The position numbers and the translations under genes were made by a program. A DNA stretch of 34,115 bases, from positions 1 to 34,115 of IMG/VR virus record IMGVR_UViG_3300035698_003120; one strand, 5' to 3'. Positions 1 to 34,115 of the stretch are shown here, piece by piece. Every line of letters starts with the position of its first letter. Position 1 is the first letter of the stretch. The DNA comes from a virus. The notes beneath the pieces were generated by a model. That model searched no databases, was not told the origin of the DNA, and saw nothing but the letters and a program-made list of their open reading frames with translations.

Positions 1-411
1 GCAGCTAATAACGGGGTAGATATCGGAGATGTAGATATTACAAGTATAGATAATGATTCGATTAATGGGCCAGGAGTGCCAGTAATAGATTCTTATACAC
101 AAGTTGCGATAAATTTAGATGCGGCTGATAACCAAGTATTAGTTTCGAGTGCAGCTAGTAAACAAATCTGGGTATATGGGTTTGGTTTTACGTGTTCTGC
201 TGCTGGGACAGTATCTTTTCAGGATGAAGATGATACTGCTATTTCTGGAATTATGCATTTTGCTGCTAATTCTGGTATGGCTGTTCCCGTTTCAGGTAAT
301 TTTGCAATGCCTATATGGAAGTTAGGAACAGATAAAGACCTAGAAGTAGATGTAAATGTAATAACTGCGACTATAGATGGGTGGTTGTCTTATGCGATAG
401 TGAGCGTATAA
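1..411 (+). CDS. Virion-associated beta-rich protein, 5'-truncated by window edge
   Basis: Frame 1 is open from the first base to the TAA at 409-411, so the gene very likely begins before the window. An internal ATG at 76 is possible but the codons upstream of it read smoothly. The visible 136 residues are rich in V, I, S, T and D with no charged clusters, and contain a GDVDITSI-type segment that resembles repeats in structural proteins of uncultured phages. No catalytic motif is visible. It stands at the head of a run of structural genes and is followed one base later by a glycosyltransferase-like gene. If the genome is circular, the open frame at the right edge (from 33954) would join it in phase to give a 190-aa protein with a coiled-coil N-terminus. 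I infer a virion or fibre component; no specific family is recognised. Confidence 0.7.
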   Translation, partial: AANNGVDIGDVDITSIDNDSINGPGVPVIDSYTQVAINLDAADNQVLVSSAASKQIWVYGFGFTCSAAGTVSFQDEDDTAISGIMHFAANSGMAVPVSGNFAMPIWKLGTDKDLEVDVNVITATIDGWLSYAIVSV

Positions 412-412
412 C

Positions 413-1099
413 ATGGGTATAATTTCAAACACGATAGTAAAAAACGGAACTCCATTTATAGGGATAGTTATAGAACAAGTCATACCTTTTATGGATAAGT
501 GTTTGATATCGTTATCAAAAAAATCTACAGACGGAACTTTAGATATAATAAAAGGATTACAAAATAAATACCCCCAAAAGGTAGTTATTGATTACGAAGA
601 TGTATCTGACGTTGGATTGCTAACCAAGATGAGACAAAAACAACTAGATGCTTCTGATTCAGATTGGATTTTGTTTTTAGATGATGATGACTACTGGCCC
701 ACAGATGATTTAAGAGAGGCTATCACTTTATTAGGCGATGAGGATGCTTACTCATTTAATCCATTTGAGATAGTAGGAAGTAATGTATATGAGGGTTTAT
801 GGAAAAAACATTTTACTAAAATCTTTAAAAAAGAAGGTGCTTACTACATGGGTGAATGGCCATCGGATTTGCTATATAAAAGGAATAAGATGTTGCATGA
901 TGTTGGTGCTAAAAAGATGGATCAAAAGTATATACATCTTGATAGGCTGAAACATCATCATTTTAGAGATAACTATAATAATAGATTTAAAGGTAGTGGT
1001 ATAATTGCTCATGATAAGAGGGAAATACCTAGTAGATACAAGAAGTGCGCAGAATATTTGTATAGTTTAAGTAAGGATACAGATGTCATATATTATTGA
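413..1099 (+). CDS. GT-A type glycosyltransferase-like protein
   Basis: This 228-aa protein looks like a nucleotide-sugar-dependent glycosyltransferase of the GT2-like fold. The N-terminal half has the pattern of a Rossmann-like GT-A domain: an early STDGTLDII segment (about residues 38-46), a DWILFLDDDDYW segment (about 84-95) in which the Asp cluster is a good candidate for the metal-binding DxD, and an EGLWKKHFTKIF/EWPSDLLY stretch. The C-terminal part is basic and His-rich (KHHHFRDN). It starts one base after the upstream stop and its 3' end overlaps the next gene by 17 bp, so it belongs to the structural-gene operon. Its role could be to decorate a virion protein or modify the host surface; acceptor and sugar cannot be read from sequence. 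The GT assignment is fairly secure, the role is inference. Confidence 0.72.
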   Translation: MGIISNTIVKNGTPFIGIVIEQVIPFMDKCLISLSKKSTDGTLDIIKGLQNKYPQKVVIDYEDVSDVGLLTKMRQKQLDASDSDWILFLDDDDYWPTDDLREAITLLGDEDAYSFNPFEIVGSNVYEGLWKKHFTKIFKKEGAYYMGEWPSDLLYKRNKMLHDVGAKKMDQKYIHLDRLKHHHFRDNYNNRFKGSGIIAHDKREIPSRYKKCAEYLYSLSKDTDVIYY

Positions 1100-1658
1100 T
1101 AGCTACAGTGAAAGTAATTATAATATTGACGGTTCAGAGATAATAGAGGTAGGACAGTCTTTTACTGGTGATGGTTCTGTCTTGAGTAGTGCTAAATTTT
1201 ACCTCTTAAAGATTGGTTCACCCACTGGAAATGCTGTTGCTAAAATATATGCTCATTCTGGAACATATGGAATTTCTAGCGTACCTACTGGGGCGGCACT
1301 AGCCGTTTCGGACAATGTTGATGTTTCTGGGATAGCTTCTGGATATGAATTGGTGACTTTTACTTTTTCGGGTGCTAATAGAATTGTTTTGGATAGCGGT
1401 ACTTACTATGTTGTTACATTTTTGCCGCCAGAATATGCGGTAGACAATGAAATTATAATAGGTCTGGATAGTTCCTGTTCTACACACTCGGGTAATCTAT
1501 GTGATTATATGGGTGGTTGGAGTGCCATGAATATTTACGATAACTGTTTTTATGTATATGGAGATGGTAGGAGAGCCTTAATATCTAGCACGAGGACTGT
1601 ATCAGGGACAAGAACTTTGGCATCTCGTACTGTATCAGGGGAAAGGAGCGGTTTATAA
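1083..1658 (+). CDS. Beta-rich structural protein (jelly-roll/carbohydrate-binding-like)
   Basis: 191 aa. The start is supported by an AAGGA ribosome binding site about 6 nt upstream of ATG 1083, inside the end of the glycosyltransferase gene. The protein has alternating hydrophobic/polar strands, a 'VGQSFTGDGSVLSSAKFYLLK' type opening and 'LDSGTYYVVTF' later. This is typical of choice-of-anchor or beta-sandwich modules that appear in many bacterial surface proteins and phage fibres. The C-terminus carries a short repeat (SSTRTVSGTRTLASRTVSGERSG). No enzyme motif is seen. Neighbouring genes are also beta-rich, so it is probably a tail appendage or capsid decoration protein. The family-level call is by pattern only. 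Confidence 0.6.
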   Translation: MSYIIDSYSESNYNIDGSEIIEVGQSFTGDGSVLSSAKFYLLKIGSPTGNAVAKIYAHSGTYGISSVPTGAALAVSDNVDVSGIASGYELVTFTFSGANRIVLDSGTYYVVTFLPPEYAVDNEIIIGLDSSCSTHSGNLCDYMGGWSAMNIYDNCFYVYGDGRRALISSTRTVSGTRTLASRTVSGERSGL

Positions 1659-1943
1659 ATGACAAATAATTTAGAAATATATCGGAAGCTCAAACTTTCA
1701 AATAGCAAATTTAAGATGGGAGGCTATATTATTGGGCTTATAGATACACCGTGTATAGAAGATAAGCTATTAAAGTTAATGATAGAGGCAACAAATCCAA
1801 AGGGACGAGAAGTATTTATAGACAATCCTGTCTATATAAAAAATCCGCCTATATACTTACGAAAAGATAAAAAGACAATTAAGAGAAATCCAGAAGAAGC
1901 ATTAAAAGAAATTATATATAGTCATATTGTTGATATTAAATAA
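1659..1943 (+). CDS. Small protein of unknown function in structural operon
   Basis: 94 aa, Lys/Ile/Glu-rich, no recognised domain. Start ATG 1659 directly follows the previous stop and has a strong AAAGGAG ribosome binding site at 1642-1648. The stop TAA overlaps the next start as TAATG, so the two genes are translationally coupled. The middle contains 'NPKGREVFIDNPVYIKNPPIYLRKDKKTIK' type sequence that reads as a compact alpha/beta protein. It sits between two beta-rich structural proteins and could be a chaperone or assembly factor for one of them, but nothing in the sequence establishes this. Confidence 0.6.
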   Translation: MTNNLEIYRKLKLSNSKFKMGGYIIGLIDTPCIEDKLLKLMIEATNPKGREVFIDNPVYIKNPPIYLRKDKKTIKRNPEEALKEIIYSHIVDIK

Positions 1944-2608
1944 TGGCTACATTAATTGTTTATTCTGATACTGGTGGCGATGGACGCTTAGAAGCGAGAA
2001 CATCTAGTTGGAGTACAGCTCATGGTGCTAGTACTGGTACTGTTTATGATGATTCACGTGGATATATAGATGATCACTCTGTAGGTAGAGCGACGTATTA
2101 TAATAGTGAATATTATGTCGGTAGGGGATTTTTTCCATTTGATTCATCTGGCCTAGATGATTCTGCCGTTATAACTGCTGCGACTTTTTCTATATACATA
2201 GATGGATCTATTACCATTTACAATACAGATGCTTGTTCATGGAATGTTTGTAATACAACTCAAGCTGATCCAGAAAGTCTTGCTACAGGAGATTTTGATA
2301 GTGTATCTTTTACTAGCGGTGGTTCATTAGCATATAGTTCAGTTGGAACGAGTGCGGGATATAGAGATATAACACTAGATGCTACTGGTAGAGGATGGAT
2401 AAGCAAAACCGGTTGGACTAAGCTTGCATTATTAAACTCAAGAGATGTTAGTAATTCTACTCCGACTTGGCAGAATCAGATATCAGGAAATGTATATACA
2501 GCTAATAATACTGGGACAACTAAAGACCCTAAATTAACCATTACCTATACAATTCCAACTATTGTAAAAGATATTATTGGGACAGGTATAATTGCGTTTC
2601 CACGTTAG
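1943..2608 (+). CDS. Beta-sandwich structural protein (DNRLRE-like pattern)
   Basis: 221 aa, coupled to the previous gene by TAATG. The layout is characteristic of beta-sandwich modules found in secreted and phage appendage proteins: 'RGFFPFDSSGL....ITAATFSIYIDG' then 'YRDITLDATGRGWIS', 'WTKLALLNSRDV' and a terminal 'DPKLTITYT' strand. That pattern (fold over a small hydrophobic core, final KLTITYT strand) recalls DNRLRE/choice-of-anchor type domains. No signal peptide is present, as expected for a virion protein. Probably a tail or surface appendage. The last codons run into the promoter of the next gene (TTGACA at 2614 lies just after the stop). Confidence 0.62.
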   Translation: MATLIVYSDTGGDGRLEARTSSWSTAHGASTGTVYDDSRGYIDDHSVGRATYYNSEYYVGRGFFPFDSSGLDDSAVITAATFSIYIDGSITIYNTDACSWNVCNTTQADPESLATGDFDSVSFTSGGSLAYSSVGTSAGYRDITLDATGRGWISKTGWTKLALLNSRDVSNSTPTWQNQISGNVYTANNTGTTKDPKLTITYTIPTIVKDIIGTGIIAFPR

Positions 2609-2613
2609 ACCCA

Positions 2614-2642
2614 TTGACACAGATGTCATGTGGGATTATAAT
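2614..2642 (+). promoter_or_regulatory. Consensus promoter giving a leaderless transcript
   Basis: TTGACA at 2614-2619, a 17-nt spacer and TATAAT at 2637-2642 match the bacterial housekeeping consensus perfectly. ATG of the next gene is at 2649, six bases after the -10 box, so transcription would begin at or next to the start codon. This fixes the downstream start at 2649 and excludes an in-frame upstream TTG at 2592. Confidence 0.8.
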
Positions 2643-2648
2643 TTCGTC

Positions 2649-2849
2649 ATGTCAAAAGAGATTCAAGATACCCAAACGAAACAAGACCCAAAGTTGCAAC
2701 AATTCACTCAAGAACTAGAATCATTGCTTACGAAATATCAATATCAATTAAAAGCACAAGTAGCAGTAACATCAAATGGTATAACGCCATCTATTGTGAT
2801 AGTTAATGTTATCCCTGAAAAAACAGTTAAAAAGAAAGGCAAAAAATAA
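2649..2849 (+). CDS. Small protein of unknown function, leaderless
   Basis: 66 aa beginning MSKEIQDTQ. The frame stays open back to 2592, but that stretch contains the complete -35/-10 promoter, so ATG 2649 is preferred. The N-terminal two-thirds is a probable helix rich in Gln/Glu/Leu (QQFTQELESLLTKYQYQ), followed by a 'VTSNGITPSIVIVNVIPE' beta segment and a basic tail (KTVKKKGKK). It has no ribosome binding site. Its stop overlaps the next start as TAATG. Function unknown; it opens a transcription unit that continues into the acidic scaffold-like protein. Confidence 0.65.
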   Translation: MSKEIQDTQTKQDPKLQQFTQELESLLTKYQYQLKAQVAVTSNGITPSIVIVNVIPEKTVKKKGKK

Positions 2850-3439
2850 TGGAAGATGTAGATATTTACAACATAGTAACTTTAAAGAATATAGACGATG
2901 AAGAATTTGTATTTTCAGTTGATAAGCAGAAATATATAATACCTGCTGGTGAAACCAGAAAATTCCCTAAGTTTATGGCTCAACTAGCCATTAAACATTT
3001 GGTAGATAAGATTTTACAAAAAGAAGATCCAGAGGGTAAAACGTTGACGAACGAAGCTAAAAGAGATGAAATAGTTTCAAAAATACTGATAGCAGAGCAG
3101 GGCTATGAACAGCCTAAAGTGCCGACGGATGCTGATATCGTTGCTGACATGAATAAACCCTCTGATATTGACAGATTATTAAAAAAAAACAAGGCGTCAT
3201 TAAAAGAACGGGAAACTTCAGTGACAGAGGTTAAAAAAGAAAAAGAAGATAAATTTGATGGGTTAGAAGAATCTGAGGGGATACCTAATAGGGAGGAAAT
3301 GATAAGTTATGCAAAGGTTACTATGAAAATGAATTTAGATACTATTATAGATAAAGGCGAGAATAAAGGCTCAACTGTCCAACAGGTTTATGACAAAATG
3401 ACAGATGCAGAGTTATATAAAGAGTTAGGAATGGAGTAA
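2849..3439 (+). CDS. Hypothetical phage protein with N-terminal beta domain
   Basis: 196 aa, coupled to the previous gene by TAATG. Residues 1-60 have a pattern (IDDEEFVFSVDKQKYIIPAGETRKFP, then LAIKHLVDKIL) seen in small phage structural proteins: a beta segment followed by an amphipathic helix. The central part (about 95-150) is highly charged and probably disordered or coiled. The C-terminal 45 residues look like a compact helical domain. No catalytic motif. It lies immediately before a scaffold-like acidic protein and could take part in head or connector assembly; this is inferred from position only. Confidence 0.6.
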   Translation: MEDVDIYNIVTLKNIDDEEFVFSVDKQKYIIPAGETRKFPKFMAQLAIKHLVDKILQKEDPEGKTLTNEAKRDEIVSKILIAEQGYEQPKVPTDADIVADMNKPSDIDRLLKKNKASLKERETSVTEVKKEKEDKFDGLEESEGIPNREEMISYAKVTMKMNLDTIIDKGENKGSTVQQVYDKMTDAELYKELGME

Positions 3440-3442
3440 TCA

Positions 3443-4195
3443 ATGGATGACAAAAATAATAAGGAAACAACTGAAAAGCTTTCAGTTGATGAAGAGGGTG
3501 AGATTACAATGGATATTAAAACATCTGAAATAGAGGAGGGAGGGGAAGAAGAAGAGGAAAATATTGAAGAAGAAGAGGAAGAGGAGCCATTTAAGTCATT
3601 TGAAACGCAGGAAGAATACGAAACGGCTATAGCTGAAGAGCGTGCTAAAGTGGAACAAAAAGAGGAAGAGGAAGAGTTGAAATTCTTTTCGGATGAATGG
3701 AAGCCTAAAGACTGGAATGATTACACAAGATCATTATTAGGTAATCCTGTTGTTAGAGAATATTTAGTAAAAAATACTGCTAGTGATATTAAGAATGAGA
3801 TTGACTCTATGACAGTTGCAGATCGTAAAGAGTTAGAAAGTATTAACAGCGAATATGATAAACAGTATACAAAATTAGCAAAGAAAGGATTTGTACCAGA
3901 ACTTAATACTCCAGAAGGTAAATCCGTAGATGGTCAAATATCTACAATTGGGGCTACTTATGGCCAAACATCCATGACTAAAGCGTATGAATTATGGAAG
4001 AAAATACCTAAATCAGAAGGTGGAGGTCTTGATTACATCTCGCCGATTAAAACAAAAACAAATATACGCAAAGAAAAATCTGGGCTAATTAGTGGTGGAA
4101 AAGGGTCAAGAACTAGCGTCGTCGAGTCTAAAAAATACAAAGATATACATTCAAAGTCATTAGATGAATTAGTACAGGAGCAAATTGATGAGTAG
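3443..4195 (+). CDS. Acidic, scaffold-like protein
   Basis: 250 aa with a very acidic Glu-rich N-terminal third (runs of E at about residues 33-50 and 70-80), a 'FKSFETQEEYETAIAEERAK' segment, helical middle and a basic Gly/Ser/Lys-rich C-terminus. The acidic, flexible, helical N-terminus with a basic C-terminal end is the usual composition of phage scaffolding proteins, in which the basic tail binds the coat protein. Scaffold genes normally sit between portal and capsid genes. Here no protein of that type is present there, so this is the best candidate in the window. It could equally be a different acidic assembly factor. Starts 3 nt after the previous gene; the following gene overlaps its end. 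Confidence 0.45.
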   Translation: MDDKNNKETTEKLSVDEEGEITMDIKTSEIEEGGEEEEENIEEEEEEEPFKSFETQEEYETAIAEERAKVEQKEEEEELKFFSDEWKPKDWNDYTRSLLGNPVVREYLVKNTASDIKNEIDSMTVADRKELESINSEYDKQYTKLAKKGFVPELNTPEGKSVDGQISTIGATYGQTSMTKAYELWKKIPKSEGGGLDYISPIKTKTNIRKEKSGLISGGKGSRTSVVESKKYKDIHSKSLDELVQEQIDE

Positions 4196-4403
4196 TAAAA
4201 AGAAAGAGAAAGAAAAGGATTTTTTTAAACGTCGTGACGGCTTTTTAAAAGAAATGAAAGATTTAAGTTATAAATATAAGATTGACGTTGCAGGATCTCT
4301 CCAATATGGTAGAGATGCCGTTGTACCTTTAGTGGCGCTTATTGATGCAAAGGACAACTACGAACATACAGAAAAACCCAAACCCTCGCTTGTAACTAAG
4401 TAA
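4188..4403 (+). CDS. Small basic/charged protein of unknown function
   Basis: 71 aa starting MSSKKKEKEK. ATG 4188 is preferred over the TTG three bases earlier because an AGGAG ribosome binding site ends about 9 nt upstream. The gene overlaps the end of the acidic scaffold-like gene by 8 nt. The protein is helical, strongly basic at the N-terminus, with 'SYKYKIDVAGSLQYGRDAVVPLVALID' in the middle. It could act with the acidic protein encoded just upstream, but no family is recognised. Confidence 0.55.
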   Translation: MSSKKKEKEKDFFKRRDGFLKEMKDLSYKYKIDVAGSLQYGRDAVVPLVALIDAKDNYEHTEKPKPSLVTK

Positions 4404-4439
4404 AATAAAAACAGTATTAAACAATAACTCTTATTAGAG

Positions 4440-4445
4440 TATAAT
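4440..4445 (+). promoter_or_regulatory. TATAAT box of a leaderless promoter
   Basis: A perfect TATAAT lies in the 48-nt intergenic gap, exactly 6 nt before ATG 4452. No strong -35 is visible; a weak TTAAAC at 4417-4422 has 17-nt spacing. Same geometry as eight other gene starts in the window. Confidence 0.7.
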
Positions 4446-4451
4446 TGTAGT

Positions 4452-5351
4452 ATGTTAAGTTTTCAGGATATATACACCCAAGCCCAAGAGTTAGTACAAG
4501 ATGATAGTAGTGGTGCACTAACTTTTCTAAAACGTAATATTAATATTGGACAAAGATTACTAGAAACCGAACTAGGTAGCTTTTATACAGAAGAGACGTC
4601 TAACGTTACATCAGTAGCGAGTACAGGCACATATAATACACCCTCTGATTTAGTTCGGCTTAAACACGCTTATGTGACAGTAGGCACAACTCAATATAAC
4701 TTAGACCAAGTCTATGATGAAGATTTATGGCAAAAACTAAAGGCTAGTATGATAGGTACTTATTCTGATGCACCAACTCACATATTTATTAGGCGTGATA
4801 GCTTTGAAGTTTATCCTGCTATGGAAACGGCTGGATATTTAATAACGCTCAGGTATGAAGCAGGCGGAGATACTTTGCAATATAGTGACTATGACATTGG
4901 GACAATTACGACGTTGGCAAATGGTTCGGCGGCAGTTGTTGGTAGTGGAACGACATGGACTACAGCGATGCAAGGGCGATATTTTAAAATAGATGATGAT
5001 GGGGTATGGATCAAAATATTAACTGTATCTAGTACAACAGCGATTATATTAGACAAGAATTATCAAGGACTTTCAATCGCAGCTGGGACAAGTTCTTATA
5101 CAATTGGTGAAATGCCAAGAACGCCAGCATCCACACATCATATACCCGCTCTATATGCGGCCATGAATTACTATCAGGGATTTAAACAGGATACGAAAAA
5201 AGGTAATAATTATAAGTTTTTATATGATGCTGACATGAAGATGGCTAAAAGCACATATCATAATAGATACTCTTCGAAGTATATATTTGGTGGATATAAA
5301 CGAGGTTTAAGAAAATCGAATTCTAATTATCCGCCTAGAAGCATGACTTAA
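4452..5351 (+). CDS. Head-tail adaptor/connector-like protein
   Basis: 299 aa. The opening (LSFQDIYTQAQELVQDD... FLKRNINIGQRLLETELGSF) is an N-terminal helical bundle followed by 'NTPSDLVRLKHAYVTVGTTQYNLDQV'. This pattern recurs in podovirus-type adaptor proteins (P22 gp4/T7 gp11 functional class) that dock under the portal. A beta-rich insert of about 70 residues (GTITTLANGSAAVVGSGTTW ... LDKNYQG) interrupts the fold near residues 150-215. A helical C-terminal region (IPALYAAMNYYQGFKQDTKKG) follows and ends in a basic tail. It is leaderless and is coupled to the large tail gene by TAATG overlap. The connector role is inferred from architecture and its position before a long tail protein. Confidence 0.55.
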   Translation: MLSFQDIYTQAQELVQDDSSGALTFLKRNINIGQRLLETELGSFYTEETSNVTSVASTGTYNTPSDLVRLKHAYVTVGTTQYNLDQVYDEDLWQKLKASMIGTYSDAPTHIFIRRDSFEVYPAMETAGYLITLRYEAGGDTLQYSDYDIGTITTLANGSAAVVGSGTTWTTAMQGRYFKIDDDGVWIKILTVSSTTAIILDKNYQGLSIAAGTSSYTIGEMPRTPASTHHIPALYAAMNYYQGFKQDTKKGNNYKFLYDADMKMAKSTYHNRYSSKYIFGGYKRGLRKSNSNYPPRSMT

Positions 5352-8300
5352 TGGCTAGTACACCACAAGAATTCAATAGAATAGTTTATGGTATAGCTGA
5401 TTACGACAAAGAAGCACAGCCTAATAGCGTAGCTTTTATACGTAGGATTGATTATCGGTCAGACCCCAGAAAGTGGGTTCTGTTACCTAAGCCAGTTAAA
5501 GAATCTGGTGGAGTTATAACGGACTTAGTTAAATGGGGAGAACGCGTTGGAGATAATATTTATTTAGCAGGTGATTCTGGTAATGTATACAAAAGGACAC
5601 TTGCAGGGTCAGTTTCGTTATTACAAGCTACACCATCTTCTCATGGTAACGGATTAAAATATTACGGTGAAGATGACTATTTATATTACACAAGTGACAA
5701 AGTTATCGGTAGGTATGGGCGTGTTAGTGGAACTCCTATATTTGTTGATGACTTTCTAGGATCGGAAGGCGGTATCCCTTTAAATACTGCATCAATGGAT
5801 TTTGAAGCATCTTCTTCAATGTCGGCTGATGCGGCTGACTCTGCATCGTTATCAATTACAGGGGATATTTCTTTAGAAGCTTATGCAAAATTTGAGAGTT
5901 TACCTACAGTTGGCAATGAGATGGTGGTTTGTAGTAAATGGGACGAAAACAGCGACGAAAGGTCTTATAAGATGGTTATCGCTTGTGTATCTGGATATTT
6001 TGGTAATGAATCTGACGGAGCATTGACAATTGCGGCTGATACTACTGAAGCACCAATTGATTCTAGTGCGGTTGGTACTGTTAACACAAAGGCTTTGACG
6101 GCTACTAACGCTAGTTTTGCAGCAGGACAAAGAGTATTAATACATCAAACCAGAGGTACGGGGGCAGGTACTTGGCAGATAAATACTATAGATGGATATA
6201 CAGCAGGGACTATAACTTTACAGAATAGTTTAAATGCGACATACGCAACAGGCAGTGCCAATGCAGCACAAGTAAGGGTTTTAAAACAATATTCAACAGT
6301 AACTATTAATTCGACTAAAACATATACTGCTAAAGCTTGGAATGGAACAGTTGGGGGTATTCTAGCGTTCTTGGCAGGTACGGCGATTGTGGTGACAGGG
6401 AATATAACCGCTAGTGGCACAGGATTTAGAGGTGGAGCTGCAACGGTTGGTAATACTACTGGTTATGGATATAGGGGAGAAGGTACTGTTGGTGATGCTT
6501 TGACTAAGCAGATTGCTAATAATGGGAATGGTGGAGGTGGTGGTCAAGAAGAAAATGCAAACGGAGGTGGTGGCGGTGGAAATGCTAGTGCTGGTGATCG
6601 AGGTTATGGTCGTGATTCTTCACAAATCGGTGGATATGGTGGTGACGCTTCTGGTAATGCTGCGTTAACGACGATGACCTTTGGCGGTGCAGGTGGTGCT
6701 GGTATGTGTGGTAGTGCCGATGACCATAATGGATTGGCAGGTGCTAATAGCGGAGGCATAATTTTTGTAGCATCTGCTGCAACGACAGTAACAGGAACTG
6801 TAAGTGCATCTGGGTCTAGTGCTGCAGGCGGTAGTGGTCAACATTTCGGTGGTGGTGGTGGTGCAGGTGGTTCTATTTTAATTAAATCTCAAATAGCTAC
6901 GTTGGGTAGTGGATTAATAACAGCTAGTGCTGGTAGTGGTTCCACTAACTGTTATGGTGGCAGAAATGGTGGTAATGGAAGTGTAGGTAGAATACACCTA
7001 GACTACATAACCTCGTATACTGGGACAACATCTCCGACGATAAATGCTATTCAGGATAATACCTTAACTGATAATGTTGTGTATTATCTTAGGTTTTATG
7101 TGTCTGATGATGGTACGGCTAACGAATATTTAGGTTCGGAGGTTGTCGGATTTGCTGTAGATACTTGGCGACACTTTGCGGTAGCATGGGATGCGTCTGT
7201 TGCAACTGCTTATTTGTATGTTGATGGTTCATTAATTAACACTATGGTCGGCACCAAAACCGCCATATATGATAGTACAGCTTTGTTTGCGATAGCAGCT
7301 GATTATGATGGAGCTAGTGCAACTAGAAGTTTTTTAGATGGTAAAGTTGATGAAGTTAGGGTATGGAATGATATCAGAACAGCTGGTGAGATACTAGCGA
7401 ATAAAGATGCAGAAATAGCAGCTGCAGCGGCTAATTTACAAGCATATTATCAATTAGATAGTAGTGCCTCCGACGAAACGGCTAATGCTAACAATCTAAC
7501 TATACGTAACACACCAACATATAATACCGTAGATGTGCCATTTGCTTCACCTACAACAAGACGAGATATAGACCAAACAGATGCGTCTTCTGGTGCTACA
7601 TATGCTGTACAGGTAGCAATAGACGAAACTGCGACACATAGACAATCCTTTGTTCCTGCTAAAGATCCTCAAAAGTCAATTGAAATAAATGTAGCAGATA
7701 AAGGGGATACTTCTGATTGGACGATCACAGTACATGACCCATTGAATAGAGCAGTGGCAAGCAAAACAATTACAAACGCAGATTTGGTTTTAGGTGATAA
7801 TGAATTTATATTTTCTGATAATTGGACGCCTGTTATTGGTGCTACCTATCATTTTCATGTAACTGTTACATCAACAACGGGTGACCCTACATTAACTGCT
7901 GGTGGTGCTAATGATTTAGAGCAAGGGCAGTTTACAAGTTATTACCAATTTTTGGTTACAGACTCGGACTATCACCCCATCGATAATATGCTTAACTTTC
8001 TAGTTATTGGGAATGGTCGTTATGTGGCAACTTATGATGGGGCTAGTTATACTCCACATAGATTAACCTTGCCATCCACATTTAAAGTCCGTTGTTTTGC
8101 TGACTGGAGAGAATACAAGGCTATCGGTACATGGCGAGGAAGTGGTATAGAAGATTATGACGATGGATATATATTCTTCTGGGATGGTATATCGGACACG
8201 TATAATTTTTATATAAAGGTGCCAGAAGGTGCAATAAATTCAATGGTTGGTAGTCAGGGTGTGTTGAGTATTGTTGCTGGTTATCAAGGTGACTTATTGG

Positions 8301-8974
8301 AATATGCGGGTAGTGACAGGTCTGTAAAAGTTAAGAAACTACCTAAACTAGCAAAAGATAAACAAATTGAGATATTACCTGGTGCTATGACCACATGGCA
8401 AACGTTGTTGAGGATTGGTGCTGGTGTTACAGACAGTACGAATTTTGAACAAGGTATATATTCTTACGGAAAATTAAATGAGAATTACCCAGATTCTTTA
8501 TCCTACGATTATTATATATCTACTGAAACCACAAAAAGCACAGGGGTTGAGATTGGGATGTTATTACCAGTGCAAAAGAAGTTATTGGTAGGATGGAAAG
8601 ATAACGTATCTTATGGTTTGGATAGCATTGACTTATCAGATGGTCCAGTAAGTGATGGCTCTATAGAGTTCACTATTATAGATAATGGGCGTGTATCAAA
8701 AGAAAAATTGACTGAATTAGTACGGGCAGATTTCCTACCTTTAGTCTCTGGTGAATCGGTTGGATTACAATACAAATTAGATCAAGGGGCTACATGGTCA
8801 ACAGAAGAAACTGAATCAACAGCAGATAAGACAAAGCTTAGGTCAATGCTCAAAAACGCAAGACATAAAGAGTATCAGGTTAGAGTGAATTTATATACAA
8901 CAACTACAACATCGCCTAAAGTTACTGCTGTTACGGTTGTCGAGAATTTACTTGCAAGTGAGGAGCAAGTATGA
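5351..8974 (+). CDS. Large tail/receptor-binding protein with LamG fold and Gly-rich insert
   Basis: 1207 aa, coupled by TAATG. Residues 1-135 are WD/propeller-like strands (VGDNIYLAGDSGNVYKRTL, YYGEDDYLYYTSDKVIGRYG), reminiscent of P22 gp10-type tail hub proteins. About 140-218 is the first half of a LamG/concanavalin-like domain (GDISLEAYAKFESLP). Residues about 220-570 are an insert containing Ala/Thr/Ser beta repeats and Gly-rich stretches (NGGGGGGNASAG; HFGGGGGAGGSILIK). The LamG fold resumes at about 575-680 (DTWRHFAVAWDASVATAYLYVDG ... GKVDEVRVWND). Residues 740-840 form another beta domain, and 860-1207 return to tail-hub-like sequence. LamG domains bind glycans, and Gly-rich adhesin tips occur in phage receptor-binding proteins, so host recognition is a reasonable inference. 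The only protein in the window long enough to span a short tail. Confidence 0.7.
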   Translation: MASTPQEFNRIVYGIADYDKEAQPNSVAFIRRIDYRSDPRKWVLLPKPVKESGGVITDLVKWGERVGDNIYLAGDSGNVYKRTLAGSVSLLQATPSSHGNGLKYYGEDDYLYYTSDKVIGRYGRVSGTPIFVDDFLGSEGGIPLNTASMDFEASSSMSADAADSASLSITGDISLEAYAKFESLPTVGNEMVVCSKWDENSDERSYKMVIACVSGYFGNESDGALTIAADTTEAPIDSSAVGTVNTKALTATNASFAAGQRVLIHQTRGTGAGTWQINTIDGYTAGTITLQNSLNATYATGSANAAQVRVLKQYSTVTINSTKTYTAKAWNGTVGGILAFLAGTAIVVTGNITASGTGFRGGAATVGNTTGYGYRGEGTVGDALTKQIANNGNGGGGGQEENANGGGGGGNASAGDRGYGRDSSQIGGYGGDASGNAALTTMTFGGAGGAGMCGSADDHNGLAGANSGGIIFVASAATTVTGTVSASGSSAAGGSGQHFGGGGGAGGSILIKSQIATLGSGLITASAGSGSTNCYGGRNGGNGSVGRIHLDYITSYTGTTSPTINAIQDNTLTDNVVYYLRFYVSDDGTANEYLGSEVVGFAVDTWRHFAVAWDASVATAYLYVDGSLINTMVGTKTAIYDSTALFAIAADYDGASATRSFLDGKVDEVRVWNDIRTAGEILANKDAEIAAAAANLQAYYQLDSSASDETANANNLTIRNTPTYNTVDVPFASPTTRRDIDQTDASSGATYAVQVAIDETATHRQSFVPAKDPQKSIEINVADKGDTSDWTITVHDPLNRAVASKTITNADLVLGDNEFIFSDNWTPVIGATYHFHVTVTSTTGDPTLTAGGANDLEQGQFTSYYQFLVTDSDYHPIDNMLNFLVIGNGRYVATYDGASYTPHRLTLPSTFKVRCFADWREYKAIGTWRGSGIEDYDDGYIFFWDGISDTYNFYIKVPEGAINSMVGSQGVLSIVAGYQGDLLEYAGSDRSVKVKKLPKLAKDKQIEILPGAMTTWQTLLRIGAGVTDSTNFEQGIYSYGKLNENYPDSLSYDYYISTETTKSTGVEIGMLLPVQKKLLVGWKDNVSYGLDSIDLSDGPVSDGSIEFTIIDNGRVSKEKLTELVRADFLPLVSGESVGLQYKLDQGATWSTEETESTADKTKLRSMLKNARHKEYQVRVNLYTTTTTSPKVTAVTVVENLLASEEQV

Positions 8975-9201
8975 AAACAGAAAAACCAGTAGTCAGCAAG
9001 GGCATGAGATTATTACACCAATCACAGATTTTACCCAAGATGATAAAACAGAAACATATAGAAGATGTGATTATCAAATTTGGGTTATTAGCAAATAGAC
9101 CTACGGATAGTACAACTGGGGTTAGGGCGTATTTTGCAACAGATACTAATACATTGTATTTGTATAATGGCACAGCGTGGGTATCGGAGGTATTAACTTA
9201 G
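8971..9201 (+). CDS. Short fibre-type protein
   Basis: 76 aa, starts MKTEKPVVSKG with a GAGGAG ribosome binding site about 3-8 nt upstream and overlaps the tail gene by ATGA. The C-terminal 40 residues (RPTDSTTGVRAYFATDTNTL then YLYNGTAW) match the short beta-hairpin motif that recurs in many phage tail fibres and collagen-like fibre tips, where an Asp-Thr turn is followed by LYxYNGTAW. It may be a small accessory fibre or a trimerising cap associated with the large tail protein. The family pattern is recognisable, the exact role is not. Confidence 0.6.
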   Translation: MKTEKPVVSKGMRLLHQSQILPKMIKQKHIEDVIIKFGLLANRPTDSTTGVRAYFATDTNTLYLYNGTAWVSEVLT

Positions 9202-9204
9202 TAG

Positions 9205-9210
9205 TATAAT
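9205..9210 (+). promoter_or_regulatory. TATAAT box of a leaderless promoter
   Basis: TATAAT follows the stop codon at 9199-9201 by three bases and lies exactly 6 nt before ATG 9217. GGAGG at 9186-9190 is too far from the ATG to serve as a ribosome binding site and would not be in the transcript. No clear -35. Confidence 0.72.
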
Positions 9211-9216
9211 AAACAT

Positions 9217-10281
9217 ATGGCAGAATATTCATTAAAAAGTTACTTCGGAGGATCAGACTCCGACGCATATAAATCATATAAAGACGGTAAAGCTACCGGT
9301 AGTTGGAAAGATTTACCAGATTATATAAGTCAAGGCGGGGGGGCTAGTGGTATGTCTGAACAACTTGATTATAGCAGAATACCGTCTGTTACTGGATTTG
9401 CACAACAGCAAGAAGCTGGCATTAGTGATTCTCTAAGTCAGTTGGTAATGGGCTATAGAGCAATGGAGAAGCCTTTGGATGTATACAATCAATTAGAGGA
9501 AGCATCAGGATTACCAGGTCAAAAAAAGGTAGCAGCCACATTAAGAGAACAAATTGGAAACCTTGAGGACACAATCCGAGCAGTTAAACCTAACATTGCA
9601 GCTACAACTAAGAACTCTTTTGTTGTGGAAGGTCAACGTGCGAATATGGAAACATCTCAGAAAATGCCATTCTTGGAAAGACTGGGTGAATTTTCTACAG
9701 CGTTAGGCAGGGTAGATCAAGGGATTGCAGCTACAAGTGCTGATTTAGCAAACAAGGTATCTTTGTTCTTACAAGGACAACAAATGTCTTTGGAACCTTT
9801 AAAAATACAATACACAAGTATGGTTGATCGGGCCGCGAGATTAACGTCTGCATATGGTGTAGACGCATCAAATCAGTTTACTGCGTATTTAACGCAACTT
9901 CAAAGAGGCTGGGAATTAGACGATCAAGCGACAAATCAAGCCTTTGAGCTTATGAAATTAGATAGTGCATATACTCGAGAGTTACAGAAAGTAGGGTTAG
10001 GATTTGGATTAGATATGTCTAACTTTAACAGTACAGATTCACTATTAAAAGCTATTGGCGAAGCATCAGGAGAACAGATATCATATGAACGCTCATTAAC
10101 TGCACAGAAAAATGCCTCTGAGTCATCTTTTGATCCAACAGGGATAGGACAATATTTTTCTGATGATAATAGTAATAGTTATGCTAATATAGTACCGCCT
10201 CAAATGTCAGCTAAAGAAGGCACTGTACATATAGACCAGAACGGGTTTACTTGGAAAGTTGTTAATGGAAGATGGAGGTAA
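9217..10281 (+). CDS. Putative internal virion/ejection protein
   Basis: 354 aa, leaderless. Mostly alpha-helical, Gln/Ala/Ser-rich, with long amphipathic stretches (residues 60-290) and no Cys. The N-terminus is Ser/Gly/Asp-rich and the C-terminus ends in a short 'HIDQNGFTWKVVNGRWR' beta hairpin. Helical, repeat-like composition, location after the tail genes and pairing with a 765-aa Gly/Ala-rich protein fit podovirus internal-virion proteins (T7 gp14-16 or P22 gp7/16/20 functional class). No motif proves this. Alternative: a tail-associated chaperone. Followed 3 nt later by the next gene with a GGAGGT ribosome binding site. Confidence 0.45.
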   Translation: MAEYSLKSYFGGSDSDAYKSYKDGKATGSWKDLPDYISQGGGASGMSEQLDYSRIPSVTGFAQQQEAGISDSLSQLVMGYRAMEKPLDVYNQLEEASGLPGQKKVAATLREQIGNLEDTIRAVKPNIAATTKNSFVVEGQRANMETSQKMPFLERLGEFSTALGRVDQGIAATSADLANKVSLFLQGQQMSLEPLKIQYTSMVDRAARLTSAYGVDASNQFTAYLTQLQRGWELDDQATNQAFELMKLDSAYTRELQKVGLGFGLDMSNFNSTDSLLKAIGEASGEQISYERSLTAQKNASESSFDPTGIGQYFSDDNSNSYANIVPPQMSAKEGTVHIDQNGFTWKVVNGRWR

Positions 10282-10284
10282 AAT

Positions 10285-12582
10285 ATGCCATATAAAATCA
10301 TAAATGGGAAAAAGGTAGAGTTTGATATTACAACTGGACAACCTATACAAGAGCAATCAGCACAATTACCTCAAGAGGTAGATACTAATACGACTTTTAG
10401 TGAACCTGTAAAGCAATCACGTGGTGTTGGTGGTTTTGTAAAAGATGTTGCGAGTAATGTATATGAAACAGCTGCTGGGTTACCTAAATTGTTATTAGCA
10501 ACTGGTGAAGCTGCAGTTGATCTGGTTAGAATCAATAAGTTAGATAAAGAATTAGAGAAGATACGAGAAGAACCACGAACAGATGATAGTGTTGCTAGAG
10601 AGAGGGCTATTGCTGATGAAATGATTAAGATAGCTCAGATAAATCCTAAGTTAATGAAAAAAGAAGTAGTTGAACAACTTGGAGAAGGGACTATTGCAGA
10701 GAGGGCTGGTAAAGCTGTTTTATATGGAGCAAAGAAGGGCGCAGGTACTGCGTCATTTTTAGTGCCAGGCGGTGGTGGTGCTGCGGTAAAGGTTGGGGGA
10801 AGGATAGCAACGGCAGTAGGTAGGTCTGCGGCTGCTGGTGGAATGGCTGGTTTCTCACAAGATCAAGATGAATTATCATTAGAAGGGTCATTAAAAGATG
10901 CTATGACAGGTGCGTTACTTGGTGCTGCAACAGGTGCTGCTTTTCAAAGTGGTGGTGAACTCTTTAGGGGTGCTAGAAATTTAGCAAAAGTTAGTGGTGA
11001 AAAGTTAGGCAAAGGGATGGTTGATATTGGAGAGAAATTGGGAATATCTGCAAGGGCAAAATCAATCGGCATGAAACCTGCTAAAAAGTATGGTGGTGCT
11101 AAGTTATTTAAGGCGATGGATAATGCTGGTATTACAGGAAACACAGCTGAAGATATAGCTGATTCTGGTAGGGCGACGTTAACTAAAAGTTCTAAAGAAT
11201 TGGTAGATGGGATTAATAAAGCTGGTGGTGGGAAATTAAAGGTTGGTTCAAAAGAATTAGTCACTATGTTAGAAGAAGATATGGCAAAAGCTCCTACAGC
11301 CAAAAAAGGGTTATATGCCAGAATACTAGAAGATGTGAAAGCTGATATTGGAGGAAAGAAGACTATTAAACTAACAGATTTGTATCATTTGAAGCAAGAG
11401 TATGGAGCTATGGGTAAATGGAAGATGGGTTCAGCCTTTGACGAAACGTCATCTGGGATTTATGAAAAACTCTATATGAGAATGAATGGGATGATGGACA
11501 AAGGTTTGAAGTCAACGGGTAACGAAAGCTTTCTAGGTTTAAACAAAAATATAAACATCGCAATTAAAGCATTAAGATATGCTGATGATGCGTCAATGAA
11601 AGTAGCAAACCAAGGGATAGATTTACACGATATTATTGCAGGAGCATCTGGTTTTGCTAGTGCAGGTGGGGTAGGTGGAGTAGTTGCTATGACTACAGGT
11701 AAGGCGGTCAGGAGTCCTCAAGTACAAATGGGAGCTAGTAAAGTGATGCAAAAGGTTGGTGGAAAGATGACTGAAAAAGTTTCTAACAAGATTGCACCGA
11801 AAGTGACATCGGGATTTAGGGCAAGTGGAACGGTTCCAGAAGTAGCAAAGACAGCTATGTCGAACATTCCTAAAAGCATTACCCCGATAACAGCACAGAG
11901 TATGGTAAACGCACCACAAACAGAACCTACACAAGAACCTGTACAACCAGATACACCATCAAGCATGGAGACTACTGCACCAGAGATATTCGAGACACAG
12001 AAGCCGACGACTATAACAGGACATACTATAGATGAGTGGTCGAGTGCTATATCTAAGGCATTAGCTGCTGGTGACAAAAAGGCTGTTGCTTATATGAAAT
12101 CCCAAAAAGCTTTAGAATTGGAGAATGAGAAAAAAAATGTAGTAGAAGAAGAGAGTTCTAATGTAGGAAAGGTGACTGCTGTATTGTCTCAATTGAGTAC
12201 AACGGGTAATCAATCGCTTAAAAGTTACAATGATTTGATTTTTGATAAAAGTGGGAAAGTAGATAAAACAGTTGTCGCTGCAATGAAAACTAATAACAAT
12301 GCGTTAATAGCTGGTACTGCTGCTGGGCAGAAAGCTAGGCAAGCTAAAGCACATTTGTATAGGGTGGCACAGTCGTATTTGAGGATAGATACTGGTGCAG
12401 CTGCACCAGATTCAGAGGTTGAAGCATTAGCTGAAGCACTAGAGCCATCATTATTCGATAACGACGAGACGATAAGAACTAAATTAGAGGTGTATAAGAA
12501 CACATTTGATGCGATTGAAAAACAAAAAGGCATGAAGCCTAGTAGTGGAGTTACTTTTCAAGATGGGAGTGTAGCATTATGA
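10285..12582 (+). CDS. Long internal virion/ejection-type protein
   Basis: 765 aa. A GGAGGT ribosome binding site sits just upstream. Residues about 45-75 and 140-235 contain Gly/Ala-rich hydrophobic helices (KGAGTASFLVPGGGGAAVKV; DAMTGALLGAATGAAFQSGG) typical of membrane-active segments in ejection proteins. Residues 290-440 are a helical region with charged repeats, 450-500 another Gly/Val/Ala-rich stretch, and 525-585 a Pro/Thr/Glu-rich linker (TEPTQEPVQPDTPSSMETT). The C-terminal 180 residues are helical. This mix of membrane-compatible segments and helical rods is what podovirus internal core proteins need to form a conduit across the envelope. No lysozyme or transglycosylase motif was seen. 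Its 3' end overlaps a micro-ORF by ATGA. Confidence 0.5.
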   Translation: MPYKIINGKKVEFDITTGQPIQEQSAQLPQEVDTNTTFSEPVKQSRGVGGFVKDVASNVYETAAGLPKLLLATGEAAVDLVRINKLDKELEKIREEPRTDDSVARERAIADEMIKIAQINPKLMKKEVVEQLGEGTIAERAGKAVLYGAKKGAGTASFLVPGGGGAAVKVGGRIATAVGRSAAAGGMAGFSQDQDELSLEGSLKDAMTGALLGAATGAAFQSGGELFRGARNLAKVSGEKLGKGMVDIGEKLGISARAKSIGMKPAKKYGGAKLFKAMDNAGITGNTAEDIADSGRATLTKSSKELVDGINKAGGGKLKVGSKELVTMLEEDMAKAPTAKKGLYARILEDVKADIGGKKTIKLTDLYHLKQEYGAMGKWKMGSAFDETSSGIYEKLYMRMNGMMDKGLKSTGNESFLGLNKNINIAIKALRYADDASMKVANQGIDLHDIIAGASGFASAGGVGGVVAMTTGKAVRSPQVQMGASKVMQKVGGKMTEKVSNKIAPKVTSGFRASGTVPEVAKTAMSNIPKSITPITAQSMVNAPQTEPTQEPVQPDTPSSMETTAPEIFETQKPTTITGHTIDEWSSAISKALAAGDKKAVAYMKSQKALELENEKKNVVEEESSNVGKVTAVLSQLSTTGNQSLKSYNDLIFDKSGKVDKTVVAAMKTNNNALIAGTAAGQKARQAKAHLYRVAQSYLRIDTGAAAPDSEVEALAEALEPSLFDNDETIRTKLEVYKNTFDAIEKQKGMKPSSGVTFQDGSVAL

Positions 12583-12647
12583 TAGGGGCAATTATTATAG
12601 GAATAACAATCGGAATAGTTATAGGGGTTTTTACTTGGTTTAATTAA
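12579..12647 (+). CDS. 22-aa single-pass membrane microprotein
   Basis: ATG 12579 overlaps the stop of the upstream gene (ATGA) and the frame ends at TAA 12645-12647. The whole product is one hydrophobic helix (MIGAIIIGITIGIVIGVFTW then FN) with GxxxG-like spacing. It directly precedes the TATAAT box that starts the GroES/lysis unit. It may be a small membrane factor linked to lysis or ejection. Short length limits confidence, but the tight stop-start overlap and clean hydrophobic composition argue against chance. Confidence 0.45.
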   Translation: MIGAIIIGITIGIVIGVFTWFN

Positions 12648-12649
12648 GG

Positions 12650-12655
12650 TATAAT
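12650..12655 (+). promoter_or_regulatory. TATAAT box of a leaderless promoter (GroES/lysis unit)
   Basis: TATAAT lies exactly 6 nt before ATG 12662. A TTTACT-like element sits upstream at about 12630 but with suboptimal spacing. The unit it starts contains the 95-aa protein, GroES and the first lysis genes. Confidence 0.72.
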
Positions 12656-12661
12656 AATATT

Positions 12662-12949
12662 ATGGATGAAAGCTTATCAATAGATCAAAAAAGAGAGATG
12701 TTACGTAGACGTGCTGATATGGGTGCTAGTAGTGCAGGTATGGGTGCTGATAATGCTAATTCTATGAGTCCAGATAATCCGATTGCACAAGGTGGTATGA
12801 CTAGTGGGACACCACAACCATCTGGAGGTGCTGCAGGCAATCCATCTGATGGAGCAGCTGCAGGGGTAAAACAGCAAAAAGGTGAGTCACAAACCTTAGT
12901 TAATGCGTTAGTTTTTAGATTAAAAAAGCTTACTGAAAGGGGCGAATAA
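12662..12949 (+). CDS. Low-complexity Gly/Ala/Met-rich protein upstream of GroES
   Basis: 95 aa, leaderless. Residues 1-18 form a charged helix (SIDQKREMLRRRADM). Residues 19-72 are a Gly/Ala/Ser/Pro/Asn-rich disordered stretch (SSAGMGADNANSMSPDNPIA and onward). Residues 73-95 form another helix ending KKLTERGE. Its stop overlaps the GroES start as TAATG. A short helix-linker-helix protein of this type is not a known chaperonin component. It could be an assembly factor or a client adaptor, or simply share the transcript. Function unknown. Confidence 0.6.
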   Translation: MDESLSIDQKREMLRRRADMGASSAGMGADNANSMSPDNPIAQGGMTSGTPQPSGGAAGNPSDGAAAGVKQQKGESQTLVNALVFRLKKLTERGE

Positions 12950-13227
12950 TGAAAATAGTAGCAGCACAAAACACAGTAGTAACTAGGAATACTGCTAATA
13001 CAAAGACTAAGTCAGGATTGATGTTGGCAGAGGCTGAACAGAAGCCACAGATTGGCGATATTGTTTCTATTGGTAATCCAAAAAAAGGTGAATTACTACC
13101 TATCGAAATGGAAATAGGAGATACTATAGTTTTTAGGCGTTATTCAGATAACAGAATACTCATTGAAGGGATCGAATATAACTTCATAGATTTTAAGGAC
13201 GTTGTTGGGGTTTTGCAAGATGAATAA
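12949..13227 (+). CDS. groES: GroES-like co-chaperonin (Cpn10)
   Basis: 92 aa against 97 in E. coli, alignable over its length. Cpn10s form a seven-membered lid that closes the GroEL folding chamber. The Cpn10 fold can be followed: an N-terminal strand 'VAAQNTVVTRN' (compare ADRVVVKR), the mobile-loop region 'TKTKSGLMLAEAEQKPQIGD' in which LML replaces the hydrophobic IVL tripeptide that docks on GroEL, the 'IVSIGNP' strand, 'MEIGDTIVFRRYS' (compare VKVGDRVLFGKYAG), 'ILIEGIEYNFIDFKDVVGVL' (compare KIDGEEYLILRESDVLAVL). Coupled to the upstream gene by TAATG, with AAGGGG upstream as ribosome binding site. It is 11 kb away from the GroEL gene at 23802, unlike bacterial groESL operons. Likely partner: the phage GroEL. 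Confidence 0.9.
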   Translation: MKIVAAQNTVVTRNTANTKTKSGLMLAEAEQKPQIGDIVSIGNPKKGELLPIEMEIGDTIVFRRYSDNRILIEGIEYNFIDFKDVVGVLQDE

Positions 13228-13229
13228 TT

Positions 13230-13517
13230 ATGCCAAGCCGAAAGATGTCAGACTACACCGAAAGAGATTTGTTAATTAAATTAACTGAGAAAGTTGAAGG
13301 ACTAGAAAGGCAAATGAAAGATTTGCTTAGTAATGTTAGAGATCATAGCAAAGACATAGGCAATATTAGAGATAGACTTATTCTAGTAGAACAAGAGAGT
13401 TGCGAAAATACTAAACTAAGGCGAAGAGTAAACGGGGCATTGTTTACAGCTGTTGCAGGATTAGTAACAGGTTTGGTTGTTTTGGTTGAATTTATAATAC
13501 AATGGCTAGGAAAATAA
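13230..13517 (+). CDS. Coiled-coil protein with C-terminal TM (XhlA-like, lysis cassette)
   Basis: 95 aa. Residues 15-65 form a heptad-like coiled coil (LLIKLTEKVEGLERQMKDLL), then a short polar linker and a C-terminal membrane helix (NGALFTAVAGLVTGLVVLVE and FIIQWL). This architecture matches the haemolysin XhlA/holin-associated proteins of phage lysis modules, which tether to the membrane and help the holin. It follows GroES by 2 nt and precedes other lysis genes. Topology: single pass with a soluble coiled coil. The XhlA-like label is by architecture. Confidence 0.6.
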   Translation: MPSRKMSDYTERDLLIKLTEKVEGLERQMKDLLSNVRDHSKDIGNIRDRLILVEQESCENTKLRRRVNGALFTAVAGLVTGLVVLVEFIIQWLGK

Positions 13518-13609
13518 TAAGTACGAAATTGAAGAGGAAACCAATCAGAAAGATAACAAGTGCAAAGAGAAAACGTGCATTTAAGCTACGGTTGAAGAAG
13601 AAATCATGA
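13502..13609 (+). CDS. Very basic 35-aa microprotein
   Basis: ATG 13502 lies inside the end of the coiled-coil/TM gene, and the TGA at 13607-13609 overlaps the next ATG as ATGA. The product (MARKIISTKLKRKPIRKITS, then AKRKRAFKLRLKKKS) has 17 Lys/Arg in 35 residues, no acidic residue and an amphipathic-helix pattern. Such a composition fits nucleic-acid binding, membrane-perturbing cationic peptides or a virion DNA-condensing peptide. Its place inside the lysis cassette suggests a membrane role, but this is inference. Confidence 0.5.
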   Translation: MARKIISTKLKRKPIRKITSAKRKRAFKLRLKKKS

Positions 13610-13848
13610 CTATAGATCAGTTGGCTAAAAAGGTCAAAACTTTTGAGGGGCAACTGGCTACATATACGCAAACTCCTCCACAGATGGATTTAACAGATTT
13701 AAGGAAGATATTAAAAGAAGTCTTTCGTGAAGAAGAGAAGATACAAGCTATGGATAGTGTTAGGACAATAGAATTAGTATCATCAACTATCATAATACTA
13801 TTACTTATAGGCATTATATTCTTGATGTTTTTTACTGAGCCAATTTAG
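13606..13848 (+). CDS. Small C-tail-anchored protein, holin-like
   Basis: 80 aa. Soluble N-terminus with a Gln/Thr/Pro linker, a charged helix at about 28-50 (DLRKILKEVFREEEKIQAM) and one C-terminal hydrophobic helix at about 56-77 (VSSTIIILLLIGIIFLMFF). The start overlaps the basic microprotein by ATGA. Tail-anchored proteins of this size next to an endolysin are commonly holins, pinholins or antiholins. Only one TM segment is seen, so class III-like topology is possible. The call rests on topology and position. Confidence 0.5.
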   Translation: MTIDQLAKKVKTFEGQLATYTQTPPQMDLTDLRKILKEVFREEEKIQAMDSVRTIELVSSTIIILLLIGIIFLMFFTEPI

Positions 13849-13854
13849 TATAAT
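13849..13854 (+). promoter_or_regulatory. TATAAT box of the endolysin's leaderless promoter
   Basis: TATAAT begins one base after the stop codon of the upstream gene (TAG at 13846-13848) and ends exactly 6 nt before ATG 13861. It would allow separate timing of the endolysin. No convincing -35. Confidence 0.72.
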
Positions 13855-13860
13855 AAGAAT

Positions 13861-14757
13861 ATGACTTTAGAAGAATTTAAGAAAAGATATCTAGGAAGTT
13901 CGGTAGAATACCATAGTTACGGAAGCAACTCATTCAATCAATGTGTAGACCTTGTTAATGCTTATATTAATGAAGTATTAGATTGTGGCACTAAAGATTA
14001 CACAGAGATAATAGGTGCAAACGCTAAAGACTTCAAAACGAAATATGATAAAGAAGATTTTGATTGGATAGATAATGATCCAATGGCTATTCCATTGGCT
14101 GGCGATATCATTGTGTGGGATCAGAATGCAGGTAATGGGGTTGGACACGTTGCAATATGTTTAATTGGGAACATAAATACTTTTAATTCATTGGATCAGA
14201 ATTGGAGTAAGAAAGAGAAAGTAACTATAGAAACTCATAATTATAAAAATGTGAGTGGATGGTTAAGACCTGCTAAGGTTGTCCTTATAGACATCAATGC
14301 AGATATATCAACACAATATGAAGATGTGTTTAAATTGAGAACACATAGTTGGTACGAGAAACATATGACGTGGGTTCAGTTGTTTGAATTTGTTGATGAT
14401 GTCGTTTCTAAACTATCGAAAGCTTTAAAACAGATAAACACCATTAAGGAAGATAAAAAGGTCTTAAAAGATAGCTCAAAGGTAAAAGATGCAAAGATAG
14501 AGAACCAGTCTATAGAGATAACAAAACTAATAGAAACAGGAAAACAAAGAAACGAAAGAATAGAACAGGTCGAAGAAAGAAACGAGGAGCTCGAAGGGCA
14601 AGTCGCTGATTTTATTGACTCTCAAGATCAAGGGATAGATAAAGACAAAGAAATCGAAAGATTAAAAGAATTAAACAAGTCTTTGATCGGTAAAACAACT
14701 GTAAAAGATGGATTAGTGATATTATTAAACGCAATAATTAATAAAAAGTGGGGGTGA
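13861..14757 (+). CDS. CHAP-domain endolysin with coiled-coil tail
   Basis: 298 aa, leaderless. Residues 1-140 form a CHAP domain (cysteine/histidine-dependent amidohydrolase/peptidase) that cuts peptidoglycan peptide or amide bonds. The catalytic Cys is in 'NSFNQCVDLV' (C28), the His in 'GVGHVAIC' (H96), and the polar third residue probably in the following 'FNSLDQNW' segment. 'LAGDIIVWD' is the typical strand before the His. Residues 185-298 are a long charged coiled coil (EQVEERNEELEGQVADFID) instead of a familiar cell-wall-binding domain. No signal peptide, so export depends on a holin; holin-like genes lie on both sides. The CHAP call is secure; the coiled-coil tail is unusual and could mediate oligomerisation or virion attachment. 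Confidence 0.85.
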   Translation: MTLEEFKKRYLGSSVEYHSYGSNSFNQCVDLVNAYINEVLDCGTKDYTEIIGANAKDFKTKYDKEDFDWIDNDPMAIPLAGDIIVWDQNAGNGVGHVAICLIGNINTFNSLDQNWSKKEKVTIETHNYKNVSGWLRPAKVVLIDINADISTQYEDVFKLRTHSWYEKHMTWVQLFEFVDDVVSKLSKALKQINTIKEDKKVLKDSSKVKDAKIENQSIEITKLIETGKQRNERIEQVEERNEELEGQVADFIDSQDQGIDKDKEIERLKELNKSLIGKTTVKDGLVILLNAIINKKWG

Positions 14758-14764
14758 AAGAATA

Positions 14765-14977
14765 ATGGAATTAAAAGAAACTATAGATTACGCTAAGAAG
14801 TTAGCTAAATCAAAAACAATAGTAGTAAATACTATTATATTGTTAGGTATCATTGCACAATTACTAACTAGTGTGGAATTACCAATAGACAAAGACTTGC
14901 AAGCAATAGCAATACTGGCTGTAAACTATGTGTTAAGGATAATGACTAAAGAACCTATTGAACGAAAGGTATTATAA
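14765..14977 (+). CDS. Holin-like small membrane protein
   Basis: 70 aa, 7 nt after the endolysin, with GGGGGTGA upstream as ribosome binding site. A basic N-terminal helix (DYAKKLAKSKT) is followed by a TM helix (VVNTIILLGIIAQLLTSVEL), a short polar turn (PIDKDLQ) and a second hydrophobic helix (AIAILAVNYVLRIM) with a charged C-terminus. Two TM helices, small size, basic end and adjacency to an endolysin fit a class II-type phage holin. The end of the gene contains the -10 box for the downstream small RNA. Confidence 0.65.
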   Translation: MELKETIDYAKKLAKSKTIVVNTIILLGIIAQLLTSVELPIDKDLQAIAILAVNYVLRIMTKEPIERKVL

Positions 14978-14978
14978 T
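14973..14978 (+). promoter_or_regulatory. TATAAT box for a small RNA
   Basis: A perfect TATAAT overlaps the stop codon of the holin-like gene. Six bases later (14985) a GGGG run begins the first base of a hairpin. The same 6-nt geometry sets gene starts elsewhere in the window, so the predicted 5' end is 14985. The -35 is not obvious. Confidence 0.55.
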
Positions 14979-14984
14979 ATGCTA

Positions 14985-15114
14985 GGGGTTATCTGGGCGT
15001 CGCAAGAGGTACGATAATCCCCACTAGATTAGAATATTAAAAGGTGGGTGAGCTTAAGAAAATAAAAAAGAGGGGGTTTCTCAATTTTTCCTCTTCCCTA
15101 CCTTTTAGTTTTTT
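14985..15114 (+). ncRNA. Putative phage small RNA or leader with 5' hairpin and terminator
   Basis: The 137-nt gap after the holin-like gene has no coding frame. It starts with a hairpin whose arms are 14985-14993 (GGGGTTATC) and 15013-15022 (GATAATCCCC), 9 bp with one bulged T. This is followed by an A-rich linker and a compound terminator at 15039-15114. The TATAAT at 14973-14978 would place +1 exactly at the first G of the stem. Predicted transcript about 130 nt. It resembles no RNA family I can name. Options: a free small RNA, or a cis-acting early leader (for example a put-like antiterminator), because the next gene begins directly behind the T-tract. Confidence 0.55.
15039..15114 (+). 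terminator. Compound intrinsic terminator
   Basis: Outer stem AAAAGGTGGG (15039-15048) pairs with CCCTACCTTTT (15096-15106) with one bulged T. An inner stem AAGAGG (15068-15073) pairs with CCTCTT (15090-15095). A TTTTTT run (15109-15114) follows. The next ATG is at 15115, so this terminator sits immediately in front of the HNH gene. Confidence 0.6.
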
Positions 15115-15765
15115 ATGCTTATGAAGCCTATTTTCCACAACTATAAAGAAGCGTATGAAGATACTTTCGGAGTAGAGCGGAATTGTAGACTAGAAGCGAC
15201 AGGCAAACAAAGAGAGTTTATAATTAACATGTGGGATGCCATGTATCTTACCCAAGAAGAACGAGATCAAGGCTACCATGCCTGTGCTATGCCGTTCCAG
15301 AAAGTGGGACAGGATAAACTAGAAGACTATCATTTAACAGATAAGCCTCATTTACATCATTGTGCACCAAAGGGATATGCCTTTTATGTTTTAGGTTGGA
15401 CATCTGAACAAATAAATTCAGCAGGAAATTTAATTCCAATTTGCCAATATCACCATATAACGAATAAATACAACAGACATGTGTCACAGAACTATGAAGA
15501 TGATTTCGTTGAATGTATACACCCTGACATGGCAAAAGCATTTCTGAATTATGATGGATCAAATGGGTCATTCAAAAATGTGTTTCAGGAGCGTGACTTG
15601 CTCTTAATGCAAGGGTTACCCTATCACAATCAATGGTACGACGAAATGCTCTTAGGACGTGCTACAGAACTTTATGAGATATACTTACAAAAACAAATGG
15701 AACAGTACGGCCAGTATATGGATACTTTCCCTAGTTGGGAGAGAGAAGTAGAATATGAAATGTAA
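15115..15765 (+). CDS. HNH-like endonuclease protein
   Basis: 216 aa. The core at about residues 78-118 (KPHLHHCAPKGYAFYVLGWT, then NLIPICQYHHI) has the order of an HNH/beta-beta-alpha metal nuclease: paired His at 81-82, Asn in NLIPIC (N105), and a terminal HH (113-114) that would bind the metal. Cys residues at 83 and 110 could add a structural zinc. HNH proteins in phages act in packaging, homing, or cleavage of host or competitor DNA. The start is uncertain: ATG 15115 follows the T-tract of a terminator with no ribosome binding site and ATG 15121 is two codons later. Ends 11 nt after the start of a tiny zinc-binding ORF. It opens the early gene block. Confidence 0.6.
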   Translation: MLMKPIFHNYKEAYEDTFGVERNCRLEATGKQREFIINMWDAMYLTQEERDQGYHACAMPFQKVGQDKLEDYHLTDKPHLHHCAPKGYAFYVLGWTSEQINSAGNLIPICQYHHITNKYNRHVSQNYEDDFVECIHPDMAKAFLNYDGSNGSFKNVFQERDLLLMQGLPYHNQWYDEMLLGRATELYEIYLQKQMEQYGQYMDTFPSWEREVEYEM

Positions 15766-15889
15766 ATACTGTAATAAAAGAATAACCTTAAAAGATAGTT
15801 TTGGGTCAGATGGTGTAGAATATTATCATCACAAATGTATAAAAAAACAAAGAAAAGCGAGTGGACTCATTACAAATACAAAAAGCTAG
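15755..15889 (+). CDS. 44-aa zinc-binding microprotein
   Basis: ATG 15755 to TAG 15887-15889, overlapping both flanking genes by 11 and 55 nt. The sequence MKCKYCNKRITLKDSFG then VEYYHHKCIKKQRK has a CxxC near the start and HxxxxC-like ligands 20 residues later, the layout of a half LIM/treble-clef knuckle. The tail is basic. Good candidate for a small DNA- or protein-binding regulator encoded between two HNH genes. Not reported by length-filtered gene calls; support comes from the zinc ligands and tight overlaps. Confidence 0.5.
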   Translation: MKCKYCNKRITLKDSFGSDGVEYYHHKCIKKQRKASGLITNTKS

Positions 15890-16119
15890 TACCCCTATAT
15901 AGGGATAGATTAAAAATAACTTATTGTGAAAACTGCGGTGGTACATTTGGGCTGAATTTCCATCATCTTAATAGAAGATCAAAAGGTGGTGAAAATATAC
16001 CAGAAAATATAATGCTATTGTGCCAAGAATGTCACCACAAGGCAGACAATGCAAAAGGATATGTAGAGTTCAACGAAATGCTAAAGATGAAAGCGAAAGA
16101 TCGTTACTGGTTATTATGA
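15835..16119 (+). CDS. HNH endonuclease
   Basis: 94 aa, almost all HNH domain: zinc ligands C31/C34 (YCENCGG) and C63/C66 (LLCQECHH), catalytic 'FHHLNRRSKGG' (H43/H44) and 'NIMLLC', with the final His at 67-68. This is the classical CxxC-HH-N-CxxCH layout of small phage HNH enzymes that make nicks or double-strand cuts in a metal-dependent way. Such single-domain HNH proteins sit near packaging or early genes. The N-terminus is basic (KKTKKSEWTHYKYKK) and could bind DNA. It overlaps the zinc microprotein by 55 nt. Confident on the domain, not on the biological role. Confidence 0.8.
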   Translation: MYKKTKKSEWTHYKYKKLVPLYRDRLKITYCENCGGTFGLNFHHLNRRSKGGENIPENIMLLCQECHHKADNAKGYVEFNEMLKMKAKDRYWLL

Positions 16120-16168
16120 TATGTTAAAAAGCTCTTAGTTGTCAGCCCTTTTTGATTATTTACAACCG

Positions 16169-16186
16169 TTGACATGTTGGTATTAT
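16169..16186 (+). promoter_or_regulatory. Possible promoter before the replication gene
   Basis: TTGACA is at 16169-16174 and TATTAT at 16181-16186. The two are only 6 nt apart, so they cannot serve together. TATTAT lies exactly 6 nt before ATG 16193, the leaderless geometry. With TTGACA and a 17-nt spacer the -10 would be a poor TATGGA. Either reading gives a transcript that crosses the terminator at 16234-16289. The gap 16120-16168 otherwise shows only a weak AAAAAG/CTTTTT inverted repeat. Confidence 0.35.
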
Positions 16187-16192
16187 GGATGT

Positions 16193-16315
16193 ATGGAACA
16201 GTTAGATTATGATTTATCCGAATTTGAAACAAGAAATCCTCGATTGAGTCTGATTGTTCCAACTCTTATTCATCAATCGGGGATTTTTTGTTTGAAAGCT
16301 GCCAATGGATCATAA
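16193..16315 (+). CDS. Possible 40-aa leader peptide
   Basis: An ORF starting MEQLDYDLSEFETRNPRL begins 6 nt after TATTAT and ends at TAA 16313-16315, overlapping the replication gene start. Its codons run through both arms of an intrinsic terminator, as leader peptides in attenuators do. It has no ribosome binding site and could be a chance frame in a small RNA or leader. Listed because it may couple translation to readthrough. Confidence 0.25.
   Translation: MEQLDYDLSEFETRNPRLSLIVPTLIHQSGIFCLKAANGS
16234..16289 (+). terminator. Intrinsic terminator/attenuator before the replication gene
   Basis: A 14-bp stem with one G-T wobble: 16234-16247 (AAATCCTCGATTGA) with 16273-16286 (TCAATCGGGGATTT), a 25-nt loop, and a T-tract reaching 16289. 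The replication gene starts at 16305, only 15 nt later, with no promoter between. Expression of that gene therefore needs readthrough or antitermination. Confidence 0.7.
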
Positions 16316-16994
16316 TGGGTGGATATCACTTCACAGAAAAATATTAAATTGGGAATGGTATAAGGACACAAATACTAAGGCTGTATTTATTCATCTATTG
16401 ATATCTGCTAATCACAGAGAAGGAAGATGGCAGGGAAGCTCCATCAAGAGGGGGCAATGTATTACGGGTAGAAAACAATTGTCTTCCGATACAGGTATCT
16501 CAGAACAAAGCGTACGCACTTCGCTAAACAAGCTAAAATCAACCAACGAAATAACCATCGAATCAACCACTAGATTCAGTGTAATAACAGTAAATAACTA
16601 CGGTATATACAACTTAGGCAACCAGCCAACTAACCAGCCAACTAACCAGCCAACTAACCAACAGCTAACCAACGATCAACCAACGACTAACCAACGACTA
16701 ACCACAAACAATAAGAATAATAATGAAAACAATGATAATAAGATAATAAGAAAGAAGTCACAATATTCTTCTTTTGAGTCTTTAGGGGAAGATGTTCTAA
16801 AAGAAATTGCAGATAAATATGAAGTACCAGTTCAGATGGTCCAAGAAAAGAAACTGGATATGGAAGTGTGGATTGGGAAAAAGAAATCTAACAAGTATGC
16901 TGACTACAAGCTGGCCTTAGCGAAATGGGTGCGAGATGATAGACAAAAAATAATAACTAGTAGTAATAAAAGTAAGTTATTTAAAATATCATGA
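16305..16994 (+). CDS. Winged-helix replication initiator-like protein (phage O/DnaD-like)
   Basis: 229 aa. Residues 1-100 match a common phage N-terminal winged-helix domain: 'GWISLHRKILNWEWYKDTNT' then 'VFIHLLISANHR', 'IKRGQCITGRKQLSSDTGIS' (helix-turn-helix) and 'SVRTSLNKLKSTNEITI' (recognition helix). This type occurs in DnaD/lambda O-like initiators that bind the origin and load the host helicase. Residues 105-140 are a low-complexity Asn/Gln/Pro/Thr linker encoded by iteron-like DNA repeats. Residues 150-229 form a helical, basic C-terminal domain. Start ATG 16305 lies within an upstream ORF and directly after a terminator. It stands just before the recombination genes. No polymerase or helicase gene is visible, so replication probably relies on host enzymes. 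Confidence 0.65.
   Translation: MDHNGWISLHRKILNWEWYKDTNTKAVFIHLLISANHREGRWQGSSIKRGQCITGRKQLSSDTGISEQSVRTSLNKLKSTNEITIESTTRFSVITVNNYGIYNLGNQPTNQPTNQPTNQQLTNDQPTTNQRLTTNNKNNNENNDNKIIRKKSQYSSFESLGEDVLKEIADKYEVPVQMVQEKKLDMEVWIGKKKSNKYADYKLALAKWVRDDRQKIITSSNKSKLFKIS
16619..16755 (+). repeat. Iteron-like direct repeats plus AT-rich tract: candidate replication origin
   Basis: Inside the initiator gene, 12-bp units of the type AACCAGCCAACT recur in tandem from about 16619 to 16660. Degenerate units (CCAACGACTAA) follow to about 16706. Next comes a nearly GC-free stretch at about 16709-16755. In lambda, the origin iterons and the AT-rich unwinding segment lie inside gene O in the same order. By that analogy this is the best origin candidate. 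It could also be only a coding low-complexity linker. Confidence 0.5.
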
Positions 16995-17302
16995 ACATTG
17001 AAAAAACAGATAATAATAAATATATATTTGAGATGATCGGTGATAAGCCTATGACGATTACCCAGTGGGAATACATGGGTGTACAAGCAGCTTTGCAACA
17101 AGGGGCTATCTACATCGAGTTACGTGGTGGGATATACATGGTTAATGGACTGAAAAAAGCCGTTCCCGAAATGTACGAAGATATTACGACTACCGAACAA
17201 TACCAAAAAGCATTGGAGCCACTAACAGATGAACAAGCTAAGCGTAATTTAATTAAGATAGCCCAGCTAAGAAAACAAATGAAAGGCTTAAAAGATGAAT
17301 GA
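16991..17302 (+). CDS. Hypothetical early protein
   Basis: 103 aa, ATGA overlap with the initiator gene. Mixed alpha/beta sequence: an early 'KYIFEMIGDKPMTITQWEYM' segment, 'YIELRGGIYMVNGLKKAVPE' beta hairpin, then a charged C-terminal helix (DEQAKRNLIKIAQLRKQMKG). No recognised motif. Its position between the replication initiator and recombination genes suggests a helper in DNA metabolism, for example a helicase-loading or single-strand-binding accessory, but this is positional inference. Confidence 0.6.
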   Translation: MNIEKTDNNKYIFEMIGDKPMTITQWEYMGVQAALQQGAIYIELRGGIYMVNGLKKAVPEMYEDITTTEQYQKALEPLTDEQAKRNLIKIAQLRKQMKGLKDE

Positions 17303-17570
17303 CCAAGTATTACAAATGATTATCTCAAAATTTCCCAGTAGGGAAAAGATGAATAGGTTTGGTCGTGTTGGCGAACGACATGGAAAAACCGAAATCCATC
17401 ATTTAGTTACTTATGAATTAAAAGAAAGAACTATGGATTATGAGGTTTTATATCATTTAAATCTTTGTGACAAATGCGGGAATGAGATACGCAACAAATC
17501 AGTAACATTAATAAATGGTAATCAGGCATACATGAAAATGATTATAAGAAAGGGCAAAATCGTAGGTTGA
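17295..17570 (+). CDS. Hypothetical early protein with one CxxC
   Basis: 91 aa, overlapping the previous gene by 8 nt. Contains 'KTEIHHLVTYELKE' and 'LCDKCGNEIRNKS'; one CxxC with upstream paired His could bind a metal, but a full zinc finger or HNH core is not present. The C-terminus is basic. The promoter of the next unit starts within its last codons (TTGACA at 17567). Function unknown. Confidence 0.55.
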   Translation: MNDQVLQMIISKFPSREKMNRFGRVGERHGKTEIHHLVTYELKERTMDYEVLYHLNLCDKCGNEIRNKSVTLINGNQAYMKMIIRKGKIVG

Positions 17571-17595
17571 CATTATGTGTTATGTATTATACTAT
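17567..17595 (+). promoter_or_regulatory. Early-type promoter with leader
   Basis: TTGACA 17567-17572, 17-nt spacer, TACTAT 17590-17595. A leader of about 28 nt carries AAAGGA at 17618-17623 before ATG 17630, so this is a conventional leadered transcript. The leader segment at 17597-17616 resembles that of the promoter at 19976. Confidence 0.6.
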
Positions 17596-17629
17596 GTATG
17601 TATAGTTAAATAAGTTCAAAGGATACTAT

Positions 17630-17962
17630 ATGACATTACAACAGTTATTCGACCAAAAGACATACAATAACAAATTGAGAGCCAGGTATAGGGCTAGATA
17701 TACTAATGAGTGGAGAATTGGGCTTAGGTCTAACAGCGAACTAGATAAGATAATATTTAAATTAATGAATAGATTTTATTTATATAATTTAGTAGTTAGG
17801 GAGTTGAAGTTGCAAGCAATAGATAATTACAAAGCTGTTAGCTTAATGGCATATAACGGTTTTACAGCAGAAGATGTAATTAAAGCGGATAGTGATTTAT
17901 ACAAAAACGCTATGTATGAATATGAAGCAGACACAGCATTTAATTATCAGGGGGAATTATGA
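17630..17962 (+). CDS. Hypothetical protein, first gene of recombination operon
   Basis: 110 aa, with AAAGGA 6 nt upstream of the ATG. Arg/Tyr-rich N-terminus (NNKLRARYRARYTNEWRIGL) followed by two helices and an acidic C-terminal end (NAMYEYEADTAFNYQGEL). The basic start may contact nucleic acid. It is the first gene behind a consensus early promoter and overlaps the annealing-protein gene by 4 nt, so it is probably an early DNA-metabolism or regulatory protein. No family recognised. Confidence 0.55.
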   Translation: MTLQQLFDQKTYNNKLRARYRARYTNEWRIGLRSNSELDKIIFKLMNRFYLYNLVVRELKLQAIDNYKAVSLMAYNGFTAEDVIKADSDLYKNAMYEYEADTAFNYQGEL

Positions 17963-18528
17963 ACATATATGAAAAGTTACAAAAAATGAGGGTTGAGTTA
18001 CAGAACACGAAGTTAAGGAAAAGTGGACATAACGCTTATTCTCATTTCGATTATTTTGAACTTAGTGATTTTTTACCTACAATTAATAAGTTGGCCGATA
18101 AATACAAAGTTGCAAACATCTTTACCTTAGATGATAAATACGCCTATTTAACTATTGTTAATAGTGATGAACCGACTGAAAAAGTAAAATTCAAGTCGCC
18201 AACGGCTGAACCACGTATTGGATTAAAAAAAGATGGTACAGGTGGAGCAGATCCTATACAAAACTTAGGAGGCAAGCATACTTATATGCGTAGATATATG
18301 TATTTTATGGGATATGAGATTACTGAGAATGACATTGTGGACTCCGTCGGATCGGCAAAAGAGTTTGAATTACCAGATGCTGATAAGAAAAAGATATTAG
18401 ATACCAAAACGATAGAAGAACTATCTAAGATGGTAAAAGTGATGGGGGTATCAAAGGGGCAGAAATATCACAAGTCAATAGGTGTTTGTTATAAGGCACA
18501 GAAGGAAATGTTGAAAGACTCACAATGA
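17959..18528 (+). CDS. ERF-family single-strand annealing protein
   Basis: 189 aa. The N-terminal domain (residues 1-120) matches the ERF/Sak pattern: 'MNIYEKLQKMRVELQNTKLR' then 'HFDYFELSDFLPTINKLADKYKV', 'AYLTIVNSD', 'DPIQNLGGKHTYMRRYMYFM' (the conserved Q-x-x-G-x-x-x-T-Y-x-R-R-Y block) and 'MGYEITENDIVD'. These proteins bind single-stranded DNA as rings and anneal complementary strands in phage recombination. The C-terminal 60 residues are a separate basic, helical region. ATGA-type overlaps with both neighbours; the next gene is a YqaJ-type exonuclease, the standard two-component phage recombination pair. Confidence 0.8.
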   Translation: MNIYEKLQKMRVELQNTKLRKSGHNAYSHFDYFELSDFLPTINKLADKYKVANIFTLDDKYAYLTIVNSDEPTEKVKFKSPTAEPRIGLKKDGTGGADPIQNLGGKHTYMRRYMYFMGYEITENDIVDSVGSAKEFELPDADKKKILDTKTIEELSKMVKVMGVSKGQKYHKSIGVCYKAQKEMLKDSQ

Positions 18529-19118
18529 AAATACATAAAAACATTGACCAAGGGTCTCCAGAATGGTTCGAGTTAAGACAAAACCGATTCACCGCTAGCG
18601 ACGCACAGGCAATTGCAACGGCCAAAGTAGGGTTAGACACCCTTTCGTACAAGAAAGTGGCGGAGAAGTTAACCGAGGGGCAAGGAGAGGCATTCCAAAG
18701 TGCTGATATGGAACGTGGGAATGAACTAGAACACGAAGCTAGGAGTTTGTACGAAATTACGACAGGTAACATTGTCGAAGAAGTAGCTTTCGTTGAGCTA
18801 GATGAAAACGTGGGATGTAGCCCAGATGGGTTGATTGAAAATGAGGGGTTAATAGAGATCAAATGCAAAAACGATGTTAATCATTTGAAAGCTATCCTTG
18901 GGGATAAAATAGAATCTGCACACGAATGGCAAATGCAAATGCAAATGTTGGTTACTGATAGGAAATGGTGTGATTATGTTTTATATAATCCTAATTATTC
19001 AGGAGACCAAAGACTTGTTGTTATCAGGGTGAACAGGGATGAAGAAAAAATAGCGAAGCTAAAGATAGGAATAGAAAAAGGGATTAAGTTAGTTAAAGAG
19101 ATAGAGGAGAAATTATGA
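18525..19118 (+). CDS. YqaJ/lambda-type exonuclease (PD-(D/E)XK)
   Basis: 197 aa. Motifs in order: 'GSPEWFELRQNRFTASDA' (start signature of YqaJ recombinases, residues 10-26), 'ERGNELEHEAR' (acidic helix, E67/E71), 'GCSPDGLI' (D101), 'LIEIKCKN' (E111-x-K113), and 'HEWQMQMQM' (the Q of the nuclease core helix). This is the PD-(D/E)XK fold used by lambda exonuclease to resect double-strand ends 5'-3' for its annealing partner. The partner gene (ERF) overlaps it by 4 nt. A TM microprotein overlaps its stop by ATGA. Confident. Confidence 0.88.
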   Translation: MKIHKNIDQGSPEWFELRQNRFTASDAQAIATAKVGLDTLSYKKVAEKLTEGQGEAFQSADMERGNELEHEARSLYEITTGNIVEEVAFVELDENVGCSPDGLIENEGLIEIKCKNDVNHLKAILGDKIESAHEWQMQMQMLVTDRKWCDYVLYNPNYSGDQRLVVIRVNRDEEKIAKLKIGIEKGIKLVKEIEEKL

Positions 19119-19225
19119 GCGATATGTTGGAAGCCGTACTGGTCATTATGATAATGTCTGTTGGTTGCATCTTGGCAATGAGCCTTTTTTTTCTTACTCT
19201 TGTGAAACTTATTTTGATTGGATAG
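19115..19225 (+). CDS. 36-aa single-pass membrane microprotein
   Basis: ATG 19115 overlaps the exonuclease stop (ATGA) with GAGGAG 6 nt upstream as ribosome binding site, and ends at TAG 19223-19225. The product (MSDMLEAVLVIMIMSVGCIL then AMSLFFLTLVKLILIG) is one long hydrophobic helix with an acidic N-terminus. The good ribosome binding site supports translation. Small early membrane proteins often alter host envelope physiology or block superinfection; no direct evidence here. Confidence 0.55.
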   Translation: MSDMLEAVLVIMIMSVGCILAMSLFFLTLVKLILIG

Positions 19226-19235
19226 AGGGAAAACT

Positions 19236-19727
19236 ATGACAATAGACGAACAATTTAACATATCGGCTAAGAAGATAGAAGAAAATGATATTGGATTAAT
19301 ATCTCAAGAAATAAGAGAGATTGTCGATTATCTTGCAAGCCATAAGAGGTTTGATTTTAGTGCTGATGATATAAGCAGGTCAATGAATAAATTGTCTGTT
19401 TTAAGGGCGAGTTTAGGAGACTTGGCAGTTGATGCTGGGATATTGTATGATATGACATATACGAACAGAAAGTTTACACGTGCTGGTGAATGGAAAGCAC
19501 AAAAAGCAGAAATGAGTAAGACTATTGATAAGGTGACCAATCCAGACGTTGAAGCACAAGTAGAGCAGAATATTCGTAAAAATATTATTGATGAGTTAGA
19601 AAAAAAGCATTTTGCTGAAAGGCTCAAAATCCTTTATGATTCTACAGCTTTAGTCGTATCTACGTTACAAAGTAGACTTAGTTATTTAAAGCAAGAGAAG
19701 CAAGAGACGGCTTATTATAATAAGTAA
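19236..19727 (+). CDS. Helical protein of the recombination operon, unknown function
   Basis: 163 aa. ATG 19236 is chosen over an in-frame TTG at 19218 because AGAGGGA lies 6 nt upstream. Almost entirely alpha-helical, with long amphipathic stretches at 1-60 and 95-150 (KNIIDELEKKHFAERLKILY), no Cys, no catalytic pattern. Co-transcribed with the ERF and YqaJ genes. It could be an accessory of the recombination machinery, but helical proteins of this type with no motif are common among phage early genes. Confidence 0.6.
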   Translation: MTIDEQFNISAKKIEENDIGLISQEIREIVDYLASHKRFDFSADDISRSMNKLSVLRASLGDLAVDAGILYDMTYTNRKFTRAGEWKAQKAEMSKTIDKVTNPDVEAQVEQNIRKNIIDELEKKHFAERLKILYDSTALVVSTLQSRLSYLKQEKQETAYYNK

Positions 19728-19745
19728 ATTTAGTTAGGAGAAAAA

Positions 19746-19979
19746 ATGGAAAAATATAATCTAAAACAAGTTGGTGAAAGAATAGAAGAACTAACAGGAG
19801 AGAAGGTCTCTCACAATACTATCGTTTTGCATCGACGTATGGACATGATAAAACCTTATGCTATGGAGTATATCAAAGCGTTAAACAAGACTATTCCTAT
19901 GTATACAGACACCGAGATAAAAGAATATCTTGAAGCACGAAAAAACAAGGTAGACAGGAGATTTAAAACTACTAGTTGA
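19746..19979 (+). CDS. Small putative HTH DNA-binding protein
   Basis: 77 aa with TTAGGAGAAAAA ribosome-binding region. The N-terminal 40 residues (YNLKQVGERIEELTGEKVSH then NTIVLHRRMDMIKPY) look like a MerR/excisionase-type winged helix: the LKQVGERIEELTG helix, turn, and a second helix ending before a basic stretch. The C-terminus is charged and basic. It sits directly before the second early promoter (TTGACA at 19976) and is a reasonable candidate for its regulator. The HTH call is by eye. Confidence 0.45.
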   Translation: MEKYNLKQVGERIEELTGEKVSHNTIVLHRRMDMIKPYAMEYIKALNKTIPMYTDTEIKEYLEARKNKVDRRFKTTS

Positions 19980-20004
19980 CACTGTGTATGGTATAATGTA
20001 TAGT
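19976..20004 (+). promoter_or_regulatory. Early-type promoter with leader
   Basis: TTGACA 19976-19981 with TATAGT at 19999-20004 (17-nt spacer). A perfect TATAAT at 19992-19997 is closer to the -35 but could act as an alternative -10. The leader carries AAGCGGAA before ATG 20036. The leader block at 20005-20023 is nearly the same as that at 17597-17616. Confidence 0.6.
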
Positions 20005-20035
20005 CTATGTAGTTATATAAGTTAAGCGGAAAAAA

Positions 20036-20539
20036 ATGAAAATAACAACAACAAACACAACCTACAATATACCAGTAAGCGATATATTGAATAAAAAAGT
20101 TTTACCAAATATTAATAAAGGATTAGCGGTAGCAATAATATTAATGGGTACATTCGCATTAGGTATGTATACAAAACCGCTTAATGGGATTGTATTAGAT
20201 CCCGTAAGGAATATCAACATAAATGCGGGTGAACAATTAATAACTAAACTTATACCAACAACGACAAAGGGATGGATAGAACAATATTTTGATGACGATT
20301 CTGAGTGGGCTTTATCATGTTTTAAATCAGAGAGTGGATTAAATCCAAATGCTAATCATATTAATAATAATGGGACTATAGATAGAGGACTGGCACAAGT
20401 TAATTCAGTACATTGCGGAAAAGTAAATGGAGATTGTGAGAGATTATACGAAACCGAAGAAAACCTAAGAGTAGCCAAGATCATACATGACACACAAGGA
20501 AAGCAAGCATGGTATGGATCAGGGTGTAGCACATTATAG
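20036..20539 (+). CDS. Membrane-anchored lysozyme/transglycosylase-like protein
   Basis: 167 aa. N-terminal cytoplasmic segment, a TM helix at about 29-46 (GLAVAIILMGTFALGMYT), then a lysozyme-like SLT domain: 'WALSCFKSESGLNPNANHIN' with the likely catalytic Glu at 99, 'NGTIDRGLAQVNSVH' (the G-L-x-Q-x-N motif of goose-type lysozymes/transglycosylases) and 'NLRVAKIIHD' followed by WYGSG. Cys residues at about 95, 127, 134 and 164 could form disulphides outside the membrane. The enzyme would cleave glycan strands from the outer face of the membrane. It is encoded in the early/middle region, 6 kb from the CHAP endolysin, so it may serve something other than final lysis. Confidence 0.7.
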   Translation: MKITTTNTTYNIPVSDILNKKVLPNINKGLAVAIILMGTFALGMYTKPLNGIVLDPVRNININAGEQLITKLIPTTTKGWIEQYFDDDSEWALSCFKSESGLNPNANHINNNGTIDRGLAQVNSVHCGKVNGDCERLYETEENLRVAKIIHDTQGKQAWYGSGCSTL

Positions 20540-20543
20540 ATAA

Positions 20544-20715
20544 CAGATAACTGCGGTTCATGACGCCTTATTCTACAGGGTAAGTTGTGGGCGATGGTCT
20601 ACGGAATGTATGAACGGCAGCTATCTGCGATTGCATGATGCTCATCTCCTATCAGGTGGGTATCATGGAGCCGTCTATTTTATAGGCAGGCAGAAATTTA
20701 TATACGGATGGCTCC
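20544..20715 (+). ncRNA. Three-hairpin structured RNA element
   Basis: The 208-nt gap 20540-20747 has no credible coding frame but folds strikingly. Hairpin A: 20544-20561 with 20610-20627 (16 of 18 pairs), enclosing CGCC/GGCG (20564-20567 with 20590-20593) and CTTA/TAAG. Hairpin B: 20634-20646 with 20655-20667, 13 pairs including G-U wobbles, 7-nt loop. Hairpin C: 20667-20675 with 20707-20715 (GGAGCCGTC/GATGGCTCC, one wobble), abutting B (shared base 20667). No T-tract follows, so it is not a simple terminator. A ribosome binding site and ATG 20748 follow 18-33 nt later. It may be a free RNA processed from the transcript or a cis-regulatory leader. No known family recognised. Confidence 0.65.
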
Positions 20716-20747
20716 AATTGAGTTGTTAATTATTTAGGAGATAAATT

Positions 20748-21341
20748 ATGGAAGAAAAAGAATTAATGAAAATAGTTGACGAAAGTGGATTGCAGGAGAA
20801 TACATTGCAAATATTACTAGACTCTTATGCAGGATTTTATGACAAAGCTAGAGAGTTGGTTGAGAAATCTAGGGATATTAAGGTTACAGATGTTGAACAA
20901 ACTAGCGTAATGCAAAAAGTTAGAGAGTTAAGGTTGGAGATACAAAGGGTTCAGGTAGAAGAGCAAGAAAAACTTGCAGAAAAACTACAAGAAGCAAAGG
21001 ACAACGCAACAGAGCAAAAGAGGATAGAAGAATTATCTGAATATGTCGAGGATATAGAAGCATATAAATTACACCCCAGCGATATGTTAACAGATACATT
21101 CATGCAACTTCTAAAATCTTCTAAAATTGTATATGAGGCACAGGTTAAGGCGGAACAAGAAGCAGAAAAACAAAGGATTGCAGATAAGGGATTGGCAGAA
21201 AAGAGACGTGTTGTAGATGAGAGGAAAGCCAAAGAATCAGCGCCAGACAAAAAGAAATTTGACGAGAAACTTGGCAATCCAATGGAACAGATAGATGCAT
21301 TAATAGAGCAAGCTAAGAAATTAAAGGAAGAATTAAAATGA
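20748..21341 (+). CDS. Coiled-coil protein of unknown function
   Basis: 197 aa with TTAGGAGAT ribosome binding site. Continuous heptad-like helix rich in Glu/Lys/Gln (residues 30-115 and 130-197), e.g. 'VRELRLEIQRVQVEEQEKLA' and 'QEAEKQRIADKGLAEKRRVV', with a short hydrophobic break near 110-125. Long coiled-coil proteins are common beside phage recombination genes and can act as nuclease inhibitors or scaffolds. No specific motif to choose between these. It is the first gene behind the structured RNA, so its translation may be under RNA control. Confidence 0.6.
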   Translation: MEEKELMKIVDESGLQENTLQILLDSYAGFYDKARELVEKSRDIKVTDVEQTSVMQKVRELRLEIQRVQVEEQEKLAEKLQEAKDNATEQKRIEELSEYVEDIEAYKLHPSDMLTDTFMQLLKSSKIVYEAQVKAEQEAEKQRIADKGLAEKRRVVDERKAKESAPDKKKFDEKLGNPMEQIDALIEQAKKLKEELK

Positions 21342-21472
21342 CAGCAATAAGAACAATACAACAAGGCATAAGGACAATATTAGAGCCTATGAATTACGAG
21401 GTATGCACGATAATATCTGTTAGGGAGTTGAGGAAGACAAATTGGTTAGTTAGTAATTTAATTAGGAGATAG
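21338..21472 (+). CDS. 44-aa hypothetical protein
   Basis: ATG 21338 overlaps the stop of the coiled-coil gene (ATGA) after an AAGGAAG ribosome-binding region; ends TAG 21470-21472, whose AGGAGAT doubles as ribosome binding site for the next gene. The product (MTAIRTIQQGIRTILEPMNY then EVCTIISVRELRKTNWLVSN) is basic with a hydrophobic middle. Context fits a real small gene. Function unknown. Confidence 0.45.
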   Translation: MTAIRTIQQGIRTILEPMNYEVCTIISVRELRKTNWLVSNLIRR

Positions 21473-21475
21473 AAA

Positions 21476-21772
21476 ATGATATACAGACACGGCGATTTAT
21501 TAATTCGTCCAATAAAAAAAATACCAGGTGGCAAGAAGATAAAAGATAATATCTTAGCCTATGGCGAAGTAACGGGGCACCATCACAAGTTAGTTGGCGG
21601 TGTTAGTGTGATTCAGGATACACAGGGGAATAGGTTCTTTGAAGCATTTAAACCTGTTGAGCTATCACACCAAGAACACAAAACCATAACCATAGAGAAA
21701 GGCACCTACGAAGTGCTGATAGAACGTGAATATGATTACTTCGTCAGAGAAGCAAGGAAGGTCGTTGACTAA
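21476..21772 (+). CDS. HGD-type small protein, partner of the DUF6745-like gene
   Basis: 98 aa with AGGAGATAG ribosome binding site. Sequence order 'YRHGDLLIRPIKKIP', 'AYGEVTGHHHKL', 'VELSHQEHKTITIEKGTYEV', 'REYDYFVREARKVVD' is a pattern I recognise from small uncharacterised proteins in many bacteria, where the gene lies beside a DUF6745-type gene. The conserved HGD, EVTGHxHxL, HxEHxxI and REYD motifs with many His suggest metal binding or a cupin-like fold. The overlap with the next start codon (TAATG) shows they are co-translated. Biochemical function unknown. Confidence 0.65.
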   Translation: MIYRHGDLLIRPIKKIPGGKKIKDNILAYGEVTGHHHKLVGGVSVIQDTQGNRFFEAFKPVELSHQEHKTITIEKGTYEVLIEREYDYFVREARKVVD

Positions 21773-22875
21773 TGGTTGAGAAGCTAACGCCCACACAAGA
21801 GAAACTAATGTATAAAGTTAGAGATGAGTGGCTTAGTAAGCTGTTTGGGTGCGATAACAACATAGATGAGGACAAACTTAAAAAGGGTATTGATTGGTTA
21901 TATGGATTGACTGGATTTAATAATCCAAAAGTCATAGTGCTTGATTCCCCATTAGGTGTGCAATATTGTTGTAATATATTGCACCAAGCAGGGAACCAAG
22001 TAGGGGGCCAAGTATGGGAACAAGTAAGGGAACAAGTAGTGGGCCAAGTAAGGAACCAAGTAATGCACCAAGCAGGGAACCAAGTAAGGGGCCAAGTAGG
22101 GGACCAAGTATGGGAACAAGTATGGGAACAAATAAGGGAACAAGTAGGGGAACAAATAAGGGACCAAGTAGGGAGACAAGTAGAGGGCCAAGTAAGGGAC
22201 CACGTAAGGAACCAGAAAATAGAAATGTATCCGTTTTCTTGGCGTAGTAATGTAGCTAACTATGGTTGGGTTTCTTTCTATGACTTCTTTTCAAAGATTG
22301 GGATAGTGAAACACGCAGAATTTGACAATTTTGTAATGTTGCTAGATTCAGGTATTTATGATTGCGTGCAGTTTGAGGATTGTTGTGTTGTGTCACGTAA
22401 ACCGACTAAGATAAGCAGAGACAATAACAACAACTTACATAATGATGAAGGACAATATGCGGTAGAGTGGGCTGATGGTTATGGGCAATATTACATTAAT
22501 GGGGTTGCGTTAGACGAGGACTTGTATAAGGATATAATCAGCAAAAGGATAAAGTTTGACGAGGTAATGGCAATAAAAAACATAGAACAGCGGATGATTG
22601 CGCTTAAATATATAGAACCAGAGCATTTATTGATTCAAGCAGAGGCAGAGCTAATTGACTCATCGGAGCGTGGCAACGAGCTATGGATAGTTGATAACAA
22701 GGATCTGTTTGAAGACAAGGCATACTTTCTTAAATATACATGCCCAAGCACTGCTAGGGTGTATATGTCAGGCATAGACCCAGCGTTTGCAGTAGGCAAA
22801 AAAGCTGATGAATGTATGGCATGGAAACATCATTTGACTGTAGAAGAGTATAGTGAGTTAAGTATTGAGAGTTAA
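21772..22875 (+). CDS. DUF6745-like protein with Q-V tetrad repeats
   Basis: 367 aa. Residues 1-68 are helical and carry 'VIVLDSPLGVQYCCNILHQA'. Residues 71-148 consist of about 19 tandem 4-residue units of the type QVxE/QVxD (EQVREQVVGQVRNQV), encoded by 12-bp repeats. They should form a long amphipathic helix. After the repeat come 'NYGWVSFYDFFSKIGI', 'YAVEWADGYGQYYINGVALD' and a C-terminal 'STARVYMSGIDPAFAVGKKA' then 'CMAWKHHLTVEEYS'. These blocks in this order match uncharacterised DUF6745 proteins of diverse bacteria. Coupled to the HGD-type gene by TAATG. No enzymatic signature. Because the pair is widespread and kept in a compact phage, it likely forms a functional unit. Confidence 0.65.
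   Translation: MVEKLTPTQEKLMYKVRDEWLSKLFGCDNNIDEDKLKKGIDWLYGLTGFNNPKVIVLDSPLGVQYCCNILHQAGNQVGGQVWEQVREQVVGQVRNQVMHQAGNQVRGQVGDQVWEQVWEQIREQVGEQIRDQVGRQVEGQVRDHVRNQKIEMYPFSWRSNVANYGWVSFYDFFSKIGIVKHAEFDNFVMLLDSGIYDCVQFEDCCVVSRKPTKISRDNNNNLHNDEGQYAVEWADGYGQYYINGVALDEDLYKDIISKRIKFDEVMAIKNIEQRMIALKYIEPEHLLIQAEAELIDSSERGNELWIVDNKDLFEDKAYFLKYTCPSTARVYMSGIDPAFAVGKKADECMAWKHHLTVEEYSELSIES
21982..22215 (+). repeat. 12-bp tandem repeat array inside the DUF6745-like gene
   Basis: About 19 copies of a degenerate 12-bp unit of the form CAAGTAnGGGAn, in frame with a Gln-Val-x-x peptide repeat. The period is an exact codon multiple and no spacers exist, so this is a coding minisatellite, not CRISPR. Unit identity is high enough for expansion or contraction by recombination. 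Confidence 0.85.
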
Positions 22876-22879
22876 TAAA

Positions 22880-23038
22880 ATGAAAAAAGACATACATGTA
22901 CCTGACACATTATTACCAGACATGGACAAACACAAAGACGAGGGAGACATAGCTATTGAAGCTATACTATTTGCTTTTGGAGCAGTGGGATTTGGGTGGT
23001 TATTGTTGTACTTAATTAGTTTAGTTTTAAAACAATGA
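22880..23038 (+). CDS. 52-aa single-pass membrane protein
   Basis: ATG 22880 follows the DUF6745-like stop by 4 nt; TGA 23036-23038 overlaps the next ATG. The N-terminal 25 residues are acidic and charged (VPDTLLPDMDKHKDEGDIAI), followed by a TM helix (AILFAFGAVGFGWLLLYLIS) and a short basic end. Likely orientation N-out or N-in cannot be fixed. It lies in the same co-directional run as the DUF6745 pair and might anchor something to the membrane. Confidence 0.5.
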   Translation: MKKDIHVPDTLLPDMDKHKDEGDIAIEAILFAFGAVGFGWLLLYLISLVLKQ

Positions 23039-23280
23039 AAATAACAGCAAGAATACAACAAGCTAAAGACAGTAAGGGACTATGGTTGTTTGTTGATCGT
23101 GAGGGCGATAACAGAACAACAGTAAAACACCTAGATGCCCTTTTTGAATATGCCAGGGATGAAGACGAAGCAGGTCATGTAGCGTATGCAATACTAGAAG
23201 AAGAGATAGAAGCTATTAGGAATGCTTGTAATGAGTGGTTAGGAGATGAAGAACTAAGTAAGGAGTCTATTAAGTTTTAA
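23035..23280 (+). CDS. Hypothetical acidic protein
   Basis: 81 aa, ATGA overlap. Begins 'MKITARIQQAKDSKGLWLFV', then a strongly acidic helical part (FEYARDEDEAGHVAYAILEE). Predicted small alpha/beta protein with an acidic helix pair; no motif. Small acidic phage proteins can mimic DNA or inhibit host enzymes, but nothing here is specific enough to claim it. Confidence 0.55.
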   Translation: MKITARIQQAKDSKGLWLFVDREGDNRTTVKHLDALFEYARDEDEAGHVAYAILEEEIEAIRNACNEWLGDEELSKESIKF

Positions 23281-23285
23281 TAATT

Positions 23286-23405
23286 ATGATAAATCAAAGT
23301 AATGAATACGACAACATACAAAAATCGATGGAAGCTAATGCAGGTTGTATATTATTAGTGTTTACATTGTTAATAATTTATTTAGTTCTATGCGCAATAC
23401 TTTAG
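23286..23405 (+). CDS. 39-aa single-pass membrane microprotein
   Basis: ATG 23286 to TAG 23403-23405. N-terminal polar segment (MINQSNEYDNIQKSMEAN) followed by one TM helix (GCILLVFTLLIIYLVLCAIL) that ends the protein. Follows the previous stop by 5 nt. No clear ribosome binding site. Support comes from codon-level TM composition and fit in the operon. Confidence 0.4.
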   Translation: MINQSNEYDNIQKSMEANAGCILLVFTLLIIYLVLCAIL

Positions 23406-23504
23406 ATGGTTAAATTTGGGGGTAGGCTTGCTTAATCGCAAAAAAAGAAACTGTCACACGAATAAAAATAATAAGTACAGATTTCTATAACAGCGTTAAG
23501 TCAG

Positions 23505-23522
23505 CTAATCCCTCGAGATTAG
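23505..23522. other. Short hairpin in the gap before the late operon
   Basis: The 166-nt gap 23406-23571 is non-coding. CTAATC (23505-23510) pairs with GATTAG (23517-23522), with the palindrome CTCGAG across the loop edge. A second short inverted repeat (GCCAT/ATGGC, 23533-23550) follows. No T-tract, so not a strong terminator. It could be a regulatory or packaging-related site; nothing decides. Confidence 0.35.
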
Positions 23523-23537
23523 TCATTTAATAGCCAT

Positions 23538-23565
23538 TTGATATTATGGCAATAGAGGTTATAAT
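23538..23565 (+). promoter_or_regulatory. Leaderless promoter of the chaperonin/packaging operon
   Basis: TTGATA at 23538-23543, 16-nt spacer, TATAAT at 23560-23565, then exactly 6 nt to ATG 23572. It starts the unit HTH gene-GroEL. Confidence 0.75.
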
Positions 23566-23571
23566 AGGGTT

Positions 23572-23793
23572 ATGTGGAAGCCAAAAGATAGAGAAGACTA
23601 TTACAAGAAAAAAGCAAATCTAGTTGTTAAAACATTCATTGCGACAGGTGAAGATTTTGAAAAGACTGCAGAAATACATTGGTTCAGAAGTGTTAGGTCG
23701 GTTTACAGATATTTAGAATATGCGGGATATAAACTGTCAGAGATACAAAGAAATAGAAACGGACAGTTTTTACCAAAAGTTAAAAAGTTATAA
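23572..23793 (+). CDS. Small HTH protein, candidate late regulator
   Basis: 73 aa, leaderless. The middle (VVKTFIATGEDFEKTAEIHW then FRSVRSVYRYLEYAGYKLSE) follows the pattern of a helix-turn-helix: a first helix with T-x-D-F-E-K-T-A, a turn, and a recognition helix RSVYRYLEYAG ending in a basic tail. Comparable tri-helical HTH motifs occur in phage late activators and terminase small subunits. It is the first gene of the late operon and 8 nt before GroEL. DNA binding is likely; target unknown. Confidence 0.55.
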   Translation: MWKPKDREDYYKKKANLVVKTFIATGEDFEKTAEIHWFRSVRSVYRYLEYAGYKLSEIQRNRNGQFLPKVKKL

Positions 23794-23801
23794 AATATAA
23801 T

Positions 23802-25430
23802 ATGAAAGAAACACCACGAGAATATATGAAGTTTAATTCTGATGCTAGAGATAAGCTTGTCGAAGGAGCATCTCTTATGTACAAAGCCGTTGTATCAACA
23901 CTAAGCCCAAAGGGTCGTAACGTTGCAATTGCAAGACAATGGGGAGCGCCTATTGTAGTGCATGATGGGGTGACTGTAGCAAGAGAGGCAAAATCTTCCG
24001 ATAGATTTACGCAGGCTGGGATTGATTTAGTTAGAGAAGCAGCTACAAGAACTAATGAAGAGGCAGGAGACGGAACAACTACATCCACATTAATATCATA
24101 CGAAACTATAGCAAGGGGAATGAAGCTATTAGATGATGGTGTAAATCCAATGATTCTTAGGAGCGAGATAAATATAGCATTATATGAAGCGTTAGAAGAA
24201 TTACAAAAATTAAGTAAAAAAGCTAAGACTCAACAAGATTTGGAGATGGTGGCAACTATATCAGCAGCCGACGCAAAAATCGGTAAATTAGTAGGAGAAA
24301 CGGTGTATCGTACTGGTACTGATGGATTAGTAAGTGTTGAAGAGTCAAATGGTTACGACACTATTGTAGAACATAGTGAGGGTATGTCTTTGGACAAAGG
24401 TTTTGCTTCACCATATTTTGTAACGAATCTTAACCGTATGGAGTCAGTCATTAGTAGCCCGATTGTCATCATTACAGATACGACAATTACAACAAATAAT
24501 GAGATAGTCCCTGTTATTGAATTTATTATACAGAGTGAATCTATTAATAATAAGAACATTGTTATTATTGGTGATATTGGCGGTCAAGCGTTACAGACGT
24601 TGGTAACAAATAAAATGAAAGGTGTTATTAACTGTTGTGTTATAAAAACACCAGGATATGGAATGTTGTCTTATGGATTATTGGAAGATATTGCAATCTT
24701 AACAGGAGGTAAAGTTATTAGAAAAGAACTAGGTCTGAATATTGAACAGTTCAATGAACAGTTTGATAATTCTTATCTAGGTCACGCAGAAAAGATCGTG
24801 GCAGGTAGAAATAATGCAATGATTGTAAGTGGTCGTGGTGATGTTGATTCTGTAAAGGCACAAATTAAAAGATTAAAGAGTCAAAGAGAAAGCGCCGAGA
24901 GTATCCCAGAAAAAGAAAACCTTGATGAACGTATAGCTAAATTATCATCTGGTGTAAGTGTTATCCGAGTTGGGGCTAAGACAGAGATAGAAGGCAGGGA
25001 AAAGGTAGAGCGTGTTAAAGATGCAGTAGGAGCTGCACAGTCTGCATTAAAGGAAGGGATTGTATCGGGTAGTGGAGTTACATTCTTGAGATTGGCCAAT
25101 GCAATAAAAGGCGATAGTGATGGTGCTAGATTGATGCGAGAAGTACTAGAACAACCAATACGCAAAGTCATGGAAAACTCAGGAGAACCAGATAAAATAA
25201 TCAAAGAATATTTAAAGAAAATAAAAGAACACAAAGATACCGATTATGGCTATGAATGTATAACTGGTAAGTTAACTCATATGTATAAGTCAGGGATTAT
25301 AGATCCAACCAAAGTAATTAGATTGTGTTTAGAAAATGGTGTGAGTGTAGCAACTAGTATTCTAACTACAGATACAATTATTGATTACGAGGACATCGAC
25401 CCTAAACAGGGAGTACTAGGTGGCAGATAA
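23802..25430 (+). CDS. groEL: GroEL-like group I chaperonin (Cpn60)
   Basis: 542 aa, full length (E. coli 548). Chaperonins fold client proteins in an ATP-driven double-ring chamber. Conserved elements: 'LSPKGRNVAI' (35-44), 'HDGVTVA' with the ATP-site Asp (D55), 'AGDGTTT' (GDGTT, D90), apical-domain surface 'FASPYF' (compare YLSPYF), 'IVPVIE', 'ALQTLVTN' that bind substrate and GroES, 'KTPGYG', hinge residues, 'VKDAVGAAQSALKEGIVSGSG' carrying the catalytic Asp (D407, equivalent to E. coli D398), and 'GIIDPTKV' near the C-terminus. The flexible GGM tail is missing; it ends PKQGVLGGR. TATAAA 7 nt upstream of the ATG may give it an extra leaderless start. Its GTG-initiated neighbour overlaps its end. 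Likely works with the phage GroES at 12949. Confidence 0.95.
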   Translation: MKETPREYMKFNSDARDKLVEGASLMYKAVVSTLSPKGRNVAIARQWGAPIVVHDGVTVAREAKSSDRFTQAGIDLVREAATRTNEEAGDGTTTSTLISYETIARGMKLLDDGVNPMILRSEINIALYEALEELQKLSKKAKTQQDLEMVATISAADAKIGKLVGETVYRTGTDGLVSVEESNGYDTIVEHSEGMSLDKGFASPYFVTNLNRMESVISSPIVIITDTTITTNNEIVPVIEFIIQSESINNKNIVIIGDIGGQALQTLVTNKMKGVINCCVIKTPGYGMLSYGLLEDIAILTGGKVIRKELGLNIEQFNEQFDNSYLGHAEKIVAGRNNAMIVSGRGDVDSVKAQIKRLKSQRESAESIPEKENLDERIAKLSSGVSVIRVGAKTEIEGREKVERVKDAVGAAQSALKEGIVSGSGVTFLRLANAIKGDSDGARLMREVLEQPIRKVMENSGEPDKIIKEYLKKIKEHKDTDYGYECITGKLTHMYKSGIIDPTKVIRLCLENGVSVATSILTTDTIIDYEDIDPKQGVLGGR

Positions 25431-25671
25431 AGCAAGAGTTGTTAGCGTCATATTAGTTGAAGATGGGAATAACAGAACCTACTTTACATTAGAAGGCTTG
25501 GAAATCGGAAAGTTCATTGAAGGAAAACAAATTGAACCAAAACGAGAAGAAGCCCACATTGCTAAAAGTGGTATAGTGAAAAGTCCATCACCTAAAGATG
25601 TTAGACGAGCAGAAGAGTTACATAATGACAACATGATGAAAGTTGAAAACAGAATACCTACAAATGAATAA
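25420..25671 (+). CDS. Small protein of unknown function downstream of GroEL
   Basis: 83 aa beginning at GTG 25420, inside the last codons of GroEL, with AGGGAG about 8 nt upstream. Sequence: beta-like N-terminal half (VVSVILVEDGNNRTYFTLEG) then a charged, probably helical C-terminal half (DVRRAEELHNDNMMKVENRI). No family recognised. Translation is coupled to GroEL. Confidence 0.5.
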   Translation: MADKARVVSVILVEDGNNRTYFTLEGLEIGKFIEGKQIEPKREEAHIAKSGIVKSPSPKDVRRAEELHNDNMMKVENRIPTNE

Positions 25672-25957
25672 TATAAAATGTCCAAGATGTAACAAATGTA
25701 AAGCGATAATAGACAAGATTTACGGCGTGCTACCATGCGACACATGTCAACAAGAAGACGAACAAACGCACCTAGAAAGCAAGCCAGAATTTTATTCAAT
25801 ATCCAAGCATAGTAGAATAACAACAGACAGAGACAACCACGCAAAAGATATACTTCAACCATTCGGAAAAAAAGGCAAAGCATCGTTAGATTTCGCTAAA
25901 GCATATCCAGATAAGATACACGACTTTTACAGCAAGGATCAATTGAAAAAGTTGTAG
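25664..25957 (+). CDS. Zinc-ribbon protein before the terminase genes
   Basis: 97 aa from ATG 25664, whose overlap ATGAATAA with the previous stop supports this start; an in-frame TTG at 25643 has no ribosome binding site. 'IKCPRCNKCKAIID' and 'GVLPCDTCQQ' form a CxxC-x(n)-CxxC zinc ribbon at residues 5-30. The rest is charged with 'HAKDILQPFGKKGKASLDFA' near the C-terminus. Possibly a DNA-binding accessory of packaging; position directly upstream of the small terminase supports a link, not proof. Confidence 0.6.
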   Translation: MNNIKCPRCNKCKAIIDKIYGVLPCDTCQQEDEQTHLESKPEFYSISKHSRITTDRDNHAKDILQPFGKKGKASLDFAKAYPDKIHDFYSKDQLKKL

Positions 25958-25970
25958 TGAATGTTATAAT
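25943..25970 (+). promoter_or_regulatory. Leaderless promoter of the terminase genes
   Basis: TTGAAA 25943-25948, 16-nt spacer, TGT-TATAAT with the -10 at 25965-25970 (extended -10 like), then exactly 6 nt to ATG 25977. Confidence 0.75.
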
Positions 25971-25976
25971 TAATAT

Positions 25977-26465
25977 ATGAATACTGAAGCCCAAGAGGTT
26001 CTAACGCCCGAAAATCAAACCCATGTGAACCAATCGGCAAGAGATGCATCAGGTAGATTTACTAAAGGCAATAAACCAGTTGCGGGGTTTAATGTTAATC
26101 CACAAAATATAGGCAACGGCAGATGGAGAAAGGAGGATAGTATTAGTTATCAATATAATATGCTTATCCGATTATCTGCTGACAAGTTTTCCAGTTGGAA
26201 GTCAGACCATTCTGTAAATGCAAGAACAATAGCGCAAGAGATTGCTTTTGAAGCAGTTGAGAAAGCTAGGGAAGATTTGGGGTATCTTAAAGAGATAACA
26301 GATAGAATTGAGGGTAAGGCTATTAGTAGAACGGAATTATCTGGAGTAGAGGGTAAAGCTATAGAGGTTAAAACCGACTTATCGCCAGAACAGAAGGAAG
26401 CAGTCAACCAAGGGATCAAAGATATTTTCTTAAAAGTATATGGCGACACTGATAAAAAATCTTAA
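25977..26465 (+). CDS. Terminase small subunit-like protein
   Basis: 162 aa, leaderless. 'ASGRFTKGNKPVAGFNVNPQ' near the N-terminus recalls the F-x-K-G-N-x signature of DUF5681/terminase small subunits. The central helical part (TIAQEIAFEAVEKAREDLGY) and the 'ITDRIEGKAISRTELSGVEG' segment are characteristic of phage small terminases (the D-R-x-E-G-K-x-x-x-R-T-E motif). Small terminases recognise the packaging site and regulate the large subunit. The large subunit gene overlaps its 3' end by 26 nt. Together with zinc-ribbon and HTH neighbours this supports the assignment. Confidence 0.7.
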   Translation: MNTEAQEVLTPENQTHVNQSARDASGRFTKGNKPVAGFNVNPQNIGNGRWRKEDSISYQYNMLIRLSADKFSSWKSDHSVNARTIAQEIAFEAVEKAREDLGYLKEITDRIEGKAISRTELSGVEGKAIEVKTDLSPEQKEAVNQGIKDIFLKVYGDTDKKS

Positions 26466-28080
26466 ATTCCCTGTAGAGATGGAAGACTCATCTCCATTAG
26501 CATATGTGGCAAATAATGAGATTAAAACAGAGAACGGTTCACCCCTAGAATTTCATGACCACAAGTTTCTGATTGAACCTTATGCTGATATGTCACCTAG
26601 ACAAGCAATTATAAAATGTTCGCAGATAGGATGGAGTGTATTGGCGATTAATAAGGCGATATGGTTAGCAGCTAAGATGGGGGCGAATGTAATATATACA
26701 ATGCCTTCTTCATCGATTGTTAAAGATTTTGTTACTCCAAAAGTTGACCCTATAATTAATAATAACCAAGCATATATAGATGTGATTGGTAAAACAAACT
26801 CTATTGCATTAAAAAGTGTTGGCGATAGATTTATATATTTTAGAGGATCATGGGAACAAACGGCAGCTATATCTATATCAGCCCATGTTTTGATAAATGA
26901 TGAATTGGATAGATCGAACCAACAAGTCGTCAGGACGTACCGTAGTAGATTAGATGACGCACTGCGTGAACGCCCTGATTTAGGCTTTATTTGGCAATTT
27001 AGCAATCCTTCTATACCAGGTTATGGAGTAGATGAAGCATGGGAGAAGTCAGACAAAAAGCACTGGTTCGTTAAATGTCCTCATTGTGGCTATGATTGGT
27101 ATCTGAAGTTTCCAGAAAATATAAATTTTGAAACTAAAAAATATATATGCGCTAAATGTCATAAAGAATTGCCAGATGATGCTAGGCGTAATGGACATTG
27201 GGTCGTCAAACATGAAGGTAAAGATATTAGTGGTTACTGGATAAGTCAGATGATGGTGCCTTGGATACCAGCGTCTAAGATTATTGAGGATTCAGAGGGT
27301 GACCAGAGCGTATTTTATAACTTCACGTTGGGGTTGCCTTATTTGTCTAAAGATCAAAATATAAGTAGAAAGACCATAACAGATTGTATCAATCCAGATC
27401 ACAATGATATGTCTAATGTAGCGATTGGTGTTGATAACGGCATAACTAAGACCGTTGTTATTGGCAATGTCAATGGAATATTTAAGACGTACGAAACGGA
27501 TAACTGGCAAGATATAGAAGATGATATTAAAAGATATAACGCTATTTGTGTGATTGATTCCTTACCTTATCCTGCTACCCCAATTAGGTTGAGCGAGAGA
27601 TATCGAGGTAAAGTATTCATACATTACTTTAAACAAAATACGGCTGATGCTATGGTGATTGAATGGGGGAAAGGCGATAAATACAATGTTGTATATAGCG
27701 ATAGAACAAAGATCATAGATATGATTGTTCAAGAGTTCAATCAGAAAGAAATATTGTTTAATATTACGTTAACTGGTTTAGAACAATATCTATATGATTG
27801 GACGCAACTGTATCGTGTGATAGATAAAAACAATCAAGGTATTGCCAAAGCGATGTGGCGTACAATTGAGGGACGGAGAGATCACTATGCTTTTGCCACG
27901 ATATACTGGCGAATTGCGTTAGAGAAAACCTATGTATCAAGTGGAGTGTTGAGAACCACCCCTAAAAAGAGTAAGATACAAGAAAGTATACAAGTTAGTC
28001 CGGATGGTACCGTACCTGCTATTAATTTAGAAGGATTAGTTAACAGGGCGAAAGGTAAACGAAATTGGAAAACAAAGTAA
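26440..28080 (+). CDS. terL: Terminase large subunit (GpA-like, with zinc ribbon)
   Basis: 546 aa. N-terminal ATPase: Walker A-like 'CSQIGWS' at 60-66 (the degenerate form of lambda GpA-type enzymes), Walker B 'HVLINDELD' at 149-157. A zinc ribbon 'CPHCGYDW ... CAKCHKEL' (C213/C216/C237/C240) followed by 'GHWVVKHEGKDISGYWIS' is diagnostic for the GpA family. The C-terminal RNase H-like nuclease has acidic residues in 'AIGVDNG' (D332), 'CVIDSLPYP' (D373) and 'RRDHYAFATIYWRIA' (D481/H482). The enzyme pumps DNA into the procapsid and cuts it. 26-nt overlap with the small subunit. GpA-like enzymes are often linked to cos packaging, but that cannot be decided here. Confidence 0.93.
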   Translation: MATLIKNLKFPVEMEDSSPLAYVANNEIKTENGSPLEFHDHKFLIEPYADMSPRQAIIKCSQIGWSVLAINKAIWLAAKMGANVIYTMPSSSIVKDFVTPKVDPIINNNQAYIDVIGKTNSIALKSVGDRFIYFRGSWEQTAAISISAHVLINDELDRSNQQVVRTYRSRLDDALRERPDLGFIWQFSNPSIPGYGVDEAWEKSDKKHWFVKCPHCGYDWYLKFPENINFETKKYICAKCHKELPDDARRNGHWVVKHEGKDISGYWISQMMVPWIPASKIIEDSEGDQSVFYNFTLGLPYLSKDQNISRKTITDCINPDHNDMSNVAIGVDNGITKTVVIGNVNGIFKTYETDNWQDIEDDIKRYNAICVIDSLPYPATPIRLSERYRGKVFIHYFKQNTADAMVIEWGKGDKYNVVYSDRTKIIDMIVQEFNQKEILFNITLTGLEQYLYDWTQLYRVIDKNNQGIAKAMWRTIEGRRDHYAFATIYWRIALEKTYVSSGVLRTTPKKSKIQESIQVSPDGTVPAINLEGLVNRAKGKRNWKTK

Positions 28081-28316
28081 CACCCACAGAATCAGGCAAA
28101 ATAATAGAGCGGTCAGACAGCAAATCGATGGTAACCGTAATATTAGGAAACTCAACCCCCGAAATTAAAAAGAACTTCCATTGTTTTGATTGCGGACGAA
28201 TAGTTTTTAACCATTACTCGGAAGTAAGAATCGTTATACTAGGCGAGATGCGAGAAGTGGCTAGGCCAGTGGATATATACTGTAGCCGTTGTGGACTTGT
28301 CCATCGAATAGTATAA
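28065..28316 (+). CDS. Zinc-ribbon protein between terminase and portal
   Basis: 83 aa from TTG 28065, overlapping the terminase stop; AAAGG about 10 nt upstream supports the TTG start. 'FHCFDCGRIVFNHYSEVRIV' and 'DIYCSRCGLVHRIV' form a CxxC...CxxC zinc ribbon at about residues 39-80. The N-terminal 35 residues are polar. Zinc-ribbon proteins at this spot may help DNA packaging or portal assembly. No further information in the sequence. Confidence 0.6.
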   Translation: MENKVTPTESGKIIERSDSKSMVTVILGNSTPEIKKNFHCFDCGRIVFNHYSEVRIVILGEMREVARPVDIYCSRCGLVHRIV

Positions 28317-28317
28317 T
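28289..28317 (+). promoter_or_regulatory. Leaderless promoter of the portal gene
   Basis: TTGTGG 28289-28294, 17-nt spacer, TATAAT 28312-28317, then exactly 6 nt to GTG 28324. The fixed spacing supports GTG as the start codon. Confidence 0.72.
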
Positions 28318-28323
28318 TAAGGG

Positions 28324-30351
28324 GTGAAAAACGAAAATTTAAACAGCGAACAACTAGAGGGCGAAATTGTTAGCACAGAAGATACCCTTTCAATAGATTT
28401 AGAAGATTCAGAATTAGTTGCGATAATAGGCAACCGAGTTGACGACTCAAAGAAGTGGTGGGATAATGAACTTAACCTAACTGCCAACAGAAAAAAAGCA
28501 GAAGAATACTACCTTAATAATAGTTATTCTGAAGATGAACTATACGATCACCAGACACCATATAAAAATAATAGAATATTAATTGATGTTGAATCATTAG
28601 TACCCTTGGTAATAGCTAATCCAGCAGAACCTGTTGTTACTGAAGCCAATGATACTGATGCTTCACGTCAATTAGCGTTAGACCTAACCAACGTTTTAAT
28701 GGCTTTATATGAGGATTTATACTTAAAATCTAAAGTAACCAAAGTAGTAAGGCATCTTTTAATGGGTAAACGTGCAGGAATTTTGAAGTATAAATTCAAC
28801 CCTAACAAAGGTAAACTAATGGCTGATGGCGGCCGTAAAGGTGCAATAGAAGTAGTAACTGTCAGGCCAGAGAAGATTGTAATCGCAGAAGACACAGGTG
28901 CAGGTGAGAACCCATTGTTCATAGCAGAATATTGCACTGATACTATTGAAGCTTTGGTAGCACGATTCCCAGATAAAAAAGACGAGGTATACAAAGATCA
29001 AGGAATTATACGTGGGACCAAAAAACAATTACAAACAGTTGTAGGATACCTCGAAATATGGATAACCTACTACGATAAATCAGGTAATGGGCAAGAGGGT
29101 GTATTTTGGAAACTTGGGAAGATAATATTAGATAAAATAAAAAATCCTAATTGGAACTATGATGAGACTGAAACAGACGAGAATGGAAATATCAAAAGCC
29201 TTAACTTCTTAGATATACCAGAGAAACCTTATATAGTTTTTACGCATTTGGATATAGATAAATACTTATACGATGAAACTTCTTTAATTGATAACGCTAT
29301 ACCATTACAAGACATTCTAAATAAACGTGGTAGGCAGATTGTAGAGAATGCAGATCAAGCAACAGCAGGTGTTGTCTATAACACAGACCAGATTTCACAA
29401 GAAGATATGGCCAAGGTAGTTGGTGACCCGTCGGAAAAGTTAGGAGTACAGGGTAGTGTTCTAACTGCCGTAACTAGGTTGCCATATAATCCATTACCTC
29501 AATATGTCGTTGGTGATAAGCTAGATGCTAGAGCAGAGATTGATAATATTTTTGGCTCGAATGCTCCTATCAAGGGTGAATCATCTGGTATCCAAACACT
29601 AGGACAGGAAGTCTTGAGTCAGCGTTCTAATATAGGGCGTTTACAGCCTATTACTGATGCTATCGAAGACGGAATGGATAAATTATTTAAAGCGTTAACG
29701 CATATGATGAAGGTGTATTGGGATGAGCCAGAGAATGTTAGGTTTACACAATCTGATGGTAGGACACAGTTTATAAACTTTGGCAGTAATAAAATTGAGG
29801 ATGGTGTAAAAGTCAGAGTTAAAGCAGGTAGTGCAATGCCTAAGGATAAGATTACATTACATAATGAAACCATCCAAGCTATAGGGATACTTGATCCACT
29901 ATCTATTGCAGAAGGGTTAGATAAAAAGAATCCAAAAGAGTTTGCGCAACGTTTGACTTATTACAGATTTTTTATGGATAAATACTTACAAATGATTGGA
30001 GACGATGAAACTGGAGCAGATAACGCTGCAATGGGTGATATTCAAATATTATTGCAGGGACAAATGCCAGAGGTAACAGATAACATCAGTAAAGAATATG
30101 TTGCTACCTTTGAGGAGTTTGTTAAAAGTCCAGGATTCCAACAGATACAAGATCCAGCAGTCAAAGAAAATGTAATTAAGTTCTTGGAAATAATAACCGA
30201 TAAAGCCAAACAGGATATGGGAGAACAGCCAGAAGAACAAGAACAGATAGAACAAGGCGGCGAGCTATCCGAAGAAGTGGCTGAACCAGAAATGCAGACC
30301 CCAGAAAAACAGGGTATAATTAGTAGAGTAAGAGGAGCATTAAATATATGA
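28324..30351 (+). CDS. Portal protein (P22-like class)
   Basis: 675 aa, GTG start placed by the promoter. The portal is the dodecameric ring at one capsid vertex through which DNA passes. Recognisable parts: 'KKWWDNELNLTANRKKAEEY' and 'TPYKNNRILIDVESLVPLVI' (early helical clip/wing region), 'MGKRAGILKYKF', 'VVTVRPEKIVI', 'IVFTHLDIDKYLYDETSLID', 'NKRGRQIVENADQA' (a stem-helix pattern typical of this class), 'GIQTLGQEVLSQRSNIGRLQ' and an acidic Gln/Glu-rich C-terminal segment. Length and motif order fit the P22-like podovirus portals. Follows terminase in the usual order. Its stop overlaps a small gene by ATGA. Confidence 0.85.
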   Translation: MKNENLNSEQLEGEIVSTEDTLSIDLEDSELVAIIGNRVDDSKKWWDNELNLTANRKKAEEYYLNNSYSEDELYDHQTPYKNNRILIDVESLVPLVIANPAEPVVTEANDTDASRQLALDLTNVLMALYEDLYLKSKVTKVVRHLLMGKRAGILKYKFNPNKGKLMADGGRKGAIEVVTVRPEKIVIAEDTGAGENPLFIAEYCTDTIEALVARFPDKKDEVYKDQGIIRGTKKQLQTVVGYLEIWITYYDKSGNGQEGVFWKLGKIILDKIKNPNWNYDETETDENGNIKSLNFLDIPEKPYIVFTHLDIDKYLYDETSLIDNAIPLQDILNKRGRQIVENADQATAGVVYNTDQISQEDMAKVVGDPSEKLGVQGSVLTAVTRLPYNPLPQYVVGDKLDARAEIDNIFGSNAPIKGESSGIQTLGQEVLSQRSNIGRLQPITDAIEDGMDKLFKALTHMMKVYWDEPENVRFTQSDGRTQFINFGSNKIEDGVKVRVKAGSAMPKDKITLHNETIQAIGILDPLSIAEGLDKKNPKEFAQRLTYYRFFMDKYLQMIGDDETGADNAAMGDIQILLQGQMPEVTDNISKEYVATFEEFVKSPGFQQIQDPAVKENVIKFLEIITDKAKQDMGEQPEEQEQIEQGGELSEEVAEPEMQTPEKQGIISRVRGALNI

Positions 30352-30473
30352 TAAATTCTAAAGGTCGAGAGATGATGACCAAAACAATAGAATATCAGGT
30401 AAAAAAGAAAGTAGTTAAGGGTATTAAAGATAAAAAAGAATTGGCCATGAAGGCCAGGGCTTCTTTAAAATGA
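30348..30473 (+). CDS. 41-aa basic protein
   Basis: ATG 30348 overlaps the portal stop (ATGA) with AGAGGAG upstream; TGA 30471-30473 overlaps the next ATG. The product (MINSKGREMMTKTIEYQVKK then KVVKGIKDKKELAMKARASL) is a single basic helix. Tight coupling at both ends supports a real gene. Small basic helices between portal and capsid genes may help scaffolding or DNA binding; unproven. Confidence 0.5.
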   Translation: MINSKGREMMTKTIEYQVKKKVVKGIKDKKELAMKARASLK

Positions 30474-30688
30474 AACAATTAACACCAGAGGAACTGAAGA
30501 AGAACAAGGCGCTAAAGAATAGGGCTAAGTATGAGCCTTCATACGATGAGAACTGGGCTGTTGTTGATTCACTGGTCGCAGAAGCATACGGCGAATATGA
30601 AGAGAAGGGTAATTTTTCTAAATGTTTAAAAATATTAGGTAACAAAATACTAGAGTTATCAAAGAAGAATATTAAGCCTATCGCTTGA
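30470..30688 (+). CDS. Small helical protein between portal and capsid genes
   Basis: 72 aa, ATGA overlap. Charged helical N-terminus (TPEELKKNKALKNRAKYEPS) and a second helix pair (AVVDSLVAEAYGEYEEKGNF). Position between portal and major capsid is where scaffolding proteins usually sit, but the protein is too short for a normal scaffold. It may be a core or accessory assembly protein. The strong MCP promoter begins in its final codons. Confidence 0.55.
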   Translation: MKQLTPEELKKNKALKNRAKYEPSYDENWAVVDSLVAEAYGEYEEKGNFSKCLKILGNKILELSKKNIKPIA

Positions 30689-30713
30689 CATAAAAACCAC
30701 ACACGAATATAAT
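30685..30713 (+). promoter_or_regulatory. Strong consensus promoter of the major capsid gene
   Basis: TTGACA 30685-30690, 17-nt spacer, TATAAT 30708-30713: a perfect housekeeping promoter. The start codon is 96 nt further, so this transcript has a long leader, unlike most other late genes here. Confidence 0.88.
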
Positions 30714-30722
30714 ATTGTCAGT

Positions 30723-30740
30723 AATTATTTATAAATAATT
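30723..30740 (+). promoter_or_regulatory. 18-bp perfect palindrome at the 5' end of the capsid leader
   Basis: AATTATTTATAAATAATT is self-complementary and begins within a few bases of the predicted transcript start. It could be an mRNA-stabilising 5' hairpin or an operator. The rest of the leader (30741-30809) is AT-rich and ends in an AAGGA ribosome binding site before ATG 30810. Confidence 0.5.
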
Positions 30741-30809
30741 AAAACTATAAAATACAGAGATTGCTATAGATCCATTTGAGGGTTTTCTTTATTTAGAAGG
30801 AAAAAATCA

Positions 30810-31874
30810 ATGCAATTCTCTGAAAGAGTTAAAGGTATAACTCAAGATACTATCTTGCCTAAAGTCTTTGACAATATACTCTCGGACAATTTTGCTACCT
30901 TCAGATTCATTTCCAACGGTAAAAAGTGGTCAGGCGAAACACTTAAAAGGCCTATCAAGTTGGTTAAATCCACGCTTGGTGGTTCATTTAGTGGGCTTGA
31001 TACCCATAGTACCGCAACGGTAGAGTCTCGTAAGACAATGTCTTACTACTTAAAGGCATACGAAATGCCTGTAGCCGTACCAGGACTTGATAAACTTGTA
31101 AACGCAACAGACGCACAAATTATCGACTTGGTAAAAACGGAAATGGAATCATCTGGGACTGACGCACTAGACGATATCGGAGATATCTTCTATGGTGACG
31201 GTACTGGTAATGGTGGCAAAGATTTTGAAGGATTAGATAGCCTTGCTGATGACGGAACTTCCGCATCTACAGTAGGTAATCTGTCAAGGACAACATATCC
31301 AACCTTAGCTGGTACTCGTACCGCTTCAGGTGGTTTGATGAACCTTACAAAGTTAGGTGCGTTACACGTTGCCATTAGTGGTGGTTCTGCTTCTAAGCAA
31401 AAACCAACTATAATAATTTCAGATGAGACAGTCTGGAATTTATACGAATCACTTTTGACACCAACCGTACAGGCTAACTACAATGTGAACGGTTACCCAG
31501 TTGTAACAAGAAAATCCAGAGGGGCGATAGCCGCTGGAACACTACAAGGTGGACAAGGGTTTTCTTCTGTTATTTACAGAGGTGTCGCTTGGGTTGCAGA
31601 CGAAAAGTCAACATCACAAACAGTTTGGATGTTGAACGAAAACTACATGGATTGGTATGGAATTAAAGACCCTGACATGACACAAGTATCGCTTGGGTCT
31701 ACTCATGAGGGTACATATTCTGAAGCACCAACTGATTTCACTGGGTTACAATTCTCAGGAATGATGAGGCCTGTTAACCAATACGGTGATGTAGGTCACG
31801 TTTATTTATTTGGTAATCTGACTACTTTCCAACCTAGAAGGCATGGAAGATTAACAGGAGTAACAATCGTATAA
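30810..31874 (+). CDS. Major capsid protein (HK97 fold)
   Basis: 354 aa, with AAGGA 10 nt upstream. Typical layout of an HK97-fold coat protein: N-terminal 'ERVKGITQDTILPKVFDNIL', E-loop region 'KWSGETLKRPIKLVKSTLGG' with paired strands, spine-helix region 'DAQIIDLVKTEMESSGTDAL', P-domain beta strands, A-domain 'PTIIISDETVWNLYESLLTP' and 'YPVVTRKSRG', a 'GVAWVADEKS' strand and 'MDWYGIKDPDMTQVSLGSTH' near the end. Preceded by the strongest promoter of the window and a long structured leader, as expected for the most abundant protein. Chaperonin genes in this phage could serve its folding. Confidence 0.88.
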   Translation: MQFSERVKGITQDTILPKVFDNILSDNFATFRFISNGKKWSGETLKRPIKLVKSTLGGSFSGLDTHSTATVESRKTMSYYLKAYEMPVAVPGLDKLVNATDAQIIDLVKTEMESSGTDALDDIGDIFYGDGTGNGGKDFEGLDSLADDGTSASTVGNLSRTTYPTLAGTRTASGGLMNLTKLGALHVAISGGSASKQKPTIIISDETVWNLYESLLTPTVQANYNVNGYPVVTRKSRGAIAAGTLQGGQGFSSVIYRGVAWVADEKSTSQTVWMLNENYMDWYGIKDPDMTQVSLGSTHEGTYSEAPTDFTGLQFSGMMRPVNQYGDVGHVYLFGNLTTFQPRRHGRLTGVTIV

Positions 31875-31895
31875 GGTTGTTGAAAGGAATATATA

Positions 31896-32633
31896 ATGAG
31901 TAAATTTTCAGGCGCTCCAGCCATATATGATCTAAATCCTTACGCACAAACCGATGTTCAAATGCACCAATTGGGTGCTTTGGGTATAGGCAGTAACGGT
32001 GATTTATACAGATATACGAAAATCAATTCCACAGGAACTGATTTAGTAGCTGGTGAATTAGCGGTAAGTAGAGGCAGAGAAGCAAATCACCAAGACGTGG
32101 CTCTTAGTGCAGCAGCAGCAGTTGGTGCCAAGTTGGTAATCCCAACTATGGGCGCAACAGCAGTTGATGCTAATGAGTACGATGAGGGATGGTTGGCTTT
32201 TAGTGATGTTTCCCCAGAAGGTGAAATTTACGGTATTGACTCACACGAGGCTAATGCTGGTTCACTTGCTACAGAGATAAAGCTTGACAGAGGCCTATTG
32301 ACAGTAGCAACTACTTCTTCTGAAGTAACTTTAGTGAGAAATGTTTGGAATAACCCTGCAGTTTCACAGCTAATTGCTGAACGAGCAGCAGGAGTTTCTA
32401 TTGTGGACTGGGATGTTTCAGTTGCAAATTTCGGGTGGTTAAAGACTCGTGGAGTTGCAGCTTGTTTAACTGATACAACTGGCGTAACAGTCGGATATAT
32501 CGGTGCAATCTCAGATCAAGTGGACGGTGCAATCGGAGTTAAATCTGATATGGATGCCGAGGTTGGAATTTGCCAAGCTATGCAAACAGGTACAGCAGGT
32601 GAATTTAACCCTTACTACTTCAATATTGATTAA
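31896..32633 (+). CDS. Head accessory/decoration-type structural protein
   Basis: 245 aa, with GAAAGGA ribosome binding site. Ala/Gly/Val/Thr-rich, beta-strand pattern: 'DLVAGELAVSRGREANHQDV', 'AAVGAKLVIPTMGATAVDAN', 'YGIDSHEANAGSLATEIKLD', 'VSQLIAERAAGVSIVDWDVS', and 'GWLKTRGVAACLTDTTGVTV'. Proteins of this composition directly after the coat gene often coat the capsid or complete its vertices. No enzyme motif. Co-transcribed with the capsid gene and followed by a terminator, so stoichiometric expression with the coat protein is plausible. Confidence 0.6.
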   Translation: MSKFSGAPAIYDLNPYAQTDVQMHQLGALGIGSNGDLYRYTKINSTGTDLVAGELAVSRGREANHQDVALSAAAAVGAKLVIPTMGATAVDANEYDEGWLAFSDVSPEGEIYGIDSHEANAGSLATEIKLDRGLLTVATTSSEVTLVRNVWNNPAVSQLIAERAAGVSIVDWDVSVANFGWLKTRGVAACLTDTTGVTVGYIGAISDQVDGAIGVKSDMDAEVGICQAMQTGTAGEFNPYYFNID

Positions 32634-32690
32634 GTAGTTTAAAATTGGATAACGTATTGACGAGAAGCCGAAAGGTGTATATTCAGGATA

Positions 32691-32725
32691 CGTAGAGAGA
32701 AAGCCCCTCTACGGAGGGGTTTTTT
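32691..32725 (+). terminator. Intrinsic terminator with an overlapping alternative hairpin
   Basis: CCCCTC (32704-32709), loop TACG (UNCG-type), GAGGGG (32714-32719), T6 tract 32720-32725. An alternative stem CGTAGAG (32691-32697) with CTCTACG (32707-32713) would consume the terminator's 5' arm and loop. The rest of the 124-nt gap shows only a ribosome binding site (AAGGTGGTGA) before ATG 32758. Confidence 0.8.
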
Positions 32726-32757
32726 ATTTAGTTATTTTTAGAAGGTGGTGATTAAAA

Positions 32758-33684
32758 ATGAAAAACTTATCAAATTTTATACCCGCATTAAAATACGGGG
32801 CAAAACTAAGCTTAGGAGATTTACAAGGCGCAGGATTTCTAACTTTTGGAGATATATACTTTGTAGATTCAGTGAATGGTGATGATGATGCTAATGGTGG
32901 AATTGCAAATGATGATGCTTTGGCAACAATCGATGCAGCCATTAATAAATGTACAGCAGATCATGGTGATGTTATTTTCGTATTGCCAGGACACTCTGAA
33001 ACTCCTACAGCAAGTATTGCTATGGATGTAGCAGGTGTTCAAGTTATTGGATTGGGTGTTGGGTCTAAAAGACCATTGGTCACTTCCAGTAATGCAACAG
33101 CAGCAGTATTGATGACTGCGGCAGGATGTAGATTGTCTAATATCCAATTTGCATTGGGTGTTGCTACAATTACAGACGCTATCAATATTACAGCCGATGG
33201 TTGTGTAGTTGATAATTGCGAAACTATAGTACATGCAACAAGTCAATTTACTAGCCATATAACAGCTACAGATGCACAGTTTGTGAAAATACTTAATAAC
33301 AAATTTATGTCATTAGGTGCTGCAGGAAGTACATCAGGAATAGTAGTTGATGGTTGTGATGATTTGGAGATTGTAGGAAACTGGGTACATGGACATTTTA
33401 GTGAACACGCATTAGATAATACAACTCCAGGTACTTGTGATGAGATACTAAGAGCGTTGATTACTGATAACTACATTGTCAATGTGAGTGCTACGGCAGG
33501 TGATCTAGCAGTTGAGTTAGATAGTTCTGCCACAGGAATGTTTGCAAAAAACATGATTGTTGGTGGACTAGCCACTACTGCAGCTAACTATGATATCGGG
33601 GATTTATGTCCGATGGAAAGTTATGTTGCTGATAGTGCAGGTGTTGATGTTTGTGGAATTATATTAGGTACTGCAGCAGTCTAA
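32758..33684 (+). CDS. Right-handed parallel beta-helix structural protein
   Basis: 308 aa, with a very strong AAGGTGGTGA ribosome binding site. After about 35 residues, 'YFVDSVNGDDDANGGIANDD' and 'ALATIDAAINKCTADHGDVI' give the typical opening of pectate-lyase-like beta helices. Repeated rungs follow ('VQVIGLGVGSKRPLV', 'CRLSNIQFALGV', 'CVVDNCETIVHATSQF', 'FVKILNNKFMSLGAAG', 'LEIVGNWVHGHFSE', 'LITDNYIVNVS'). The structure is common in tailspikes, capsid fibres and carbohydrate depolymerases. No obvious catalytic acid pair, so a structural or binding role is preferred. Located after the head genes, it may be a capsid-associated fibre. A terminator follows. Confidence 0.75.
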   Translation: MKNLSNFIPALKYGAKLSLGDLQGAGFLTFGDIYFVDSVNGDDDANGGIANDDALATIDAAINKCTADHGDVIFVLPGHSETPTASIAMDVAGVQVIGLGVGSKRPLVTSSNATAAVLMTAAGCRLSNIQFALGVATITDAINITADGCVVDNCETIVHATSQFTSHITATDAQFVKILNNKFMSLGAAGSTSGIVVDGCDDLEIVGNWVHGHFSEHALDNTTPGTCDEILRALITDNYIVNVSATAGDLAVELDSSATGMFAKNMIVGGLATTAANYDIGDLCPMESYVADSAGVDVCGIILGTAAV

Positions 33685-33706
33685 TATAACAACGAGAAGT
33701 TACGAG

Positions 33707-33736
33707 AAGGGCCAGTATAAAAGCTGGCTCTTTTTT
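33707..33736 (+). terminator. Intrinsic terminator after the beta-helix gene
   Basis: GGGCCAG (33709-33715) pairs with CTGGCTC (33724-33730, one G-T), 8-nt loop, extended by AA/TT and followed by T6 (33731-33736). Confidence 0.82.
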
Positions 33737-33754
33737 ATTGTTGTGTATAGGTGG

Positions 33755-33760
33755 TATAAT
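33755..33760 (+). promoter_or_regulatory. TATAAT box of a leaderless promoter
   Basis: TATAAT lies exactly 6 nt before ATG 33767 and directly after the terminator at 33707-33736. It fixes the start at 33767 instead of an in-frame GTG at 33743, which lies upstream of the -10 box. Confidence 0.75.
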
Positions 33761-33766
33761 TTATCT

Positions 33767-33970
33767 ATGACTAAAATAGATTTAAGTGGTAACCAATATA
33801 AACATGCGGCCGCAGCTGCAGCAGATGTAGTTGTTAGCGCAACACCTGCTTTTCTAGTAGGTATAATTTTAGGGGGTATTCCTATTCCTATTGCTGATGC
33901 GATAATTGAGGTTTCAGACCATGCATCAGATGGCGACGGTAATGTTCAAATATATGCTATCACTGTCTAG
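33767..33970 (+). CDS. Small Ala-rich protein of unknown function
   Basis: 67 aa, leaderless: 'MTKIDLSGNQYKHAAAAAAD', then a hydrophobic part 'VVVSATPAFLVGIILGGIPI' and an acidic end 'EVSDHASDGDGNVQIYAITV'. The hydrophobic middle could be a membrane helix, but the alternation also fits a small beta-sandwich protein. No homologue class recognised. It opens a new transcription unit after the beta-helix terminator and overlaps the next gene by 17 nt. Confidence 0.6.
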   Translation: MTKIDLSGNQYKHAAAAAADVVVSATPAFLVGIILGGIPIPIADAIIEVSDHASDGDGNVQIYAITV

Positions 33971-34115
33971 TTTAAGAGATAAGTCTAAGATCAATAATGA
34001 TGCCTTATTAATGAAAGAACGCCTCAGAAATGATTCTGTAGTGTTAAGCGGAGTAATACAGGCTAAGGGTAAAGAATTGAATAATCTTAATGATAAGATT
34101 AGGGCGAAAGTAGAA
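33954..34115 (+). CDS. Coiled-coil protein, 3'-truncated by window edge
   Basis: ATG 33954 lies within the end of the previous gene and the frame is open for 54 codons to the last base. The visible part is a charged helix with heptad character (MLSLSSLRDKSKINNDALLM ... KGKELNNLNDKIRAKVE). If the genome is circular the frame continues in phase into the ORF at positions 1-411, giving a coiled-coil N-terminus followed by a beta-rich domain, a plausible fibre or head-appendage design. Otherwise it continues beyond this window. Confidence 0.55.
   Translation, partial: MLSLSSLRDKSKINNDALLMKERLRNDSVVLSGVIQAKGKELNNLNDKIRAKVE

Follow-up and report, generated by a model that had tools for sequence, protein, structure and literature searches.

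A strongly folded RNA element in an intergenic gap of the early region of an uncultured phage: predicted architecture and candidate functions

The mRNA of lambda cIII adopts two alternative folds, one of which hides the Shine-Dalgarno (SD) sequence and the AUG, and RNase III shifts the balance between them. RNase III sites built on a long stem are known from the phages T7 and lambda. Among large phage-associated RNAs, structures of GOLLD and ROOL are available (PMC12286853). Here we describe a folded intercistronic element from an IMG/VR phage record that represents an uncultured bacterial virus; the window is the whole analysed stretch of 34,115 bases. The locus consists of the following features.

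19976-20004, + strand: putative sigma-70-like promoter, TTGACA-17-TATAGT, 11/12 consensus positions, the likely start of the transcript carrying the element
20036-20539, + strand: upstream gene, lysozyme/transglycosylase-like (SLT), 167 aa, with matches to PF18896 and phrog_34720
20540-20720, + strand: the whole structured RNA element
20736-20740, + strand: SD sequence AGGAG of the downstream gene
20748-21341, + strand: downstream gene, coiled-coil-like, 197 aa, without an assigned family, start codon at 20748

Both neighbouring genes are coded on the + strand, and the element nearly fills the 208-nt gap between them; a good SD sequence follows its 3' end after about 15 nt. The first-pass annotation had likewise placed it just upstream of a ribosome binding site at about 20735. 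The two neighbours are early genes, and the surrounding replication/recombination module encodes a DnaD-like helicase loader, ERF and a YqaJ exonuclease. The protein of the upstream gene matches PF18896 at an E value of 8e-5, which is below the cutoff, and the transglycosylase family phrog_34720 at 3e-4. A PtuB match of the coiled-coil protein (E 5e-5) was discarded, as it covers residues 40-134 only and composition is its probable cause. No promoter or terminator of the element's own was found, so the element probably lies inside an operon mRNA. Downstream of it, no terminator-like site occurs on the + strand before a weak one at 30.4 kb, followed by those at about 32.7 and 33.7 kb. ARAGORN yielded no tRNA or tmRNA match in the window. 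Several other features of the window were recorded along the way. The open reading frame at 21772-22875 contains a 12-nt tandem repeat in sixteen registers (21948-22235) that is translated into a four-residue peptide repeat (GQVWEQVREQV...). A predicted sigma-70-type promoter of perfect consensus, TTGACA-17-TATAAT, lies at 30685-30713 before the likely major capsid gene (30810), and terminator-like sites follow the capsid genes at 32698-32725 and 33704-33735.

As + strand RNA, positions 20540-20720 fold at -68.3 kcal/mol, compared with -47.5 ± 4.0 kcal/mol for dinucleotide shuffles (z -5.25), and none of the 6000 shuffles was as stable, a comparison on which the first-pass annotation had staked its claim. 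The - strand gave a z of -2.3, a value reached by 106 of 6000 shuffles. When 172-nt stretches were compared across the full window and both strands, the one at 20555 had the lowest energy of all; among the candidates re-estimated with 400 shuffles, the element had the lowest z, followed by 23393-23564 (z -4.7). The individual parts are rare as well: of 2000 shuffles, one contained an inverted repeat with 16 of 18 positions paired and two contained a 14-bp hairpin. The fold of the element is real and far beyond chance. For the second half (20628-20720), z is -3.8 when it is read as + strand and +0.05 as - strand RNA, whereas the P1 arms fold well on both (z -4.3 and -5.1). Since good folding of the second half is confined to + strand RNA, selection has probably acted on the RNA of the coding strand and not on the DNA. 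The earlier proposal that selection acts on an RNA structure here is thus well supported by folding energy and strand asymmetry. Elsewhere in the window, the intergenic stretch 23281-23571 holds a long imperfect + strand hairpin (23393-23564; 1 of 400 shuffles) that lacks a U-tract; taken whole, this gap folds less strongly (z about -2 to -2.6). The promoter-like sequence TTGATA-16-TATAAT at 23538 overlaps it.

The predicted fold comprises a three-way junction, a 14-bp hairpin and a 9-bp hairpin, possibly closed by a 6-bp helix, with 61 pairs in all, 14 of them G-U. Its parts are listed here.

20544-20627, + strand: domain 1, a three-way junction of an irregular stem with 18-nt arms and two inner hairpins; z -4.3, helix probabilities 0.82-1.0
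20628-20633, + strand: 5' strand of a possible closing helix, pairing with 20715-20720
20634-20667, + strand: hairpin 2, 14 bp (20634-20647/20654-20667) with the loop CCUAUC; mean pair probability 0.91-0.97
20634-20651, + strand: arm of hairpin 2 with a possible alternative pairing to the next gene's SD sequence and start codon (20735-20742 and 20745-20750)
20668-20714, + strand: hairpin 3, found by folding, 9 bp at its base (20668-20676/20706-20714) with weak inner pairing

Three adjacent stems had been described at this place from the sequence, and folding retains them with some refinements. In the first (arms 20544-20561/20610-20627), 16 of 18 positions are paired and the other two are A.C and G.G mismatches; its arms enclose not one internal stem, as had been thought, but two hairpins at about 20567-20573/20578-20584 and 20585-20592/20597-20604. 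The second stem does carry G-U pairs (3 of 14) and is 14 rather than 13 bp long, and the 9-bp third stem adjoins it as described. The sharing of base 20667 between two pairings also holds, since G20667 can take either C20634 or C20715 as its partner. The 6-bp helix 20628-20633/20715-20720, which the first-pass annotation had not described, can join hairpins 2 and 3 in another junction that has no unpaired linkers; its mean pair probability is 0.82 when 20540-20722 is folded alone and 0.22 in a 500-nt context. The loop of hairpin 2 contains a 5-nt complement (20648-20652) to 20682-20686, for which we estimate a chance of about 5%. The G+C content of the element is 46%, compared with 37% for the window. 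As the first-pass annotation had noted, the element lacks both a T-tract and an open reading frame: no stem is followed by a U-tract, so the element is not an intrinsic terminator, and no frame of at least 60 aa is present. Shorter frames were rejected as genes, namely a 61-codon open frame without a start codon, a 38-codon ATG frame without an SD sequence and a 6-codon frame (MEPSIL) whose SD sequence and AUG are buried in hairpin 2. The last of these (20665-20685; ATG GAG CCG TCT ATT TTA TAG, preceded by AGGTGG) has these signals in the 3' arm of the hairpin, and it is possibly a leader peptide or merely a by-product of mimicking the downstream ribosome binding site.

The 5' arm of hairpin 2 carries AUCUCCUA, the exact 8-nt complement of UAGGAGAU around the SD sequence of gene 20748, and in the same arm CAUGAU can pair with AUUAUG over the start codon of that gene. 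Together they give a predicted duplex of 14 pairs at -15.3 kcal/mol; 1% of shuffles reach this value. With this duplex formed the start would be closed, and with hairpin 2 intact it would be open. For the transcript 20629-20770 the closed state is the minimum-energy fold (-36.0 kcal/mol). When domain 1 is included and the transcript ends at 20752 or 20770, the open state is ahead by 1.3 kcal/mol; the two states lie within 1-2 kcal/mol of each other for transcripts ending at 20752-20770, and the open state leads by 4-6 kcal/mol once a longer coding region is included. Across whole-element transcripts at 37 C, the open state is favoured by 1.3-6.4 kcal/mol. Since the open state wins by 4-6 kcal/mol with more coding region, the closed state may never form. 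Equally strong upstream complements occur at 2 of the 36 other gene starts of the window (37 starts in all), and for this reason the alternative pairing may be due to chance. Control of the downstream operon, which the first-pass annotation had suggested, is plausible in that the element abuts a good ribosome binding site and hairpin 2 holds a complement to that site and the start codon. Because the pairing has a rarity of only about 1%, the default is open and two other starts are alike, a translational switch is a concrete proposal that is unproven and not established.

The search for relatives covered known RNA families, sequence matches and structure. None of the families of Rfam 15 matched at the gathering threshold, or at an E value of 10 on the relevant strand; the best sub-threshold match was sR35 (10 bits, E 5.9) on the opposite strand. 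Using blastn, the element had no match in 50,697 phage and 72,556 plasmid records. Its stop-free frame was used as a pseudo-protein query in IMG/VR and GTDB contigs, and the sole match (L040, Myxococcales) was judged spurious, its structure not matching. Three DNA-pattern scans of IMG/VR produced 91 loci, which were searched with the single-sequence model R1 and gave partial hairpin matches only; nhmmer and blastn on all loci returned nothing. The best R1 match (L109) runs antisense to the stop codon and SD sequence of another gene and was put down to chance. In scans that reach close relatives only, neither covariance model, nhmmer nor blastn recovered a structural relative, and because of this reach the absence does not show that the element is unique. 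Relatives found through the large terminase share virion genes, the closer relatives being 45-78% identical in terminase, portal and capsid; they contain no counterpart of the early-module genes at 15.1-23.8 kb. The structured gaps of these relatives hold long hairpins, terminators or other folds unlike the element. One of these relatives (L033) has a near-perfect hairpin of about 24 bp on the - strand at 5805-6041, in the gap that separates its virion module from its early module, and no sequence in the window resembles it. A phage-encoded GroEL (23802-25430) lies just upstream of the terminase, with 40-57% identity in most closer relatives. The nearest isolate phages have a terminase identity below 35%.

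Computation shows the fold, the strand on which it forms, how rarely it arises by chance and that an alternative pairing exists. The element is probably a stretch of viral mRNA with a part in tuning or processing the genes that follow. We favour, with a probability of roughly 0.45, a cis-acting intercistronic element of an early mRNA that isolates or processes the two-gene junction and leaves the next ribosome binding site open. According to this reading, transcription would start from the promoter near 19976 and, meeting no terminator, continue past the end of the transglycosylase-like gene and into the coiled-coil one. The RNA between the genes would fold into the three-way junction and then two stacked hairpins, and in this default fold the SD sequence and AUG of gene 20748 would stay open, shielded from upstream RNA. 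If hairpin 2 were disturbed, by a ribosome, by a ligand or protein or through cleavage by a double-strand-specific RNase, the arm 20634-20651 might be freed to cover the SD sequence and AUG. The bolder version, in which the element represents a new class of structured phage RNAs (about 180 nt, two adjacent three-way junctions) and switches translation of the early operon through the hairpin 2 arm, seems doubtful to us.

Some of the same properties would also fit an RNA that acts in trans. A free, folded phage RNA cut from the operon mRNA, serving for example as a decoy or as a regulator of host or phage targets, is consistent with the compact fold with two junctions, with a G+C content above that of the genome and with the loop complement 20648-20652/20682-20686, which could give a tertiary contact. 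The first-pass annotation had offered a free phage RNA as well; no promoter or terminator of its own backs the claim, although processing from the operon mRNA could produce such an RNA, and neither a relative in the collections searched nor an Rfam match was found, so that we consider it unlikely, if a serious contender. An mRNA processing or stability element would involve no switch: the stem with 18-nt arms and hairpin 2 would be RNase III substrates or exonuclease roadblocks and would separate expression of the lysis-like gene from that of the downstream genes. The gap between the two genes does contain predicted stems of about 17-19 pairs interrupted by mismatches, and the missing U-tract, which speaks against a terminator, agrees with it. 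The junction is more complex than a processing site needs, and we rate the pure form of this explanation as rather improbable, while noting that it overlaps the preferred reading of a cis-acting junction element.

Inverted repeats can resemble RNA structure when they serve at the DNA level, as a replication origin or a protein-binding palindrome. The folding of the P1 arms on both strands and the nearby replication module (DnaD-like, ERF, YqaJ) would suit such a site. However, only as + strand RNA does the second half fold, and the 14 G-U pairs among the 61 would be mismatches in DNA; G-U pairs and strand asymmetry together point to coding-strand RNA, leaving a DNA element very improbable. Equally structured, early in its operon and free of a U-tract would be an antitermination RNA of the kind exemplified by HK022 put or the EAR element, which enables RNA polymerase to pass terminators farther downstream. 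Here the next clear + strand terminator-like sites come only at about 32.7 and 33.7 kb (with the weaker site at 30.4 kb), so that the 9.7 kb following the element offer no terminator to read through, and the Rfam search of known RNA families gave no match; this function is hardly probable at all.

At present the locus may be summarized as one well-supported fold, without relatives found or an assigned function. If it is real and regulatory, it would bring a point of RNA-based control to the early genes of an uncultured phage group and stand as a candidate for a new RNA family. The locus also illustrates how orphan RNAs in variable phage modules are missed by homology-based catalogues. With GOLLD, ROOL and other large phage-associated RNAs the element shares an elaborate noncoding fold in phage DNA with no known function, but it is much shorter than GOLLD or ROOL (about 180 nt) and matches nothing in Rfam. 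Like the RNase III processing sites of the T7 type, it is predicted to place a long, irregular stem between two genes of the same operon; unlike them, it has a three-way junction and further hairpins. The likeness to lambda cIII lies in a stable hairpin arm that can instead pair with the SD sequence and start codon of the same mRNA, here by prediction, whereas the element is larger, intercistronic and predicted to be open by default, has an additional three-way junction and bears no sequence relation to cIII. The element matches no known family and is a candidate of a familiar kind, a structured phage leader or intercistronic RNA.
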